Assembly: GCA_017302015.1 (NCBI GenBank) | Contig: JAFLEE010000003.1 | Location: forward strand, 62,001 to 126,000 | Length of the DNA: 64,000 nucleotides | DNA from: Spirochaetota bacterium | GTDB lineage: Bacteria > Spirochaetota > UBA12135 > COTS27 > JAFLEE01 | Direction of reading: 5' to 3' | Shown: positions 1-64,000 of the stretch, piece by piece | Numbering within the stretch: the stretch's first letter is position 1 | Layout of the letters: each line of letters opens with the position of its first letter | Position numbers and translations under genes: made by a program | Notes under the pieces: model-generated | What the model was told of the DNA's origin: nothing | The model's database searches: none | Seen by the model: the letters and a program-made list of their open reading frames with translations, nothing else

Positions 1-988
1 GGACGCGTAGCTGGTAATCCTGCACCAAGAACTCGTCGCGGCGCATGAGGGCCTCTGCCTTCTCGTAGCGCGCCTTCGCCTCGTCGCTCTTCGGATGGAG
101 CAGCAGGAGATCCCGGGCCTTGGGGAAGGCTTCGTGCACCCGCCCGCCCGAGAGTTCTCCGTCAAGGGCCGCGAGTTCTTCCCGAAACCTCGTCTCGCGC
201 ACCTCGGCCTCGGTCCGGCGGGATGCGGGCTCCGCCTCGAGGGCGAGCACCGTATCGCGCGCGGCCTCCAAGCGCCGCCGTTCGGCGAGAAACGGGCGGC
301 CGGGGGGTACCTGCTCGAGGAGTTTCCCGTAGAGGAGGACGGCCGTGGCCCAATCCCGGCGGTTGCGGGCCTCCTCCGCCTTGGCTTCGATCCCGAGGAG
401 GAGATCGCTGCGCTTGGGTTCCTTCTTCTCGAGGCCCCGCAGTGTCGCGTCTTTTCGGATGCGGTCCATGAGGCGGAACAGGTCGAGGTGGAAGGGGAAT
501 TCCCGGCCCATGGCCTCGAGCCGGGATAGAACCTGCGCGCTGGAGGCTACGGGATCGCGTTTCCACCGGCTCTCCAACTCCTCCAAATCGGAGGCCCGCC
601 GGATCTCCTCCAAGAGGGTCGCTTCCTCCGCCTTCCAGACGGCCTCCATCTTCAGGCGCAGGAGCGTGTCGGAGACGAGAAATTGCCCGACGACCGAGAG
701 CCCGATGCCGAGGAGCACGAAACCCACCACCGGCGTCACCCAATGGGCCTGACTGCGGCTTTCCGCGTCGTGGAGGCCGGCGAACGCGAACGCGGGGGGC
801 CCGAGGGCCGCGACGGGGAGGAGGACGGCGAAGTACTGCAGGAGTTGGACGAAGAATTGCCGGTTGGTCAGGGTTCCCAACGCCTCGGGGCCTGGAAAGA
901 CCGTGAACACGAGGACTACGGAGGCGCCCGCGAGGAGGAGCAGGGCCACCAGGTAGGTCACCAAGAGGTTGAAGAGGACCCTGCTCAT
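1..988 (-). CDS. Membrane protein with cytosolic helical/TPR-like region, partial
   Basis: An uninterrupted frame reads on the minus strand from an ATG at 986-988 and runs off the left edge, so the C-terminus is missing. About 329 residues are visible. The N-terminus has three hydrophobic segments: about residues 5-31, one near 45-65, and one near 83-105. A long charged, Leu/Glu/Arg-rich helical region follows that looks like tetratricopeptide-type repeats (a segment with RRDWATAVLLYGKLLEQVP resembles a TPR). I do not recognise the family. It is transcribed divergently from the PASTA gene across a 58-bp gap. The codon use matches its neighbours. No function is assigned; a scaffold role is only a guess. 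Confidence 0.75.
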   Translation of the reverse strand, partial: MSRVLFNLLVTYLVALLLLAGASVVLVFTVFPGPEALGTLTNRQFFVQLLQYFAVLLPVAALGPPAFAFAGLHDAESRSQAHWVTPVVGFVLLGIGLSVVGQFLVSDTLLRLKMEAVWKAEEATLLEEIRRASDLEELESRWKRDPVASSAQVLSRLEAMGREFPFHLDLFRLMDRIRKDATLRGLEKKEPKRSDLLLGIEAKAEEARNRRDWATAVLLYGKLLEQVPPGRPFLAERRRLEAARDTVLALEAEPASRRTEAEVRETRFREELAALDGELSGGRVHEAFPKARDLLLLHPKSDEAKARYEKAEALMRRDEFLVQDYQLRV

Positions 989-1046
989 CGTGTTACCTTC
1001 GTTCGAAAAACCCCGATTTCTATCGTATCATTAGAACTTCACCCCG

Positions 1047-2117
1047 ATGAACCGCTTTCGCCGCCTCTGGGCGAACCTTAAAACCCTCTATGGAGCCTTC
1101 GTGGATTCCACCGTGCGCGATGCGGTGGAAACGCGGAGGCTGCTTCGCTTCGCCCTGCTTTGCCTCGCCATCTTCTTCGTGCTCTTCGGGGTCACCTTCG
1201 TGGCGCTCCTGCGCTTCTCCAAGGAAGTGCAGGTTCCCCAGACCGCGGGGAAAGACCTACTCACCGCCCTGAAAGAGATCCAGGCCCGGGGCCTTCGGGC
1301 AAGCGCCGTCCCGGTTTGGGACGACTCCCATCCCCGCTACATTGTCCTTTCCCAAAAGCCCGACGCTGGGATGTCCGTCCGACAGGGGCGCGTCGTGGAA
1401 CTTCGCGTCAGCCAAGGCAAGCGCCAATTGCCGATGCCCGACTTCAAGGGCATGCAGGCCTCCGAAGCGCGCTCCAGGCTCCTGGAACTCTTCTCTGGCC
1501 TCGACCGAATGCCTGAAATCCTCGAAATCCCCGGGGAAGAGCGGCGCGCGGGCTCGAACGCCCGGAAATTGCCGCCCGGGGCGGTGATCTCCCAGACTCC
1601 GGCCGCCAACGGGCTTATTTCTCCGGAACGCGATATCGTCCTCGTGGTCAGCCGTGGAAGCGGGGAGGGCCAATTCAAGGCCCCCAATTACCTCCTCCGC
1701 AGCATCGCCACCGTTTCGGCCGAACTGAAATACCTCGGCATCGAGGTCAAGAAAGAGGTCCGGGAAGCCTCCCGGCCCCAGGATGTGGGACGCATCTTCG
1801 GCCAGTCCGTCAGCGAAGGGAGCGAACTCCAGAAGGGCGACGCCATCACCTTCCTCGTCGGGGGCGAAAAGGGGCGCGGCTCCTCCCCCGATCGGCAACT
1901 CCTTCGCGTGCTCGTCGTCACGGTCCCCCTGGGTGACGATACCAACAAGAAGCGCAAGGTCCAACTCGTGGTGCACGACCAACTCGGCGACAAGACCGTG
2001 ATCACCCGAAGCGCCCTCTCCGGCGCCGTCCTCGAATTGCCCTACAAGACCGTCGGGGCGGGGTCCGCCGAAGTGCGCATCGACGGCCAGGAACTCAGCC
2101 GCGAGGAATTCCGATGA
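1047..2117 (+). CDS. PASTA-domain membrane protein
   Basis: The 356-residue protein has a short basic N-terminus, one transmembrane helix at about 34-57 (LLRFALLCLAIFFVLFGVTF), and a periplasmic part with PASTA-like repeats at about 62-123, 128-205 and 209-275. Repeat marks include VPQTAGKDLLTALKEI, VLSQKPDAGMSVRQG and MPDFKGMQASEARSRL. The last 80 residues form a further domain I cannot name. PASTA domains are known to bind peptidoglycan or muropeptides, and in many bacteria they are attached to Ser/Thr kinases. Here no kinase domain is present, so this is a stand-alone wall-binding protein. A -10-like TATCAT lies at 1026-1031, only about 15 bases before the ATG, and no clear ribosome-binding site is seen. 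Confidence 0.85.
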   Translation: MNRFRRLWANLKTLYGAFVDSTVRDAVETRRLLRFALLCLAIFFVLFGVTFVALLRFSKEVQVPQTAGKDLLTALKEIQARGLRASAVPVWDDSHPRYIVLSQKPDAGMSVRQGRVVELRVSQGKRQLPMPDFKGMQASEARSRLLELFSGLDRMPEILEIPGEERRAGSNARKLPPGAVISQTPAANGLISPERDIVLVVSRGSGEGQFKAPNYLLRSIATVSAELKYLGIEVKKEVREASRPQDVGRIFGQSVSEGSELQKGDAITFLVGGEKGRGSSPDRQLLRVLVVTVPLGDDTNKKRKVQLVVHDQLGDKTVITRSALSGAVLELPYKTVGAGSAEVRIDGQELSREEFR

Positions 2118-2193
2118 TCCCGCCGGCCGCCCCGTCCCTCCCTCCACCCAAGTCGACTCCCCAAAAAATCCACCCCGACCCCCGGAGCTATCG

Positions 2194-2949
2194 ATGAACC
2201 TTTCCCAAACCATCCGTGATTACGCCGAGATCGCTTCGGGCTTCATCGCCCGCTTCCGCGTGCTGGTCGTCATCGTCGTCGCCTTCCTCGTGCTGGCCTT
2301 CGGGTCGTGGCTCGTCTTTTCCACCGTCCAGTCCAGCAAAGAAAAGGAAGTCAGCCGCACCGTCAATCGGCTCTCCATCGAACTCATCAACCTCGCCCAG
2401 AACAGCGAATCCAGCCTCGAGGCCCAGGACCGCATCGCCGCCATCTACGCCGAACTCGAAAAAACCGGGCGCGCGAACCTCCGCACCCAAAACGGCCTGC
2501 GCGCCCTCTTCCTCTCCGCCCACGGCGAGATGCAAACCGGGCAATTCGCCAAGGCCCGGGAAAAGTACCTCCTGGTCCACCAGAAGAACCCCGGGCTCTT
2601 CCAGTTCGGCGCGGGGCGCCATTATTTGGCCGCCAACGCCCTCTATTACGCCGCCCTGGCCACCGAAGAAGAGGGTCAGATCGACAAAGCTATCGAACTC
2701 CTAAGGAAATTCGAGCGCTCCTACCCGACCCATTGGCTGCTGGGGGAAGTTCAACTGAGCATCGCCCGAAACCTCGCCGCGGGCGGGAAGATGGACCAAG
2801 CCGTCGCGCTCTTCGACAAGATGCTCGCGGACAAAAACCTCGAACCCTACCACGCCCGGGTCTCCGACCAGAAAAAGATCCTCATGCTCCGCGGGGTGCT
2901 GCCCAAGCAGCCCCTGCTCCAGTCTCCGCCGAAATTCCTGGGGAATTAA
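2194..2949 (+). CDS. Single-pass membrane protein with TPR-like periplasmic domain
   Basis: The 251-residue protein has one transmembrane helix at about 22-44 (RVLVVIVVAFLVLAFGSWLV) followed by helical repeats. Pairs such as AHGEMQTGQFAKAREKYLLV and a segment near residues 155-170 look like tetratricopeptide repeats. The layout resembles YfgM/Tol-Pal-associated TPR proteins, which act in envelope complexes; that link is an inference from architecture alone. It lies 76 bases downstream of the PASTA gene on the same strand and may be co-transcribed with it. It faces the AraC-type gene tail to tail. Confidence 0.8.
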   Translation: MNLSQTIRDYAEIASGFIARFRVLVVIVVAFLVLAFGSWLVFSTVQSSKEKEVSRTVNRLSIELINLAQNSESSLEAQDRIAAIYAELEKTGRANLRTQNGLRALFLSAHGEMQTGQFAKAREKYLLVHQKNPGLFQFGAGRHYLAANALYYAALATEEEGQIDKAIELLRKFERSYPTHWLLGEVQLSIARNLAAGGKMDQAVALFDKMLADKNLEPYHARVSDQKKILMLRGVLPKQPLLQSPPKFLGN

Positions 2950-2954
2950 CTCCC

Positions 2955-2984
2955 CCGGGAAGGGGAGCCTACCCCTTTTCCCGG
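2955..2984. terminator. Hairpin between convergent genes
   Basis: CCGGGAAGGGG pairs with CCCCTTTTCCCGG around a 6-base loop, with a small TT bulge. It overlaps the last codons and stop of the AraC-type gene and follows the TPR gene stop by a few bases. It has no clean T-run, so its terminator role is inferred from position and stem strength. Confidence 0.5.
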
Positions 2985-3880
2985 TAGACCGACGGGGCCG
3001 AACCCGTCTTCGATTTGAAAAAGGCGCTGAAATAGAACGGATCGCGGAAGCCGCAAGCGGCCGCGGTCCGCGACACATTCTCCCCTTCCCCCAGTAGCGT
3101 CTTCGCCCGCTCCAATCGCAGCGCGTTGGCGTAGGCGACCGGGGACGCCCCGTAATCCCTGCGGAATTGCCGGCTGAAATGGGCCGGGCTCATCCCCGCG
3201 ACCCGGCTGACTTCTTCCAGGCGCATCGAGCGGCCCAGGTGCTCGCGAAGATGCTTCTCCGCACGCTTCATGCGCGCCCCCGGCGGTTCCTTGGCCGGGG
3301 GCTCCTCCACCCGCCTTAGGATCCGCGTGAGGATCTCGAGGATCTTCAGGTGGACCAATTGCTTGGCGTATTTCCGCCGCCCCGTGATTTCATCCTCCAC
3401 ATCCGAAAGGAGGGCTTCGCCTTCCCAGAACTTATGGAGCACCAGGAAACCCGAGATCGTGAGGCGTCCTCCCATGGACTCCAGGTCGAGGTCGGCCTGT
3501 TCTTCGTAGAGGACCTCAAGGCGATCCTGGATGCGGAAATCGGAGCGCGTCGCGCGGGCGATCTTCCTCCCGGTCTGCAGGCCAAACCAATAGAAATCCA
3601 CCGATTTGCCCCCGGTATCGAATTGATGGGGCAGATCGGGGGCGGTCACCAGGAGATCCCCCGGCGCCAGCGACAAGGGCTTTAATTTCGGGTTCAGGAT
3701 GAAGGAAAACCGCCCCCGGGTGATGTATTTGAATTCATAGCCGAAATGCCCGTGGAGCCCGGCCTTCTGGACCCCCGACCCGCTTCGGAATTCCCGGGCA
3801 TGGCCGAAATGGGTCAGGCGGGGGAGTTCGGATAGGGGGAAATGGTCCAACCGGTACTGCACAGGTAAAAATTTTCGCAT
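2969..3880 (-). CDS. AraC-family transcriptional regulator
   Basis: The chosen ATG at 3878-3880 gives 303 residues beginning MRKFLPVQYRLDHFPLSELP. The frame stays open a further 53 codons upstream, but that stretch is low-complexity and lacks family features. The N-terminal part looks like a cupin-type sugar-sensing domain (SFILNPKLKPLSLAPGDLLVTAPDLPHQF reads as a jellyroll edge). The C-terminus has two helix-turn-helix motifs: LGRSMRLEEVSRVAGMSPAHFSRQF and the second helix pair ending in ACGFRDPFYFSAFFKSKTG, the classical AraC signature. The gene is divergent from the GH38 alpha-mannosidase gene across a 439-bp gap, which suggests it senses a sugar and controls that gene. Confidence 0.9.
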   Translation of the reverse strand: MRKFLPVQYRLDHFPLSELPRLTHFGHAREFRSGSGVQKAGLHGHFGYEFKYITRGRFSFILNPKLKPLSLAPGDLLVTAPDLPHQFDTGGKSVDFYWFGLQTGRKIARATRSDFRIQDRLEVLYEEQADLDLESMGGRLTISGFLVLHKFWEGEALLSDVEDEITGRRKYAKQLVHLKILEILTRILRRVEEPPAKEPPGARMKRAEKHLREHLGRSMRLEEVSRVAGMSPAHFSRQFRRDYGASPVAYANALRLERAKTLLGEGENVSRTAAACGFRDPFYFSAFFKSKTGSAPSVYREKG

Positions 3881-4319
3881 GCGCCGAATTTCCGGGGTGG
3901 GGCTCCGTTTTCCCCATGGACAAGGCCGTCCCCCGGGGTTACCATTCGCCTTAGGTAACTTCGCGGATGCTCCCATTCTGACGGAACCGTCGTGACGAAT
4001 CAATCCAATCGAGCCAAAACGACAGCGTTTCGTTTCCATTCCCCGGCGAAATGATGGGCAACCTCGTGACCCATCGTTTTTGGTCGGAATTCGCTGCGAA
4101 AACCTGTTTAAACTCGCCCATTACCCCTCCATCCAACTCTTCATTTTAGGCGAAACCAGGAACATCAACCGATAAAGGCTTAAATCCCCCCAGGCTCCCC
4201 GGATTTCGCCCATAAGACGACGTCGCACCGCCCCTTGGAATCGGTATCGTCGCGGCCGCCGGATCGCCCGATCCAAACCAACCAATTTCTAATCGTATCG
4301 TTCACCCCGAGGAAACAAC
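3881..4319. promoter_or_regulatory. Divergent regulatory region araC-type / alpha-mannosidase
   Basis: This 439-bp stretch carries no gene I can support. It holds AT-rich patches near 4080-4110 and 4140-4170, and a 6-bp inverted repeat GATGGG/CCCATC at 4053-4075 followed by TTTT. A -10-like TATCGT lies in ATCGTATCGTTCACC about 25-30 bases before the mannosidase ATG, close to an AGGAAAC ribosome-binding site. AraC proteins usually bind paired direct repeats near the -35 region; I could not identify a convincing pair by eye. Confidence 0.4.
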
Positions 4320-7300
4320 ATGCTCAAGCATCCCAAACTCACCCAAGACCGGATTCGGCTCTTCACCGAACGCATGGCCCAACAGATCTGGACCGAAAAA
4401 CTTCCCCTCGAGGTCCAGGTCGCCGGCCCCGTCGGGCGCATTCCGCTCGCCGAGGCGCGGCGCCTAAAATACCGAAAAGCGTCCCTCGGCCTCGCCCTGC
4501 AGCCGGCCTGGTCGACCTGGTGGTTCCGGGCCAAGGGCAAATTGCCCATTGCCTGGAAGAGCCGCAGCGTCGATCTGATCTTCAACACCAAGAGCGAAGC
4601 CCAGGTCTGGATCGGCGGGGAACCCTACCAGGGCCTCAATTACGATACCGCCCATCCCTATAAAGACGGCGGCCGGGTGAACGCCCGCCTGCCCGCCGAC
4701 CTCGTTCGCCGCGGGATCATCGACGTCGAAGTGGAGGCCGCCGCCAACGGCCTTTTCGGGATTCCCCTGGCGGAGGCGGGCTATAGCAACGTCAGCGAAG
4801 GCTCGCTATGGGTCTTCACCGAAGCGGCCCTCGCCCTGGTGGACGAGGAGGCCTGGAAACTCTACCACGACCTATTCGTCCCCGCGGAATGGGTGCGCCT
4901 GGCTCCCGACGTCAAAAAACTCGACCCTTGGCGAGGGTTCGTCCTCGCCCGGCTCAACGAGCTCTGTAATCTCGTGGTGCCGGAAGACCGCGCCACCTGG
5001 AAAAAGGCCGCGCCGATCCTGAAGGAGATCTACCGCCAGAAGAACGCCTCCTACTCCCACGAAATCACCGCCGTCGGGCATGCCCATATCGACACCGGTT
5101 GGCTTTGGCCGGTGGCTGAGACCGTGCGCAAATGCGCCCGCACCTTCTCCACCGCCACCCGCTACATGGAGCGCTACCCGGATTACCGCTTCGCCTGCTC
5201 CCAGGCGGTGCAGTACGAGATGATGAAGGAGCGCTACCCCGGCCTCTACCGGCGCATCCAGGCGGCCGTAAAGAGGGGCCAATGGGTGCCCGTGGGCGGC
5301 TCCTGGGTCGAACCCGACTGCAATATCCCCTCCGGAGAATCCCTGGTCCGCCAATTCCTCTACGGAAAGCGTTATTTCCGCCAGGAGCTCGGCTTCGAAT
5401 GCAAGGAGTTCTGGAACCCCGACGTGTTCGGCTATAGCGGCGCCCTCCCCCAGATCATGAAGGAAGCAGGGATGGACCATTTCGTCACCCAGAAGCTCTC
5501 CTGGAACCAGTTCAACAAGCCCATCCACCAGAACTTCTGGTGGGAGGGGATCGACGGCTCCCGGGTGCTCACCCATTTCCCCCCGGCCGACACCTATAAC
5601 GCCATGGCCCACCACCACGCCGTGCGCGACCTCATCCACCAGACCGAAAATTGCGCCGACAACGACCGGACCAACCAGGGCCTCATGCTCTTCGGCTACG
5701 GCGACGGCGGCGGCGGTCCCACCACCCATATGCTCGAGGTGCTCTCCCGGGTGAAGGATTTCCAGGGGCTTCCCCGCACCGCCCAGCGCCCGGTGGATGC
5801 CTTCTTCACACGGCTTAAAAAATCCCTCAAAGACATCCCCGTGATGTCCGGCGAACTCTATTTCGAGCTCCACCGGGGAACCTACACGAGCCAGGCGCGC
5901 ACCAAACTCGGCAACCGCAAGAGCGAGGTCGCGCTGCGGGCGGTGGAGCTCCTCTACGCCCTGGCCCCCCGGTCGACCTATCCGGCCGAGGAGATCGAGG
6001 CGCTGTGGAAGACCGTCCTGCTCAACCAGTTCCACGATATCCTCCCCGGCTCCTCCATCGGCGAAGTCTACGCGGTAAGCGACCGGGACTACCGGGACAT
6101 CCTCGCCAAAGCCTCGGCGCTCCAAGAGAAGGCCGCTTCGGCGTGGGGGGAAGGGAAGGGGCTCTCCTTCATCAACCCCTGCTCCTGGAGCCGTAGCGGG
6201 GTCGTCGAGTGCCCCAAGGGCCCGAAAGACGCCGACTCTACGCCCCAAAAATCGGCTTCCGGTGCTCCCCTCGCCTGGCTGAACGCCCCCTCCCTGGGCG
6301 GCGCGACCCCCGGGATCGGCAAGGCCCCCCGGCCCAGCGCGGTCTCCCGCCAAGGCTCGAACTTCGTCCTCGACAACGGCAAGATCCGCGCCGAGTTCCT
6401 CCCCACCGGGGAACTCGTCCACCTCGTCGAACTCGAGACCGGGCGCGAAAGCATCCTCCCCGGCGAGAAGGCCAACGCCTTCGTCGCCTTCGACGACCAC
6501 TCCAATAATTGGGACGCCTGGGATATGGACGTGTTCCACCTGGAGACCCGCCGCGCCCTCCCCGGGGCCCGCAGCGCCAAGATCCTCGAGAAGGGGCCGC
6601 TGCGCTCCACCCTCGAGTTCTCCTACGCCTTCGCCCCCAGCCGAATGACCCTCCAGGTTTCCCTCGACGCCGGCAGCGGGCACCTGGACTTCGCCGCTGA
6701 AATGGATTGGAGGCACCGCCATACCTTCCTCAAGGTCGAGTTCCCCGTGGCCGTAAAGTCCGATTTGGCCACCTACGAGATCCAGTACGGGGCGGTCACC
6801 CGGCCCACCCACTTCAATACCACCCATGACATCGCCCGATTCGAATCCAGCGCCCAGCGATGGATCGACCTCGGCGAGCCCGGGTTCGGGGTTTCCCTCT
6901 TCACCGATTGCAAGTACGGCTACGCCGTCCACGGCCAGGTGATGCGCATCTCGCTCCTGCGCAGCCCCACGAGCCCGGATCCCGAAGCCGACCAGGGCGC
7001 CCAGGCCTTCCGCTACGCGATCTACCCCCATGCGGGCACCTGGCGGGAGGCCCAGACGGTGAGGCGCGCCTACGAGTTCAACCACCCCTGGATCCCCGCC
7101 ACCGTGGGGGTCGATCCGGCAAGCCGCGCTTCCATCGATAGTCCCCATCTCATCCTGGACGCCGTCAAGAAGGCCGAGGATTCCGCGGCCACCATCCTGA
7201 GGCTCTACGAGTGCCATGGGGAGCGCGGGGAAGCACTCGTGCGCCTCCCCAGGGGCTCCCGGAAGGTGGAACACGTCAACCTCCTGGAAGAGACCAAGAC

Positions 7301-7376
7301 GGCCCTGCCCGTCGAAAACGGCCAAGTGAGGATCTCTTTCCGGCCCTTCGAACTCATCTCTTTGAAGGTCACCTGA
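4320..7376 (+). CDS. Alpha-mannosidase, glycoside hydrolase family 38
   Basis: The 1018-residue protein matches the length and order of GH38: N-terminal helical/beta domain (1-245), catalytic (beta/alpha) domain (about 250-520), helical bundle (520-640), and C-terminal beta-sandwiches. The zinc-binding motif HAHIDTGWLWP is at 254-264 (H256 and D258 region), and WNPDVFGYSG carries the expected nucleophile Asp368. VGGSWVEPDCNIPSGESLVR and a late NQFHDILPGSS motif are also typical. GH38 enzymes hydrolyse alpha-linked mannose from glycans by a retaining, Zn-dependent mechanism. No signal peptide is seen, so it should work in the cytosol on imported oligosaccharides. The divergent AraC-type gene is its likely regulator. 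A GH2 beta-mannosidase occurs at 57036-59258. Confidence 0.95.
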   Translation: MLKHPKLTQDRIRLFTERMAQQIWTEKLPLEVQVAGPVGRIPLAEARRLKYRKASLGLALQPAWSTWWFRAKGKLPIAWKSRSVDLIFNTKSEAQVWIGGEPYQGLNYDTAHPYKDGGRVNARLPADLVRRGIIDVEVEAAANGLFGIPLAEAGYSNVSEGSLWVFTEAALALVDEEAWKLYHDLFVPAEWVRLAPDVKKLDPWRGFVLARLNELCNLVVPEDRATWKKAAPILKEIYRQKNASYSHEITAVGHAHIDTGWLWPVAETVRKCARTFSTATRYMERYPDYRFACSQAVQYEMMKERYPGLYRRIQAAVKRGQWVPVGGSWVEPDCNIPSGESLVRQFLYGKRYFRQELGFECKEFWNPDVFGYSGALPQIMKEAGMDHFVTQKLSWNQFNKPIHQNFWWEGIDGSRVLTHFPPADTYNAMAHHHAVRDLIHQTENCADNDRTNQGLMLFGYGDGGGGPTTHMLEVLSRVKDFQGLPRTAQRPVDAFFTRLKKSLKDIPVMSGELYFELHRGTYTSQARTKLGNRKSEVALRAVELLYALAPRSTYPAEEIEALWKTVLLNQFHDILPGSSIGEVYAVSDRDYRDILAKASALQEKAASAWGEGKGLSFINPCSWSRSGVVECPKGPKDADSTPQKSASGAPLAWLNAPSLGGATPGIGKAPRPSAVSRQGSNFVLDNGKIRAEFLPTGELVHLVELETGRESILPGEKANAFVAFDDHSNNWDAWDMDVFHLETRRALPGARSAKILEKGPLRSTLEFSYAFAPSRMTLQVSLDAGSGHLDFAAEMDWRHRHTFLKVEFPVAVKSDLATYEIQYGAVTRPTHFNTTHDIARFESSAQRWIDLGEPGFGVSLFTDCKYGYAVHGQVMRISLLRSPTSPDPEADQGAQAFRYAIYPHAGTWREAQTVRRAYEFNHPWIPATVGVDPASRASIDSPHLILDAVKKAEDSAATILRLYECHGERGEALVRLPRGSRKVEHVNLLEETKTALPVENGQVRISFRPFELISLKVT

Positions 7377-7378
7377 AC

Positions 7379-7408
7379 TTAACGGTCGGGCGGGGGGCAT
7401 GGTAAAAT
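7379..7408 (+). promoter_or_regulatory. Promoter of tRNA-Lys
   Basis: TTAACG (7379-7384), an 18-base spacer, and TAAAAT (7403-7408) preceded by TGG form an extended -10 promoter ending 36 bases before the tRNA. Confidence 0.6.
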
Positions 7409-7444
7409 TGCCCTCCGCTTCCTCCCGAACTTTCGGGTGGAGCC

Positions 7445-7517
7445 GGGCCTATAGCTCAATTGGTAGAGCGGGGGACTCTTAATCCACAGGTTCCAGGTTC
7501 AAGTCCTGGTAGGCTCA
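7445..7517 (+). tRNA. tRNA-Lys (anticodon CUU)
   Basis: A cloverleaf folds from 7445 to 7517: acceptor GGGCCTA/TAGGCTC with one G-T pair, D-stem GCTC/GAGC with AATTGGTA loop, anticodon loop CTCTTAA (anticodon CTT), T-stem CCAGG/CCTGG with TTCAAGT loop, and discriminator A. The anticodon stem contains one G-A mismatch. CCA is not encoded. A class I LysRS able to charge it is encoded at 50905-52470. Confidence 0.95.
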
Positions 7518-7527
7518 CAGCGAAAAG

Positions 7528-7551
7528 CGCGGACGAAGGTCCGCGTTTTTC
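7528..7551 (+). terminator. Terminator of tRNA-Lys
   Basis: Stem CGCGGAC/GTCCGCG with loop GAAG, followed by TTTTTC, begins 10 bases after the tRNA end. Confidence 0.85.
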
Positions 7552-7588
7552 TTTTGGCGGGGCATCGCGGCGGCGGCCTGGCCCCGGT

Positions 7589-7594
7589 TATAAT
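7589..7594 (+). promoter_or_regulatory. -10 box of glpK
   Basis: TATAAT ends 5 bases before the A of the glpK ATG (7600). Transcription starting 6-7 bases downstream of this box would begin at the start codon, so a leaderless mRNA is expected. No good -35 box is seen. Confidence 0.55.
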
Positions 7595-7599
7595 CACCC

Positions 7600-9126
7600 A
7601 TGATGAAGCCCTACATGCTGGCTATCGACCAGGGTACCACCTCCTCCCGGGCCCTGGTTTTCGACGTCCGTGGCAAGGTCGTGGCCATGGCCCAACGGGA
7701 ATTCCCCCAATATTTCCCCAAACCGGGCTGGGTAGAGCATGACGGCCTTGAAATCTGGGATTCTGTGCGCTTGGTCGTCGCCGAGGTCCTCCGCAAAATC
7801 GGGCCCCACCAGATCGCGGCCATCGGGATCGCCAACCAGCGGGAGACCACCCTTTTATGGGATCGCGAGACGGGAATGCCCATTTCCCGGGCCATCGTCT
7901 GGCAATCCCGCCAGAGCGCTTCGATCTGCGAAACTCTCAAGAAGCAAGGCCTCGAACCGCTTTTCATGCGACGAAGCGGCCTGCGGCTCGACCCGTATTT
8001 CAGCGCCACCAAGATCCGCTTCCTGCTCGACGGCGTGCGGGGCGCCCGGCGGCGGGCCCGGGAAGGCTCGCTTTGTTTCGGCACCATCGATACGTGGCTC
8101 CTTTGGAAACTCACCGGCGGTAAGGTCTTCGCCACCGACGCCACCAACGCCAGTCGAACCCTCCTTTACGACTTGCGCCTGGGCGCGTGGAGCCGCGAAC
8201 TCTGCGAGGCCATCGACATTCCCATGGAGATCCTCCCCGAAATCCGCCCCTCAAGCGGCCTGTTCGGGGAAAGCATCCCCAAGCATACGGGGGGCGTGCC
8301 CCTTCCCATCTGCGGGATGGCCGGGGACCAGCAGGCCGCCCTCTTCGGCCAAGCCTGCTATCTCCCCGGCTCGGTCAAGAACACCTACGGCACCGGCTGC
8401 TTCATGCTCATGAACACGGGGACGAAGCCCGTGTTTTCAAAGCACGGCCTGCTCACCACGGTCGCCTGGCAGCTCCCCGGGGAGCGTTGTTTCGCCCTGG
8501 AAGGCAGCGTCTTCGTCGCCGGGTCGGCCATCCAATGGCTTCGGGATGGGTTGGGCCTCCTGCGCTCCTCGAGCGAGAGCGAAAGTCTCGCCCGCTCGGT
8601 GGATTCCAACGCCGGCGTGTACCTGGTGCCGGCCTTCGCCGGATTGGGCACCCCCTGGTGGGATCCCAACACCCGCGGAGCCTTCTTCGGCCTCACCCGG
8701 GGCGCCACGAGGGCCCACTTCGTGCGGGCGGCCCTCGAATCCATGGCCTACCAGACCCGGGACGTGCTCGCCGCCATGGCCCAAGATTCGGGGCGACGGC
8801 TCGCCCTCCTCCGGGTGGACGGCGGGGCCTCGAAGAACGCCTTCCTCATGCAATTCCAAAGCGACCTGCTGGGCATCCCTGTGGAGCGCCCGAGGAATAC
8901 CGAGACCACGGCCTTCGGCGCCGCCGCCCTGGCGGGCCTGGCGGTGGGTTTTTGGAAGGACCGCGCGACCCTTTCCCGTACGGTTTCCATCGAACGGAGG
9001 TGGAAGCCGGCGCTCCCGCGGAAGAAGGCCGACCTAGCCTATGGGCGGTGGCTGAATGCGGTGGCCGCCGCCCGGCGATTTGCGCGGGCGCCTAAGCGAC
9101 TTTCACCGCTTTCGCCTGGCATTTGA
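7600..9126 (+). CDS. glpK: Glycerol kinase
   Basis: The 508-residue protein fits GlpK, the ATP-dependent kinase that makes sn-glycerol 3-phosphate. It starts with the FGGY-kinase phosphate loop LAIDQGTTSSRALVFD. It keeps GIANQRETTLLWDRETGMPI, the glycerol-site region GTIDTWLLWKLTGG, and the C-terminal FGGY signature GGASKNAFLMQFQSDLLG. Either of the two adjacent ATG codons could be the start. No transporter (glpF) or glpD lies next to it. Its 3' end overlaps the convergent Gfo/Idh gene by 35 bases. The promoter lies so close that the transcript is probably leaderless. Confidence 0.95.
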   Translation: MMKPYMLAIDQGTTSSRALVFDVRGKVVAMAQREFPQYFPKPGWVEHDGLEIWDSVRLVVAEVLRKIGPHQIAAIGIANQRETTLLWDRETGMPISRAIVWQSRQSASICETLKKQGLEPLFMRRSGLRLDPYFSATKIRFLLDGVRGARRRAREGSLCFGTIDTWLLWKLTGGKVFATDATNASRTLLYDLRLGAWSRELCEAIDIPMEILPEIRPSSGLFGESIPKHTGGVPLPICGMAGDQQAALFGQACYLPGSVKNTYGTGCFMLMNTGTKPVFSKHGLLTTVAWQLPGERCFALEGSVFVAGSAIQWLRDGLGLLRSSSESESLARSVDSNAGVYLVPAFAGLGTPWWDPNTRGAFFGLTRGATRAHFVRAALESMAYQTRDVLAAMAQDSGRRLALLRVDGGASKNAFLMQFQSDLLGIPVERPRNTETTAFGAAALAGLAVGFWKDRATLSRTVSIERRWKPALPRKKADLAYGRWLNAVAAARRFARAPKRLSPLSPGI

Positions 9127-10159
9127 GGCAGAGTTCCGCCGCCTTGAAGGCGTGCTCCTGCGTCATGGCGTTCTCGGTGCGGTGGAGGCTATCGAGGATG
9201 AGGCTGCCGAAATAGGGGAACCCGGTCTTGCCCTTGCAGTCGATGTAATGCTCGCCCTTCTTATCCACCAGGTAGAGGTGGTCCCCGGATTTCTGGCGGG
9301 CCACGTCGATGTACTTCCGTAGTTCGATGTAGCCCTCGCTTCCCATGAGCACGGCGCGCCCGTCGCCCCAGGTGCCCAGGCCGTCGGGAGTCATCCAATC
9401 GACGCGGTAATGGAAGGTCGCCCCGTTATCGCCCGTCACCGACGCGTCGCCGTAATCCTCCAGTTCGGGGTATTCGGGATGGTGGTAATTGGCCACGCGG
9501 GCGCTCTCGACCACGCCGTCGCGCGCGCCGGTATAGTGGAGGAATTGCTCGCACTGGTGGCTGCCGATATCGGTGAGGATGCCGCCGTACTGGGCCTTCT
9601 TGAAGAACCACGCGGGGCGGGTCGGGGCGGAGAGGCGGTGGGGGCCGAGCCCGATGACGTTATAGACGCGCCCGATGGCGCCCTGCTGCACGAGGTGCCC
9701 GGCGTACACGGCCGCTTCGACGTGGAGGCGCTCGCTATAATAGACCATGTACTTCTTCCCGGTCTCCCGGGTGGTCTTTCGCGCGAGTTCTAATTGCTCC
9801 AGCGAGGTGAAGGGGGTCTTGTCGGTGAAATAATCCTTCCCCGCCCGCATAACCTCGATGCCCAGGGGGCCCCGATCGCACGGGATGGCCGCGGCCGCCA
9901 CGAGGCGAACGTCCTTATCCTCGAGCACTTCGGCCTTGGAGCGGGCGATCTTGCACCCGTATTTTTTCGAGAAATCTTCGGCGCGCTTGGGGTCGCTGTC
10001 CCATACCCATTTGCACGTCGCCCCGGCCTCCACCAGGCCGTTGGTCTGGCCGTTGATGTGCCCGTGGTCTAGGGCCATGACCGCGAACGAGAAGTCGCCC
10101 GGTTTCACCACCGGCTGGGCCTTCCCCACGGGGGCGTAGTTCATGCCATCGCTGGACAT
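9092..10159 (-). CDS. Gfo/Idh/MocA-family oxidoreductase
   Basis: The 355-residue protein has an N-terminal Rossmann fold (about 20-145) and the alpha/beta C-terminal domain of the Gfo/Idh/MocA family. The usual GxGxxG is degenerate (FAVMALDHGHINGQT), and the EKP motif is replaced by DKTPFTS. The catalytic-region motif is present as GGILTDIGSHQCEQF. Members oxidise or reduce sugars and inositols with NAD(P). It is the last gene of a three-gene operon: one base separates it from the TIM-barrel gene upstream. It converges on glpK with a 35-bp overlap. The substrate cannot be told from sequence; the altered nucleotide loop makes the cofactor uncertain. Confidence 0.88.
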   Translation of the reverse strand: MSSDGMNYAPVGKAQPVVKPGDFSFAVMALDHGHINGQTNGLVEAGATCKWVWDSDPKRAEDFSKKYGCKIARSKAEVLEDKDVRLVAAAAIPCDRGPLGIEVMRAGKDYFTDKTPFTSLEQLELARKTTRETGKKYMVYYSERLHVEAAVYAGHLVQQGAIGRVYNVIGLGPHRLSAPTRPAWFFKKAQYGGILTDIGSHQCEQFLHYTGARDGVVESARVANYHHPEYPELEDYGDASVTGDNGATFHYRVDWMTPDGLGTWGDGRAVLMGSEGYIELRKYIDVARQKSGDHLYLVDKKGEHYIDCKGKTGFPYFGSLILDSLHRTENAMTQEHAFKAAELCLKCQAKAVKVA

Positions 10160-10160
10160 C

Positions 10161-11009
10161 TCAGGCCACCTTCATTTTGCGCAGGTTCTTGTAGGAGATC
10201 TCGACGGCCTTGAAGGGGTCGCCGCCGGTCCAGTGGGCGTCCTGCTCCACGCAGTACCAGCGCGTCTTGACCTCTTTGAGGGCCTTGAAGATGGCGGGCC
10301 AGTTGAGGTTCCCTTCGCCGACCTCGCACATCACCACCTCCTCGCGCAACTTCTCGACTTCCTGCCCGTTCTCGGTCGCCTTGTAGGGCATCTGGCGGAC
10401 GGTGAAATCCTTCAGGTGGGCCACGGGCATGCGGCCCTTGACCGAGCGGATCCACGCGGCCACGTCGCCGCCGCCGTACTGCACCCAATAGGTGTCGAGT
10501 TCCACGGCCATGCCGCCCTTCTTCGTGCGCTCCACGAGTTCCTGCATCCAGGTCTTCTTGCCCATCTTCTGGAACTCGAATTTGTGGTTGTGGTAGCCCA
10601 CCGTGATGCCGCTCTTCTTGAATTTCTTCACGACCTCGTTGAACCCGCCGGCCAGCTTGATGACGCCCTCGAGGCTATGGAACTCGTGGGGGGCGTAGCC
10701 CAGGGCGGTGAAATTGCAGCCCGCGGTGGTCATTTGATGGATGGTGGCCTCGGCGGTTTCGGTGAGGTCCTTCCAGCCGTGGTGCCAGGCGCAGCAATAG
10801 AGTTTGTGCTTCTCCAGCAGGTCGCGCAGGGCCTGGGGCTCGATGGGACCGAGGCCGGAGACCTGCACGGCCTTGTAGCCGATCTCTCGCACCCGGGCGA
10901 AGGTGCGGTCGATGTCCGCCGGGGTCTTTAGGAAATCGCGCAGGGTATAGAGTTGGACGGCGATCTGGGTGTCGGGCAATTTGGGGGATTTTTTGGACGG
11001 GGCGCTCAT
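10161..11009 (-). CDS. Sugar phosphate isomerase/epimerase (xylose isomerase-like TIM barrel)
   Basis: The 282-residue protein has the AP-endonuclease-2/xylose-isomerase-like TIM barrel. Marker segments are IAVQLYTLRDFL (strand 1), YHNHKFEFQ, ELDTYWVQYGGGDVAAWI, AHLKDF and EVGEGNLNW, ending in YCVEQD. The Glu, Asp and His residues in these segments are the usual metal and substrate ligands. Such proteins epimerise or isomerise keto-sugars and often work next to Gfo/Idh dehydrogenases, as here on both sides. No signal peptide is seen, so it is cytosolic. Confidence 0.88.
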   Translation of the reverse strand: MSAPSKKSPKLPDTQIAVQLYTLRDFLKTPADIDRTFARVREIGYKAVQVSGLGPIEPQALRDLLEKHKLYCCAWHHGWKDLTETAEATIHQMTTAGCNFTALGYAPHEFHSLEGVIKLAGGFNEVVKKFKKSGITVGYHNHKFEFQKMGKKTWMQELVERTKKGGMAVELDTYWVQYGGGDVAAWIRSVKGRMPVAHLKDFTVRQMPYKATENGQEVEKLREEVVMCEVGEGNLNWPAIFKALKEVKTRWYCVEQDAHWTGGDPFKAVEISYKNLRKMKVA

Positions 11010-11030
11010 GTTTCCTCTCTTTTTTTGGGC

Positions 11031-12188
11031 CTATTTGTTTCCGTAAGTGCTGCTTAGGTCGACCGGGCTCCCGCCGACGGCCGCCTTCTTCTGGTAGCGG
11101 GATCCGGCGATGAGTTTCTTGAGGAATTTATCATACCGGCCGGAATCCATGGGGAGGTCCACGGTGCACTCCTCGGCGGAGGACAGCAGCATGGCGTTGG
11201 CGAATTCGACGGAATAGATGCCCTCCTTCGCCGGGGAAAGGAGGGTCTTTTTCTCGAGGATCGCCGCGGCGAAGTTCTCCATGATTTCGGTATGCTGCCC
11301 GCCGTGCCCGGAAACGGGGATCTCCACGTTCCACTTGGACGGGGTGGCGAAGCCCTGCTCGGATTTTTTACTGAACTCCGACATGGGGACTTCGTTTCGT
11401 TCGTAGCTCAGTTTATCCCGCTCGTAGACCAGTTTTCCCCGCTCGCCCACGACCTCGAGGCGGTTGGTGCCGGGGGCCTCCCCGGTGGAGGTGATGAAGA
11501 CGAGTTTCGCCCCGTCCGGGTACTCGAAATAGGCGGTCACGTCGTCCTCCACCTCGATGTCGTGGTAGCGGCCCAGGGTGGCGAAGGCGCGGATTTTGGA
11601 GGGGTTGCCGAAGAGCCACCACACCAGGTCGAGGTTATGGGGGCATTGGTTGAGGAGCACCCCGCCGCCCTCGCCCTTCCAGGTCGCCCGCCAATCGCCC
11701 GAGGCGTAGTACTGCTCCGTGCGGAACCAATTCGTGATGATCCAATTCACCCGGCGGATCTGCCCCAATTCCCCCCCGCGGATGAGCTCGCGCATCTTCT
11801 GGTAATAGAGATCGGTGCGCTGGTTGAACATGGCGGCGAAGATCTGCCCCTCCTTCTTGTGCGCGCCGATGAGCCGCTCGCAATCGGCCTTATGCACCGA
11901 AATGGGCTTCTCCACCAGCACATGGAGCCCCTGCTCGAGGGCGTCGATGCCGATGGTCGTGTGGTCGAAATGCGGCACGGCGATGAGGATCGCGTCGATG
12001 AGGCCGCTGCGGATCATTTCACGGCTGTCCGCGAAATGCTTGACCCCGGGAAAAGGGGCCAATTTCTGGGCGTTCACGTCGCAGAGGGCCGCGAGTTCCA
12101 TCCCCTTCACCTTGCCGTCGAGCAAGGTGCGCGCGTGGCTACTACCCATATTACCGATGCCGACGATCCCGAGCCTGACCTTCTTCAT
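11031..12188 (-). CDS. Gfo/Idh/MocA-family oxidoreductase
   Basis: The 385-residue protein has a clean Rossmann loop GIVGIGNMGSSH near the N-terminus and the EKPISVHKADCE motif. The catalytic-region segment GGGVLLNQCPHNLDLVWWLFG carries the expected Asn/His/Asp pattern. It is the first gene of the operon with the TIM-barrel isomerase and a second oxidoreductase. A GGAG ribosome-binding site precedes the ATG. Its promoter overlaps a near-palindromic LacI-type operator at 12234-12247, so the operon is probably sugar-induced. The exact substrate is unknown. Confidence 0.92.
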   Translation of the reverse strand: MKKVRLGIVGIGNMGSSHARTLLDGKVKGMELAALCDVNAQKLAPFPGVKHFADSREMIRSGLIDAILIAVPHFDHTTIGIDALEQGLHVLVEKPISVHKADCERLIGAHKKEGQIFAAMFNQRTDLYYQKMRELIRGGELGQIRRVNWIITNWFRTEQYYASGDWRATWKGEGGGVLLNQCPHNLDLVWWLFGNPSKIRAFATLGRYHDIEVEDDVTAYFEYPDGAKLVFITSTGEAPGTNRLEVVGERGKLVYERDKLSYERNEVPMSEFSKKSEQGFATPSKWNVEIPVSGHGGQHTEIMENFAAAILEKKTLLSPAKEGIYSVEFANAMLLSSAEECTVDLPMDSGRYDKFLKKLIAGSRYQKKAAVGGSPVDLSSTYGNK

Positions 12189-12219
12189 GCGATTCTCCTG
12201 CGGCCGCGTTGCCGAACTG

Positions 12220-12248
12220 ATTTTAGCATTTCATGAAACCGGTTGCAT
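12220..12248 (-). promoter_or_regulatory. Promoter of the Gfo/Idh operon
   Basis: TAAAAT on the minus strand (12220-12225) lies 31 bases before the ATG. The -35 region (ATGCAA at 12243-12248, 17-base spacer) is weak and lies within the operator. Confidence 0.5.
12234..12247. promoter_or_regulatory. LacI/CcpA-type operator
   Basis: TGAAACCGGTTGCA is one base from a perfect palindrome and fits the TGnAAnCGnTnnCA consensus of LacI/GalR-family and cre sites. It covers the spacer and -35 of the operon promoter, the expected place for a repressor. A LacI-family regulator gene lies at 34155-35174, but its link to this site is unproven. Confidence 0.65.
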
Positions 12249-12277
12249 AAACGGATCGGGAAAAATCCCGGAACGCC

Positions 12278-13210
12278 TCAAAAGGCGAACGTCACGCTGA
12301 AAATATGGTTGCCCAGGCCTCCGAGGCGCAAGGGGTAGGAGAGGGCGTAATCGATGACCACGGGGCCGACCACCCCGCCGAACCCGATCGAGACGTTCTG
12401 CCCGTCGAGCGGCCCGATCATCTCCAAGCCGATGCCCGAATGGAAGCGCCGCCCGGCGAAGAAGGTTTCGCCGCCGAACTTCAGGTTGACCTTGCTGGTA
12501 TCCACCACGAAATGCGTGTCCATGGCGATGACGAAGCGCTGGATGGAATAGGCGAGGCCGAAGACGATGGAGCGCGGCACATAATCGATATTCGTGGTAT
12601 AGATGCCCTGCGCGACGAAGTTCATGCGCACGAGGTTCATACCGACGAGCGCGATGGAGACCGTGTCGAAGGGCGAAAAATGCAGCCCCACATTGAGGTT
12701 GGGCGTCAGCGGCGGATTGAAGTAGGGCGGGGTCTCCGCCAGGTTCGCCGGCGTGACGACGAAATATTGACCGGTCAGGGTGGCCCCAAGGGCCAGTTTC
12801 TTGACGATCTTGATCCCGTAGCCCACGCTCAACTGGAACTCGTCGTAGGCCGCCTGATTCTCATTGTTGACGAGCAGCGCATTGACGGCGATACCGAAAC
12901 CGCTTTCAGTCTTGATGATCTTGCCTTTTTTCACCGGCAAGATGAGCGAACCGGAAAGGTTCATGATGAAACTCTGGCCGAGGTCCAGCCCGAGGCCCCG
13001 GGGCATGACGCTGAGGGACACGAGTTTGCGGGGAATGCTGGGGATGAGGGCCGGGTTCACCAGGATGACGCTTCCGCTCACCGGCAAGGCGGCGTTCGCA
13101 TTGGCGATGGCGCGGGTCCTGGCGTCGAAATCCACGAACGTTTCGAAGGCACCGAAAAGGTTTACACTACTGGAAGCCAGTATGACCAGGAGGATGCGGC
13201 TTAATTTCAT
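12278..13210 (-). CDS. Outer-membrane beta-barrel protein (PorV/FadL-like)
   Basis: The chosen ATG at 13208-13210 gives 310 residues with a clear signal peptide MKLSRILLVILASSSVNLFG. The frame is open another 26 codons, but the promoter at 13246-13275 lies inside that extension. After the signal comes an early motif ANANAALPVSGSVILVNPAL, typical of PorV/FadL/UPF0164-like barrels (a run of small residues then NPA). Amphipathic strands follow and the protein ends in aromatic FSVTFAF. An outer-membrane location is therefore likely. The ligand is unknown. It follows dnaA on the same strand but has its own strong promoter. Confidence 0.75.
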   Translation of the reverse strand: MKLSRILLVILASSSVNLFGAFETFVDFDARTRAIANANAALPVSGSVILVNPALIPSIPRKLVSLSVMPRGLGLDLGQSFIMNLSGSLILPVKKGKIIKTESGFGIAVNALLVNNENQAAYDEFQLSVGYGIKIVKKLALGATLTGQYFVVTPANLAETPPYFNPPLTPNLNVGLHFSPFDTVSIALVGMNLVRMNFVAQGIYTTNIDYVPRSIVFGLAYSIQRFVIAMDTHFVVDTSKVNLKFGGETFFAGRRFHSGIGLEMIGPLDGQNVSIGFGGVVGPVVIDYALSYPLRLGGLGNHIFSVTFAF

Positions 13211-13245
13211 GGTGAGCGGGGCTCTCGGGTGGTGCGATATATATA

Positions 13246-13275
13246 AGTATACGTCCACTTGAAAAAGGGTGTCAA
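13246..13275 (-). promoter_or_regulatory. Strong promoter of the outer-membrane protein gene
   Basis: On the minus strand TTGACA (13270-13275), an 18-base spacer and TATACT (13246-13251) form a near-consensus sigma-70 promoter. The -35 lies inside a 14-bp element shared with the rpmH promoter. Confidence 0.85.
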
Positions 13276-13375
13276 ATTCGACCCCCATTCGCCAGCACCG
13301 GTAAAGGCAGGTTTACGCAAGGCCTATTCTACCAATAAAACCGCTTTCCTACCCCGGACGGGGAACGGGCCCATG

Positions 13376-14719
13376 TCAACCCACGCCTTGGAGGATGGTT
13401 TCCGCTGTTTTCCTCAAAAGCGGGTCTTCCTTCAATCGCTGTTCCACGGCCTGGCAGGCCTGCACCACGGCCGAAGGGCTTTTTCCGCCCAGGAGCCGGG
13501 CGATCTCGTTGACCCCCACCTTCCCGTGGTGGCGCAGCAGATACATGGCCAATTGGCGGTACTGGCTGAGGCCCCGATCGCGCCGGGCCGATTTCAGGTC
13601 TCCCAGGGAATGGCGGGAATAATTGGCGACGGAGACGAGCAGTCGATCGGGGGTGAGTTCTCCCCCCGAGGGGTTGAGGCAATCGCCTAAGTGCTTCTGG
13701 CAATAGGCGTGGTCGATGGTTTCCCCGTGGATATCCCGTAGGATGGTGAGTTTGCGCACCGCGGCGATCACGCGCCGGCAATCGGGCGGCAGGCGATTCG
13801 CCAGGAACTCCCGGGTTTCCTCGCTCAGATCGAAATCCGCTTCCTTCAGGTAGAAATCAAGCAGCGCCCGGCGGGCGGGAGCGGCGGGGGGCTCGAGTTC
13901 GGCGATGAGCCCGCTGGCCAGCCGGCTCTTGAGGCGCTCGTCCAACCCCCCGAGTTCGCCCGGCGGCACATCGCTGGTGAAGACCAATTGCTTTCCCGGC
14001 TGGTAGATCTCGTTGAACAAGTGGAAGAATTCGAGGGCGGTCTCGGTCTTTCCGGAGAGGAGTTGGACATCGTCGAGGAGGAACACGTCGAGGCTGCGGT
14101 ATTGGAGGCGGAACAGGCGGTCGGTGCGGTTGCGGATGGCGTCGATGAATTCGGTGACGAACTGGTCGACGCGGACGTAGCGGACCTTGAGGTAGGGATG
14201 GTGCTCGAGGAAATGCCGGCCGATGGCCTGGATGAGGTGGGTTTTCCCGGTTCCGGCGCACCCGTAGAGGTAGAGCGGGCTGATGCTCCCCAAATGGGAG
14301 CAGATTTTGCGGGCGCATTCGAAGGCCAAGCGGTTATTGGCGTGGGGGACGTAGCGGTCGAACGTATTCTGGGGATGGAAGGCCGCGGGAAGGCCCGCCG
14401 TCTGCGGTGCGGGCTCCGGAGGCCGGGAATTCACAATAGGCGAATTCGGGGCCGCGGGCGGCGTGGCCGAGTTCACGAGGATCTCCACGCGCCATTTTTG
14501 CCCGGAAGCTTCTTCGAGGAGCTGGGAGAGGCGGGGCAGGTACTGGCGGGAAATGCGCTCTTTCTTGAAATGGCTGGCCGTGGAAAAGCGGACGCGCTCG
14601 CCCTCGACCTCGACGAAATGCAGGTCGTCGAGCCATATGGCGGCCTCTTCCGCGGGAACTTGCCCCTTGAGCGCCTCGAGGGCGGTCTGGAAAAAAATGG
14701 GTTGGTTTCCCGTGGCCAC
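13376..14719 (-). CDS. dnaA: Chromosomal replication initiator DnaA, divergent DNA-recognition motif
   Basis: A GTG at 14717-14719 after GGGAGGGAGC is the likely start (447 residues); the ATG nine codons upstream lies in the -10 box. Domain I, a Pro-rich linker, the AAA+ domain III and domain IV are all present. Domain III has FDRYVPHANNRLAFECAR, Walker A GCAGTGKTHL, Walker B VFLLDDVQLL, sensor I FTSDVPP and DERLKSRL with the arginine finger. Domain IV keeps YRQLAMYLLRHH, but the signature GGRDHTTV that reads the DnaA box is replaced by GGKSPSAV. So DNA recognition should differ from TTATCCACA. DnaA melts oriC and loads the replicative helicase. Neighbours rpmH-rnpA-yidD-yidC confirm it is the origin-region gene. 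Confidence 0.93.
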   Translation of the reverse strand: MATGNQPIFFQTALEALKGQVPAEEAAIWLDDLHFVEVEGERVRFSTASHFKKERISRQYLPRLSQLLEEASGQKWRVEILVNSATPPAAPNSPIVNSRPPEPAPQTAGLPAAFHPQNTFDRYVPHANNRLAFECARKICSHLGSISPLYLYGCAGTGKTHLIQAIGRHFLEHHPYLKVRYVRVDQFVTEFIDAIRNRTDRLFRLQYRSLDVFLLDDVQLLSGKTETALEFFHLFNEIYQPGKQLVFTSDVPPGELGGLDERLKSRLASGLIAELEPPAAPARRALLDFYLKEADFDLSEETREFLANRLPPDCRRVIAAVRKLTILRDIHGETIDHAYCQKHLGDCLNPSGGELTPDRLLVSVANYSRHSLGDLKSARRDRGLSQYRQLAMYLLRHHGKVGVNEIARLLGGKSPSAVVQACQAVEQRLKEDPLLRKTAETILQGVG

Positions 14720-14744
14720 GCTCCCTCCCAGGCAGGCGAGCGGC

Positions 14745-14774
14745 ATTATAGCCCCCGCTTTCGGCGTCCATCAA
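14745..14774 (-). promoter_or_regulatory. Promoter of dnaA
   Basis: TTGATG (14769-14774), 18 bases, and TATAAT (14745-14750) on the minus strand. The -10 overlaps the upstream ATG, which supports the GTG start. Confidence 0.65.
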
Positions 14775-14820
14775 CTTTCACGTGAGAACGCTCCGTGGAA
14801 AGGATTTCAAGGCGACGAAT

Positions 14821-14849
14821 TTGACACCCCTGTGGGCAAGCGTTATAAT
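14821..14849 (+). promoter_or_regulatory. Consensus promoter of rpmH
   Basis: TTGACA (14821-14826), a 17-base spacer and TATAAT (14844-14849) match the sigma-70 consensus exactly. It drives the rpmH-rnpA-yidD-yidC-jag block. The -35 lies in the 14-bp element CGAATTTGACACCC at 14816-14829. Confidence 0.9.
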
Positions 14850-14945
14850 CTGCGCGAACTTCCGGGCCGAAATTCCTCATTAATGTAGCCGCCTTTTTCC
14901 TTCGTCCCCGAATTCAACCCGAATTTTCAATCTCCAAGGTTCGCC

Positions 14946-15092
14946 ATGAAACGCACGTACCAACCCAGCAAACTCAAACGCGCCAAGGTCGCCGGTTTCC
15001 GAAAGCGCATGAAGACCAAAGATGGCCGCAAGATCATCAACGCGCGCCGAAAAAAAGGGCGCCGCCGCCTGTCGGCCACCAGCGCCCACTGA
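14946..15092 (+). CDS. rpmH: 50S ribosomal protein L34
   Basis: The 48-residue, very basic protein starts [20 protein letters not shown] and continues with [18 protein letters not shown], the standard L34 sequence. L34 is a small protein of the large ribosomal subunit. It is the first gene of the rpmH-rnpA-yidD-yidC block, divergent from dnaA, and sits about 97 bases downstream of a consensus -10 box. The rnpA start follows after two bases. Confidence 0.98.
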
Positions 15093-15094
15093 CA

Positions 15095-15412
15095 TTGAAC
15101 GGACCGCGCGTTAGGCTGCGCGACTACCGCGCCCTCATCGCCAGGGGCCGCAAGCTCTTCAGCCCCTGCTACCTGGTCTACGCGATGCCCTACGGGCGCA
15201 CCGTCTTCAAGGCCGCGGTCAAAAAACGCATCGGGAACGCCGTGGCGCGAAACCGCGAAAAGCGACACATCCGGGCCGCCTTGCGTCACACGACGCTTAA
15301 GAGCCCGCATCTGGTGCTTGTCATCCTCACGCGTCCCGCCGGCATGGGGTTCGCAGAGAAACAGGCCCTGCTTCGTTCCTGCCTTCGCCCCCTGGCCCCC
15401 CGCCATGACTGA
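15095..15412 (+). CDS. rnpA: Ribonuclease P protein component
   Basis: The 105-residue protein starts at TTG two bases after the rpmH stop. It contains the RnpA signature KAAVKKRIGNAVARNREKRH, with the RNR motif that contacts the RNase P RNA. RnpA is the protein subunit that helps the catalytic RNA cut the 5' leader from pre-tRNAs. The length is normal for the family. Its stop overlaps the yidD start by 8 bases, so translation of the two is probably coupled. Confidence 0.95.
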   Translation: MNGPRVRLRDYRALIARGRKLFSPCYLVYAMPYGRTVFKAAVKKRIGNAVARNREKRHIRAALRHTTLKSPHLVLVILTRPAGMGFAEKQALLRSCLRPLAPRHD

Positions 15413-15629
15413 GTGGACCACCCTCCCCATCCGCTTCTACCGCTGGCTCTTCGCCGGCAAACCCGCCGTCTGCCGCTACCAACCCACCTGCAGCCAATAC
15501 GCCCTCGATGCCGTTCGCGAATGGGGTCCGCTTTTGGGCTACGCGCTGGCTCTCTGGCGCATCCTCCGCTGCCACCCGTTCGCCCATCCCCGCGTGGATG
15601 AGGTTCCCCGGCGCCATCCCTCCATCTGA
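15405..15629 (+). CDS. yidD: Membrane protein insertion efficiency factor YidD
   Basis: The 74-residue protein has the YidD signature CRYQPTCSQYALDAV and a later GYALALWRILRCHPF stretch, with the three conserved cysteines. YidD is a small membrane-associated protein that aids YidC-dependent insertion of inner-membrane proteins. It overlaps rnpA by 8 bases and lies 21 bases before yidC, the usual order. Confidence 0.95.
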   Translation: MTEWTTLPIRFYRWLFAGKPAVCRYQPTCSQYALDAVREWGPLLGYALALWRILRCHPFAHPRVDEVPRRHPSI

Positions 15630-15650
15630 AATCCCCCTACGGACATCCCC

Positions 15651-17363
15651 ATGAGTCAACCCTCCGGCTTCAACCTCGAAAAGTGGCGTTTCCCCATCGC
15701 CATGGTGCTCTCCTTCGCCATCATCCTCGGGTGGGTCTGGTTCACCCAGAAGAACGCGCCCGCGCAGAAGCCCACGCCGGCGGCGGCCCCCCTTGCGGCG
15801 GGCGTCTCCAATCTCACCGCCGCGGTCTCCGCCGTTTCGCCCATGGCCCCCGTCGCCGTGATGGCCGCCCCCGCCGAGAAGGCGATCCCGGCCAAATTAG
15901 CGGTGCTCGAGAACGACGACCTTCGCATCACCCTCTCCTCCCGCGGAGGCGTGGTCGTCTCGAACCTCTACAAAAAGAGCCCCAAGGGCTCCTTCGTCGA
16001 TTTCGAGGAGGGCTCCCTCTCCAACCACCATTGCGGCTCGCTCATCTTCGGCAATAAACTCGACCAAACCCCCCTCGACCAGGCCTTCGAACTCTCCGAA
16101 TCCTCCCCGCGCCACCAAGTCTGGCGCGCGCGCATCGAGCAGGCCGGCGCCGCCTACGATCTCGTGAAGCGCTACGACCTGAACTCCAACGACCTCAAAC
16201 TCACCCTGCGCATGGAGCACCGCGTCGGCCCCGGCCTCCAGGGCTCGCTGATGCTCCTAAACGGCTCCTCCATCGGCCCGAGCCTCCCCGCCGACAAGCG
16301 CACCTCCTTCGACGTGCTCACCGCCGCGCGCGTGACCGGGAACAGCTATAACGTCGCCCTCGCCCCGGGGATGTTCTCTTCCACCAGCAAATACGAGACC
16401 CACCCGGCCACCGAATGGATCGCCCTCCATAGCCGCTATTATTTCAAGGCCCTGCGGCCCGACCAAGGCGGCGCGGTGGCCCATTTCCTGGCCAAGCACG
16501 ATTCGGTGACGAACCTTCCCGTCGGCGGCTATGAAGTGCCCTTCACCCTGGCGGCGGGCGGCGTCTACGAATCGCGCTTCACCTACTCCTTCCTTCCGAA
16601 AGATCGAAGTCTTCTGAGCAAACTTACCGATGCGACAGGTATTCAGTTTTATAAGATCTTTGATCAATATGAAATTATGTATCTGCTTGCGAATGCCATG
16701 TATTACCCCATGACGTTCATCAACGGCTTCGTGAAGAATTACGGCATCACCATCCTCATCCTCACGCTCTTCCTCAAGATGATCACCTGGCCGCTCAACC
16801 AGAAGAGCCTCGTGACCATGCAGAAGATGCAGTCGCTGAAGCCCAAGATCGACGAGATCCAGAAGTCCTATAAGGGCGACGCCCAGAAGATCAACCAGGC
16901 CACCATGGCCCTCTACCAGAAGGAGAAGGTGAACCCCCTCTCCGGCTGCCTGCCCATGCTCATCCCCATGCCGGTCTTCTTCGCCCTCTATTCCCTCTTC
17001 CGGAACATGATCGAGATGGATCTCCAATCCTTCCTGTGGATCAAGGACCTCTCGCTCCCCGACATGGCCTTCCTCCTGCCCTTCGAGATCCCCTTCATCG
17101 GGCATTACGTGAACCTCCTGCCCATCATCATGACCCTCACCCAGGTCCTGCAATCGGTGCGCACCCCCCAGCCCGACGCCTCCGCCAACTCCACCCAGAC
17201 CTTCATCTTCAAGTACATCTTCCCGTTCATGTTCCTGTTCATCCTCTGGAGCATGCCCAGCGCGCTGGTCCTCTTCTGGACCCTGCAGAACATCGTCTCG
17301 TGGCTCCAGGCCGAATGGGTGCGTTCCCGCAAGAACCGCGCCGTCGCGGCCCCTTCCCGCTAA
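15651..17363 (+). CDS. yidC: Membrane protein insertase YidC
   Basis: The 570-residue protein is of the long Gram-negative type. It has an N-terminal anchor (about 16-32), an Ala/Pro-rich linker, a large periplasmic P1 domain (about 80-320), and the conserved core helices from about 345 on. The core holds YGITILILTLFLKMITWPL, with KSLVTMQKMQSLKPKIDEI as the cytosolic loop and NPLSGCLPMLIPMPVFFALY. YidC inserts and folds inner-membrane proteins, with or without Sec. About 80 bases at 16611-16690, just before the core, are only 34% GC against well over 60% around them. The reading frame and protein are intact there. Confidence 0.96.
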   Translation: MSQPSGFNLEKWRFPIAMVLSFAIILGWVWFTQKNAPAQKPTPAAAPLAAGVSNLTAAVSAVSPMAPVAVMAAPAEKAIPAKLAVLENDDLRITLSSRGGVVVSNLYKKSPKGSFVDFEEGSLSNHHCGSLIFGNKLDQTPLDQAFELSESSPRHQVWRARIEQAGAAYDLVKRYDLNSNDLKLTLRMEHRVGPGLQGSLMLLNGSSIGPSLPADKRTSFDVLTAARVTGNSYNVALAPGMFSSTSKYETHPATEWIALHSRYYFKALRPDQGGAVAHFLAKHDSVTNLPVGGYEVPFTLAAGGVYESRFTYSFLPKDRSLLSKLTDATGIQFYKIFDQYEIMYLLANAMYYPMTFINGFVKNYGITILILTLFLKMITWPLNQKSLVTMQKMQSLKPKIDEIQKSYKGDAQKINQATMALYQKEKVNPLSGCLPMLIPMPVFFALYSLFRNMIEMDLQSFLWIKDLSLPDMAFLLPFEIPFIGHYVNLLPIIMTLTQVLQSVRTPQPDASANSTQTFIFKYIFPFMFLFILWSMPSALVLFWTLQNIVSWLQAEWVRSRKNRAVAAPSR

Positions 17364-17389
17364 TTCCAACCCCCATCGAGGAGGACGTC

Positions 17390-18058
17390 ATGCTTTACAT
17401 CGACTTCGAGGCCGCCACCGAGGCGGAAGCCGTGCAACTCGCCCTGGATTCCCTGGGCCTCACCCGAGACGACATCACCTACGAGGTGCTCGAAAAAGAG
17501 AAGAAGGGGCTCTTCGGCCTCGGCAAGAGCCAGAAGGCCAAGGTGCGCATCTTCTACAAGGAGAAGAGCGAACTCAACCACCTCATCGAGAAGGTGAAGA
17601 CGCTGCTGCTCATGCTCGAGCCCGCGGCCAAGATCGAAGTCAACACCTCGGAAGACAACAAGTACGTCATCAGCGTGGAGAGCGAGGAATCCAGCCACCT
17701 CATCGGGCGCGGGGGCAAGAACCTCCAGGCCATCCAAAACGTGGTCAACGCCATGCTCCAGAAGAACCAGAACAAGTACAAGATCCTCATCGACATCGAC
17801 CGCTATTACGCCCGCAAGGAAAAGAGCGTCATCGAGCAGGCCGTGGCCGCCGCCGAGAAGGTCCGCCAGTTCAAGAAGCCGATCTTCCTCCAGCCCATGA
17901 ATCCCTTCGAGCGCCGCCTGGTGCACATGGAACTCAAGAAGATGAACGGCATCTTCACCGAGAGCGAGGGCAGCGGCACGATCAAGAAGATCCGCATCTC
18001 CTGGCAAGGGGAGGGCGCCGCCCGGCCCGAGGAAGACCTCCAGAAGGAGCCCGGTTGA
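17390..18058 (+). CDS. jag: Jag/KhpB RNA-binding protein
   Basis: The 222-residue protein starts MLYIDFEAATEAEAVQLAL and has the Jag N-terminal domain with KKGLFGLGKSQKAKVRI (about 36-52). A KH domain follows with SSHLIGRGGKNLQAIQNVVN, and then an R3H domain with MNPFERRLVHMELKK. The order Jag_N-KH-R3H is that of Jag/KhpB, which binds RNA and is linked to cell elongation and envelope synthesis. GAGGACG lies just ahead of the ATG. It sits 26 bases after yidC and ends before a strong terminator. Confidence 0.95.
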   Translation: MLYIDFEAATEAEAVQLALDSLGLTRDDITYEVLEKEKKGLFGLGKSQKAKVRIFYKEKSELNHLIEKVKTLLLMLEPAAKIEVNTSEDNKYVISVESEESSHLIGRGGKNLQAIQNVVNAMLQKNQNKYKILIDIDRYYARKEKSVIEQAVAAAEKVRQFKKPIFLQPMNPFERRLVHMELKKMNGIFTESEGSGTIKKIRISWQGEGAARPEEDLQKEPG

Positions 18059-18110
18059 ACGCCCAGCGGGCGACCCGAACGCTTCGGCCCGCGCTTCCCA
18101 TCCCCCATCA

Positions 18111-18137
18111 GGCGCCCCCCGGGGCGCCCTTTTTTTT
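18111..18137 (+). terminator. Terminator after jag
   Basis: GGCGCCC and GGGCGCC form a GC-rich stem with a 4-base loop followed by TTTTTTTT. It ends only 20 bases before the mnmE TTG start. Confidence 0.85.
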
Positions 18138-18157
18138 CCGGTAATCCCCCCGCCCCC

Positions 18158-19551
18158 TTGAACCCGACCGAAGGCTCCCCCACGATCATCGCGCTGGCGA
18201 CGCCCTTTTCCGTCTCCGCCATCCACCTGCTGCGCCTCAGCGGCCCCCTGGCTCTGCCCTTCCTGCGGGAAGCCACCGGGATGAACGAAGTCGTCCCCAG
18301 GCACGTGTACACGAGGGCGCTACGCCTCGGCGGACGGCTCCTCGACCGCGTGGTCTGCTTCTACTTCCAGGCCCCCGCTTCCTATACGGGCGAGGAGATG
18401 GTGGAGATCCAATGCCACGGGTCGCCCCTGGTGGCCCAGTCGATCCTCAAGGCCGCCATCGCCTGGGGGCTCGCGCCCGCGGCGCCCGGCGAGTTCACCC
18501 ACCGCGCCTTCCTCAACGGCAAACTCACCCTCGAGCAGGCCGAAGCCGTCGACGGCCTCATCCGGGGCGCCAGCGAGTTCACCCGGGATAACGCCCTGCG
18601 CATCCTCGAGCGCAAATCATCCCTGCGCTTCGACGAGGCCCGGGAGACCCTGGTGTCGCTCCTGGGGGAACTGGAGACCTCCATCGAGTTCCCCGAGCAC
18701 GAGACCGATGACCTCTTCCGCCAGCGCGCGGCGCTCTACGCCCGCTTCCGCGAACGCCTGGCCGCCCTCGGCGATTTCTTGGAGCAACTCACCCGAAATT
18801 ACGAGCGCGGGAAGAAACTGGAGGAGGGGATCCGGGTCGTGCTGCTCGGCCGGCCCAATGCCGGGAAATCCACCCTCATGAACGCGCTGCTTCGGGAGGA
18901 TCGGGTGCTCGTCTCCCCCGTGGAAGGCACGACGCGGGATTTCGTGCGCGAGCGCCTCGCGCTCTCGGGCGTCCCCGTTTCCCTCTACGACACCGCGGGG
19001 CTCCGGGAGGATGCGGACGAACTCGAGATGCGCGGCATCGCCAAGACGCGGGAGCTCGCCCAGAGCGCCGACTTGGTCCTCGTCCTCGTGCACGAAAAGG
19101 CGTGCCTCCGTGAACTCTCCGGCTTCCCCGACCTCCCCCCCCCGAGCGCCGGCTCACCCTCATCAGCAAGGCCGATCTGCTTTCCCCCGAGGCCCTCGAT
19201 GCGCTCTCCGCCGAGTGCGCGGCGGCGGGCTTCCCGGCGAGCCTGTGCGTGAACCTCCTCGATCCCGAATCCGTCCCGCGCATCGAGAGCGCCCTCGAGA
19301 GCCTCCTGGCCGAGCGCTTCCGGCCCCAACCCGATGCCATCGCGCTCCTCAACGAGCGCCAGGCCTTCGTCGCACGCCGCCTGCTCGGCAAGTTCCCGGC
19401 GGTCCTGGGCCTGCTCGAGGCCCGCGCCGGGGAGGAGATCCTCGTTGAGGAACTCCGCCAGCTGCGCGAACATTTCGGCGAACTTGACCTGGCCTGGGGA
19501 ACGGACGAGATTTTTAGCGCCATCTTTTCCCGCTTCTGCATCGGAAAATAG
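18158..19551 (+). CDS. mnmE: tRNA uridine-5-carboxymethylaminomethyl GTPase MnmE, frameshifted in a poly-C run
   Basis: MnmE with MnmG modifies wobble uridine at C5. From the TTG at 18158 the N-terminal tetrahydrofolate domain, the G domain (P-loop GRPNAGKSTLMNALL, G2/G3 region EGTTRDFVRE and DTAGLRE) and helical segments are read. A run of nine Cs at 19135-19143 then breaks the frame. Downstream, from GAG at 19144, the other frame continues RRLTLISKADLLS (the SKAD base-specificity motif) to the C-terminal FCIGK. One extra C would restore a full protein of about 464 residues. This could be a sequencing or assembly error, a slippery-site phase variant or a true mutation; conserved motifs on both sides speak against old decay. 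Confidence 0.9.
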
Positions 19552-19566
19552 ATCCGCGAGGCGCGC

Positions 19567-21420
19567 TTGCCCATCACCCACTCTTTCGACGTCGTCATCA
19601 TCGGCGCCGGCCACGCCGGCCTCGAGGCCGCCCTCGCTTCGGCCCGATTGGGTTGCCGCACGGCCCTCATCACGCTCAACCTCGAGCAATTGGTGAACAT
19701 CTCCTGCAACCCGTCCATCGGGGGGCTCGGCAAGAGCCACCTGGTGGCGGAGATCGATGCCCTCGGCGGGGAGCAGGCCAAACTCGCCGACCTCTCTTCC
19801 ATCCAGTACAAGATCCTCAACAGGTCCAAGGGCATGGCCGTCTGGGCGCTGCGCTCCCAGATCGACAAGTACCTCTACGCGCGCCACGCCCGGCGGGCCG
19901 CCGAGGGCCAGGAGGGCCTGAAACTCTTCCAGGATTCGGTGGCCGACCTCCTCATGGAAGACGGGCGCCTCATCGGCCTGCGCACCGAACGGGGGGTCGT
20001 CTTCACCTGCAAGGCCGCGGTGTTCTGCACCGGCACCTTCCTGCGCGGGAAGATCACCATCGGGGAGTACACCCATTCCGGCGGCCGCATCGGGGAACTC
20101 TCCTGCGACACCCTCTCTGAATCGCTGCGCAAGACCGGGCTTCGCTTGCGTCGGCTCAAGACGGGAACGCCCGCCCGCGTCCACCGCCAGAGCCTGGATT
20201 TCTCCAAGATGGAGCGGGAAGAGGGCGATGAAGAGCCGCTGCGCTTCCATTGGAAAGAGGGCCTCAACCGCAACCCGAGGGTCCCCTGCTGGTTGACGTG
20301 GACCCACGAGGGCACGCACCGCATCATCCGGGAAAACCGCCACCGCTCGCCCCTCTATAGCGGGAAGATCGAGGGCATCGGTCCGCGCTATTGCCCTTCC
20401 ATCGAGGATAAAGTCTTCCGCTTCGCGGAAAAGGCCCGCCACCAACTCTACCTCGAGCCCGAGGGGCTGGACGTGGAGGCCTATTACGTCAACGGCTGCT
20501 CTTCGAGCATGCCCGAGGAACTCCAATGGGAGTTCATGAAGACCGTGCCCGGCATGGAGGGGGTGGAGATCTTGAAGCCCGCCTACGCCGTGGAGTACGA
20601 CAGCATCGACTCCACCCAACTCACCCACGCCCTCGAGTACAAGAACCTCCCCGGCCTTTTTTTCGCCGGGCAGGTCAACGGCACCTCGGGCTACGAAGAG
20701 GCGGCGGGGCAGGGGCTTCTCGCCGGCATCAACGCCGCCCGGCGGGCCCGGGGACTGGGCGACTTCACCCTCCCGCGCGCGACCTCGTATCTCGGCGTCA
20801 TGGTCGACGACCTCGTCCTCCAGGGGGGGGATGAACCTTACCGGATGTTCACCGCCCGAAGCGAGCACCGCCTTTCGCTGAGGCCTGACAACGCCGATCG
20901 GCGTCTGACGGCCATCGGCCGTGAACTCGGCCTCGTCCCCGACGACCAATGGGCCGCCTTCAAGGCCAAGGAGGGGCGCTTGGAGCGCATCCTCCCCAAG
21001 CTCCGCTCCGAGTCCATGGCCCCCTCGGATCTGGAGCGCGCGTTCTCCGTGCGCACCGCGGAGAGCGCGCGCTACGCCTATCTCTTCACCCGAAGCGACC
21101 TCGATACCGCGGCCCTCGCCGCCGTGTGCGCCCGGGAACTCGACGAACGAGAGGAAGACGTGCGCACCTTGGCCGCCGACCTCAAGTACCACGGCTACGT
21201 GGAGAACCAGCGCCAGGTGGTGGAGCGTACGCGCAAGCGCGAAGAGACCGCCTTTCCCCCCGCCTTCGCCTTCGAGGGGATCCCGGGCCTCAAGGTCGAG
21301 GCCGTGCAGAACCTCACCCGGGTGAAGCCGGCGACCCTCGGCCAGGCTTCCCGCATCCCGGGGGTCACCCCGGCGGACATCCAGATCCTCCTCCACCACC
21401 TCGGGAAACGCGAGGGCTAA
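19567..21420 (+). CDS. mnmG: tRNA uridine-5-carboxymethylaminomethyl modification enzyme MnmG
   Basis: The 617-residue protein starts at TTG and has the FAD dinucleotide fold DVVIIGAGHAGLEAALASARLG. SCNPSIGGLGKSHLVAEIDALGG and later RYCPSIEDKVFRF are GidA signatures. The C-terminal helical domain that binds MnmE is present. MnmG is the FAD-dependent partner of MnmE in wobble-uridine modification. It starts 15 bases after mnmE and lies 9 bases before rsmG, so the three are probably co-transcribed. If the mnmE frameshift is real in the cell, MnmG would lack its partner. Confidence 0.97.
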   Translation: MPITHSFDVVIIGAGHAGLEAALASARLGCRTALITLNLEQLVNISCNPSIGGLGKSHLVAEIDALGGEQAKLADLSSIQYKILNRSKGMAVWALRSQIDKYLYARHARRAAEGQEGLKLFQDSVADLLMEDGRLIGLRTERGVVFTCKAAVFCTGTFLRGKITIGEYTHSGGRIGELSCDTLSESLRKTGLRLRRLKTGTPARVHRQSLDFSKMEREEGDEEPLRFHWKEGLNRNPRVPCWLTWTHEGTHRIIRENRHRSPLYSGKIEGIGPRYCPSIEDKVFRFAEKARHQLYLEPEGLDVEAYYVNGCSSSMPEELQWEFMKTVPGMEGVEILKPAYAVEYDSIDSTQLTHALEYKNLPGLFFAGQVNGTSGYEEAAGQGLLAGINAARRARGLGDFTLPRATSYLGVMVDDLVLQGGDEPYRMFTARSEHRLSLRPDNADRRLTAIGRELGLVPDDQWAAFKAKEGRLERILPKLRSESMAPSDLERAFSVRTAESARYAYLFTRSDLDTAALAAVCARELDEREEDVRTLAADLKYHGYVENQRQVVERTRKREETAFPPAFAFEGIPGLKVEAVQNLTRVKPATLGQASRIPGVTPADIQILLHHLGKREG

Positions 21421-21429
21421 GGACTCCCC

Positions 21430-22059
21430 ATGAAGAAAGAGAACATCGAACTCCTGGGCATCTGCCTGGCCCAATTGGGTCTGGAAGGCCGGAAAGACGT
21501 CGCCGATCGGCTCCTTCGGTACGCCGAGTTCACCCTGGCCTGGAACCTGAAGGTCAACGTGGTGGGCACCCAAGACGAGGGGGAGTTCATCGTGAAGCAC
21601 CTCGCCGATAGCCTCGCCGCCTGGACCCATTTCGCCCCGGGGAAGAGCATCGCCGACGTGGGAAGCGGCGGCGGCCTCCCCGGGATCCCCCTGGCCATCG
21701 CGCTCCCCAGCCCGGTCACCCTGGTGGAATCCAAGGAGAAGAAGGCCTCCTTCCTCTCCGCCGCCGTGAAGGAATTGGGCCTCTCCCACGTGAAGGTGGA
21801 GTGCCGCAACGCCAACGAGGTGAAGGGCGCCTTCGACTACATCACCACCCGCGCCTTCTCCGAGATGGAGCATACGCTTAAGATCACCAACCGCATGGCC
21901 AAGGCCGAGACCGCCTGGATGTTCTACAAGGGGCGCCTCGCCCTCATCCAGGAGGAACTGAAGGCCCTCCCGGAATGGAAGAACGAGGTCCTCCCCTTAA
22001 GCGTCCCCCTCCTGGATGGCGAGCGGCACCTCGTGCGCGTCACCCGCAAGCTGGGCTAA
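21430..22059 (+). CDS. rsmG: 16S rRNA (guanine-N7)-methyltransferase RsmG
   Basis: The 209-residue protein has a SAM-binding motif I SIADVGSGGGLPGIPLAIAL, then TLVESKEKKASFLSAAVKELGL and the ITTRAFSEMEHTL segment. These are typical RsmG/GidB features. RsmG methylates a conserved guanine in the 530 loop of 16S rRNA (G527 in E. coli). The gene follows mnmG by 9 bases, the usual gidA-gidB pairing, and precedes parA. A GC-rich hairpin follows the stop. Confidence 0.95.
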   Translation: MKKENIELLGICLAQLGLEGRKDVADRLLRYAEFTLAWNLKVNVVGTQDEGEFIVKHLADSLAAWTHFAPGKSIADVGSGGGLPGIPLAIALPSPVTLVESKEKKASFLSAAVKELGLSHVKVECRNANEVKGAFDYITTRAFSEMEHTLKITNRMAKAETAWMFYKGRLALIQEELKALPEWKNEVLPLSVPLLDGERHLVRVTRKLG

Positions 22060-22069
22060 ATCCCGGGCT

Positions 22070-22096
22070 CCCGGGGGCTTTCCCCGGGGCGATTTT
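22070..22096 (+). terminator. Weak terminator after rsmG
   Basis: CCCGGGG/CCCCGGG with a 5-base loop, followed after four bases by TTTT. It separates rsmG from the parA promoter. Confidence 0.45.
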
Positions 22097-22112
22097 CCAA
22101 ATCGGGCCCCCG

Positions 22113-22121
22113 TGGTATCAT
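22113..22121 (+). promoter_or_regulatory. Extended -10 promoter of parA
   Basis: TGGTATCAT is an extended -10 box about 70 bases before the parA ATG. It matches the TGG-TAnnAT form seen ahead of aspS, lysK and the tRNA. Confidence 0.5.
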
Positions 22122-22191
22122 CCCCACTCCGAATTCTTCCACCCCCGGGGAGCGAAAAGCGCCTCCCGGCCTCCAGGGACCAATAGACCAT

Positions 22192-22953
22192 ATGGGCAAA
22201 ATCATCTCCGTCGCCAACCAGAAGGGCGGGGTGGGCAAGACCACCACCGTCATCAACCTTTCCGCCGCCCTCGGGCACCGGGGAAAGCGCATCCTGCTCA
22301 TCGATATCGACCCCCAGGGCAACGCCGCCAGCGGGCTCGGGGTGAACGCCCAAGAGGGCGTGACGAGCTACGATATCCTCATCAACGAGGTCTCCGCCGA
22401 GTCGGCGGTGCGCAAGACGGCCACCCCCGGCGTCGACATCATCACCGCCAACCAGGACCTCTCCGGCGCCCAGATCGAACTGGTGAACATGCTCGCCCGG
22501 GAGAGCCTCTTAAAGCGCGCCCTCGAGCCCCTTCGGGCCTCCTACGACTTCATCTTCATCGATACCCCCCCGAGCCTGGGGCTCCTCACGGTGAACGCGC
22601 TCACGGCCTGCGACACGGTGCTCATCCCCATCCAATGCGAGTTCTACGCCCTGGAGGGGATCGCCCAACTCATGACCAACATCAAGATGATCAAGCAGAA
22701 CCTGAACCCCAGCCTCCTCATCGAGGGGGTCTGCCTCACGATGTACGATTCCCGCACCAACCTCTCCCGGGAGGTGATGGAAGACGTCGTGGCCCACTTC
22801 AAGGAGAAGACCTTCAAGTCGATCATCCCCCGCAATATCCGCCTCTCCGAGGCGCCCTCCCTGGGCAAGCCCATCTCGGCCTATTCCCCCGAGAGCCAGG
22901 GGGCCCAGGCCTACGAGAAACTCGCCGACGAATTCCTTTCCCGAAACCCCTGA
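22192..22953 (+). CDS. parA: Chromosome partitioning ATPase ParA (Soj)
   Basis: The 253-residue protein has the deviant Walker A loop ANQKGGVGKTTTVINLSAAL near the N-terminus, the LLIDIDPQGNAASGLG motif and FIFIDTPPSLGLLTVNAL (Walker B region). The length and lack of an N-terminal HTH mark it as a chromosomal Soj-type ParA. It binds DNA non-specifically as an ATP dimer and moves ParB-parS complexes during segregation. It is followed 11 bases later by parB and lies close to two parS sites. Confidence 0.97.
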   Translation: MGKIISVANQKGGVGKTTTVINLSAALGHRGKRILLIDIDPQGNAASGLGVNAQEGVTSYDILINEVSAESAVRKTATPGVDIITANQDLSGAQIELVNMLARESLLKRALEPLRASYDFIFIDTPPSLGLLTVNALTACDTVLIPIQCEFYALEGIAQLMTNIKMIKQNLNPSLLIEGVCLTMYDSRTNLSREVMEDVVAHFKEKTFKSIIPRNIRLSEAPSLGKPISAYSPESQGAQAYEKLADEFLSRNP

Positions 22954-22964
22954 AAGAGGCAGTC

Positions 22965-23819
22965 ATGGCACAGCGCAAGGCACTCGGCCGCGGTCTCTCC
23001 GCCCTCCTGGGCGGGGAAGAACCGTCGACCACCACCGCGGTCAAGAACCAGATCATCGAGATCCCCATCGACCGCATCCGCCCCGGGGGCGACCAGACGC
23101 GCACCGTCTTCGATAAGGACGCCCTAGAGGAGATGGCGGCCTCCATCAAGCGCCTGGGGGTGGTCAACCCCATCGTCGTCCACGAGGCCTCGGGCTTCTA
23201 CGAGCTCATCGCCGGGGAGCGGCGCTGGCGGGCGAGCAAGGAACTCGGTCACAAGACGATCCGGGCCATGGTGGAGAACCGCAGCGACGAGGACCGCCTC
23301 CTCATCGCCATCGCCACCAACGTCCACAACGAGAAGCTCACCCCCGTGGAAGAGGCGCAAAGCTACGAACTCCTCGCCCGGCGCCTGGGCTGCACCCACG
23401 AGGAGGTGGCCCAGAAGATCGGCAAGAGCCGCTCCCACGTCACCAATATGCTGCGGGTGCTGAAGCTCCCCGATTCCATCCGCCGCCACATCAATTCGGG
23501 GAAGGTGAACCTGGGCCAGGCCAAGGTGCTCGCCGGCCTCGACGACCGGGAACAGGAGAAGATGCTCAAACGCATCCTCGAGGGCGGCCTCTCGGTGCGC
23601 GAGGTGGAAAAGAGCGCCCCGAGCAAGAAAAAAGTTCCACGTGGAACCTCGGGGCGAGGAGCGACCGAAGACCTCGCCCACCTCGAGAAGAAGCTGCGCG
23701 ACCACCTCCAGACGAAGGTCGCCATCCGGGGGAGCCGCGGCGGCAAGGGCCGCATCGAGATCGATTATTATTCCGACGAGAACCTGGGTCGCATCCTCAA
23801 GAAGATGGGCCTTTCCTAG
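22965..23819 (+). CDS. parB: Chromosome partitioning protein ParB (Spo0J)
   Basis: The 284-residue protein starts MAQRKALGRGLSALLGG, the usual ParA-interacting N-terminus. The CTPase/sulfiredoxin-like core has ELIAGERRWRASKEL and NVHNEKLTPVEEAQSY. The DNA-binding domain has a helix-turn-helix around HEEVAQKIGKSRSHVTNML. The C-terminal dimer domain follows a linker. Part of that linker (KKVPRGTSGRG) is encoded by a parS-like site, so gene and binding site overlap. ParB spreads from parS as a CTP-dependent clamp and is moved by ParA. Confidence 0.97.
   Translation: MAQRKALGRGLSALLGGEEPSTTTAVKNQIIEIPIDRIRPGGDQTRTVFDKDALEEMAASIKRLGVVNPIVVHEASGFYELIAGERRWRASKELGHKTIRAMVENRSDEDRLLIAIATNVHNEKLTPVEEAQSYELLARRLGCTHEEVAQKIGKSRSHVTNMLRVLKLPDSIRRHINSGKVNLGQAKVLAGLDDREQEKMLKRILEGGLSVREVEKSAPSKKKVPRGTSGRGATEDLAHLEKKLRDHLQTKVAIRGSRGGKGRIEIDYYSDENLGRILKKMGLS
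23633..23648. promoter_or_regulatory. parS site inside parB
   Basis: AGTTCCACGTGGAACC holds the 14-bp palindrome GTTCCACGTGGAAC, the core of the common TGTTCCACGTGGAACA parS. It lies in the linker-coding part of parB. Confidence 0.85.
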
Positions 23820-23837
23820 CGCCCCTCGAGCCCCCAA

Positions 23838-23891
23838 AAAAAGAAGCCCCCGCCGATGTTCCACGTGGAACACCCGCGGGGGCCTTTTTTT
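23838..23891. terminator. Bidirectional terminator between parB and RNase J gene, enclosing parS
   Basis: GCCCCCGC (23846-23853) pairs with GCGGGGGC (23876-23883), with TTTTTTT after it on the plus strand and AAAAAAA before it, giving T-runs for both converging genes. The 22-base loop region contains a complete parS palindrome that would extend the hairpin. Confidence 0.85.
23857..23872. promoter_or_regulatory. Perfect parS site
   Basis: TGTTCCACGTGGAACA is a perfect 16-bp palindrome identical to the known parS of several bacteria. It lies 38 bases after the parB stop, inside the terminator hairpin. Confidence 0.92.
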
Positions 23892-23904
23892 CCGGTAGGA
23901 TCCG

Positions 23905-25806
23905 TTAGCGGGGCTGGGCCACCTGGAAATTGAGGAAGACGTAGATCGAGGGGGTTTTGCCGGTGGAGCCCTCGAAGAAGCGCTTCAGTTCTTTCTTGGC
24001 CTGCTGCTCCACCTTCTTGCGGTCTTTGAAGATCTCGATGGCGTTCTCCTCCAGGAAGCGCACGAGGGACTTCTTCGACTTCTCGAAAAGATCCTCCCGG
24101 ATGCCCCGGTGCACGAAGCCCTTGGTGACGATTTCCGTCTCTTGGATGCCCTTCTCGGAGCCGCGGACATTGTAGATGACGAGGCCGTTTCGCCCGAGGC
24201 TCACCCGGTCTTCGACCACCTCTTCGTTGATCCCGTTGTCGCGGTCGTTCTCCACGAAGCACGGGTTAATCTTGATCTTCTCCAAGAGGCGCAGGCCCTT
24301 GGAACCGACTTCCACCCTCTGGCCGTTCTCGATGAGGAAGATGTTGAACTTGTTGATCCCGGCCTCGAGGGCCAGGTCGCGGTGCTTCATGAGGTGCACC
24401 GTCTCGCCGTGGAAGGGGATGAAGAACTTCGGCCGCGTGACCTTGAGCATGGTCTTCAGCTCTTCCTGGTAGCCGTGGCCGGTGGTGTGGATCTTGATGT
24501 CTTTGTTGGTGACCACCTTCACCCCCTCCTTCATCAGCTTGTTGATGAGGGTATTGACGCTGGTTTCGTTCCCCGGGATCGTGGAGGAGGAGAAGAGGAT
24601 CGTGTCTTCCTTCTCGAGCTTGATCACCTTATGGCGGCCCGAGGCGATGCCGGAGAGCCCGGCGGTCTGCTCGCCCTGGCTCCCCGTGGCGAGGATGAGG
24701 ATCTTATTCTTCTGGATGCGCCGCAGGTCGGATTCGACGAGGATCGTGTTCTCGTAGGTGCGGAATTGCCGCACGCCGATGGCCGCCTCGGTGTTCTCAA
24801 GCATCGAACGGCCGGTCATGAAGACCTTTCGCCCCGTGCGGCTGGCGATCTCGAGGAGCTTCTGGATGCGGTGAATCTGGGAAGCGAAGGTGGCGAGGAT
24901 CACGCGGCCCTCGGCTTCCAGGAGCACCTGCTCCAAGTTGGCGCTCACATCGGATTCCGAGAGGCTATGGCCGGGGTTGATGGCGTTGGTGGAATCGCTG
25001 ACGAGGCAGAGAACGCCCTTGCTGCCGTAGCGCTTGAGGGCGGTGAGGTCGGTCACCGGCTCGTATTGGGCGCTCGCGTCGATCTTGAAGTCGCCGGTAT
25101 GGATGATGGTGCCCGCCGGCGTCTGGATGGCCAGGGCGATGGCATCGGGGATGGAGTGGTTGACGTGGATGGGGTCGATGGTGAACGGCCCGACGGGGAA
25201 GGACTTCCCTTTTTTCACGTCCTTAATTTTGTACCGCAGGTTCGGGCATTTATCCGCCAGGGATTTTTCGACCATGGCGCGCGTGAAGGGCGTGGCCCAG
25301 ATCGGCACGTTCACCTTGTTCAAGAAGAGGTGGAGCGCCCCGATATGGTCCAAGTGCGCGTGGGTGATCACCATCCCGGAAATGCGGTGTTGGTTTTCGA
25401 TGAGGTAGGAGAAATCGTTGACGATGTAGTCCACCCCGGGTTGGTCCGCCTTCGCGAATTTGAGGCCGCAATCGATGATGAGGATGAAATCGCGGTACTC
25501 GTAGAGGATCATGTTCTTGCCGACTTCCTCCAACCCTCCCAAGACGAGGATGCTGATCTTGGTCTTGTCGTCCGGATTGTGCCGCACCGCCTTTTGGGGC
25601 GCCTCACGGGGTGGAAGAGCGGTTCGCGTCGGGCGGGAATCATGGCTCGTCTGGTTTTCTTTCGGCTCGGACGGTCGATCCCCCCTGCGCCTTCTTCCGC
25701 GTCCGCCGCGGTGGCGTCGGGGGCCTCTGGGGCCGGAGGGATTGGATGAGGAAGCGTCCCTGGGGCGGTTGGGATTGGCGTTTCCATCTTGGATGGGTTC
25801 TGACAT
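23905..25806 (-). CDS. rnj: Ribonuclease J with Arg/Gly-rich N-terminal extension
   Basis: The 633-residue protein is a metallo-beta-lactamase/beta-CASP nuclease. The metal motif ITHAHLDHIG is at 147-156, with DHIGALHLF after it; VNHSIPDAIALAIQT, the HTGDFKIDAS motif and later GHGYQEELKTML and PFHGETVHLMKH are RNase J marks. RNase J degrades and matures RNA by 5'-3' exonuclease and endonuclease action. Residues 1-80 precede the usual start and include a strongly basic stretch with GGRGRRRRG, likely an unstructured RNA-binding tail. The gene converges on parB. Its upstream region is unusually AT-rich. Confidence 0.94.
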   Translation of the reverse strand: MSEPIQDGNANPNRPRDASSSNPSGPRGPRRHRGGRGRRRRGDRPSEPKENQTSHDSRPTRTALPPREAPQKAVRHNPDDKTKISILVLGGLEEVGKNMILYEYRDFILIIDCGLKFAKADQPGVDYIVNDFSYLIENQHRISGMVITHAHLDHIGALHLFLNKVNVPIWATPFTRAMVEKSLADKCPNLRYKIKDVKKGKSFPVGPFTIDPIHVNHSIPDAIALAIQTPAGTIIHTGDFKIDASAQYEPVTDLTALKRYGSKGVLCLVSDSTNAINPGHSLSESDVSANLEQVLLEAEGRVILATFASQIHRIQKLLEIASRTGRKVFMTGRSMLENTEAAIGVRQFRTYENTILVESDLRRIQKNKILILATGSQGEQTAGLSGIASGRHKVIKLEKEDTILFSSSTIPGNETSVNTLINKLMKEGVKVVTNKDIKIHTTGHGYQEELKTMLKVTRPKFFIPFHGETVHLMKHRDLALEAGINKFNIFLIENGQRVEVGSKGLRLLEKIKINPCFVENDRDNGINEEVVEDRVSLGRNGLVIYNVRGSEKGIQETEIVTKGFVHRGIREDLFEKSKKSLVRFLEENAIEIFKDRKKVEQQAKKELKRFFEGSTGKTPSIYVFLNFQVAQPR

Positions 25807-26037
25807 AACGGAGGTCCTCGGCTACTTTTTTAAGCAGCCTATGTTTTTTTTGTGGCGAGGCTTTTTTTGCTTAAATACTTAAACAACTTAAGTCCTCTAA
25901 AATTCAGTATGAGGGGGAGAAGATTTTTTTCTTGTTATTTAGGAGCATCAGTAGGGGGTTCAGAAATTAAGAAAGTCCTTGGTGGAGTCTTGGTCGTGTT
26001 TCGTTGGCTGCGATCCAAGCCGGGAGCCGATTAAGTT
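25807..26037 (-). promoter_or_regulatory. AT-rich leader region of the RNase J gene
   Basis: This 231-bp stretch is clearly AT-rich compared with its surroundings and has several A/T homopolymers of seven or eight bases. AGCCT and AGGCT form a weak stem followed by a T-run at 25836-25870. No credible gene was found; an open frame of 60 codons on the plus strand has no coding signs. It probably holds the RNase J promoter and a long leader that may be the site of autoregulation by cleavage, which is an inference. Confidence 0.4.
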
Positions 26038-27150
26038 CTAGACATTGAAGCGGAAATGGCAGACGTCGCCGTCTTTCACGACGTAGGACTTGCCTTCGAT
26101 CCGCAATTTACCGGCCTCGCGCACTTTCGCGTAGGAGCCGAGACCCGAGAGGTCGTCGTAGGAGACGATTTCGGCCTTGATGAAGCCCTTCTCGAAGTCG
26201 GAATGGATGACGCCGGCGGCCTGGGGCGCCAGGGCCCCCGCCTTGACTGTCCACGCCCGGGTTTCGGTCTCACCGGAAGTGAAGAAGGTGAGGAGTTTCA
26301 GCAGGCGGTAGCCGGCCACCACGAGGCGATTGAGCCCCGGTTCGGTGAGCCCCGCGGCCGCCAGGTATTCCCGGGCTCCGGCTTCGTCGCTTTTGGAGAG
26401 TTCGCTCACCTCGCTCTCCATCTTGGCGGAAAGGGGGATGAGTTCGAAGCCATGCTCGGCGCAGAAGGAGGCCAGCTTGGGCCAATGGGGGCTCTTTTCG
26501 TGCTGGCCGATGTCGCCTTCGCCGATATTGGCCACGATGAGCATCGGTTTGATCGTCAAAAGTTGGAGGTCGCGTAGGACCTGCTTGAACTCTTCTTCGG
26601 TGTGGGCGAATTGGTTCATCAGGCGGCCGCTTTCGAGGTGGGCCTTGACGCGCTCGAGGATCTCCACGCGGGCCTTGGCTTCCTTGTCGGTGCCGGCGCG
26701 GGCCGCCTTTTCGATGGCGGCGAAGCGCTTTTGCACGGTATCGAGGTCGCAGATGATGAGTTCAGTGTGGATGATGTCAATGTCGGAGAGGGGGTCGACC
26801 GGGGCTTCCCGGGTGATGTTGGGGTCTTCGAAGACCCGCACGACCTGCACGATGGCGTCGACCTGGCGGATATGGGAGAGGAATTTATTGCCGAGGCCCT
26901 CGCCCTTGCTGGCGCCTTTGACCAGGCCCGCGATGTCGATGAACTCGACGGTGGTGGGGACGACTTTTTTGCTTTCGCAGACCTTGGCGAGGACGGCCAA
27001 GCGCTCGTCGGGGACGGGAACGATGCCCAGATTGGGGTCGATGGTGCAGAAGGGATAATTGGAGGCGTCAACGCTGGATTTGGTGATGGCGTTGAAGAGG
27101 GTCGACTTGCCCACATTGGGCAGACCGACGATTCCGCATGAAAAACCCAT
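26038..27150 (-). CDS. ychF: Ribosome-binding ATPase YchF (Obg-like)
   Basis: The 370-residue protein begins MGFSCGIVGLPNVGKSTLFN with the G1 loop, then DIAGLVKGASKGEGLGNKFL (G3). The motif replacing NKxD (VANIGEGD) explains the ATP preference of this family. A TGS domain ends it with GDVCHFRFNV. YchF binds ribosomes and affects stress tolerance. The start is fixed by the conserved N-terminus, yet a terminator hairpin with its T-run ends only two bases before the ATG, leaving no room for a ribosome-binding site. Confidence 0.96.
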   Translation of the reverse strand: MGFSCGIVGLPNVGKSTLFNAITKSSVDASNYPFCTIDPNLGIVPVPDERLAVLAKVCESKKVVPTTVEFIDIAGLVKGASKGEGLGNKFLSHIRQVDAIVQVVRVFEDPNITREAPVDPLSDIDIIHTELIICDLDTVQKRFAAIEKAARAGTDKEAKARVEILERVKAHLESGRLMNQFAHTEEEFKQVLRDLQLLTIKPMLIVANIGEGDIGQHEKSPHWPKLASFCAEHGFELIPLSAKMESEVSELSKSDEAGAREYLAAAGLTEPGLNRLVVAGYRLLKLLTFFTSGETETRAWTVKAGALAPQAAGVIHSDFEKGFIKAEIVSYDDLSGLGSYAKVREAGKLRIEGKSYVVKDGDVCHFRFNV

Positions 27151-27152
27151 AT

Positions 27153-27180
27153 TAAAAAACAGGGGCGCCCAAGCGCCCCC
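27153..27180 (-). terminator. Terminator/attenuator between rpsU and ychF
   Basis: GGGGGCGC, TTGG, GCGCCCC, then TGTTTTTT on the minus strand. The T-run ends just before the ychF ATG, so readthrough or a leaderless start is needed for ychF. Confidence 0.8.
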
Positions 27181-27193
27181 AGAGGATCTTCAA

Positions 27194-27400
27194 TCAGCTA
27201 CCGATGCTGCGCTTTCGATCGCGGCGTTTCTTGCGCTTTTCCAGTTTGATCGCCTCTTGCTTGCGGATCAGGCTGGGCTTGCGGTAGTACTGGCGGTCCT
27301 TGAGTTCTTTGAGAATGTTTTCTTTCTCAACTTCTTTGCGGAACCGCTTGATGGAGACTTCGACGGGTTCGTCGGAGTTATTGATGTAGATAGTGGCCAA
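27194..27400 (-). CDS. rpsU: 30S ribosomal protein S21
   Basis: The 68-residue basic protein (MATIYINNSDEPVEVSIKRF, then YYRKPSLIRKQEAIKLEKRK) is S21, including the typical KRKKRRDRKR tail. S21 is a small late-assembling protein of the 30S subunit that helps initiation. It has a strong promoter at 27440-27468 and is followed by a terminator, so it can be a single-gene transcript with partial readthrough into ychF. Confidence 0.97.
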   Translation of the reverse strand: MATIYINNSDEPVEVSIKRFRKEVEKENILKELKDRQYYRKPSLIRKQEAIKLEKRKKRRDRKRSIGS

Positions 27401-27439
27401 AGGTGATCGTCCTCGTAAAAAATATCCGTCTTCAGGGGA

Positions 27440-27468
27440 AATTTAACATTTTCAGGACTTCTTGTCAA
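27440..27468 (-). promoter_or_regulatory. Promoter of rpsU
   Basis: On the minus strand TTGACA (27463-27468), 17-base spacer and TAAATT (27440-27445), about 39 bases before the ATG. Confidence 0.85.
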
Positions 27469-27559
27469 AAAGATTCCTAAGATTTCCCCATATTCGGGGC
27501 TTTTGACCCGGAAAAGAGGGGACCAAGGGGGGGGCTTCGGTGAATTCGGATCCACCCCC

Positions 27560-27740
27560 TTCGGGCATCCGGGTGCCCGTTTGGGTTCGTAAGCCCGCCG
27601 ATGCACCTCCGGATGCACCTCCGATGGAGAGCTCATTCGCGAGCCGCACGCCGCTTTTCAGCCTCGACGCGTTAGGCCACACCGGCGTGGCGCAGACGGT
27701 ATGCGTTACCGGAAGCAACAGGCGGGGGTGTGAAGCGCCG
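27560..27740 (+). pseudogene. Possible decayed fragment of aspS
   Basis: The stretch 27641-27671 matches 29026-29056 in the intact aspS gene at 28 of 31 positions without gaps and in the same codon phase. The encoded peptide ASRTPLFSLDA aligns with ESRTPPFSLDA, and weaker matches continue on both sides (GVAQT with DVAED; KPADAPPDAP with TPENVNPDIP). No other part of aspS is present. A 14-bp tandem duplication (GATGCACCTCCG) lies at 27599-27624. The surrounding 27480-27790 interval shows no gene I can support. A chance match is possible but the phase agreement argues for a relic. Confidence 0.45.
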
Positions 27741-27790
27741 GAAGAGGCCGGTTCTGGAGTGGGTCAGGGACACCCGTCTATTCCTCAGCC

Positions 27791-28351
27791 TCACTCCAGG
27801 AGAAAGTCCATCAGGCTTCCGAGTCGATACTCGGCCACCGGTTCGTAGCGGGGGCCCTTTCCGCCGGGGCGGCTCTCGAAAAGGGTGATCGAATGGGCCG
27901 GGAACCCAGGGGCCTCCCAGGCGTGGTGGGCTTTTAAGAATACGGCGAGCTCCCCGTCATCGGCGTTCTCCAGCCGAGCCAGGGTGATATGGGGGACGAA
28001 GGGGCGCTTTTCCAGGGAGAGGCGGCATCCTGACAAGGCCTTGTCCACGGTTTTTTGGAGGGCAGAGAGGGGGGCGAGGGGGGCGACCCCGGCCCAAAGA
28101 ACTTTCGGTCTTCCCCCTTGGGGGAAGAAGCCGACCCCTTGGAAGCGGAGTTCCAGCCGAGGAAATTCCACCTCCTCCAACGCATCCCGCACTTCGCCGA
28201 ATGAGGATTCGGAGAGTTCTCCGAGGAAACGCAGGGTGAGATGGTGGTTTCCGATGGGAACGGCGCGGATGCCTTCGCCTTCGGGGGTCATGTCGTAGAG
28301 CCGCTCCCCGATTTCAAGGGGGAGGGGGATGGCGATGAAAAAACGTCGCAT
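27791..28351 (-). CDS. thpR: RNA 2',3'-cyclic phosphodiesterase (2'-5' RNA ligase family)
   Basis: The 186-residue protein has the two catalytic H-x-T-L motifs of the 2H phosphoesterase family: HHLTLRFLGEL near residue 37 and PHITLARLEN near 127. It starts MRRFFIAIPLPLE as in ThpR. These enzymes hydrolyse 2',3'-cyclic phosphate to 2'-phosphate on RNA ends. The length is normal. It stands alone between rpsU and a small plus-strand gene. A TGGAATAAT extended -10-like sequence lies about 30 bases before the ATG. Confidence 0.9.
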   Translation of the reverse strand: MRRFFIAIPLPLEIGERLYDMTPEGEGIRAVPIGNHHLTLRFLGELSESSFGEVRDALEEVEFPRLELRFQGVGFFPQGGRPKVLWAGVAPLAPLSALQKTVDKALSGCRLSLEKRPFVPHITLARLENADDGELAVFLKAHHAWEAPGFPAHSITLFESRPGGKGPRYEPVAEYRLGSLMDFLLE

Positions 28352-28470
28352 GGCGGCTCTCGGAGGGCACGCAAATTATTCCATCATTCCCGGGGCGCTC
28401 CGACAGAATTTGTCCACGGGATGGCTTAAGATCCACCCCAAGAAGCGACCGAAAAACTCGAGGAGAACCC

Positions 28471-28629
28471 ATGAAAAAAGAAACCGCCGCGAAAACCTCC
28501 ATCACCGAAGCGACGCGCACCCTGGCCGAACTCATGCGCGACGAGAATGCCTGGGTCGGCGACGAGTGGAACAACGCCTGGGAAAAACTCAAGAAAGACC
28601 TCTACGACCGGAAACTCATCCGCTCCTGA
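28471..28629 (+). CDS. Small acidic/basic helical protein, 52 residues
   Basis: An ATG at 28471 follows a good ribosome-binding site (GAGGAGAACCC) and opens a 52-codon frame: MKKETAAKTSITEATRTLAE, then LMRDENAWVGDEWNNAWEKL and a short basic tail ending KLIRS. It is predicted to be largely helical, Trp-rich (three Trp) and soluble. I do not recognise the family. It lies 74 bases upstream of aspS, and a promoter for aspS sits between them. The strong ribosome-binding site and codon use like its neighbours support a real gene. Confidence 0.7.
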   Translation: MKKETAAKTSITEATRTLAELMRDENAWVGDEWNNAWEKLKKDLYDRKLIRS

Positions 28630-28663
28630 TCGTGGGCACCGCCCCGGAAAAGCGGGGGCAGCG

Positions 28664-28672
28664 TGGTATAAT
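28664..28672 (+). promoter_or_regulatory. Extended -10 promoter of aspS
   Basis: TGGTATAAT, 30 bases before the GTG start of aspS; no clear -35. Confidence 0.6.
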
Positions 28673-28702
28673 TCTCGGACGCTCTTTCCCGAGGATAAAC
28701 CC

Positions 28703-30484
28703 GTGTCCCATTACCGCTCCCATTCCAACGGCCGCATCGACAAAACCCACGTCGGCCAAACGGTCACCCTCTCCGGTTGGGTTCTGCGCCGCCGCGACCA
28801 TGGCGGGGTGATCTTCGTCGACCTTCGGGACCGCACGGGGTACGCCCAAATCGTCTTCCGCCGGGAGGTTTCGGAGAAGGCCCATACCCTCGCCGACCAC
28901 CTGCGCACCGAGTTCGTCATCCGCATCCAGGGCCGGGTGATCGCACGGACCCCCGAGAACGTGAACCCCGATATCCCCACCGGCGAGATCGAGGTGGAGG
29001 TCCTGGAACTCGAGATCCTCTCCGAGAGCCGCACGCCGCCGTTTAGCCTCGACGCGAAGGAAAACATCGACGTGGCGGAAGACATCCGCCTGCGCTACCG
29101 CTACCTCGACCTGCGCCGCGATGAACTCCGGGAAAACCTCATGGCGCGCCACCGCTACACCCAGGCCGTGCGGCGGCTGCTCGACCAGGAGGGGTTCCTC
29201 GAGATCGAGACGCCGGTGCTCAATAAGGCGACCCCCGAGGGCGCCCGCGATTTCCTCGTCCCCTGCCGGCTCAACCCGGGCACCTTCTACGCCCTTCCCC
29301 AATCCCCCCAGATCTTCAAGCAGATCCTCATGATCGGCGGGATGGAGCGCTATTACCAGATCGTCAAATGCTTCCGCGACGAGGACCTCCGCGCCGACCG
29401 GCAGCCCGAGTTCACCCAGATCGACCTGGAGATGAGCTTCGTCACCCAAGAAGAGATCATGGCGCTCATGGAGCGCATCGTGGTCGACTCCATGCGCGAG
29501 GTCTTCCCCGACCGCATGGCCGGCTTCGCGGGGTCGGTGCCCCGCATGACCTGGCAGCAGGCCCACGAAGAATACGGGAGCGACAAGCCCGACCTGCGCT
29601 TCGACCTCAGGCTCCTCGACGTGGAGAAGGCCATCGGCGAGACGACCTTCCAGGTCTTCCGCAACGCCCTCGACCACGGGGGGCGCATCCGGGCTCTCTG
29701 CGTTCCAGACGGGAAGTGCCTCTCGCGAAAAGACATCGAGGAGGCGACCGCTTACGTGGGCCAATTCGGGGCGAAGGGCCTCGCTTGGATGCGGGTCACC
29801 GACACGGGCCTCGATTCGAACATCGTGAAGTTCTTCCCCGAATCGTGCCAGAAGGCGCTCATCGAGAAGTCGGGGGCCAAACCGGGGGATCTCCTCTTTT
29901 TCGTGGCGGATAAGCCGGCCATCGTGTACCCGGCCCTGGGGAACCTGCGCCTGTGGATCGGGAAAAAACTCTCCCTCATCGACGAGAAGAAGATGTCCTT
30001 CCTCTGGGTCTACGATTTTCCCCTCCTCGAGTACGACGAGAAGGAAAAGCGCTACGGGTCGGTGCACCACCCCTTCACCGCCCCGAAGGCGGAAGACCTC
30101 CCCCTCCTCGAGACGAATCCCGGGGCCGTGCGCTCCGATGCCTACGATTTCGTCCTCAATGGCAACGAACTCGGCGGGGGGAGCGTGCGCATCCACGACA
30201 CCCGCCTGCAGAGCCGCATCTTTTCGCTCCTGGGCATCTCCGAGGAGGAGGCGAAGCACCGCTTCGGGTTCCTGCTGGAGGCCCTGAAATACGGCACGCC
30301 TCCCCACGGGGGCCTCGCCTTCGGCCTCGACCGCATCCTCATGCTCATGCGCCGGGTCGACTCGATCCGCGACGTCATCGCCTTCCCCAAGACCCAGCGC
30401 GGCCAATGCCTCATGAGCGGGTCCCCCTCCGACGTCCCGGCGGAGCAATTGGAAGAAGTCCACATCAAGACGGTCGAAGCCTGA
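28703..30484 (+). CDS. aspS: Aspartyl-tRNA synthetase
   Basis: The chosen GTG at 28703 follows GAGGATAAACCC and gives 593 residues; the frame is open upstream, but the family start (HYRSHSNGRIDKTHVGQTVT) fits here. The OB-fold anticodon domain (about 1-105) is followed by the class II core: motif 2 CFRDEDLRADRQPEFTQIDL and motif 3 GLAFGLDRILMLM. The bacterial insertion domain (GAD) lies between them. It charges tRNA with aspartate in the cytosol; discriminating from non-discriminating type cannot be settled here. The stop overlaps the likely ybeY start. Confidence 0.97.
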   Translation: MSHYRSHSNGRIDKTHVGQTVTLSGWVLRRRDHGGVIFVDLRDRTGYAQIVFRREVSEKAHTLADHLRTEFVIRIQGRVIARTPENVNPDIPTGEIEVEVLELEILSESRTPPFSLDAKENIDVAEDIRLRYRYLDLRRDELRENLMARHRYTQAVRRLLDQEGFLEIETPVLNKATPEGARDFLVPCRLNPGTFYALPQSPQIFKQILMIGGMERYYQIVKCFRDEDLRADRQPEFTQIDLEMSFVTQEEIMALMERIVVDSMREVFPDRMAGFAGSVPRMTWQQAHEEYGSDKPDLRFDLRLLDVEKAIGETTFQVFRNALDHGGRIRALCVPDGKCLSRKDIEEATAYVGQFGAKGLAWMRVTDTGLDSNIVKFFPESCQKALIEKSGAKPGDLLFFVADKPAIVYPALGNLRLWIGKKLSLIDEKKMSFLWVYDFPLLEYDEKEKRYGSVHHPFTAPKAEDLPLLETNPGAVRSDAYDFVLNGNELGGGSVRIHDTRLQSRIFSLLGISEEEAKHRFGFLLEALKYGTPPHGGLAFGLDRILMLMRRVDSIRDVIAFPKTQRGQCLMSGSPSDVPAEQLEEVHIKTVEA

Positions 30485-30960
30485 GCGTCTCGATCCTCAA
30501 CCAGACCCGGCGCGCCTACAAGGAACGGGCGCTTGCGCGGGAAATCCAGCGCCTCCTCGATTTCCTCGACGGGCCCCGTGGGAAGCCTCCCAAGGGGGGG
30601 GGTCGGGAAAAAGCGGGGTCAGTGCCGGATTGGGATATCCGCATCGCGTTTCTTCCTCCGGGCCAGATCCGAAAGATGAAGAAGGTCCATCTCCACGTGG
30701 ACCACGCCACCGATGTGCTTTCCTTCCCCGACGGGAGGGGCGGGGATATCGCCGTCTGCCCCCGGCTCGTGGAACAGGATGCCAAGCGCGACGGGCGGGA
30801 TGGCGGGGAATACCTCGCCGAAGTGATCCTCCACGGGATCCTCCATCTGCGCGGGCTCGTCCATGATTATCGCGGCGCCACCCTGGCCCGCCTATGGAAG
30901 CGGCAGGCGAAGATCCTATCCGAATCCCGCATCAACCCTTCGGCCTTCCGCCCGCGTTAA
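30481..30960 (+). CDS. ybeY: Endoribonuclease YbeY (rRNA maturation factor)
   Basis: The protein contains the YbeY signatures TDVLSFPDGRGGDIAVCP and EVILHGILHLRGLVHDY, the latter being the metal-binding HGxLHLxGxxHD motif. YbeY acts in 16S rRNA 3'-end maturation and ribosome quality control. No ATG lies in the expected place. The best start is CTG at 30481, which overlaps the aspS stop as CTGA and gives 159 residues with a family-like N-terminus (SVSILNQTRR). A downstream GTG would cut off that part. The gene ends 4 bases inside the convergent FtsB-like gene. Start codon is the uncertain point, not the identity. Confidence 0.9.
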   Translation: MSVSILNQTRRAYKERALAREIQRLLDFLDGPRGKPPKGGGREKAGSVPDWDIRIAFLPPGQIRKMKKVHLHVDHATDVLSFPDGRGGDIAVCPRLVEQDAKRDGRDGGEYLAEVILHGILHLRGLVHDYRGATLARLWKRQAKILSESRINPSAFRPR

Positions 30961-31430
30961 AGGGTTGTCGGCGGGGTGGGGGGCTCCTTCGGGGGCGGTT
31001 CGTCCTTCGTCGGGATGACCTGTACGCGGGGAACGCGCCGGGGCGTCCGCGTGAAGCGCCAAAAGAGCAGGAGACTCAGAAGAAAGGCGACCCCGAGGGA
31101 AATCCAGAGGGAACTTCGATCGAGCCAAGACCGCTTGGGGGCCTTCTCGGGCACGAGCGGGGGCTCAATGGACACGAGGATTTCGTTGGATTTTTTCCAT
31201 CCATGGCGCGCGAGGGAGACCGTGGAGGCATCGAGGTTGGATTGGAGGACGAGGAGCCGGGAAAGTTCCGCATTCTGCCCGCGCAGGGAGTTCAGTTCGG
31301 TCGAGAGGTTCTCGACGCGCTTTTCGAGGCGGCCCATCTCGACCAGGCTCAGCACGGAGAAAATCGCGAAATAAAGGAGGGCGACGAAGAGCGCGCCGAG
31401 GGAAAGGTGGTAGAACGTGAAGGGTTTCAT
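30957..31430 (-). CDS. FtsB/DivIC-like small membrane protein with second transmembrane helix
   Basis: The 157-residue protein begins MKPFTFYHLSLGALFVALLY. A transmembrane helix (about 8-30) is followed by a coiled coil (about 31-65, MGRLEKRVENLSTELNSLRG), which resembles FtsB/DivIC septum proteins. Unlike those it has a second helix (about 106-123) and a Pro-rich tail (PPKEPPTPPTTL). The start is the second of two ATGs that follow the tmRNA terminator T-run directly, so there is no ribosome-binding site; the adjacent ATG at 31431-31433 is equally possible. A cell-division role is an inference from architecture. Confidence 0.7.
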   Translation of the reverse strand: MKPFTFYHLSLGALFVALLYFAIFSVLSLVEMGRLEKRVENLSTELNSLRGQNAELSRLLVLQSNLDASTVSLARHGWKKSNEILVSIEPPLVPEKAPKRSWLDRSSLWISLGVAFLLSLLLFWRFTRTPRRVPRVQVIPTKDEPPPKEPPTPPTTL

Positions 31431-31434
31431 CATT

Positions 31435-31468
31435 GAAAAAAAACGCCCCGGGGTCGGCCCCGAGGCGT
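31435..31468 (-). terminator. Terminator of tmRNA
   Basis: On the minus strand CGCCTCGGGG, CCGA, CCCCGGGGCG and then TTTTTTTT. The T-run ends two bases before the ATG pair of the FtsB-like gene. Confidence 0.88.
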
Positions 31469-31474
31469 TTGGAG

Positions 31475-31811
31475 TGGAGATGGCGGGAGTCGAACCCGCG
31501 TCCAACAGACTGTCAGAAGGTCGCCCTACATGCTTAGCCCGCGCTTGATCTCGACGACGGCTGGTGCGCGAACAAACCCACCGGCGTCACGTTTCCCGGA
31601 ATCCCGGCAATCGGGTCGGGAACGCCCCCGATTGCCCCGACACACCTTTCTTACAAGGACGCGGAGTCAGTGCCCTCCCCCGCGCCCCCGCGTTGCTTAG
31701 GTTAAATTAAGCAGCGAGAGCCAAATTTTCTTCGGCAGATATTGCAGTTTACGTACCGCTTGCGACATGCGCGTCCGACCTCGTTTCTGCTGTCGATACC
31801 GTGACATCCCC
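31475..31811 (-). ncRNA. ssrA: tmRNA
   Basis: The 337-base gene has the alanyl tRNA-like ends: 5' GGGGATG pairs with CATCTCC at the 3' end, and the T-arm GCGGGTTCGACTCCCGC is intact; CCA is not encoded. The tag frame at 31707-31745 reads AISAEENLALAA then a stop, with the resume codon GCA after GTAAACT. The ALAA end is the usual degradation signal. tmRNA with SmpB rescues stalled ribosomes and tags the truncated peptide. Confidence 0.97.
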
Positions 31812-31828
31812 CTTTTAGGTCACGTCTC

Positions 31829-31858
31829 ATTATAGTCAAAATCGGGTGGAAAAGGCAA
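31829..31858 (-). promoter_or_regulatory. Promoter of tmRNA
   Basis: TTGCCT (31853-31858), 18-base spacer and TATAAT (31829-31834) on the minus strand, ending 17 bases before the mature 5' end. Confidence 0.75.
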
Positions 31859-32263
31859 AAAAGATCGCGCGAAGACGAAGGGAGAAAAGAAAGTCGCGAG
31901 GATGGGTGAAATAAACCTCCGAATTCAGAGGGATCTCATATGAGGTGATCTCTATGAGGTGATCTCTATGAGGTGAAGTCGCCCGAGCGGCCCGAAATGG
32001 GGCGGCGCCATAACGAGGCCAATCTCAGGCGCGACTTTTCACACTCTTTACTGTTATCAACTATCAACTCGAGTCTCCTTAGCGACAGCGAGCAGTAGGG
32101 CGACAAAGGCAGATTCCCGGGCGCTGGAGAAGGAGAAAAGCCTCTGGAGAACGCGAAAATGCTAGAATGGGCACCCATCCCGGGGTCGATCATTCGGCCA
32201 ACCGCTCGAATTCTATAGACCGCGTCGCCCGGGCTTCCCCGGGAAGAACCCGTAATCCCAACC
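31859..32263. other. Non-coding interval with short tandem repeat and ABC-F leader
   Basis: No gene is supported here. A 14-bp unit ATGAGGTGATCTCT occurs twice plus nine bases of a third copy at 31940-31976. TAGAAT at 32163-32168 could be the ABC-F -10, giving a leader of about 90 bases. A GC-rich hairpin CCCGGG/CCCGGG at about 32229-32243 sits near the start codon; ABC-F genes often have attenuator leaders, but no leader peptide was found. Confidence 0.4.
31940..31976. repeat. 14-bp tandem repeat, 2.6 copies
   Basis: ATGAGGTGATCTCT is repeated exactly at 31940-31953 and 31954-31967, followed by ATGAGGTGA. The function is unknown; it could be an expansion of a short dyad (GATCTCAT precedes it). 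Confidence 0.85.
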
Positions 32264-34162
32264 ATGATCCTCCAAGCAGACCACCTAGAAAAAGCCTTCG
32301 CCGGGGAGGAAGTGCTCCTCGATGCCGCATTCCTCATTAACGAGGGTGACCGGTGGGTACTCTTCGGGCGAAATGGGAGCGGCAAGACCACCCTGTTCCG
32401 AATCCTCGCCGGGGAGATGGAGTGCGACAAGGGAAATGTGGTTCTCGCCAAGGGCGCCCGGGTGGCCCACCTCCCGCAATTTTCCCCCTCGGACGAGGTC
32501 ACCCTCGTCGGCGAATACGTCTCGAAAGCCTTCGGAGAACTCCAGCGCATGGAAGCGCGCATCCACCACCTCGAGAAGGCCATGGAAGGGGCCTACGACG
32601 AGCGGGTTTTCATCGAGTACACCGAACTGCTCGAGGCTTGGCGCAGCGAAGGCGGCGAGCGGATCGCCTATAGCGTGGCCGAACAACTCACGGCCCTCGG
32701 GTTCACGGAAGCGGAGCAGAAACGGCCCATCGCCCGGCTCTCCGGCGGGCAGAAGCAGAAGGTGTACCTGGCGCGCCTGGCCCTCACCCAGGCCGATCTC
32801 CTGCTCCTCGACGAGCCGACGAACCATCTCGACTTGACCGCCGTGGCCTGGTTGGAGGACTACCTCCTCTCCCTGCGCGGCGCGGCCATCGTCATCAGCC
32901 ACGACGTGCAGTTCGTGCGAAAGATCGCCACCCGCATCATGCACCTTTCCCACGGCAAGACGGAACTCTTCCATTGCGGCTACGACGATTATGTGGAGGA
33001 GAGCGCGCGGCGCAACGAGGCCATCGCGAAGAAGATGGAGGAGCAGGAGGCCTTCCTCCGCAAGAACCTCTCCTATATCGCCAAGTTCGGGGCGGGGACG
33101 CGCAGCACCCAGGCCCAGAGCCGGCGCAAGATGCTCGACCGCATCGAACTCCTCGATGCGCCCATGGGGGAGCGCCACCTGCGGGGGCTCAATTTCCCGG
33201 TCGACGAAGAATTGCCGAAGGACGTCCTGAAGGTGCGCCACCTCACCTTCGGCTACCCGGGCTCCCCGAACATCCTCAGCGACCTCTCCTTCGAGGTCAT
33301 CAAGAACGAGCGCATCGCCCTCATCGGCAGGAACGGCTGCGGCAAATCGACCCTCATCCGCCTCCTCATGGGCGAACTCGCCCCTACGACCGGTACGATC
33401 CGCTTCGGCGCCCGCATGGTGCCCAGCATGTTCGACCAGGAACTGCGCACCCTCGATCCCAAGAAGATGATCCTCGACTTCTTCCAGGAGCGCTATCCGT
33501 GGATGAAGCAGGAGGACGTGCGGACCCGGCTGGGGTCCTTCCTGTTCTCCGGGGAGACGGTCTTCGACACCATCGGGGTCCTCTCCGGCGGGGAGAAGAG
33601 CCGGCTGCAGATGCTCGACCTCCTCCTCCAGAAGCCGAACTTCCTCATCCTGGACGAGCCCACGAATAACCTGGACCTGTCCTCCGTTTCGGTGCTCACG
33701 GCCTCCCTCAAGGCCTTCGACGGAGCCCTCTTCCTCATCAGCCACGACCGAGAACTGGTGGCCCGCGTCGCTACGCGCATCCTGGTGCTGGCGAAGGGCC
33801 GCATCCATAACCTCCCCGGCACCTGGAAGGAGAACCGGGAACTCGTGGCGCGCCTCCTAAACGGGGAGGAGGAACTCTCCTTCAAGCCCCGCGCGGCAAC
33901 GGCCCCTTCGCGCCCGGCGCCCGAACTCCCCGAGGTGGCGGCGAAGCCTTCGTCGGCCCGGCGAAAGCCCAACCCCTACAAGATCCGCGAGGTCGAGGAG
34001 GCCATCGCGAACCTCGAACGGGAGAAGCAGAGTTTCGAGGCCGAATTGGTCCTCATGGACCCCAAGAATTTCGAGCAAATGAAGTCGATTCAGGAGAGAA
34101 TGGCGGAGAACAGTCGCGCCCTCGAGGCCGCCCTCGGGGAATGGGAAGGGCTCCATGGCTGA
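32264..34162 (+). CDS. ABC-F family ATPase (Uup/EttA-like)
   Basis: The 632-residue protein has two fused nucleotide-binding domains and no transmembrane helices. Walker A loops are FGRNGSGKTTLFRIL (about 35-49) and LIGRNGCGKSTLIRLL (about 352). The signatures are LSGGQKQKVYLARL and LSGGEKSRLQMLDL, with LLLDEPTNHLDL and LILDEPTNNLDL Walker B. A linker (about 240-300) and a C-terminal helical coiled coil (about 570-630) resemble Uup. ABC-F proteins bind ribosomes and correct stalled or drug-bound states. The last 8 bases overlap the LacI gene. Confidence 0.93.
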   Translation: MILQADHLEKAFAGEEVLLDAAFLINEGDRWVLFGRNGSGKTTLFRILAGEMECDKGNVVLAKGARVAHLPQFSPSDEVTLVGEYVSKAFGELQRMEARIHHLEKAMEGAYDERVFIEYTELLEAWRSEGGERIAYSVAEQLTALGFTEAEQKRPIARLSGGQKQKVYLARLALTQADLLLLDEPTNHLDLTAVAWLEDYLLSLRGAAIVISHDVQFVRKIATRIMHLSHGKTELFHCGYDDYVEESARRNEAIAKKMEEQEAFLRKNLSYIAKFGAGTRSTQAQSRRKMLDRIELLDAPMGERHLRGLNFPVDEELPKDVLKVRHLTFGYPGSPNILSDLSFEVIKNERIALIGRNGCGKSTLIRLLMGELAPTTGTIRFGARMVPSMFDQELRTLDPKKMILDFFQERYPWMKQEDVRTRLGSFLFSGETVFDTIGVLSGGEKSRLQMLDLLLQKPNFLILDEPTNNLDLSSVSVLTASLKAFDGALFLISHDRELVARVATRILVLAKGRIHNLPGTWKENRELVARLLNGEEELSFKPRAATAPSRPAPELPEVAAKPSSARRKPNPYKIREVEEAIANLEREKQSFEAELVLMDPKNFEQMKSIQERMAENSRALEAALGEWEGLHG

Positions 34163-35174
34163 AGGCGTCAAGAAAAGCATCCACCAGATCGCGAAGGAAG
34201 CGGGCGTCTCGGTGGCCACGGTCTCCCGGGTGCTCAACGATTCCCCGCGCGTGCGCGCCAAGACCCGTACCAAGATCCTCTCGGTCATCCAGAAGAACCA
34301 GTACGCCCCCAAGCCCATCAAGGGTCGCTCCGCGTCGATCACGGTGCTGCTCCACGGGGTGGAGTACGAGGGGAAAGAATCGTGGTTCGAGCCCTATCTC
34401 CAGCCCATCCTCGACGGGGTGATGGAGGTGCTCACCGAGCGCCAGGTCGGCGCGGTGATCCTACCGGTGCCCGCCGCCTGGACCGCCTGGCGCGTGCTCG
34501 ACGGGGTGCGAAAGAGACAGACGGGCGCCGTCATCTCGCTCCTCTCCCCCGCCCAGGATCCCGCGCTGAAACTCCTCACCGAGCACGCGATCCCCTTCCT
34601 CGTCATCAATAACGGATCCGACAAGACGCAGCACCGCATCGGCACCGATAACCGGCGGCTCGTGGAACTCCTCGTGGAACACGCGCTCGCCACGGGCAAG
34701 CGCCGTCTCTACTATCTGTCTCCCTCCATTCGCTACGCCGACCACGAAGAGCGCCTCTCCTGGGTCCGGGAACTCGCCGTAAGCCGGGGGTTTTCGCTCC
34801 AAACCGAGGTCGATCCCTCCGAGCTCGACAAGGCTCCCGACAATTTTATCGCCGGCTATCGCCTTGCCCAGCGGCTCCCCGCGACCTTAAACGCCCAGGA
34901 GGCGGTCATCTGCGGGAACCCCGAAATCGCCATCGGCTGCCTGCGCGCCCTCGGGGAACGCGGGGTCGCCGTTCCCGGCGGGGTCGCGTTGGGCGTCATC
35001 GACGATTATCTCTTCGGGGAGTGGATGCACCCCTCCCTCACCTGCGCGGCCCAGCCGCTGCGGGCCATGGGGGTCTTGGCCGGGCAGAAGATCCTCTCGA
35101 TCCTACGGGGGGAGGTCAAGAAGCCCGTCGACCTTACGTTGGATCCGGTCTTGACCGTGCGGTCTTCCCTCTGA
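34155..35174 (+). CDS. LacI-family transcriptional regulator
   Basis: The 339-residue protein has an N-terminal HTH (KKSIHQIAKEAGVSVATVSR, about 6-25) with hinge helix VRAKTRTKILSVIQ, then a periplasmic-binding-protein-like sensor domain with HRIGTDNRRLVELLVEHAL and the C-terminal PSLTCAAQPLRAMG. It should repress sugar genes and release on binding a sugar. It overlaps the ABC-F gene by 8 bases. A LacI-type operator is present at 12234-12247 ahead of the Gfo/Idh operon, some 22 kb away; regulation of that operon by this protein is plausible but unproven. Confidence 0.92.
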   Translation: MAEGVKKSIHQIAKEAGVSVATVSRVLNDSPRVRAKTRTKILSVIQKNQYAPKPIKGRSASITVLLHGVEYEGKESWFEPYLQPILDGVMEVLTERQVGAVILPVPAAWTAWRVLDGVRKRQTGAVISLLSPAQDPALKLLTEHAIPFLVINNGSDKTQHRIGTDNRRLVELLVEHALATGKRRLYYLSPSIRYADHEERLSWVRELAVSRGFSLQTEVDPSELDKAPDNFIAGYRLAQRLPATLNAQEAVICGNPEIAIGCLRALGERGVAVPGGVALGVIDDYLFGEWMHPSLTCAAQPLRAMGVLAGQKILSILRGEVKKPVDLTLDPVLTVRSSL

Positions 35175-35204
35175 GACCTCTCGGGAAAACGCCCGTCAGC
35201 CGGT

Positions 35205-35693
35205 TCAGTTCGCGAGGCGGTCTTTCACGGGAACCGCGAAACGCATCTTGCACATAAGATGGAAATCGCCGGTGACATTGCCGACGGGTCGCTCCACCAA
35301 GTCGGAGAGTTTCCAATTGGTGAGCACCTGCATCGTGGCTTGGCGGGCCTGGAACATGGCGTCGTGGTAGGCGCAGATCTTTTCCACCGCCTCTTGGGGG
35401 GTGTCGCAGAAGGCCTTCAGTAGGACGCCCTGGCAGGCTTCCATGACCGACAAGAGCGAAATCTGCTCATTGGGCTTGGCCAATTGGACGCCGCCTTTGG
35501 CTCCCCGGATGCTCTTGAGGAGCCCCGCCTTCACGAGAAGGACGAGGATCTTGGAGAGGTAGGTCGGCGAGCAGCCCAAATTCTCGGCGATGGGCTGCAA
35601 GGGAACGGGATGCTCTTCCCCGATGCCCTTTTTTTTCTGCAGAGCAAGATAGAGAAGAGCGCGAATGGCGGTTTCAGTCGTCTGGGTTAGCAT
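35205..35693 (-). CDS. Rrf2-family transcriptional regulator
   Basis: The 162-residue protein begins MLTQTTETAIRALLYLALQ and has a winged HTH (IAENLGCSPTYLSKILVLLV) followed by KSIRGAKGGVQLAKP, as in Rrf2/IscR/NsrR. Three cysteines occur in the effector region (EACQG, KAFCD, EKICAY) with spacings of 8 and 10 residues, longer than the usual Fe-S spacing, so cluster binding is possible but uncertain. Its own promoter (35727-35755) lies in an AT-rich stretch, and autoregulation is likely. It follows the potAB genes on the same strand. Confidence 0.9.
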   Translation of the reverse strand: MLTQTTETAIRALLYLALQKKKGIGEEHPVPLQPIAENLGCSPTYLSKILVLLVKAGLLKSIRGAKGGVQLAKPNEQISLLSVMEACQGVLLKAFCDTPQEAVEKICAYHDAMFQARQATMQVLTNWKLSDLVERPVGNVTGDFHLMCKMRFAVPVKDRLAN

Positions 35694-35726
35694 TATTTAA
35701 TCCACATAAGCGGACAATTTTTATCA

Positions 35727-35755
35727 ATTATATACAGTTATCTTGGCAGAGGCAA
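35727..35755 (-). promoter_or_regulatory. Promoter of the Rrf2 gene
   Basis: TTGCCT (35750-35755), 17-base spacer and TATAAT (35727-35732) on the minus strand, within an AT-rich stretch where an Rrf2 dyad could lie. Confidence 0.65.
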
Positions 35756-35779
35756 ATGGCTCCACAACGGGCGATTGGC

Positions 35780-36622
35780 TTACTTAACCGGCAGAGTTTT
35801 GGGGCCGTTGCTAAACCGCAAGAAGAGAACAATACCAAGGGTCGTCAGGAGTGTCAATAGCACGGAAAGAGAAGCCGCCAGGGGCCAATTCCGGGAGACC
35901 GTGAGTTCACGCGCGATAAGATTGCCGAGCATGAACGAATTGCGGCCTCCGATGAGTTGGGGAACGGCATATTGGCCGAGGGCCGGGATGAGCGTGAACA
36001 GAAGCGAGGCGGTGATCCCCGCGCGGATATTGGGCAGGAGGACGAGACGATGGGCGCGAAGCGCCCCGGCCCCCAGGTCTTGGGCCGCTTCGATGAGGGA
36101 GAAATCGAAGCGCTCGATGGAAGCATAGAGTGGAAGAATCGCGTAGGGAAGGAAGGTATACGTCATAACCGCGGCCACGGATGTGCCGGTGTAGAGGAAT
36201 TGCACCGGCTCGGCGATCCAACCGAAATAGAGAAGCGCTTGGTTGAGGTAGCCGTTATTCCCCAGGATGGCGATCCAGGCGTAGATCCGGATGAGGAAAT
36301 TCGTCCAAAAAGGGACGATCACCAGGAAAAGAAGGAGGTTCTTATAGCGCGACCGCGCGATGGCATAGGCCGTGGGTAGGGCGAGGCCGAAGGTGAGGAC
36401 CGTGGTGGCGCAGGCAAGGACGAGGGTGGAGAGGGCGACCCTCAAAAAGGCGGGATTCCAAAGGTCGCGCCAAGCGGTCAGTGAGAGGCGGCCAGTCACG
36501 CCCCCATAGACCCCTTTTTCGAGGAAACTCGTTCCCGCGATGATGAGGAGCGGCAGGATGAAAAAAAGGAGGATCCAAACCGAGAACGGGCCGAGATAGG
36601 CCGGAGTGCTCAGGCGTTTCAT
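35780..36622 (-). CDS. potB: Spermidine/putrescine ABC transporter permease PotB
   Basis: The ATG at 36620-36622 overlaps the potA stop as ATGA and gives 280 residues starting MKRLSTPAYLGPFSVWILLF. Six hydrophobic segments and the permease EAA loop EAAQDLGAGALRAHRLVLLP identify a binding-protein-dependent permease of the PotB type (IRIYAWIAILGNNGYLNQAL is characteristic). With PotA it would import polyamines. No potC or potD follows: the next gene is the Rrf2 regulator. Either they are elsewhere or the system is incomplete. Confidence 0.92.
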   Translation of the reverse strand: MKRLSTPAYLGPFSVWILLFFILPLLIIAGTSFLEKGVYGGVTGRLSLTAWRDLWNPAFLRVALSTLVLACATTVLTFGLALPTAYAIARSRYKNLLLFLVIVPFWTNFLIRIYAWIAILGNNGYLNQALLYFGWIAEPVQFLYTGTSVAAVMTYTFLPYAILPLYASIERFDFSLIEAAQDLGAGALRAHRLVLLPNIRAGITASLLFTLIPALGQYAVPQLIGGRNSFMLGNLIARELTVSRNWPLAASLSVLLTLLTTLGIVLFLRFSNGPKTLPVK

Positions 36623-37737
36623 GGGCCCGGGATGATCCAAGGGTCGTTATCGTTCCAGGAGAGGCCGAGCGTCATGCCTTTCCGATATTGGCGCCCGTGG
36701 GCTTCCAGCGCGGTGGCCTGGAGGAGCCCTCCCTCGGTTCGGAGGAAAACCCGGGTTTGGGATCCGGTATAGATGAGGTCCTCGACGCGGGCTTGCAGGA
36801 AGGCCGTCGGATCTCCCCGGCTCAGGCGGATGCGCTCAGGGCGAAGGGCCAGGGTGAGGCTCGTGCCAGGAGCCGGCGGGGCATCGGCGCGCACGCGCCA
36901 AAGGCCCTGGGGCGTATCGATAACGGCGATGGGGCCTTCGAGGGCGCGGACCTTCCCAATGATCAGGTTGGTCTCACCGATGAACTCCGCGGTGAAGAGG
37001 TCGTTGGGGTGCTCATAGATCTCGGCGGGGTTCCCGACTTGAAGCACGCGTCCTCGGTCCATCACCGCCACCCGATCCGAGATCGAAAGCGCTTCCTGCT
37101 GGTCGTGGGTGACGAGGATGAAGGTGATGCCGATTCGGTCGTGGAGCTTCTCCAGTTCCACGAGGAGTTGCTGGCGCAGTTTGGCGTCGAGGGCGGAGAG
37201 CGGCTCGTCGAGGAGCAGGGCCCCGGGACGATTGATGAGCGCCCGCGCGATGGCCACGCGCTGTTTCATCCCCCCGGAGAGGGCCTCGGGCCGCTTGTCG
37301 CGGTGCGCTTCCAATTGAACGAGGCGCAGATGTTCCATGACCTCCTCTTCGATGCGGCCGCGGGGGAGCTTCTTCAGCCTCAGGGGAAAGGCGACGTTTT
37401 CGAAGACGGTCAGGTGGGGGAAGAGCGCGTAATTCTGGAAGACCGTATTGACGTGGCGGCGGTTGGGGGGGACGCCGAGGACATCGGTGTCGCCGATGCG
37501 CACGGACCCCCGGTCGGGCTCCTCGAAGCCCGCGAGAATGCGCAGGAGGGTGGTCTTCCCGCAGCCGGAGGGCCCCAGGAGGGAAAAAAACTCCCCTTCC
37601 CGGATATCCAGGGAGACGCCCTCGAGCACGCGGGCCGACCCGAAGCGTTTGCCGACATCGCGTACCGAGACGGCAACCCCGCCCCGGGGCGAGGGGATCT
37701 CGGGCCCCGGATGGGGGGGCGCGATTTCAGCCTGCAT
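36619..37737 (-). CDS. potA: Spermidine/putrescine ABC transporter ATP-binding protein PotA
   Basis: The chosen ATG at 37735-37737 gives 372 residues. The ATPase domain has Walker A LLGPSGCGKTTLLRILAGFE, Q-loop VNTVFQNYALFPHLTV, signature LSGGMKQRVAIARAL and Walker B LLLDEPLSALD. The C-terminal TOBE-type domain (about 285-370) contains the LALRPERIRLS segment typical of PotA/CysA. It energises polyamine uptake with PotB. It lies in one operon with the upstream long protein and the membrane protein. Confidence 0.93.
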   Translation of the reverse strand: MQAEIAPPHPGPEIPSPRGGVAVSVRDVGKRFGSARVLEGVSLDIREGEFFSLLGPSGCGKTTLLRILAGFEEPDRGSVRIGDTDVLGVPPNRRHVNTVFQNYALFPHLTVFENVAFPLRLKKLPRGRIEEEVMEHLRLVQLEAHRDKRPEALSGGMKQRVAIARALINRPGALLLDEPLSALDAKLRQQLLVELEKLHDRIGITFILVTHDQQEALSISDRVAVMDRGRVLQVGNPAEIYEHPNDLFTAEFIGETNLIIGKVRALEGPIAVIDTPQGLWRVRADAPPAPGTSLTLALRPERIRLSRGDPTAFLQARVEDLIYTGSQTRVFLRTEGGLLQATALEAHGRQYRKGMTLGLSWNDNDPWIIPGP

Positions 37738-37760
37738 CGTGGGGACCGAAGGCGCGCATG

Positions 37761-39278
37761 TCAGGAACTGGAGAGGCTTTTGAGCATATTGAGGAAGACG
37801 AGGATATCCTGGGCGAAGGCCTTCATGCGCTGGTAGGATTGGGCGGTGCGGCCGCCGTCCCACTCGAGCACATTGAGCAGCATGCGCTTGGATTGCTCGC
37901 GATAGGCGTCATCCAGGCGGGTGAAGAGATCCATGAGGTTCTTCGTGGCCAGGATCGCCTCGCTGATGCGCTCCTTGGCCTGTTTGTTGCATTCGTCGAC
38001 GAGTTCGCCCAAGGCGACCGAGGATTTCCGATCTTTCTTCGTGGAAAGCAGGAGGACCTTGATGCGGCTGCCGTACTTCCCCGACTCGCCCAGTTCCTCG
38101 TCGAAGCGCTGGATCGCGGTGAGCATCTCGTTCATCTGGTGGTAGACGTCGTTGAGCGCCTTCTGGGCGGCGATGTCCTTGAACTTGCCCCGCACGATGA
38201 GGTTATTGACGAACTCCCGCAGCACCTTGCTCCATTTGAGGATGAGGAAGGCCTTCACGAGGTCGAGTTCGGCGGCGTATTCGAAGATGCTGATGTCGTG
38301 GCTAGCGAAGGTCGCGTTCTGCTTGGGGGTGTAATGCCGCAGCGGGGGCGCGGTTTCGGTGCCGAAGAGGCGCTCCTGGAGCTTGGCCACGTGGTCGCTT
38401 TTGATGCGGCCGAAGGCGGACTCCACCAGGTCGCGCTTCTCCTGGATGAGGCCGTCGATGAGGCCGATGATGATGCTGTCGTTGAACACGAGGAACTCGG
38501 GCTTATAATCGAAATCCCGGGAGAGCACTTGGAGGAGTTTGTCGAACACCTGGTTCGACTTGAGTTCCTCGAGCCGCTTGAACGAAACGCGCAGGCGCTT
38601 TAAGTCGGGCGCTTCCCGGCCCAGGCTCGTGTAGAAGGCCTGGAGGACCTCCAGGAGTTCCTCGTCGAAGATCGAGGCCATGATCCCGCGGTGGATGGCC
38701 TTGAAATCCTCCACAAAATATTTCCCGTCTTTGGAGGAGAAATCGGGCTTGTAGGCGGGGTTCTCGGCGTTGTAATTGGGGTCGAAATCCTTGAACAGGA
38801 GGGGGAAATCGTACTCGCCCAGTTTCGCGAGGGCCTGCAGCCGGTTGTAATACAGGTTCACCCGGTCTTTTTCCTCTTCCTGGTAGAGGGACATGAAGGT
38901 TTTGAGGGCGTTCTCCATCGTCAGGTAGAACTCCTTCTTGGAGATCTCCCGCGCGGCCTTGACGATCTCGGCCTCTTCGAGCATGCCGAGAATTTTGCGC
39001 TGGTTTTCGTGGGTGATGCTCTCCACCAGGTAGCGGCGAACGGCCATCCCCTTCTTCTCGTGGATCTCGAGCTTCAGGAGTTGCAGGGTAGGGAGCATGG
39101 GCAGGAAGATCTCGTGGAGGTGCTCGATGAAGGCCGCATGGACCCATTCGGATTTGCGCTCCATGGCGGGGGGGCGGAGGGAGGAGAGTTCGCGGATGCG
39201 GCCCTGCACTTGCCGTTGGAAGCGCCGTTCGGGCGTATCCTTGAAGAACAGGTTGACGAAGGTATCGAAGATTCCCAT
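37761..39278 (-). CDS. Long cytosolic protein of unknown function (spirochaete type, possibly DUF5312)
   Basis: The 505-residue protein starts MGIFDTFVNLFFKDTPERRF. It is rich in charged helices, has no signal peptide or clear membrane span, and ends LVFLNMLKSLSSS. It resembles a set of about 500-residue proteins found in spirochaetes (I recall these as DUF5312), but I cannot confirm the family by eye. It sits between an upstream membrane-protein gene (3 bases away) and potA (23 bases away), so all are probably one transcript. No catalytic motif is seen. A role at the membrane together with the upstream protein is only suggested by pairing. Confidence 0.75.
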   Translation of the reverse strand: MGIFDTFVNLFFKDTPERRFQRQVQGRIRELSSLRPPAMERKSEWVHAAFIEHLHEIFLPMLPTLQLLKLEIHEKKGMAVRRYLVESITHENQRKILGMLEEAEIVKAAREISKKEFYLTMENALKTFMSLYQEEEKDRVNLYYNRLQALAKLGEYDFPLLFKDFDPNYNAENPAYKPDFSSKDGKYFVEDFKAIHRGIMASIFDEELLEVLQAFYTSLGREAPDLKRLRVSFKRLEELKSNQVFDKLLQVLSRDFDYKPEFLVFNDSIIIGLIDGLIQEKRDLVESAFGRIKSDHVAKLQERLFGTETAPPLRHYTPKQNATFASHDISIFEYAAELDLVKAFLILKWSKVLREFVNNLIVRGKFKDIAAQKALNDVYHQMNEMLTAIQRFDEELGESGKYGSRIKVLLLSTKKDRKSSVALGELVDECNKQAKERISEAILATKNLMDLFTRLDDAYREQSKRMLLNVLEWDGGRTAQSYQRMKAFAQDILVFLNMLKSLSSS

Positions 39279-39281
39279 GGG

Positions 39282-39914
39282 TCACCGTAGGAAGGACGAG
39301 AGGCCGAGATAGGTGGCGGTCACCGAGGCGGCGGCCAAGGAGAAGGAAGCCACGACTTGATAGGGGACGGATTGGGGAAGATGGCGCTTAAGCCAGGTCA
39401 CCGCGGGCGTCCAGAGCATGGTGAACAGCACGAGAACCCACTTAAGGGAGTTTCCGGAGGCGTGACTGCGGGCCCAGTAGGCCGTGCACGCGTCGGAAAA
39501 GCGGCCAAACCAGGAAAAGACCACCTCGGGGGAATGGCCGCCGGCGTCCGGAAGGCGCAATTCAAGGACGAGTCGACCCCACGGGATTTTGGAGAACGGA
39601 AGGGCGCCGTCGGTGGGCAGGGCAAAGAAAATCTGGGCGCGAACCTTCATGAATTCCAGGGCGAACAGAAAGAAGAGGGCGATGAAGCAACCCATCAACG
39701 AGACCATAGGATAGTAGAAAAAGCGAAAGGGTCCCCTGACGGGAAAGCGCTGGTTGATAAAAAAGGGATAGGAAACCAAAACAAAGGGCAGGCTGAACAC
39801 CAGCAATCTGAGAAGCAGAAGGTAGGTCGCTCCCGTGTCTATCGTAGGCGCCCCGTTGAAAATTCGATTCCCGGTCAGAAAGTAAAAAAGGGATACAAAT
39901 CCAACCAAAAACAA
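39282..39914 (-). CDS. Polytopic membrane protein of unknown function
   Basis: The frame gives 210 residues from a TTG at 39914, with about five hydrophobic segments: FLVGFVSLFYFLTG, TYLLLLRLLVFSLPFVLVSY, MVSLMGCFIALFFLFALEF, LKWVLVLFTMLWTPAV and the C-terminal ASFSLAAASVTATYLGL. The open frame continues upstream to about 39980 without ATG or GTG and adds more hydrophobic residues (GAFFAFVCALF), so the true start is probably an unusual codon or further up. The base composition is visibly less GC-rich than its neighbours. It is three bases from the next gene, which suggests a functional pair. Confidence 0.65.
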   Translation of the reverse strand: MFLVGFVSLFYFLTGNRIFNGAPTIDTGATYLLLLRLLVFSLPFVLVSYPFFINQRFPVRGPFRFFYYPMVSLMGCFIALFFLFALEFMKVRAQIFFALPTDGALPFSKIPWGRLVLELRLPDAGGHSPEVVFSWFGRFSDACTAYWARSHASGNSLKWVLVLFTMLWTPAVTWLKRHLPQSVPYQVVASFSLAAASVTATYLGLSSFLR

Positions 39915-40120
39915 AGCGCAAACAAACGCAAAGAAGGCCCCCCAGAGCGAATTGCCGAGTGCTTTGATGGTCGTTTCCTTGACGAAAGTGGAGGAATGAG
40001 TTTAGTATTCACGACGTTTCAGATCAAGAACAGTGGAATTCGGACGAATTGGGTCGCATTCGTATTTTTTTCACTTTCCACCGGGCATTTTCTTAAACAA
40101 CGTCAGGAGCGAACACCGCC

Positions 40121-41206
40121 ATGAAGTCCCGAATCCCCGCTTTCCTCTTCACGACCGTGATCCTGGGTATCGCCGCCTTGGCAGCCCAGTCCCTCGGTAC
40201 CATCACATCGCTCAAGGGCCGCGTGTCCATCCAATCCGGTTCCGATGCGGCCAAGCCGGCGGCGGTCAAACAAGAAGTGAAAGAGGGCGATTACCTCACC
40301 ACCCAGGCGGATGGTGAGGCTGTAATCACGCTCACCACGGGGACCGTCATGAAAGTCGGCCCCGAGACCCGCATGAAGATCAATAAAAGCAAGGTCACTT
40401 CGGGGGACGGCAACCAATTCTCGGTCGGCCTCACCAAGGGGTCGATCTCGGCCAAGGTGAGCAAACTCAAGACCGCATCCGATAGTTTCAACGTCTACAC
40501 TCCGACCTCCGTGGCCGGGGTGCGCGGCACCGACTTCTCCGTGGCGGCCGGGGTCGACGGCTCTACCCGCGTCCAAGTCGCCGAGGGCGAAGTGCAAGCG
40601 GGCCGCGGCGAGAACAAGACGAGCCTTAAAGAAAAACAGGGCACCGAGGTCGGCCTGACCGACAAACCGGTCGAAGCCAAGAGCGGAAGCGAAGATCTCG
40701 CCGCCTGGGTGGCCAAGAACGACAAAAAGGCCAAAGAGAACCCCGAAAAAACCCTGGCCGACATGCAGGCCTACATCGACAAATCCTCCCAATCCGCCGC
40801 TTCCACCGCGGCGAAGACGGAAAGCATCGCGTCGAGCCAAACGAGCATCACGAACAAAGAGCAGCTAAAGAGCCAGATCTCCAGCGCCCAGTCGGCCAAT
40901 GCCGAACTGAACTTCAACCAGACGGTCGCCGAAGGCATCCTCGTCAACGCCAAAGCCGTCGCCGGTTCCGCCCCCGAGGGGAAAGCCAAGGAACTCCTCT
41001 CCGGCGTCGAGCGCATCGCCAAGGCCTTCGACGACGCCAACTCGCGCATCGAAGCGGCCCTCGCCCGCCTCGACGCCCGCCTCGCCGCGGCCCGCAAGCG
41101 CATCGACGATTCCTGGAAGGGCGCCGATTCCCGCATCAATAAAAGCATGCAAGACGACCGGTTTAAAAAATTCGACGAGCAATACGAGAAATCGAAGAAG
41201 AAATAA
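40121..41206 (+). CDS. Exported FecR-domain protein
   Basis: The 361-residue protein has a signal peptide (MKSRIPAFLFTTVILGIAAL, cleavage near ALA). A FecR domain at about 28-165 follows: LKGRVSIQSGSDAAKP, a GDYLTTQADGEAVITLTTG strand region, and the hallmark TPTSVAGVRGTDFSV. Residues 200-361 are Ala/Lys/Glu-rich helices, probably a coiled coil ending in a basic FDEQYEKSKKK. FecR domains without an anti-sigma part occur in envelope proteins of spirochaetes, and here the domain is secreted. It is the first gene of a six-gene cluster of exported proteins. Confidence 0.88.
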   Translation: MKSRIPAFLFTTVILGIAALAAQSLGTITSLKGRVSIQSGSDAAKPAAVKQEVKEGDYLTTQADGEAVITLTTGTVMKVGPETRMKINKSKVTSGDGNQFSVGLTKGSISAKVSKLKTASDSFNVYTPTSVAGVRGTDFSVAAGVDGSTRVQVAEGEVQAGRGENKTSLKEKQGTEVGLTDKPVEAKSGSEDLAAWVAKNDKKAKENPEKTLADMQAYIDKSSQSAASTAAKTESIASSQTSITNKEQLKSQISSAQSANAELNFNQTVAEGILVNAKAVAGSAPEGKAKELLSGVERIAKAFDDANSRIEAALARLDARLAAARKRIDDSWKGADSRINKSMQDDRFKKFDEQYEKSKKK

Positions 41207-41240
41207 CCCCGACCCAGACATTCCCGGAGGAAATTAGCCC

Positions 41241-42479
41241 ATGATCATCCGCAAGGTTCTCAAGACCGCCCTTTGGGCGACCGCCGTTTCGCTCCTCGTT
41301 TCCGCGCCCGTCTACTCGGCGGCGAAGAAACCAAAAAAAGGAGCGGTCACCGACAACGCCTATAAGGGCAAGGGCGGTGAGACGAAGGAAGTCACGGTGG
41401 AGGGCATGGCCGATATCGGGAAGGCCGGCGAGCAGGAAGCATTCGACCGGGCGCTCCAGCACGCCATGCGCAAGGCCGTCGAGCAGGTGCTCGGCTCGAT
41501 GGTGAAATCCTCGACCCTCGTGAATAACGGCGCCCTCATCGAAGACAAGATCTATTCCAAATCGGCGGGCTTCGTCCAGAAGTACACCCTGCTCGACGAT
41601 TCGCGCAAGGGCAACACCAAGCTCTGCAAGATCCAGGCCTGGGTCGTCCTCGGCGACGTGAAGCAAGACGCCATGGCGCTCGGCCTCCTCCAAGACCGCG
41701 TGGGCCGCCCCAAAGTCATGATCACGGTCAACGACCCGAGCCTCGTGACCAAAGAGCCCATGGGCATCATGCGCACGCTCCTGCAGTCGAAGATGATCGA
41801 GAAGGAATTCCAATTCGTCGACGAAGAACAAATGAAGAAGGTCCTCGCCGCGCGCAACCTCACCTTGGCCAAACTCGCGGGAAAAAACGCCGCCGGGGAT
41901 TTCGCCGCCGCGGCCCTCGACGCCGGCGCCCAGATCCTCATCACCGGCAATGTCGCGGCTTCCGAGCAGTCCCTCGAGGGGCTCGACCTTCCCCCCAACT
42001 ACAAGAGCGCCGGAGTGACGATGAGCTTGAACGTGCTCTACGCCGCCGACGCCTCGATCCTGGCCTCCGAGTCCAAGACCGGCAAGGGCGCGGGCCTCGA
42101 TCTGGAGGGGGCCCAGAAGGTCGCCATCGGCCGGGCGATGACCAATAAGGGCGGTTTGGCCGACTCCCTCATCGATAAAATCATCAAGCAATGGGATAAC
42201 ATGGTGAACAACGGTTTCGAGTACACCGTGATCATCGTGGGCGTGAGCGAAGACGAAGCCGATGGGATCAAGGATGCCCTCGAGAAGAGCACCGAAGGCG
42301 TGAAGAAGGTCTTCGACAAGGGCTACGAATCCGGCTCCAAGCGCATCGAGTTCACCGTGCGCTACACGGGCATGATGACCCAACTCCGCAAGGCGATGCG
42401 CGACAAGGAAAAATTCAAGGTCTCGCTGGAGACCCAGACCCAAGACAGCCGATCGGTCACCTTCAAGAAGGGCGGCTGA
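41241..42479 (+). CDS. Exported FlgT-like protein
   Basis: The 412-residue protein has a signal peptide (about 1-27, ending VYSAA). A domain at about 45-150 with EVTVEGMADIGKAGEQEAFD and MRKAVEQVLGSMVKSSTLVN resembles the FlgT N-terminal / LPP20 fold: a small-residue motif, a run of helices, then a strand. The following part (about 165-300) has features of the FlgT middle domain (RPKVMITVNDPSL, DAGAQILITGNV). FlgT is an outer-membrane-associated flagellar assembly factor in Vibrio; in spirochaetes similar proteins are of unknown function. It follows the FecR gene by 34 bases. Confidence 0.75.
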   Translation: MIIRKVLKTALWATAVSLLVSAPVYSAAKKPKKGAVTDNAYKGKGGETKEVTVEGMADIGKAGEQEAFDRALQHAMRKAVEQVLGSMVKSSTLVNNGALIEDKIYSKSAGFVQKYTLLDDSRKGNTKLCKIQAWVVLGDVKQDAMALGLLQDRVGRPKVMITVNDPSLVTKEPMGIMRTLLQSKMIEKEFQFVDEEQMKKVLAARNLTLAKLAGKNAAGDFAAAALDAGAQILITGNVAASEQSLEGLDLPPNYKSAGVTMSLNVLYAADASILASESKTGKGAGLDLEGAQKVAIGRAMTNKGGLADSLIDKIIKQWDNMVNNGFEYTVIIVGVSEDEADGIKDALEKSTEGVKKVFDKGYESGSKRIEFTVRYTGMMTQLRKAMRDKEKFKVSLETQTQDSRSVTFKKGG

Positions 42480-42552
42480 ACGCGCCGGTCGGTTGAAAAT
42501 CAACCCCCCGGACATTAAAATAGGAATACCATCCAAAAAAGGAGGATACGGT

Positions 42553-43083
42553 ATGAAAATCAAGAATTGGTCGATGCTCGCGGTCGCGGGAATTTTCATC
42601 GCGACTTGGGCCTGCGGCGGTCCCGGTCAAAACTCGTCCCTGGGCGGCAAGAGCCAGAAGAACGTGGAAGGGTGGAAGGATGCCGACACCTATATCTGCG
42701 TGACGGCGGGCGCTTGGGACCGCACGCGCTATTATTGCGAAGATAAAGCCGGGTTGTCCGACGACGAGAAGAAGGGCAAAACCGCGAAATCCGGCCTCAT
42801 GCTCGCCGACGACGCCAAGCGCGCCGCGACGGTCAAGGCGACCCGCGATTTCCTGGAAAAGGCCATCGGCGCCGAAATCAAGTCCAAGACCGGCGTCGAA
42901 GACGGCGCGCTCATCGCCGACGTGATCCAGTCCGGCGTGGAAGGCAAGTCCCCCACCCCGACCCAACTCACGGTGAATGAGACGCCCAATTTCGACGTGC
43001 GCATCACGTTCGAATTCAAGGCCAAGGGCCTGAAAGCCCTCCTGGCCAAGGCCACGGAAGACATCCTCAAGAAGAACAAGTAA
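42553..43083 (+). CDS. Lipoprotein with LPP20-like domain
   Basis: The chosen ATG at 42553 follows GGAGGATACGGT, an excellent ribosome-binding site, and gives 176 residues. A signal peptide with lipobox FIATWAC places lipidated Cys at position 21. The mature part contains AKRAATVKATRDFLEKAIGA and NVEGWKDADTYICVTAGAWD. The pattern of a helix pair and central strands is similar to the FlgT/LPP20 module of the upstream gene. The function is unknown. A strong terminator follows. Confidence 0.8.
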   Translation: MKIKNWSMLAVAGIFIATWACGGPGQNSSLGGKSQKNVEGWKDADTYICVTAGAWDRTRYYCEDKAGLSDDEKKGKTAKSGLMLADDAKRAATVKATRDFLEKAIGAEIKSKTGVEDGALIADVIQSGVEGKSPTPTQLTVNETPNFDVRITFEFKAKGLKALLAKATEDILKKNK

Positions 43084-43116
43084 TCGCGTCCGCGACTGCT
43101 CCAGTAAACTTAGAAA

Positions 43117-43145
43117 GGCGGCCCCTTCGGGGGCCGCCTTTTTTT
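43117..43145 (+). terminator. Terminator after the first three envelope genes
   Basis: GGCGGCCCC, TTCG, GGGGCCGCC and then TTTTTTT: a strong stem with a T-run, dividing the cluster into two transcripts or allowing partial readthrough. Confidence 0.92.
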
Positions 43146-43172
43146 CCAAACCCCACGCCAACGGATTCCCCC

Positions 43173-44525
43173 ATGAAACCCATTACGATCCTGATTTTCC
43201 TGCTCGCGGCCGCGACGTTCCTATTCATCGGCTGCGCAGGCGCTGACAAGAGCGACCGTTACGAGAACGGCAAACCGAAGTGGAAGGACAAGGGCGGCAT
43301 CCGCGAGGAATACTACGAGTCGGGCAAATTGGAAGCCAAGGGCCCCTGCGTCAAGGGCATCAAGAGCGGCGAATGGCAGGAGTTCGAAGAGGAATCGGGC
43401 GCGGTCGAGGCCAAGGGCCTCTACAAGGCCGGCGCAAAAGACGGCGTGTGGCAGGGGCTCTACCCCTCCGGAAAGATCCGTTCCACCACCGTCTGGACCA
43501 ACCGGAGCAAGAACGGACCCTTCGTCACCTTCCACGAGAGCGGCGCCACCAATTCCATGGTCGTGCTCTCCAACAAGAAGGAAGTCGGCCCCTATGTGCA
43601 ATTTTTCGAGAACAAGAAACTGAGCGTCGAGGGCCAATACACCAACGGGATGAAGATGGGCGTGTGGACCTACTACGAGGCCAAGGGCGGGCTCAAAGAG
43701 AAGGGCGAACTCGTCACCGACAGCAAACGCATGGCCCAGAAAAACGGCCCCTGGGAGTTCTATAAGAACGGGGTGCTCAGCGCAAAAGCCGTCATGGACA
43801 TGAGTTACACCAACGGGCCATACACCGGCTATTATTCCAACGGACAGATCGAGTCCAAGGTCCAGTTCTCCAGCAATAACAAGACCGGCCCCGAAATCTC
43901 CTTCTACCCCGACGGGGCCAAGAAGTCGGAGGGCAATTGGGAGAACGGCCTTCGCAGCGGCGAATGGAAGTTCTATTCCGCCAAGGGCTACCTGGTGGAA
44001 AAGGGCCCGTTCATGAACGGCCAAAAGAACGGCGATTTCGAGACCTATTTCCCGGATGGATCGGTGAGGAGCAAGGGCAAATACGAGGCGGGCAAACAGA
44101 AGGGCGCCTGGGTTTATTTCGAGGAGGGCGGGAAGACGAAGCTCATGGAGCTCAATTGGACCGGCGCGACCAAACGCGGTCGGATGAAATTCTATAAAGA
44201 AGGGAAGATTTGGCTGGACTTCGAGACGCAGGTCGTCATGGATGACCGTGAGTTCTTCGGAGGCAACGCCGATAGCGCCCGATATTTCGGGGCGATCAAA
44301 CCCGGGGAAAAACTGCCCAAGATCAAAGCGACCACGGAGGAAGGGGTCAACCTGGATATCCTCAAGGGCGAGTACCTCGTCTATGAGGGCGGGAAACTGA
44401 AACTGCGTGGGGGCTACACCATGATGGGCAAGAACGGCCAATGGGATATGTTCGATCCGCCAGGGAGCAAAAAACCTCTTCGGACTGAGAATTACAAGAA
44501 CGGCGACAAGGTGGAACCAAAGTAA
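43173..44525 (+). CDS. MORN-repeat lipoprotein
   Basis: The 450-residue protein has a lipoprotein signal (lipobox FIGC, Cys21) and many MORN_2/YwqK-type repeats, for example ENGKPKWKDKGGIREEYYES, SGEWQEFEEESGAVEAKGLY, KMGVWTYYEAKGGLKEKGEL and NGQWDMFDPPG. The repeat has a spacing of about 20-24 residues with a conserved G-x-W/P and aromatic pair. Such repeats form a long beta structure and are found on cell-surface proteins. It probably sits in the outer-membrane inner leaflet or cell surface as a scaffold. Confidence 0.88.
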   Translation: MKPITILIFLLAAATFLFIGCAGADKSDRYENGKPKWKDKGGIREEYYESGKLEAKGPCVKGIKSGEWQEFEEESGAVEAKGLYKAGAKDGVWQGLYPSGKIRSTTVWTNRSKNGPFVTFHESGATNSMVVLSNKKEVGPYVQFFENKKLSVEGQYTNGMKMGVWTYYEAKGGLKEKGELVTDSKRMAQKNGPWEFYKNGVLSAKAVMDMSYTNGPYTGYYSNGQIESKVQFSSNNKTGPEISFYPDGAKKSEGNWENGLRSGEWKFYSAKGYLVEKGPFMNGQKNGDFETYFPDGSVRSKGKYEAGKQKGAWVYFEEGGKTKLMELNWTGATKRGRMKFYKEGKIWLDFETQVVMDDREFFGGNADSARYFGAIKPGEKLPKIKATTEEGVNLDILKGEYLVYEGGKLKLRGGYTMMGKNGQWDMFDPPGSKKPLRTENYKNGDKVEPK

Positions 44526-44553
44526 GATTCGCCCTCGAAAGGGATGCCCTCTG

Positions 44554-46257
44554 ATGATAAATAAAATCCGCCTTCTGCTCCTCTGCGGCGCCCTGGTGGC
44601 GCCGCTCTTCGCCGGGAACCGGGTCCGCATCGTCGTGAAGACGATCACCGTCGGCGCCAAGATCGATCCGGGCATCCAAGACGCCATCGCCACCGAGTTC
44701 GAGAGCAAACTCGCGGGGATCCAAAAATTCGAACTCATCGACCGCAGTCAGGTGAAAAGCATCCTCGAGGAGAAGGCCCTTGAAGAATCGGGCATCGCCT
44801 GCGAAGACGACAAGTGCAACCTCCGTTTCGCCGTGAAGATCAAGGCTCAAGTGGCCGTCAGCGCCAAGATCTACCGTCTGAGCGACACGGTCTTCACCAT
44901 CTCCGCCAAATTCCTCAACGTCGAAAAAGGCACCCCTGAGATCGTCAATAGCCATAAATTCTCCAAACTCGACGAAATCGACAAGGCGGTGCAGAAAATT
45001 TGCACGGAATACGCGGAACGCGTCCCGCGCTACGGGGAAGTGATCAAGCGCGATGGCGCCAAGGTATTCGTCAACCTCGGAACGGACGACAATCTATTGG
45101 AAGAGCAGGAAGTCGAGGTGGTCCGACTCGAGGCCATCATGAACGAGGCGACGGGCGAACTCGCGGGCTATACGGAGGATTCCATCGCCAAGGGAAAACT
45201 CGTCAAGATGAACGCGGCCCTCTCGCAGATCTTCTTCATCGACAAGAAGAAGAAGCAGGAAGAGATCGCGGAGAAGATCAAAATCCAAGATCGCGTGAAT
45301 CTCGTGGTTTCGGAAGAGGGCAAGCGGCGGTTCGCGGACAAATTCGTGAGCGAGGCCAGGGTCTACCTCAAGAACAATAACTTGGAAGAGGCGAAGAATT
45401 CCGTGGAGAAGGCGCTCAATTACCTTCCGAAAGACGGCGACCTCATCAAAATGCGCGCTTCGATCCTCAACAAAATCGACGAAGAGAACGTGAAGATGGC
45501 GGACCAGCGGGAGAAGGACCGAATCCGCCGGGAGGCCGAAGAGCGCAAACGCCAGGAATCTTCTGCGCGCAGCACGTCTTCGAGCCGAAGCTACTCCTCG
45601 TCGTCTTCCAGATCCTCCAGCATCCGCATCGGGAGCGGGAGCGCAGGGGACGCCGTTCGGAAAGCGGGCTTTTCCCTCGGCTACAATTACCTTATCCCGC
45701 AAAAAGAAACGCTCTTCGGTACGTTCTTCAACGGCATCGGCGGCGTCAACGCGGGGCTCCTGTCCCCGAAAGATATCTTTTTCTTGTACGGAAGCGCCTA
45801 TTTTTTTCAAAACGATGCCGATCCGACCAAGCTCCTGACCACCTATACGAGCGTGAAGGCTTTCATGTTCGATCTCCACGGGATCCTTAATTTGAGCCTC
45901 CCCATCGGTCCGTTCGTTCCCCATGCGGGCATCGGGATGTTCTACCGGTATTTCATGCTGCGCATCGAAGACCCATCCATCGCGACGACGACCCAAGCGT
46001 TCGAGAGCCCGCATTGGGGGCTTGGATGGGAACCCATGGTCGGCCTCACCATCTATTTCGGGAACGTCGGGCTTGATTTCCGCTTCGCCTATCAATATGT
46101 GCTGGCGAATACGTTCGAGATGGACTTAACTTCGTCCTCCAGCAGCTTGATCAAGGATCGGACGGAAGCCTTGAACGATCTGAAGGGCGCCGAAAGAGAC
46201 AATCGATTGGGCATCGGCGGATTCAATCTCAGCGCCGATATCTTCATCCGGCTGTGA
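44554..46257 (+). CDS. CsgG-like domain fused to an outer-membrane beta-barrel
   Basis: The 567-residue protein has a signal peptide (MINKIRLLLLCGALVAPLFA). Domain 1 (about 22-150) has the CsgG/TolB-N look: RIVVKTITVGAKIDPG, FELIDRSQVKSILEEKALEE, then AQVAVSAKIYRLSDTVFT. Domain 2 (about 155-235, YGEVIKRDGAKVFVNLGTDD) resembles the FlgT C-terminal module. TPR-like helices (about 260-300) and a charged coiled coil lead to a Ser-rich linker (about 337-362). The last 200 residues form a beta-barrel with alternating strands, ending in SADIFIRL. The two-part build suggests a periplasmic sensor or assembly domain anchored by its own barrel. Confidence 0.8.
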   Translation: MINKIRLLLLCGALVAPLFAGNRVRIVVKTITVGAKIDPGIQDAIATEFESKLAGIQKFELIDRSQVKSILEEKALEESGIACEDDKCNLRFAVKIKAQVAVSAKIYRLSDTVFTISAKFLNVEKGTPEIVNSHKFSKLDEIDKAVQKICTEYAERVPRYGEVIKRDGAKVFVNLGTDDNLLEEQEVEVVRLEAIMNEATGELAGYTEDSIAKGKLVKMNAALSQIFFIDKKKKQEEIAEKIKIQDRVNLVVSEEGKRRFADKFVSEARVYLKNNNLEEAKNSVEKALNYLPKDGDLIKMRASILNKIDEENVKMADQREKDRIRREAEERKRQESSARSTSSSRSYSSSSSRSSSIRIGSGSAGDAVRKAGFSLGYNYLIPQKETLFGTFFNGIGGVNAGLLSPKDIFFLYGSAYFFQNDADPTKLLTTYTSVKAFMFDLHGILNLSLPIGPFVPHAGIGMFYRYFMLRIEDPSIATTTQAFESPHWGLGWEPMVGLTIYFGNVGLDFRFAYQYVLANTFEMDLTSSSSSLIKDRTEALNDLKGAERDNRLGIGGFNLSADIFIRL

Positions 46258-46270
46258 ACGGCAAGGGAGC

Positions 46271-46825
46271 GTGATCAAGATGAAACAAGCCCTGCTCGCC
46301 ACGACCCTCGGGACCGCGCTGTTAGCGCTGGTCTCATGCCCCGCCTCCAATGGCCACGCGCCCTTCGATGTGCTCAACGGGGATATTTCGCTCAATCAGG
46401 CGCTTGCGGACAATAGCGCGGTGAAGATCGTCACGCTCGATAGCCTTTCCTCGAGCTATTCCAGCGCTTCGCGAACGGGGACGCTTTCGGTCTCCGTTTC
46501 GATCCAGAACGGGTCCAGCAGCTCCTATACCTTCAAGACCACCGACACCGTCGAGTTTTTTTATACCGGCGAGTCCAATCTTCAAGCGCTCTACCAGACC
46601 AATTCAACCGCTGGAAGTCTGGGCAAATACACTTTTTTCAGTTATAGCTCAGGGACTTCGATCTCTGGAGGTTCAACAGGAACTGTTTCCATCCCGGTGA
46701 ACATGACCACGAACATGGTCGTGACGAAACGATATTATATCGGCGCCTACGCGAGGATAAACAGTAAAGACTCAAAGATCGCAACCAACGACTTGTATAA
46801 GTTGGTGAAGGTCACGGCGAACTAA
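46271..46825 (+). CDS. Small lipoprotein of unknown function
   Basis: Starts at GTG 46271 or, more likely, ATG 46280 after AAGGGAGCG. From the ATG, the signal MKQALLATTLGTALLALVSC has a lipobox LVSC at Cys20. The mature part of about 160 residues is Ser/Thr/Tyr-rich and beta-strand-like (SSSYTFKTTDTVEFFYTGE), with a YYIGAYARINSKDSKIATND end. Its 3' half is visibly AT-richer than the rest of the cluster. No family is recognised. It ends 5 bases before the convergent comM/yifB gene. Confidence 0.75.
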   Translation: MIKMKQALLATTLGTALLALVSCPASNGHAPFDVLNGDISLNQALADNSAVKIVTLDSLSSSYSSASRTGTLSVSVSIQNGSSSSYTFKTTDTVEFFYTGESNLQALYQTNSTAGSLGKYTFFSYSSGTSISGGSTGTVSIPVNMTTNMVVTKRYYIGAYARINSKDSKIATNDLYKLVKVTAN

Positions 46826-46829
46826 AAGC

Positions 46830-48335
46830 CTAGGCCGCGGTCGCCCACTTGGGGCGGCAAAATTGCAGGGCGGCGTAGAGATGCTCTTCACGGGGATCTT
46901 TGGATTCCCCGAGGTTTCCATCGAGCAGCGCGAGGGTGGCCGCGGCCCGCAGGACGCTCCCGACCCGTCTAAGGCTGACGAGGCCCCGGGTGTACGCATC
47001 GCGTAGGATCGCCTGGAGTTGGGGGGAGCCCTCAAGGTGCCGCCGTAGTCGATCGGGGTTCAGGTGGTCGGGATTTTGGGCGAGCCAATCGGCGGGAAGG
47101 CGCATCTCTTCTTTCAAGGTCGTGGAGGATTTTTGGCCCGTGCGGAACACCTCCGATTCTTTCGGGGAGTGGACGTATAAAATCAAGTCGATGCGGTCCA
47201 GGAGCGGCCCCGAAATACGGGCCATGTAGGCCCGACGGGCACCGTCCGGACAGATGCAGGTGCGCAGTTCATCCCCAAAGAACCCGCAGGGGCATGGGTT
47301 CATGGCGGCCGCCAATTGGAAATCGGAGGGGAACGTCGCCTGCCAAGAGAGGCGGCTGATCGTCACGCGTTTTTCGGAGAGGGGCGTGCGCAAGGCCTGC
47401 AGGTGCTGGCGCGGGAATTCGGCGAGTTCGTCGAGGAACAGGATCCCGCGGTGCGCGAGTGATATTTCTCCTGGGGTCGGGAAGAGACCGCCGCCGATGA
47501 GGGGGGCCGCGCTCACGCCGCTATGGACTTCCCGGAAAGGGGGATCGCGCACAAGATGGCGCACCGGGTGGCCGCCCGCGGCGTGGATTCGGGTGACCTC
47601 GAGGCTCTCGTCTTCGGAGAGTTTGGGGAGCAGGGTCGGGATCCGGCGAAGGAGGAGGGTTTTACCGCAGCCGGGAGATCCGATGAGAAGGAGGTTCATG
47701 CGCGCCAAGATCGCCAGTTGGATGGCGCGGATGGCCGAGGTATTGCCCCAGACTTGGGAATAATCCAGGTGCTCAGGATGGGTTGCGCCCTCCGGTTCCT
47801 GGGCGGGCGGGAGTTCGGGCTTTCGGTTTCCCTCCATGACGTCGATGGCTTCCGAGAGGGTCTCGACGGGATGGTGGAGGAGGTCGCGAAAATGGGAAAG
47901 TTCACCCCGGTTCGCCGAGGGAAACAGGAGCCGGTTCATGTGGCCTCGGAGGGAGAGGGCGGCATTGAAGAGGCCCGTGCAACGCTGGAGGCGGCCGTCG
48001 AGGGAAAGTTCGCCGGCGACGAGGGTATCAAGGGGGACATCGGAGGCCCGGACCTGTCCCGTGGCGATGAGGAGACCGAGGGCGATGGGAAGATCGAAGC
48101 CCGTGCCGCGTTTTCGCCGTTCGGCCGGGGCCAAATTGACCGTAATGCTGCCGGGGGGGATGGCGAATCCGAAATGACGCAGCGATTGGAAGATGCGCTC
48201 GCGCGATTCGCGTATGGCCGCGTCGGCGAGCCCGATGATTTCGAAGCGGGGGAGGCCGGGGGAAACGGTGACTTCCACATCGACCGACTCGGCTTCGAGG
48301 CCTTGGAGGGAATAGGATTTAAGCAAAGCGTACAT
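46830..48335 (-). CDS. comM: YifB/ComM Mg-chelatase-like AAA+ ATPase
   Basis: The chosen ATG at 48333-48335 gives 501 residues with MYALLKSYSLQGLEAESVDV, the standard YifB start. An N-terminal Lon-protease-like fold (about 1-160) precedes an AAA+ domain with Walker A LLIGSPGCGKTLLLRRIPTL, GILFLDELAEFPRQHLQAL and AMNPCPCGFFGDELRTC (Zn-binding insert). ComM is a helicase that drives branch migration in natural transformation in some bacteria. The gene stands alone and is divergent from the DUF2225 gene. Confidence 0.93.
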   Translation of the reverse strand: MYALLKSYSLQGLEAESVDVEVTVSPGLPRFEIIGLADAAIRESRERIFQSLRHFGFAIPPGSITVNLAPAERRKRGTGFDLPIALGLLIATGQVRASDVPLDTLVAGELSLDGRLQRCTGLFNAALSLRGHMNRLLFPSANRGELSHFRDLLHHPVETLSEAIDVMEGNRKPELPPAQEPEGATHPEHLDYSQVWGNTSAIRAIQLAILARMNLLLIGSPGCGKTLLLRRIPTLLPKLSEDESLEVTRIHAAGGHPVRHLVRDPPFREVHSGVSAAPLIGGGLFPTPGEISLAHRGILFLDELAEFPRQHLQALRTPLSEKRVTISRLSWQATFPSDFQLAAAMNPCPCGFFGDELRTCICPDGARRAYMARISGPLLDRIDLILYVHSPKESEVFRTGQKSSTTLKEEMRLPADWLAQNPDHLNPDRLRRHLEGSPQLQAILRDAYTRGLVSLRRVGSVLRAAATLALLDGNLGESKDPREEHLYAALQFCRPKWATAA

Positions 48336-48431
48336 GGCGCACTCCATATCCTCCATACCCGCATGCGCCGGAATCCCGCGAAATTATTGGGGAGTGGAAA
48401 TGCTAAAATCACCCACGGCCAAGGGGGGTTC

Positions 48432-49376
48432 ATGGGCGACGACCTTCTCGATTTTCTCGACGACTTGGATAAAAAACCGCTGGCCGCGAAACCGGCGGCC
48501 ATGGAATCCAAACCGGCTCCCGATCCGGCGGCCAAGGAGAATCAGGCCAAGCAGCCTCCGAAGGAAAAGGAGGACCCGATCCTCCTCATCCGCGTCCAAT
48601 GCCCGCTTTGCCAGGGAACGCTCATCGAGCACCAGGAACTCAAGGCGAAGAGCGTCACGATCTCCCTCGACCGGTTTTGCGTCCCGCTTTTCGGGGAATC
48701 GGCGAAATACAAGACGGTGGATTACAACCTCAAGTCGGTGACGGTGTGCCCCCAATGCCTCTTCGCCAGCCCCGATCGCCGGGATTTCATCGGGAAGAAC
48801 CCGGTGACCGGGAAGCCGGATAAGTCGCAGCTCTCCGAGAACATCCTCAAGGAACTCGGGGAATCAAAAGGGGCGCGCCAGGAGATCTACCGCAAATTTT
48901 CCGGCGGTCCGAACCTCTTCGAGCACGAGCGAACCCGTAAGATGGCGGTGCTGAGTTACCACCTCTCCATCCACCGGGCCACCGCCGAGATCAAGTTCAA
49001 GAATCCGCGGGCCTATTTTAAAAGGGGCTTCACCTGGGCCAAGATCGCCCTCCTCGAGCGCCAGGAGGGCCGGGACGGCAAGGCGGCGCTGGAAAACGCG
49101 CGCAAAGACTACGAAGTCGCCTTCACCGCCTGGGATTTCCCCAACGACGAATACGGATTCCAGACCGTCTACAGCATGGGCGCGATCTGGTACTATAGCG
49201 GCAATAAGGACGAGGCCACCAAATACGTGTCTCTTTTAGATAAATACCGCATGGACCTGGAGCAGAAGGCGAAGAAAGACTCCGCGATCCAGACGGGCCC
49301 GATCCGCAAATGGGTCGGGATCGCCCGGGATATGTGGGAACGCAAGGACGAGCCCGGATGGTGGGACGTCAAATAG
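48432..49376 (+). CDS. DUF2225 family protein with zinc-ribbon Cys pairs
   Basis: The ATG at 48432 follows AAGGGGGG and gives 314 residues; the open frame upstream is antisense to comM. The N-terminal 50 residues are Ala/Pro/Lys-rich. Cys pairs VQCPLCQGTL and VCPQCLFASPDRRDF form a probable zinc site. The rest is helical (YHLSIHRATAEIKFKN, AYFKRGFTWAKIALLERQEG) with TPR-like features. This is the build of DUF2225 proteins of unknown function, common in spirochaetes. TAAAAT about 27 bases upstream may be the -10. Confidence 0.85.
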   Translation: MGDDLLDFLDDLDKKPLAAKPAAMESKPAPDPAAKENQAKQPPKEKEDPILLIRVQCPLCQGTLIEHQELKAKSVTISLDRFCVPLFGESAKYKTVDYNLKSVTVCPQCLFASPDRRDFIGKNPVTGKPDKSQLSENILKELGESKGARQEIYRKFSGGPNLFEHERTRKMAVLSYHLSIHRATAEIKFKNPRAYFKRGFTWAKIALLERQEGRDGKAALENARKDYEVAFTAWDFPNDEYGFQTVYSMGAIWYYSGNKDEATKYVSLLDKYRMDLEQKAKKDSAIQTGPIRKWVGIARDMWERKDEPGWWDVK

Positions 49377-49386
49377 GCCTAGCGGC

Positions 49387-50862
49387 CTAGGACCGACGTT
49401 TTTCGGGCCGGGTCGCCAGGTCGTCGAGGACGGTCTCGAGCGCCATGCTCCGTGAGCCCTTCAAGTAGACGAGATCGCCCTTTCGGAGGGCGCGTCCCAG
49501 GGTTTGGGCCAATTCCTTTTTTTCCGCAAAATGGCGGCTGAAGGTGAGCCGACCCGCCCCGCGGTAGAGGTGTTGGCAGAGGGGTCCGAAGGTCCATAAG
49601 TTCGTGAAGCCCAATTTGCGAACCCAGCGCCCGGCCTGCTCGTGCTCGGAGGCGCCAGCGGCCCCCAACTCGAGCATATCCGCCAGGACGAGGTGCTTCG
49701 TGCCCCGGCAGGGGTATTCTGAGACCGTTCTCAGGCCGAGGAGGAGGGAGTCGGGGTTGCTATTGTAAGCGTCGTTGATGAAGGTGACCCCACGGCGGGT
49801 GCGGATCTCCATGCGTTTGGAACTCGCCGGTTTGAAATCGGCGAGGCGTTTGGGGAGGAGGCGGGAGGGGACGCCCAGTTCATCGGCGACCGCGACCGCC
49901 GCGACGGAGGCCAACTCTCCGGCGCGCCCGGGGGAACCGAGGGTGGTCTTCAGGTTCGATCGGCCGGGGCGCTTAAGTTCGAGAATGGAACGGAGTCCCG
50001 AACCGAAGCCGATGCGGCGCGCGGCGACCATGGGGCGCGGGGCGCCTTGTTTCTGGCGCGAAGAAGGGGCGTTTGCTTGCCACCCCTCCAATCGATACGG
50101 TTTCAATTTGGGCCCCGGAAAAGAGGCTTTAAATTTAGTGAAATACCGGCGGATGTAAGGGTCGTCCCACCATGCGAAGGCGGAGGCCCCCGTGGTTGCG
50201 AGATGGTCGTAGAGTTCAAACTCGGCCCGGGCGACCCCGTCGAGGTCGCCGAAGAACTCCAGGTGCTCCCGGCCGATGGAAGTCACTAGGCCGTGGGTCG
50301 GCTCGACGATGCGGCAGAGGGCCTCGACTTCGCCGAAGTGGTTGGTCCCCACTTCGATGACGGCGGCCTCATGGCGTGGGGTCAAACGGAGCAGGGTCAG
50401 GGGCACGCCGATATGGTTATTGAGGTTGCCCTCGGTTTTCAGCACCCGCATCGAGGCGGCGAGGAGATGGGCGAGGAGATCCTTCGTGCCGGTCTTCCCG
50501 TTGGAACCGGCGACCGCCACGATGGGGATGGAAAACCGGCGGCGATGGAGGCGGGCGAGTTCTCCCAAGGCGGCGAGGGTGTCCGGAACGATCACGGCGA
50601 ACGAATCGCGCAAGGCGCTCCGGTGGCGCTCGAAACCGGTGGTGGAAACCACCACGCCCTCGACCCCGCGGGCGGCGACCTCCTTGAGGAAATCGTGGCC
50701 GTCAAACCGGTCCCCTTTGAGAGCCACGAAAAGGTCCCCCGGACCGCAGCGGCGGCTATCGGTGGAGACGCGGCGCAGCGAGGGTTTGGAGCGGCCGTAC
50801 ATGAGAAGCGCACCGGGAATTTGTCGCAGATCGGAGAGGTGGATCACGGGGAATTTTCCCAT
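49387..50862 (-). CDS. murF: UDP-N-acetylmuramoyl-tripeptide--D-alanyl-D-alanine ligase
   Basis: The ATG at 50860-50862 gives 491 residues starting MGKFPVIHLSDLRQIPGALL. The frame runs further upstream, but that is antisense to lysK. The ATP loop is VAVAGSNGKTGTKDLLAHLL, and NHIGVPLTLLRL, VIEVGTNHFGEVEALCRI and FINDAYNSNPDSLLLGLRTV are MurF signatures. It adds D-Ala-D-Ala to the UDP-MurNAc tripeptide in the cytosol, the last soluble step of the peptidoglycan precursor. It is divergent from lysK with a 42-bp gap and is not in a dcw cluster. Confidence 0.95.
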   Translation of the reverse strand: MGKFPVIHLSDLRQIPGALLMYGRSKPSLRRVSTDSRRCGPGDLFVALKGDRFDGHDFLKEVAARGVEGVVVSTTGFERHRSALRDSFAVIVPDTLAALGELARLHRRRFSIPIVAVAGSNGKTGTKDLLAHLLAASMRVLKTEGNLNNHIGVPLTLLRLTPRHEAAVIEVGTNHFGEVEALCRIVEPTHGLVTSIGREHLEFFGDLDGVARAEFELYDHLATTGASAFAWWDDPYIRRYFTKFKASFPGPKLKPYRLEGWQANAPSSRQKQGAPRPMVAARRIGFGSGLRSILELKRPGRSNLKTTLGSPGRAGELASVAAVAVADELGVPSRLLPKRLADFKPASSKRMEIRTRRGVTFINDAYNSNPDSLLLGLRTVSEYPCRGTKHLVLADMLELGAAGASEHEQAGRWVRKLGFTNLWTFGPLCQHLYRGAGRLTFSRHFAEKKELAQTLGRALRKGDLVYLKGSRSMALETVLDDLATRPEKRRS

Positions 50863-50887
50863 GTTTGGGATTGGTGCGGGCGAACCG

Positions 50888-50896
50888 TGGTAGAAT
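50888..50896 (+). promoter_or_regulatory. Extended -10 promoter of lysK
   Basis: TGGTAGAAT ends 8 bases before the ATG at 50905. The transcript start should fall at or just before the ATG, so a leaderless mRNA is expected. The next gene on the other strand (murF) starts 26 bases away. Confidence 0.6.
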
Positions 50897-50904
50897 TCCC
50901 ACCC

Positions 50905-52470
50905 ATGAACCAAGAAGCACACTGGGCGGATGCGGCGGCGGAAGCCCTCATCGCCAAATCCCCCACCCAAGAACTCTTCACCCTGGCCTCGGGGATCACC
51001 CCGTCGGGAACGGTGCACATCGGGAATTTCCGGGAACTCATCACCGTCGATTTCGTGAAGCGGGCCCTGGAGAAGAAGGGGAAGAAAACGCGTTTCATCT
51101 TTTCCTGGGACGATTACGACGTCTTTCGGAAGGTCCCGGCCAATATGCCACGCCAGGAGGAACTCAAGAAATTCCTCGGGAAACCCATCGTCAAGACGCC
51201 CGACCCCTTCGGCAAGGAGAACTCGTACGCCCGCTACCACGAGGTGGCGATGGAGGAGTCCATCCGCAAGGTGGGCATCCAGCCCGAGTTCATCTACCAG
51301 GAGAAGAAGTACCGGGCATCGGCCTACGCCGCGCAGATGCGGGAGGCCCTTGAGCATCGGGGCGAGATCGCCGCCATCCTCGACCAGTACCGGGAGGAGC
51401 CCCTTCCCGCGGATTGGACGCCCGTTTCGGTATTCTGTACGAAGTGCGAAAGCAACGAGACCAAGGTGAAGGCCTGGGACGGCGCTTGGGGCATCACGTA
51501 CGCCTGCCGCGCCTGCCAGCACGGGGAGACCATCGATTTGAGGGAATGCGGCGCCGCGAAGCTGCTTTGGCGCGTGGATTGGCCCATGCGCTGGGGCGTG
51601 GAGAAGGTCGATTTCGAGCCGGGGGGGAAGGACCACTCCACGGCCGGCGGATCCTTCGATACGGCCAAGCAGATCGTCCAGAAAGTGTGGAAGCGCGACC
51701 CCCCCCAATACCTCATGTACGATTTCATACGCATCAAGGGCCGGGGCGGGAAGATCTCCTCCTCCAAGGGCGAGGTGGTGACCCTCGAAGATTGCCTGCG
51801 GATCTACGAACCCGAGATGGTGCGCTGGCTTTTCGCCAGTTACCGCCCCGGGGTCGAGTTCGCCATCAGTTTCGACCTCGACGTCATCAAATACTTCGAA
51901 GATTGGGACCGCCTCGAACGCCGCTACTTCGGACAGGAGGCGGTGGAGGAGGACCAGCGCGCGCAGGCGAAGCGCGTCTATGAACTCTCCATGCTCGACA
52001 AGCCGCCGGCGGCCATGCCCTTCCAACCGGCCTTCCGCCACCTGACGACCGTACTCCAAATCTACCTCTACGACTACGCCAAGACCGCGGCCCATTACGA
52101 GCCCCACTTGAAGACCCCCGAAGACCGAAAGCGGTTCGAGGCCCGGTTCCACTGCGCCGTGAATTGGCTCAGCGAGCACGCGCCGCAGGATTTCAAGTTC
52201 AAACTCCGGGATACCAAGGATTTGCCCCCCATGTCCGAGAACGCTCGGGGGGCTATGGGGCGCCTGGCCGAATGGCTACGGGCGAACGGATCCTCCGACG
52301 AGGAGGCCGTGCAGACGGAGGTGTTCCAAGTGATCAAAGACGGGGGCCTCGAGAGCGCCGAGTTCTTCAAGGCCATGTACCTGGCCCTCATCGGCAAGGA
52401 GAAGGGCCCGAAGCTCGGCCCTTTCATCGTCATCGTCGGCCACGAAAAAGTCGTCTCCCTGATCGCCTGA
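50905..52470 (+). CDS. lysK: Lysyl-tRNA synthetase, class I
   Basis: The 521-residue enzyme has the class I Rossmann signature GTVHIGNFREL (HIGN at 38-41) and a KISSSKG loop at about 283-289. A Cys4-type zinc motif (CTKCESNE and CRACQHGE) lies near 175-205, and the C-terminus is an alpha-helical anticodon-binding domain. Most bacteria use class II LysRS; the class I form is known in archaea, spirochaetes and a few other groups. It charges tRNA-Lys, one gene of which is at 7445-7517. The start fits the leaderless promoter. Confidence 0.95.
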   Translation: MNQEAHWADAAAEALIAKSPTQELFTLASGITPSGTVHIGNFRELITVDFVKRALEKKGKKTRFIFSWDDYDVFRKVPANMPRQEELKKFLGKPIVKTPDPFGKENSYARYHEVAMEESIRKVGIQPEFIYQEKKYRASAYAAQMREALEHRGEIAAILDQYREEPLPADWTPVSVFCTKCESNETKVKAWDGAWGITYACRACQHGETIDLRECGAAKLLWRVDWPMRWGVEKVDFEPGGKDHSTAGGSFDTAKQIVQKVWKRDPPQYLMYDFIRIKGRGGKISSSKGEVVTLEDCLRIYEPEMVRWLFASYRPGVEFAISFDLDVIKYFEDWDRLERRYFGQEAVEEDQRAQAKRVYELSMLDKPPAAMPFQPAFRHLTTVLQIYLYDYAKTAAHYEPHLKTPEDRKRFEARFHCAVNWLSEHAPQDFKFKLRDTKDLPPMSENARGAMGRLAEWLRANGSSDEEAVQTEVFQVIKDGGLESAEFFKAMYLALIGKEKGPKLGPFIVIVGHEKVVSLIA

Positions 52471-52483
52471 GAACGGAGCCCCC

Positions 52484-54889
52484 GTGAAAGCCGCCGCCCT
52501 CCTCGTGGCCCTCTCCCTCCTGTCGCACCGGGCGATCTACGGGGAGAGCAACGAAGGCCGCCGGTTCACCATCCGCCTGACGGGGGAAAGGAATTGGAAG
52601 GACACCACCCTCACGATCGCGGGGACGGGCTACGTCCTCGTGCCCGACGCCCAGGGGGTCCTGCAGGACCCCCTGAACGAGAACCAGCCCTTCCTCACCC
52701 TCACGAACGGGGAGTACCGCGCCGAGATCATCCGCCCCTCGGGAACGGTCCGGTCCGATTTCCGCGTGGATGGGGGGACGCCCGCCGAGATATCGCTCGC
52801 GGTGTCCTCCGGGAAGGCGGGGCCCGCGGAGCAGCAGCGGCGCATGGAGGCGCTCACCGTTTCGGGCCTGGAGGCGCGAAAGGAATACGCGCGTTCGGTG
52901 ATCACGGCGGAGGATTCCCGCCTCATGCCGGGCTCCGGGGGCGATGTCGTGCGCAGCGTCGTGAACCAGCCGGGGGTCGTGAAGACGACGACCTACGCGT
53001 CGGGCATGTTCATCCGCGGGGGCGAATTGGAGGATCTCCTCTACACATACGACGCCATCCGCGTCGGGAACCCCTTCCATATCGTCGGCGTCCATTCGGC
53101 CTTCCCGCCGCTGTCCATCGAAAGCCTCAATTTCTATTCGGGCGTGCCGCCGCTGCGTTTCGGAACCTCCCTCGCGGCGGTGGAAGTGCTCTCCAAGACG
53201 CGCTACGACAAAAAACAGGTGCGCGCGGACATCGACGTGAACCTCGCGGCGGCGGGATTCTACGTCTCCATCCCCATCGGGCCGAAACTTCAGGTCTCCT
53301 TCGGGGCCCGGCGCACGTACTACGAACTCTACTATTCGGTGCTGAAGAGTTTCCCGACGATCGCCTCCCTGGGCGGGGGCCTCCTCACCACCTTCTCCAC
53401 GATCCCGTTTTTCTACGACCTCAACGCTAAACTCGACTGGAACATCGACGCCGCCAACACCCTCTCGGTGGTCTTCGTGAATTCCATGGACCAGGCGCTT
53501 TTCGATACCTCGCTCTTCCCGCGCACCAACGCCTTCGGGAGCAATTTGACGCTCTCCGGGGAGAAATTGGGGTTCGAAAATTGGTGGAATACGGTCGGGG
53601 TGGTCTGGTCCCACGATACGAAGAATTTCCGCAGTAAACTGACCCTCTCGCGCTACTATAATTCCAATAGCTTCGCCGATTTCGAGCAGGCCATCGGCCT
53701 TCCCACCCTTCCAGGGAGCGTCGACAATTATGCCGTGGCCGAAAACGCCTTTTGGCGCCCCTCCGACAAGGTCGCCCTGGAACTCGGGGCCGAGGCGGCC
53801 TACGAAACCTTCCCGTTCACCCTGCGCTCCTACGTGCCCAATACCCAAGTCGGGCTCCTGGAGAACCTGGCCAATATGAGCGCGGACAGCAACCTGACCC
53901 CCACGCGGCCGGAGCGCGTGCGCGCCAGCGCTTTCGCCGGGGCAGAAATCGCCACGGGTTCCTTTTTATGGAACTTCGGGGCGCGGGCGGGCTGGAACAG
54001 CGCTTCCGGGAGCGTGGATGTGGATCCTCGGGCGGGGATCACCTTCCAACCCAAGGAAGAGACCGCCGTCTACCTGAGGGGCGGGCGCTTCTCCGCCCTC
54101 CCGCTGCTCATCCAGATCGCGCCGGTGTATTCGAACCGGGGCCTGCGCAGCCCCTACACGTGGCAGGCCGTCTTGGGCGGTCAATGGAAGATCGGCCCCG
54201 TGGATTTCAAGGCCGAATCCTATTACATCCGCTTCATGGATCAAATCCTGATCCCGCCCTCGCGGCCCCAGGGTTTCACGAACACGGGGGACGGCACCTC
54301 CTACGGCGCCGAACTCTTCGTGAAGAAGAACCTGACCAAGGAGGGCTTGGTCGGGTGGCTTAGCTACGCCTGGAACAAGTCCGACCGAACCTTCTACGAC
54401 GACTCGAAGAACCTGGTCTGGGGAACCTTCCGCCGGGAGGTCCCCCATAGCGTGAGCCTCATCCTGGCCCAGGGTATTCGCCTGGGCGAAAAGAGCAAGC
54501 TCCTGGTGGGAACGCGCCTGGCCTGGTCCGTCGGAAGGCCCTATACCGGGCAGTCCATCCAGAAGGACGCTTCCGGGCGGCTACTCTTCGTCGAAGATTC
54601 CCTGAAGAGCCAGGAAAGGCTTCCGAACCGGTTCACATGGGACATGAAAATTTCATGGGATTTCAGGATGTTCGGGACCGGCGAAGGGAGCCTCTACCTG
54701 GATTTCTGGAATATGGAGGGCCTCTTCGGCCTCCAAAACGCCACCTATCCTAATTACGACGCGGGCATGGTCAATCCGGCCAACACGCGCCTTTACGACG
54801 CCTCCTTGAAGGCCGGCGACCGGGCTCCCGTCCAATTCATCTATGATCTGCCTCCCATGCCCATCCTCGGCTTCAAACTGACTTTCTAG
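52484..54889 (+). CDS. TonB-dependent outer-membrane receptor
   Basis: The 801-residue protein starts at GTG with a signal peptide (MKAAALLVALSLLSHRAIYG). A carboxypeptidase-like domain (about 25-110) precedes a plug domain with VRSVVNQPGVVKTTTYASGM and FIRGGELEDLLYTYDAIRVG (about 150-180). The rest is a 22-strand-type barrel ending in GFKLTF, with a terminal aromatic. Such receptors import siderophores, vitamin B12 or glycans. No TonB box is obvious and no exbB/exbD/tonB gene is nearby. The ligand is unknown. Confidence 0.88.
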   Translation: MKAAALLVALSLLSHRAIYGESNEGRRFTIRLTGERNWKDTTLTIAGTGYVLVPDAQGVLQDPLNENQPFLTLTNGEYRAEIIRPSGTVRSDFRVDGGTPAEISLAVSSGKAGPAEQQRRMEALTVSGLEARKEYARSVITAEDSRLMPGSGGDVVRSVVNQPGVVKTTTYASGMFIRGGELEDLLYTYDAIRVGNPFHIVGVHSAFPPLSIESLNFYSGVPPLRFGTSLAAVEVLSKTRYDKKQVRADIDVNLAAAGFYVSIPIGPKLQVSFGARRTYYELYYSVLKSFPTIASLGGGLLTTFSTIPFFYDLNAKLDWNIDAANTLSVVFVNSMDQALFDTSLFPRTNAFGSNLTLSGEKLGFENWWNTVGVVWSHDTKNFRSKLTLSRYYNSNSFADFEQAIGLPTLPGSVDNYAVAENAFWRPSDKVALELGAEAAYETFPFTLRSYVPNTQVGLLENLANMSADSNLTPTRPERVRASAFAGAEIATGSFLWNFGARAGWNSASGSVDVDPRAGITFQPKEETAVYLRGGRFSALPLLIQIAPVYSNRGLRSPYTWQAVLGGQWKIGPVDFKAESYYIRFMDQILIPPSRPQGFTNTGDGTSYGAELFVKKNLTKEGLVGWLSYAWNKSDRTFYDDSKNLVWGTFRREVPHSVSLILAQGIRLGEKSKLLVGTRLAWSVGRPYTGQSIQKDASGRLLFVEDSLKSQERLPNRFTWDMKISWDFRMFGTGEGSLYLDFWNMEGLFGLQNATYPNYDAGMVNPANTRLYDASLKAGDRAPVQFIYDLPPMPILGFKLTF

Positions 54890-55070
54890 GGGATTGGGGC
54901 GTGTCCCCGATAAAATCTGGGGTCCATCTTGGAGGGGCGGGTTTCGACGCTTTTTTTTAGGGGCAACCCATAAAAATCGGGATTCCTTGTCGAAACGCAG
55001 GCCCTCAAGGATCCTAAATCAATAATTAGAAAAACTCTAATCGGATAAGGGGCAAGTCGCGATTTTTAGA

Positions 55071-55084
55071 GGCCAAATTTGGCC
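55071..55084. promoter_or_regulatory. Perfect palindrome upstream of flaB
   Basis: GGCCAAATTTGGCC is an exact 14-bp palindrome about 120 bases upstream of the likely flagellin promoter. It has no T-run after it, so an operator is more likely than a terminator. Confidence 0.5.
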
Positions 55085-55185
55085 TTCGGGATTTTCTCTG
55101 TTCTCCGGCAGTCCGCATAGAAAAAGGGGGATAAACCTTAGCCCGGAACCCAAAAAAAAGAGCTAAAGGTTTTCGGGGGGGTCTT

Positions 55186-55213
55186 TAAGATTTAAGGCCG
55201 CCGCGGACGATAT
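55186..55213 (+). promoter_or_regulatory. Sigma-28-like promoter of flaB
   Basis: TAAG, a 16-base gap, and GACGATAT compare with the FliA consensus TAAA-N15-GCCGATAA at 9 of 12 positions. It lies 103 bases before the flaB ATG. Confidence 0.4.
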
Positions 55214-55315
55214 AGAAAGGTCTGGATGCGACCGCACCAGGCCGCGGCGAAGGGCACGGGTTGGCTCCCGCCGTGAATTCCCAGGAAGGACCCGAGACCA
55301 TCAAGGAGGATCACC

Positions 55316-56179
55316 ATGGTCATCAACCATAACTTGTCCGCCATCAACGCCACGCGCGTGATGAACGGCAAGGCAGACGAAGTCGACAATAGCATGCGCA
55401 AGCTCGCTTCGGGCATGCGGATCAACCGGGCGGGCGACGACGCCTCCGGCTTGGCCGTATCCGAGAAGATGCGCGCGCAGATCCGGGGTCTCACCCGGGC
55501 CGAGATGAACGCCCAAGACGGCATCTCGTTCATCCAGACCACGGAAGGCTACCTCCAGGAGACCACCAACGTCCTGCACCGCATCCGCGAGTTGTCCATC
55601 CAATCGGCCAACGGCATCTACACCGCGGAAGACCGCATGCAGATCCAGGTCGAGGTCAGCCAGCTCGTGGCCGAAGTCGACCGCATCGCCAGCCACGCCC
55701 AATTCAACGGGCTCAACATGCTCACCGGCCGTTTCGCCACCGGCGCCGCCGGCGGCACCCCGACGGCCTCCATGTGGTTCCACGTGGGCGCCAACATGGA
55801 CCAGCGCATGCTGGCGTTCGTCGGCACGATGACGGGCAAGGGCCTCGGCGTGCGCAACATCTCGAGCAACGAGATCCTCACGATCTCCACGCCCGAGCTG
55901 GCCAACCGCGCCCTGGGCCGCATCGACAACGCCCTCAAGAAGGTGAACAAGCAGCGCGCCGACCTCGGGGCCTACCAGAACCGCCTCGAGAGCGTCATCC
56001 GCAGCGTGTCCATCGGCGCCGAAAACCTGCAGGCCAGCGAAAGCCGCATCCGCGACACCAACATGGCCAAGACCATGTCCGAATTGGTGAAGGACCAGAT
56101 CCTCACCCAGGCGGGCCTCTCCATGGCCGCCCAGGCGAACACCAAATCCCAGGGCGTCATGCGGCTCCTCGGCCAGTAA
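55316..56179 (+). CDS. flaB: Flagellin FlaB (periplasmic flagellar core protein)
   Basis: The 287-residue protein starts [20 protein letters not shown] and continues with [20 protein letters not shown] and [20 protein letters not shown], which are FlaB hallmarks. The N- and C-terminal helices for filament polymerisation are intact, and the variable middle is short, as in spirochaetes ([20 protein letters not shown]). The filament lies in the periplasm, so FlaB is exported by the flagellar type III system without a signal peptide. A very strong ribosome-binding site AAGGAGGATCACC precedes the ATG. A strong terminator follows. Confidence 0.97.
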
Positions 56180-56202
56180 GATTCCGAAACGGTACCCCGA
56201 AA

Positions 56203-56235
56203 GAAACCCGGCCGCGAGGCCGGGTTTCTTGTTTT
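56203..56235. terminator. Terminator after flaB
   Basis: GAAACCCGGCC, GCGA, GGCCGGGTTTC form a perfect 11-bp stem followed by TTGTTTT. It also faces the convergent gene at 56253-56966. Confidence 0.92.
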
Positions 56236-56252
56236 AAGGGCGGGACCAGAAC

Positions 56253-56966
56253 TCAGGTTTCCGCGGGCACGTAGCCGGTCTCGCGCAGGGCGGCCTCGAG
56301 GGCCTTCTTCCAGCCGTCGCCCCCGGTAAGCCGGATGGGTTGGGCGAAGGATTCGGGGCTCGACAGGTCGCTGGCGTGGAGCAGGGTAACCTGCTTCATC
56401 CCCAGGCGGCCGAGCAGGAAGCCCGTCTCGAGGGCGGTGCGGGAATCGTCCTCCCAGACGACGATGGTATGCCCGATGCGCTTCCAATTGACCATGTGCT
56501 CGAGGGGCACTTGGCGGTAATTGGTGTGCTCGCGGATTTGGAGCACCTGGGCGTTCCATGGCTCGAGGAAGGCGGCCAGGGCCTTGCGCAGGGCGTGCCC
56601 GCTCTCGCAGAGCACCGCGATCTCGGGGAGCATGGTCTTGGGTTTCGCGGCGGCGGGTTCGGGCTCCGACTCGTCGTCTTCATCCCCCGCCTCCTCGACG
56701 GCGGAACGGAGGATGACGGCGAGGCTATCGAGGCCCTTGCGGAACGCGTCAGCGTTCCCGGTTTTGGCCGCCTGTTCGCTGGTGAGGTCGAGGCCCTTGG
56801 CGAGGCGCTCGAACACACGCACCTGGCCGGAATCGGCGCCGAAGGATTTCCCGAGGAGCAGCGCGGTATCGGTGCGCCACACTTGCCAGGCCTTCGGGTC
56901 GACGGCGTTTTGGCGCAATTTTGCCAGGTCATCGATGAGCCGCTTCAGCAGAATCGTTTCACTCAT
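56253..56966 (-). CDS. Protein with C-terminal TIR-like nucleotide-binding domain
   Basis: The ATG at 56964-56966 gives 237 residues. The N-terminal part (1-90) is helical. An acidic linker (about 91-110, EEAGDEDDESEPEP) leads to a domain (about 113-225) that resembles the CAP12/PF10137 TIR-like nucleotide-binding fold: EIAVLCESGHALRKALAAFL, a VPLEHMVNWKRIGHTIVVWE region, then LETGFLLGRLG with Glu180 at the position of the catalytic Glu in the FELGFFIGxLGR motif. The first motif is degenerate (no H-G-x-D). PF10137 proteins act as NADases or nucleotide-binding effectors; whether this one is active is unknown. A promoter lies so close that the mRNA should be leaderless. Confidence 0.65.
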   Translation of the reverse strand: MSETILLKRLIDDLAKLRQNAVDPKAWQVWRTDTALLLGKSFGADSGQVRVFERLAKGLDLTSEQAAKTGNADAFRKGLDSLAVILRSAVEEAGDEDDESEPEPAAAKPKTMLPEIAVLCESGHALRKALAAFLEPWNAQVLQIREHTNYRQVPLEHMVNWKRIGHTIVVWEDDSRTALETGFLLGRLGMKQVTLLHASDLSSPESFAQPIRLTGGDGWKKALEAALRETGYVPAET

Positions 56967-56973
56967 GGAGACA

Positions 56974-57002
56974 ATTATACGGAGGAATGTAGGCCTTGTC
57001 AC
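56974..57002 (-). promoter_or_regulatory. Promoter of the TIR-like gene
   Basis: GTGACA (56997-57002), 17-base spacer and TATAAT (56974-56979). The -10 ends 7 bases before the ATG, so the transcript should start at the start codon. Confidence 0.65.
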
Positions 57003-57035
57003 GGGCGGACAAGCGTCCTTGCGCCTCTTCCCGCC

Positions 57036-59258
57036 CTAAGCGTTGGTCGAGGGTTGAAAGGCTTCGGTCGGGGTTGGCGGTCCGAAAGGAAGTTTCCAGG
57101 AGGATTCCCAATCCGGGTGGCCTTCGACCTGAAGGGATAAGAGGAGATTGTCAACGTCTATTGCGGGGAGTAGGCATTGGAGGCGCGGTCCTTGGGTGTT
57201 CATCGAGGGTTCCGCGGACTTGAAGGACCATTCGAGCCGCGCGCATTCGAGGTCCCCCAGGGTCAAAGTGGCGATCATGCGACCCGACCCCGTCGCTCGG
57301 GGCGAATCCGAAAGCAGCCATAATTCGGGATCGAAGACCTCGCCGGGGGACCAGCGGTATTTTCGGATCCGGGCGCTGGCGAGAATCGGCCGCAGCGCCT
57401 GGGCGACGGCCTGTAGGCTGGCCTTGGGTTTGCAGGGCCAATTCACCAGGGAACAATTGGCCGCCGTGGGCCAGGGTTCGTTGAAGCACCACGCCAAGGC
57501 CATGGAGGCCAGGGGTTTCTGGCGGCGTGCCTCCTCGAAAAGCCCGCGCATCCCGTCGGCGGCCATGCGCTGCCCCTTTTCCACCAATTCGGGGAGCGAC
57601 GCGCAGGCGCCCCAATAATGGGCGATATCGGGGAGGTAGAGGTGGCTGTCCTGTTCCCAGGCCTTGAAGGCATGGTGGGTTTGCCAGGGCGTACCGGGGT
57701 TGGGGGGGAAGCGGAAGGGCTCGGGAAGGAAGGCGTCGAGAACATCGAGGTTTGAGATGGAGCCGATGCCGAACTCGCTATAGGCGGTGCAGGAACTGCG
57801 CTGGAAGATGGCCCAGCATTCTTCGCGGGTTTGTCCGTCGCGGAATCGGTAGTGCCCATGTCCCATCCCCGTCAGAGGAGCGGTGGCCAGGAAGGGCCGC
57901 TGTCGATCGAACTCGAAGGTATTCCGGTTGAGGAGGCGCAAGGCATGGGATTGGTCGTCCATCCCGGACCAACGATTGAAGAGTTCGTTGCCGCCCCCCC
58001 ACCAGGCGAGGCAGGCGTGGGGCTTGAGGCGCCTAATGAGATGGCGGGAATCGTGGTCGAGGGCGTCGAGATAGGCCTGGTCGTCGGGGTAGCGGTTGCA
58101 GGCGAGGGGAAACTCCTGCCAGACCAGGATGCCCCGCTCATCGCACCGGTCGTAGAACGCGTCGTGGGGGGCTTGGGAGCCGCCCCACATGCGAAGGAGG
58201 TTGAAATGGCAATCGGCGGCGAGGTCGACCTGCTCGCGGTAGCGCTGGGCGCCTAAGCTTCCGGGGAAGACGTCGGGAAGCACCCAATTGGCGCCTTTGG
58301 CGAAGATCCGTTTCCCGTTGATTTCCACGGTCATCGGCGCGGCGCTGCGGGATTTCGGAAAGCGAGAAGGCTCATTCCAGGAACCCTCCCCCATGACAAG
58401 GCGCAGGCGTCGAAACCCGATGCGTCCCTGGGCGCGGTCGAGGATTTCCCCCGAATCTCCCAGGATCTCGAAGGTCCATGTATAGAGCACGGGCTCGCCC
58501 AGGCCGTTGGGCCACCAGAGCCGGGGTTTTTTGAGGCCGAAGGATATGCGGTCGTGCTCGGGGAGGTCTTTCTTCCGTTCGAAGATGGCCTTCCCATCGG
58601 GATCGAAGAGGAGGAATCGGACCAGGCCGGCCTCCACTTGCTCGAAGGTGAACTCGACCGCGGCGGCCTCGAAGGAATCGGAGAGGATCAGGTCGATATC
58701 GGTGGAGAGGAGGTGGCGAACGGGGCGACTCTCGAGGGTGGCCGCCCCCCAGAGTCCGAGGGGGATGAGGCGGGGATGGAAATCCCAGCCGTAGGAGACC
58801 GCGGGTTTGACCGAGCGGTCGGCCTGGCTTCGGTCTTCGGGTTGGGGCCGGGATTTCGGGGCCGGGAAAACGACGATCTCAAGGAGGGACCCCGCCTTGC
58901 ACCGGCCGTCGAGGGGGATCTCGGCCTTGACGTTGGCCCCTTCATGGGCGTGGATACGGGCCCCATCGATGCGGACCTCGCAGGCGTAATCCACCCCCTC
59001 CAAAACCAGGAAGAGGCTCCCCTCGCTCGGGAGGGGTTCGGGAAGGAAGGCCCGGTAGGTCCAATAGCGGTCTTCCATCCACCGGTAATCCTTGAAATGA
59101 TCGGCATACCACCAGGGGCCCCACTCTTTCGCCCGGGCCCAATCGAGTTGGACCGCTCCGGGGACCGTCGCCGGGACGAACTCAGGGGGCGGCTCGCTCG
59201 GTGAGGGCGCATGCCCGACCGTAAAGGAGAGGGGGATGCTTTGGCGTGGGTTTCCCAT
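57036..59258 (-). CDS. Beta-mannosidase-like glycoside hydrolase, family 2
   Basis: The 740-residue protein has a GH2 sugar-binding domain (about 15-185, YWTYRAFLPEPLPSEG, LEGVDYACEVRIDGARIHAH), an immunoglobulin-like domain, and a TIM barrel. The acid/base Glu is in CLAWWGGGNELFNRW, and the nucleophile Glu lies in TAYSEFGIGS. KGANWVLPDVFPGSLG and NLLRMWGGSQAPHDAF are typical for beta-mannosidases. It would release beta-linked mannose in the cytosol (no signal peptide). It pairs in substrate with the GH38 alpha-mannosidase at 4320-7376, though about 50 kb apart. A CACAAT box ends 6 bases before the ATG, suggesting a leaderless start. Confidence 0.93.
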   Translation of the reverse strand: MGNPRQSIPLSFTVGHAPSPSEPPPEFVPATVPGAVQLDWARAKEWGPWWYADHFKDYRWMEDRYWTYRAFLPEPLPSEGSLFLVLEGVDYACEVRIDGARIHAHEGANVKAEIPLDGRCKAGSLLEIVVFPAPKSRPQPEDRSQADRSVKPAVSYGWDFHPRLIPLGLWGAATLESRPVRHLLSTDIDLILSDSFEAAAVEFTFEQVEAGLVRFLLFDPDGKAIFERKKDLPEHDRISFGLKKPRLWWPNGLGEPVLYTWTFEILGDSGEILDRAQGRIGFRRLRLVMGEGSWNEPSRFPKSRSAAPMTVEINGKRIFAKGANWVLPDVFPGSLGAQRYREQVDLAADCHFNLLRMWGGSQAPHDAFYDRCDERGILVWQEFPLACNRYPDDQAYLDALDHDSRHLIRRLKPHACLAWWGGGNELFNRWSGMDDQSHALRLLNRNTFEFDRQRPFLATAPLTGMGHGHYRFRDGQTREECWAIFQRSSCTAYSEFGIGSISNLDVLDAFLPEPFRFPPNPGTPWQTHHAFKAWEQDSHLYLPDIAHYWGACASLPELVEKGQRMAADGMRGLFEEARRQKPLASMALAWCFNEPWPTAANCSLVNWPCKPKASLQAVAQALRPILASARIRKYRWSPGEVFDPELWLLSDSPRATGSGRMIATLTLGDLECARLEWSFKSAEPSMNTQGPRLQCLLPAIDVDNLLLSLQVEGHPDWESSWKLPFGPPTPTEAFQPSTNA

Positions 59259-59264
59259 GGGGGG

Positions 59265-59270
59265 ATTGTG
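59265..59270 (-). promoter_or_regulatory. -10 box of the GH2 gene
   Basis: CACAAT preceded by TGG on the minus strand, six bases before the ATG at 59258. Confidence 0.4.
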
Positions 59271-59327
59271 CCATTTTGCCCGCCCGATCGCCCAGAGTCC
59301 GGGTGGGCACGATCCGAATGGGGAAAA

Positions 59328-59531
59328 TCAGGATGCGCGCGCCACTGTGCCCGACTTGATGGACTGGAATTGAACCCCGCCATCTCCCGCCCAGGGCCGG
59401 CGATGATCGAAGCCGTCGAAAAGAATTCGGCCGGGGATGCCCCGGGGGAAGGCGAGGCAGACGGGCACGCCTTCTTCGACGCTAAAGAGCCGGCAATGCC
59501 TGCAGAGGGGTTCGGCGAGATCGGTCTTCAT
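59328..59531 (-). CDS. Small protein with CxxC zinc-type motif
   Basis: The 67-residue protein starts MKTDLAEPLCRHCRLFSVEE (ATG at 59529-59531). It has CRHC and a later CLAFPRGIPGRILFDGFDHR, and GDGGVQFQ near the end. The pattern C-x2-C, C-x-A-F-P-x-G-I-P, then H-x4-P-x-x-G-D-x-G-x-x-F recalls a widespread family of small uncharacterised zinc-type proteins. An 11-base-shorter upstream start is possible but has no family support. The function is unknown. It follows the SpoU gene on the same strand after 111 bases. Confidence 0.7.
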   Translation of the reverse strand: MKTDLAEPLCRHCRLFSVEEGVPVCLAFPRGIPGRILFDGFDHRRPWAGDGGVQFQSIKSGTVARAS

Positions 59532-59642
59532 GGTTTGCCGCTGGCGCACCCCCAATGATCCACCGCCCCGGGGACAAAAATTGTCCGGCGCCGCAGAAAA
59601 TTTTAAGGGAGGGAGTGGGAGTCGCTCGCCGATAGACGGGAT
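59532..59642. promoter_or_regulatory. Short intergenic stretch with palindrome
   Basis: GGACAAAAATTGTCC (59571-59585) is a near-perfect palindrome. TAAAAT nearby on the minus strand (CTCCCTTAAAATTTTC) may be the -10 of the small Cys protein gene. Confidence 0.35.
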
Positions 59643-60437
59643 CTACTCGGTAAGCGAATAGAAAAGGACCGTGGCCGCGCAGGCCGCGTTCAAGGAGTCG
59701 ACCGCCCCGCGCATGGGGATCTTCACTTTTTCGTGGGGAAGCTCGTACCAGGCCGTGTCGAAACTTTTCTTCTCCCCGCCGATCACCATGCAAAACGGCT
59801 TCCCCGGCTCGCGCCGCAATTGGGAACTCGGCGGGCCCTTCGCGTCGCCCAGGAGTACCCGAAATTGGTTTTCCTGGAGGTAGGCGGACAGCGTCTGGAA
59901 ATCGGTCTCCCAGATGGGCACGGAAAAGCAGGCGCCGAGGCTGGAATGGACCAGTTTGGGATGGGTGAGGCGCACCTTCCGATTGATGAAGACCACCGCG
60001 TCGAGCCCGGCGCCGTCGGCGGAGCGCAGGATAGTCCCCGCATTCCCGGGGATCTCCAGGCCATCCAGCACGGCCATCCGCTTGGGGACGGTGGCGGGGG
60101 GCCAGGCGCGCACGGGGAACAGGGCCAGAGCCGCAACGCCGTCGGGTTCGTCGCGGTCGGAGAGTTTCTGGAACACCCGGGCGGAGACCTCGAAGAGGTC
60201 GACGGGGGTGTCCCGGAGATCTTCGATGAGCTTCCTCGTCTCGGGGGTCGCGGCGAGTTCGGGGGAGTAGAAAAACTCGGTCAGGGGCACTCCGAGGTGC
60301 CGGGCGGTGGTGATCTCGAAGAGGCCCTCGAGGGTGATCTTGCGGTCGGGGTTCCCCCTGCGGTTCTCCTTGACGTTCAGGTAATGTTCGATGGAGGGAT
60401 GGTGGCCGCCGGCGAGGGTGGCGCGTTTTTCAATCAA
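59643..60437 (-). CDS. SpoU/TrmH-family RNA methyltransferase
   Basis: The 264-residue protein starts at a TTG inside the lolD stop region (8-base overlap). It carries the SPOUT motifs 1-3: LDGLEIPGNAGTILRSADGA (motif 1), FCMVIGGEKKSFDT (motif 2) and VKIPMRGAVDSLNAACAATV (motif 3). Its knotted SAM-binding fold methylates 2'-OH of ribose in tRNA or rRNA. The N-terminal part (about 1-105) is a substrate-binding domain. The exact target cannot be told from sequence. Confidence 0.9.
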   Translation of the reverse strand: MIEKRATLAGGHHPSIEHYLNVKENRRGNPDRKITLEGLFEITTARHLGVPLTEFFYSPELAATPETRKLIEDLRDTPVDLFEVSARVFQKLSDRDEPDGVAALALFPVRAWPPATVPKRMAVLDGLEIPGNAGTILRSADGAGLDAVVFINRKVRLTHPKLVHSSLGACFSVPIWETDFQTLSAYLQENQFRVLLGDAKGPPSSQLRREPGKPFCMVIGGEKKSFDTAWYELPHEKVKIPMRGAVDSLNAACAATVLFYSLTE

Positions 60438-61119
60438 GGTGGATCTTTCCGCCGGCGAGGTGCCAGCGTTCGTCGCACCGTTCGGCCAGGGCCTTGGCGT
60501 GGGTCACCATGGCCACCGCCGTCTGGCGCCGGCCGCAGAGATCGCGCAGGAGTTCGACGATCTTCATGCTGTTCACCTCGTCGAGGTTGCCGGTGGGCTC
60601 GTCGGCGAGCACCACCGTGGGTTCGGTGATGAGCGCCCGGGCGATGGCCACGCGCTGCATCTCGCCCCCGGAGAGTTCCCCGATGCGGTGGTGGCGGCGT
60701 TCCCAGACGCCGGTCTCGCGCAGAAGCTGCTCCGCCCGCGCCGAGGCCTCGCGGGCGTCGTGGTGGTAGATGCTCCAGGGGATGCTCACGTTCTCGAGGG
60801 CGGTGAACTCCACGAGGAGATTGTGGTGCTGGAAGATGTAGCCGATATGGCGGTTTCGGATGACGGCCAGCGGCCCCTCTCCGAGGGCGATGATGTTCTC
60901 TCCCGCGACGGTGACCGAGCCCTGCGTGGGCCAATCGAGCCCTCCGAGGATGTGGAGCAGGGTGGATTTCCCGCTGCCGCTGGCGCCCATGATGGAGACG
61001 AAGCGCCCGCGGGGGAGGGCCAAATCGATGCCGTCGAGGACGCGCAGGGGCTTATGGCTCGAGAGGTAGTCCTTGACGATGCCCTTCCCCTCGAGGGCGA
61101 TGGGGGCGGGATCACTCAT
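60430..61119 (-). CDS. lolD: Lipoprotein-releasing system ATP-binding protein LolD
   Basis: The 229-residue ATPase has Walker A SIMGASGSGKSTLLHILGGL, Q-loop IGYIFQHHNLLVEF, signature LSGGEMQRVAIARAL and Walker B VVLADEPTGNLDEV. LolD and its membrane partner extract lipoproteins from the inner membrane for transfer to LolA and the outer membrane. It overlaps the lolC/E gene by 8 bases and the SpoU gene by 8, so all three are translationally coupled. It fits a cell with many lipoproteins like those at 42553-46825. Confidence 0.92.
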   Translation of the reverse strand: MSDPAPIALEGKGIVKDYLSSHKPLRVLDGIDLALPRGRFVSIMGASGSGKSTLLHILGGLDWPTQGSVTVAGENIIALGEGPLAVIRNRHIGYIFQHHNLLVEFTALENVSIPWSIYHHDAREASARAEQLLRETGVWERRHHRIGELSGGEMQRVAIARALITEPTVVLADEPTGNLDEVNSMKIVELLRDLCGRRQTAVAMVTHAKALAERCDERWHLAGGKIHLD

Positions 61120-62425
61120 AGCGGATGACCTCGAGGGGCCGCAGTCGGGAAGCGGCCAGCGACGGAAAGAGCCCCGCCAAGACGGAGAGGACGATGGCGC
61201 TGGCGACGAGGATGGCCGCGCGCGCCACGCTGATGTCGGCGGGGATCTTGTCGAGGTAATAGATGCGCGGGTCGAAGAACTTGAACTCGCTCACGGGGGC
61301 GCCCCCCCCCTGGCCGAGGAGGTGGAGGAGGAGGGCCCACAAATGGACGCCGGCGTTGATAAAGAACTCGATGAAGGCCAGCACTTCCTTGATGTAGATC
61401 GAGGCGAGCAGGCCCAGGATGGCGCCGAGGATCGCCCCGACGATCGTGGTGATGAGCCCCTCGAACATGAAGATGCGGGCGATGTGGGAGGGCTTCATGC
61501 CGAGGGTCTTGAGGATGCCGATCTCCTTCTGCTTCTCGAGGACGAGCATGATCTGGCTCCCCATGACGTTGAAGATCGCCACGAGCAGGATGAAGATGAG
61601 GATGATCCAGATCATGGCGCGCTCGTTCTGCAGGGCCTGGAAGAGCGTGGCGTTGAGTTCGGTCCAGGAATAGACCGAGTAGCGGCTGCCGTAGCGCTGC
61701 AGCAGGAGCGTCGCCAGGTCGTCGGCCTTCATCGGGTTCTTGAGCTTGATCTCGAGGCGGGTGACCTCGTCGGGGAGGTCGAGGATGTCCTGCAGGGTCC
61801 GCAGGGACGTGAAGACGATGTTGCGGTCGAAATCGCTGTGGCCGGTGCGGAAGATGCCGGTGACCATGGCGCGGAATTGGGCCATCTCGACGTTCGGCGT
61901 CAGCGACCCCCGGGCGAGGAGGACCGTGACCCGGTTGGAGACGTCGACGAGGTGGTTATAGGCCAGCACATCGCCGACGAGGAGGTAATTCTTGCGCGTC
62001 ACGTCGGCGAGGCCGTTGGTGACCTTGAAGACCGAGGCGAATTCGCGGTCGTTGGTGAAGAGATCGGGGGTCACCGCGCGGATGACCACCGGCTGGTAGC
62101 CGTTATAGAACTGGACCAGCCCGTCGGCTTCGATCATGGGGTTGACCGAGACCACCCCGGGATAGGCGCGGATCTCTTCCATCAGCTTCTCGTAGCGCTC
62201 GATGCCCTGGGAGCCGGGGGCGGCCACGGAGATGTGGCTCTTGACCCCGAGGATCTTGGAGCGCATCTCGTTCTGGAAGCCGATGAGCACGCTCATGACC
62301 ACCACGGGGACCATCACGCCGAGGCAGACGCCGCCGATGGAGAGCATGCTCATGAGGGACACGAGGTTGTGCCGGCGGCTCTTGGCCATCAAATACCGGA
62401 AACCGATGAATAATTCGAGGCGCAT
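61112..62425 (-). CDS. Lipoprotein-releasing system permease LolC/LolE
   Basis: The ATG at 62423-62425 gives 437 residues starting MRLELFIGFRYLMAKSRRHN, with the first transmembrane helix (about 25-48), a large periplasmic domain (about 50-270), and three more helices near the C-terminus. The FtsX/MacB-like core motif EKQKEIGILKTLGMKPSHIA is present. A single permease gene suggests a homodimer (LolF-like) or a second one elsewhere. A perfect-spacing promoter lies upstream. Confidence 0.92.
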   Translation of the reverse strand: MRLELFIGFRYLMAKSRRHNLVSLMSMLSIGGVCLGVMVPVVVMSVLIGFQNEMRSKILGVKSHISVAAPGSQGIERYEKLMEEIRAYPGVVSVNPMIEADGLVQFYNGYQPVVIRAVTPDLFTNDREFASVFKVTNGLADVTRKNYLLVGDVLAYNHLVDVSNRVTVLLARGSLTPNVEMAQFRAMVTGIFRTGHSDFDRNIVFTSLRTLQDILDLPDEVTRLEIKLKNPMKADDLATLLLQRYGSRYSVYSWTELNATLFQALQNERAMIWIILIFILLVAIFNVMGSQIMLVLEKQKEIGILKTLGMKPSHIARIFMFEGLITTIVGAILGAILGLLASIYIKEVLAFIEFFINAGVHLWALLLHLLGQGGGAPVSEFKFFDPRIYYLDKIPADISVARAAILVASAIVLSVLAGLFPSLAASRLRPLEVIRYE

Positions 62426-62457
62426 GGGGGTGGGACGAGGGGTGGAGTGAAGGCCGC

Positions 62458-62486
62458 ATTGTACTCCCGGAGGCCGAACCTGACAA
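62458..62486 (-). promoter_or_regulatory. Promoter of the lolC/E-lolD-SpoU operon
   Basis: TTGTCA (62481-62486), 17-base spacer and TACAAT (62458-62463) on the minus strand. Confidence 0.85.
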
Positions 62487-62492
62487 GGAAAT

Positions 62493-62521
62493 TTGCGGAC
62501 GCCCGGGGGGAATACTAGAAT
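62493..62521 (+). promoter_or_regulatory. Promoter of murJ
   Basis: TTGCGG (62493-62498), 17-base spacer and TAGAAT (62516-62521), 44 bases before the GTG start. Confidence 0.55.
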
Positions 62522-62564
62522 TTGCCGCCTCTTTCCGGTCCGACCGGCGCGAACCACTGCTTCC

Positions 62565-64000
62565 GTGAACAAAGAATCCCCTTCTCTGGGCCGCCGCGCC
62601 TTCTCGATGGCCTGGGTCACCGGGGTCTCCCGACTTTTCGGGCTGGTGCGCAGCCAGTTCATGGCGGGCCTCCTGGGCGCCACCGGAATCGGGGACGCCT
62701 TCAATATCGCTTTCCGTTTCCCGAACCTGCTTCGGCGCCTCTTCGCCGAGGGAGCCATGAGTTCGGGCTTCGTCCCGGTGTTCACCCGCCTCGTCGAGAA
62801 GGAGGGGCCCCAGAGCGCCCAACGATTCTTTTCCCGGATCTTCGCCCTGCTCGCCACGATCCTCGTGGTGCTCACGATCCTCGTCATCGCCATCGCGCCC
62901 TGGATCATCGACTTTTATTACGCCGGGCAGGCCGGGGGAAGTCCGGAGGAGCGCCGCCTGGCGATCCTCCTATTCCGCCTCATGTTCCCCTACCTCCTCT
63001 TCGTGAGCTTGGCCGCCATCCTCCAGGGGGTGCTGAACACCCACCACGAATTCTCCATCCCCGCGGCGGCGCCCATCTTTTTCAACGTCTTCGTGATCGG
63101 GTCCGCCCTCGCCTACCTCGCGTTCTACCGGGGCCAACTCACCCAGGCGCGGGCGGTTTTTCTCGCGGTGGGGGTCGTGCTGGGGGGGGTGGCCCAGCTC
63201 GGTGTCCAGGTTCCGTGGTTGATGCGCCATGGCTACCGCCTGGGATTCGATTTCCACTGGAAGGATCCCCAGGTCGCGCGCTTCCTGACCTTGGTCCTCC
63301 CCACCATCTTCTCCGCGGGGGTGTACCAACTCAACGCGATGCTCGTCGATCCATTGGCCGTCGCGGTGGGCGAGGGCGCCCTTTCCGCCATCCAATACTC
63401 CATCCGGCTCCAGGAATTCCCCCTGGGCATGGTGGTGGTCTCCCTGGCCACGGTGAGCCTGCCCGTCTTCTCCCGCCACGTGGCCACAGGCGACCGGGAG
63501 GCCCTGCACCACGAGATCCGCCGCACCCTGGCGCTGACCTCCCTCACCATGCTCCCCGTCATGCTCTTCAGTTTCTTTTTCGCGAGGGAAATCATCCGAC
63601 TCGTCTACGGGATGGGCGCCTTCGATGCCCGCGCCGTGGCCCTGACCGGGGCCTGTTTTTCGTTCCACATCGCCTCGATCTGGTTCATCGGATTCTCGCG
63701 AGTCCTGACCAACGTCTTCTTCGCCAACCAGGACACCCGGAGCCCCCTCTGGGTGAGCCTAGCGGGCCTCGTCTCCAACGTGGGCTTCGCCGTCCTGCTC
63801 ACCCGGGTTCTCCCCTGGGGCGTGGCGGGCATCGCCATGGCGGGGGGCTTGTCGGCGCTCGCCATGGCGGTCCTCTATGCCATCCTCTTGGCCCGCCGGG
63901 GGCATCCGTTCGTCAACGGGGCCTTTCTCCTGCTCCACTTCAAGGTGCTGGCGGCCCTCCTGGCCCCCGCCGCGGCCCTCTGGGCGATCCGAAGCCAGGT
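62565..64000 (+). CDS. murJ: Lipid II flippase MurJ, partial
   Basis: The frame starts at GTG 62565 (MNKESPSLGRRAFSMAWVTG) and runs off the right edge after about 478 codons. It has at least ten hydrophobic segments and MurJ/MVF signatures: GDAFNIAFRFPNLLRRLFAE, GAMSSGFVPVF and LVYGMGAFDARAV. MurJ flips the peptidoglycan precursor lipid II across the inner membrane. It is divergent from the lol operon. The C-terminus is missing because of the window end, not because of damage. Confidence 0.95.
   Translation, partial: MNKESPSLGRRAFSMAWVTGVSRLFGLVRSQFMAGLLGATGIGDAFNIAFRFPNLLRRLFAEGAMSSGFVPVFTRLVEKEGPQSAQRFFSRIFALLATILVVLTILVIAIAPWIIDFYYAGQAGGSPEERRLAILLFRLMFPYLLFVSLAAILQGVLNTHHEFSIPAAAPIFFNVFVIGSALAYLAFYRGQLTQARAVFLAVGVVLGGVAQLGVQVPWLMRHGYRLGFDFHWKDPQVARFLTLVLPTIFSAGVYQLNAMLVDPLAVAVGEGALSAIQYSIRLQEFPLGMVVVSLATVSLPVFSRHVATGDREALHHEIRRTLALTSLTMLPVMLFSFFFAREIIRLVYGMGAFDARAVALTGACFSFHIASIWFIGFSRVLTNVFFANQDTRSPLWVSLAGLVSNVGFAVLLTRVLPWGVAGIAMAGGLSALAMAVLYAILLARRGHPFVNGAFLLLHFKVLAALLAPAAALWAIRSQ

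Follow-up and report, generated by a model that had tools for sequence, protein, structure and literature searches.

The dnaA gene in the stretch of DNA analysed here (64,000 nucleotides, hereafter the window) encodes an initiator whose recognition helix departs from that of E. coli DnaA at positions that contact the DnaA box, and it raises the question of which word this protein reads and where replication starts. The DnaA-box code is among the most conserved bacterial protein-DNA codes. A natural variant that lacks the near-invariant His434 and retains the fold, together with the minor-groove arginine in the case of this genome, offers a direct way to study the co-evolution of initiator and origin.

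DnaA protein and its recognition helix

13376–14746, minus strand: dnaA, 456 aa, ATG start, the only copy in the genome, with domains I, III, and IV
13379–13657, minus strand: domain IV (residues 364–456), which can be superposed on 1J1V, the E. coli complex of domain IV with a DnaA box
13466–13489, minus strand: codons of GGKSPSAV (residues 420–427), in which S423-P424-S425-A426 replace D433-H434-T435-T436

The protein is a complete DnaA with domains I, III, and IV, as the earlier note had stated. Pfam matches to DnaA_N (residues 19–78), Bac_DnaA (125–282), and Bac_DnaA_C (368–434) all exceeded the cut-off, giving the domain set of bacterial initiators (DnaA_N, the AAA+ domain Bac_DnaA, and Bac_DnaA_C), and the NCBIfam model TIGR00362 was passed narrowly (344.1 bits with a cut-off of 343.9). 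The gene end had been placed at 14719; this is an internal GTG start, and the reading frame extends to an ATG at 14746. Walker A and B, the arginine finger, and the sensor II region were present, with homology to solved structures, and the invariant AAA+ residues G165, K168, D225, D226, R271, R275, and R324 were kept. A single domain IV was found in the whole assembly (5.4 Mb, estimated 93% complete). A second dnaA was rejected, the only other AAA match being an IS21 IstB helper.

The predicted domain IV was superposed on 1J1V with a Z-score of 17.6 and an rmsd of 1.3 over 93 residues (364–456 on 374–466). This alignment fixed the residue register between the window protein and E. coli DnaA: S423=D433, P424=H434, S425=T435, A426=T436, Q429=H439, N413=P423, and R389=R399. 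The predicted recognition helix comprises residues 424–440, with Pro424 in the first turn behind Ser423. According to both alignment and register, the equivalent of the minor-groove Arg399 is kept as Arg389; it is Lys in G002, a genome of the same order. The X-His motif of the DHTT type, which is typical of the recognition helix without strictly defining it, is replaced by SPSA in the window protein and by TPSA in G002. No DHTTV-like motif was detected in the rest of the window DnaA. As Ser/Thr-Pro favours the start of a helix, the replacement of D433-H434 is compatible with an intact fold; Ser/Thr-Pro would still cap the recognition helix, with loss of the base contact made by His434.

In E. 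coli, recognition of the box is divided between the major groove, where the helix 434–451 reads TnCACA, and the minor groove, where TTA is read by Arg399; the R399A and T435M variants are defective, the latter in box binding (PMC5742627). Base-specific positions are 399, 423, 432–435, 438, and 439 (PMC5043019). These contact maps support the earlier suggestion that the Asp-His-Thr contacts with the box are lost. The window protein shares with E. coli DnaA (1J1V) the domain order, AAA+ fold, HTH fold, minor-groove arginine 399, and helix-capping position, and differs from it by D433S, H434P, T435S, T436A, H439Q, and P423N, all at or next to base-contacting positions. Reading of the TTA half-site would be kept via the minor-groove residue (Arg in the window protein, Lys in G002), and the TnCACA half would no longer be read as such.

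Domain IV was further read at 86 loci of 78 genomes, comprising G002, 69 others of the same phylum, and 8 of other phyla. G002, which belongs to a different family of the order, has a full-length DnaA with GGKTPSAI, the same kind of motif as the single-copy GGKSPSAV of the window, and the latter is therefore neither an error nor a single-genome oddity. No other relative of the same order yielded a readable dnaA in a class sample of four genomes, including that of the window; in G001 and G003, dnaA was found in neither, and RNase J was absent in the former and represented only by a contig-end fragment in the latter. Apart from G002, 77 genomes were read at position 434: 76 have His and one (locus L100) has Tyr; among all genomes read, Pro occurred at this position in the window DnaA and G002 alone. 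The alignment across the phylum relatives confirmed that the motif departs, and the statement that nearly all DnaA proteins have GGRDHTTV holds for the near-invariant His434 but is too strong for positions 433, 435, and 436, which vary within the phylum. No further motif of the [ST]PSA type was present among the best 30 matches of a phylum search (393 genomes with domain IV). The motif is known from two genomes only, both of one order. At the level of sequence, the [ST]-P-S-A common to two distant families of this order suggests a selected change and not a sequencing fault or decay. Both the reality of the helix change and its status as a clade trait are practically certain. The specificity of domain IV appears to be altered, probably together with the origin word. 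On balance, we take the protein to be a working chromosomal initiator DnaA, intact and single-copy, with a domain IV specificity changed in its order.

Position of the replication origin

14747–14945, no strand: spacer between dnaA and rpmH, with a promoter towards rpmH and one degenerate box, TTGCCCACA
22192–22953, plus strand: parA, origin-linked partition gene
22965–23819, plus strand: parB, origin-linked partition gene
23857–23872, no strand: parS, TGTTCCACGTGGAACA, a perfect palindrome just 3' of RNase J
23905–25806, minus strand: RNase J (rnj), with an orthologue at the skew minimum of G002

The neighbourhood of dnaA in the window is the ancestral arrangement. The genes beside it, on the opposite strand, are presumably rpmH-rnpA-yidD-yidC-jag-mnmE-mnmG-rsmG-parA-parB, as named from the sequence and general knowledge. 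The rpmH promoter within the dnaA-rpmH spacer consists of TTGACA (14821–14826) and TATAAT (14844–14849) separated by 17 bp.

Raw GC skew of the window was rejected as an origin marker because coding-strand bias dominates it. On contig C89, four-fold sites had more C than G (skew about −0.15 to −0.44) whichever strand the gene was on, an unusual bias that swamps the replication skew. Since raw skew follows the coding strand, we used a strand-corrected model that compares G with C at four-fold sites and includes effects of strand and side and one switch. The switch was placed at 23.7 kb (2-lnL range about 21–26 kb; reached in none of 200 permutations), adjoining parB-parS-RNase J, and a change point at dnaA was 7–8 lnL units below it. 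The raw skew minimum at about 22–34 kb and a 14-bp tandem repeat at 31928–31976 were also considered; the repeat falls outside the corrected origin interval. This repeat consists of 3.5 copies of GAGGTGATCTCTAT in the spacer adjoining the tmRNA gene (31472–31811, minus strand).

The parS site lies within a hairpin with 27-nt arms (23838–23891). The hairpin is flanked by A- and T-runs and so may double as a terminator between parB and rnj.

For comparison, G002 is a closed genome of 2.68 Mb, of which 85% was covered in the analysis. Its cumulative skew had a clean minimum at about 4–17 kb and a maximum at 1.28 Mb, with change points at 5.9 kb (G/C) and 14.1 kb (T/A), the G/C point being 8 kb from the rnj spacer. 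RNase J occupies 14170–15840, parA is located at 35 kb, and dnaA at 1.976 Mb, which is 0.7 Mb from the origin. Two parS-like sites lie just 3' of RNase J in G002 too. Since parS or parS-like sites follow RNase J at both skew origins, the RNase J-parS block is a conserved origin-proximal element, and dnaA is not. It is likely that the origin is located near RNase J-parS rather than near dnaA, and initiation would most likely occur there.

Candidate origin spacer upstream of RNase J

25807–26037, no strand: candidate oriC, AT-rich spacer upstream of rnj
25877–25881, plus strand: ACTTA site
25886–25890, plus strand: ACTTA site
25889–25893, minus strand: ACTTA site overlapping the previous one within the palindrome ACTTAAGT
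26032–26036, minus strand: ACTTA site

The spacer upstream of rnj coincides in part with the 200-bp stretch that has the second-lowest GC of the 140-kb contig. The orthologous spacer of G002 (13640–14169) has 74% A+T, a 21-bp palindrome CAGTAACTTATAAGTTACTGA, and three copies of ACTTATCA. The word ACTTA was recognised by comparing both spacers side by side. It occurs 4 times in the window spacer (0.65 expected from dinucleotide shuffles) and 10 times in that of G002 (2.9 expected), and in a joint max-over-pentamer test of both spacers, the score was reached in 7 of 3000 dinucleotide shuffle pairs (family-wise P about 0.002). The ACTTA cluster is the only one in the 140-kb contig, where two ACTTA do not recur in any further 231-bp stretch, and 11 relatives with ordinary DnaA had no ACTTA excess upstream of rnj. 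A de novo k-mer ranking over the covered 85% of G002 did not single out the rnj spacer, whose rank for any 8-mer cluster is no better than about 1100th among 17469 windows in this repeat-rich genome. The contexts of the word also differ, ACTTAA in the window vs. ACTTATCA or ACTTATAA in G002 (TTAA vs. TTATCA), and the 3' parts are unlike. Within ACTTA lies TTA, the half-site expected for the retained Arg389, and in this respect the word fits the structural reasoning.

The AT-rich spacer with clustered ACTTA would be the best candidate for both oriC and the box; from this site, bound DnaA would open the A/T tract next to it via its AAA+ domain, as usual. The chances that ACTTA is an origin element appear evenly balanced, and its role as the box read by the window domain IV is proposed tentatively. 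The changed origin code postulated in the earlier note is plausible, and ACTTA in the spacer ahead of RNase J now gives it a concrete form, as a candidate box only. Slightly more tentative still is the full reading, in which the whole order has recoded its origin: [ST]PSA took the place of [D]H[TS]T, TTATCCACA gave way as the box to an ACTTA-centred word keeping TTA, and the origin lies at RNase J-parS apart from dnaA.

The ACTTA sites could instead be a regulatory element of rnj or an AT-rich promoter feature with no role in replication, given that the spacer doubles as the rnj leader and that TTAA-like words are expected in AT-rich spacers by composition. We consider this rather unlikely, since the enrichment holds up against dinucleotide shuffles in either genome, the 11 relatives show none upstream of rnj, and the position of the spacer matches that of the skew change point.

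Canonical boxes and other readings of the altered helix

The earlier note had reported no canonical box around dnaA. This is true for TTATCCACA with 0–1 mismatch within 1.5 kb of dnaA, both in the window genome and in G002. Across the window, five one-mismatch sites were present (4.15 expected); the exact TTATCCACA occurs in 5 copies on 5 different contigs of the window genome and in 22 copies in G002 (24 expected). Bacterial origins typically, though not universally, carry clustered boxes of the TTATCCACA type; no such cluster was detected in the window genome, a difference from the E. coli system. The dnaA-rpmH spacer contained neither a box cluster nor ACTTA, and the CGAATT repeats in this spacer were rejected as an origin word, as their copies are too few. 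Four one-mismatch boxes of G002 (5980–6509) were discarded as well, the inner ones being part of a dispersed repeat family, ATCTGTGTTCATCTGTGGTTAA. This intergenic family (e.g., locus L068, 6300–6600) includes 113 exact copies of TTCATCTGTG and 53 of ATCTGTGGTTAA in 2.28 Mb of G002. Three things that would speak against the earlier note were looked for, namely a DHTTV-like motif elsewhere in the protein, a second dnaA, and a cluster of standard boxes at the origin, and none was found. The missing boxes at dnaA are weak evidence for a changed code, because several relatives with the ordinary motif lack boxes there and the skew origin is about 10 kb away. An exact TTATCCACA within 1.5 kb of dnaA was found in 13 of the 28 relatives with ordinary DnaA, and some relatives have none.

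The same weakness leaves room for a DnaA that reads ordinary degenerate boxes, with the helix change tolerated or compensated and the origin at the ancestral dnaA-rpmH spacer. The dnaA-rpmH-rnpA-yidC order is kept, as are Lys/Arg at position 432 and Arg389, and the spacer contains one two-mismatch box, TTGCCCACA, at 14831–14839 between the −35 and −10 elements of rpmH. However, this is a single site where 0.29 are expected by chance, and no cluster accompanies it. Moreover, the skew change point fits worse at dnaA than at 23.7 kb by the 7–8 lnL units given above, His434 is near-invariant elsewhere, and G002 has no boxes at its dnaA, 0.7 Mb from the origin. Such a reading is unlikely. More unlikely still is a loss of sharp specificity by domain IV, in which DnaA would rely on non-specific or minor-groove binding and on the AAA+ domain or a helper protein to recognise single strands (DnaA-trio), and ACTTA would not be its box. 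Both His434 and Thr436 are gone, the T435M variant of E. coli has a box-binding defect (PMC5742627), and the candidate sites are unlike between the window genome and G002; yet that two distant families share one replacement, [ST]-P-S-A, suggests constraint and not decay, and a significant word is common to both origin spacers. DnaA-independent initiation in the order, with DnaA kept as a transcription factor of drifting DNA specificity, is very improbable: DnaA-independent bacteria are mentioned in PMC8287927 and dnaA of G002 is 0.7 Mb from the origin, but the window protein retains three intact domains and conserved AAA+ motifs, and the DnaA of G002 is full-length too.

A recoded origin has a known precedent in Thermotoga maritima, where a changed helix goes with a changed box. 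The recognition helix of its DnaA (2Z4R/2Z4S) also departs from DHTT (NRSHPVVV), and its box ACCTACCAC departs from TTATCCACA (PMC10316083). The His is apparently kept there (S-H-P-V in our own register), whereas the window protein has Pro, and ACCTACCAC was not enriched in the candidate spacers, with no copies in those of the window and two 2-mismatch sites in that of G002 (1.1 expected). In the epsilonproteobacteria Helicobacter pylori and A. butzleri, the box preference is shifted likewise, which was attributed to helix-5 residues (PMC5043019); there, however, the Asp-His pair is kept and the box is still a recognisable variant of TTATCCACA. The window DnaA is a new DnaA variant. If the origin is indeed recoded, caution is due with origin predictors that depend on TTATCCACA or on the vicinity of dnaA.

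Some other features of G002 were observed. Locus L068 encodes, at 3156–6086 on the minus strand, a 976-aa Cas12-like protein with Cas12u4/Cas12f and Cas12f1-like TNB matches. A CRISPR-like array with a 66-nt period lies beside this gene, less than 10 kb from the skew minimum, and its repeats occur at both ends of the G002 contig. At 1700001–1720000 (locus L094), a 20-kb stretch that is not a simple tandem repeat had a GC skew of −0.68, far beyond that of its surroundings.
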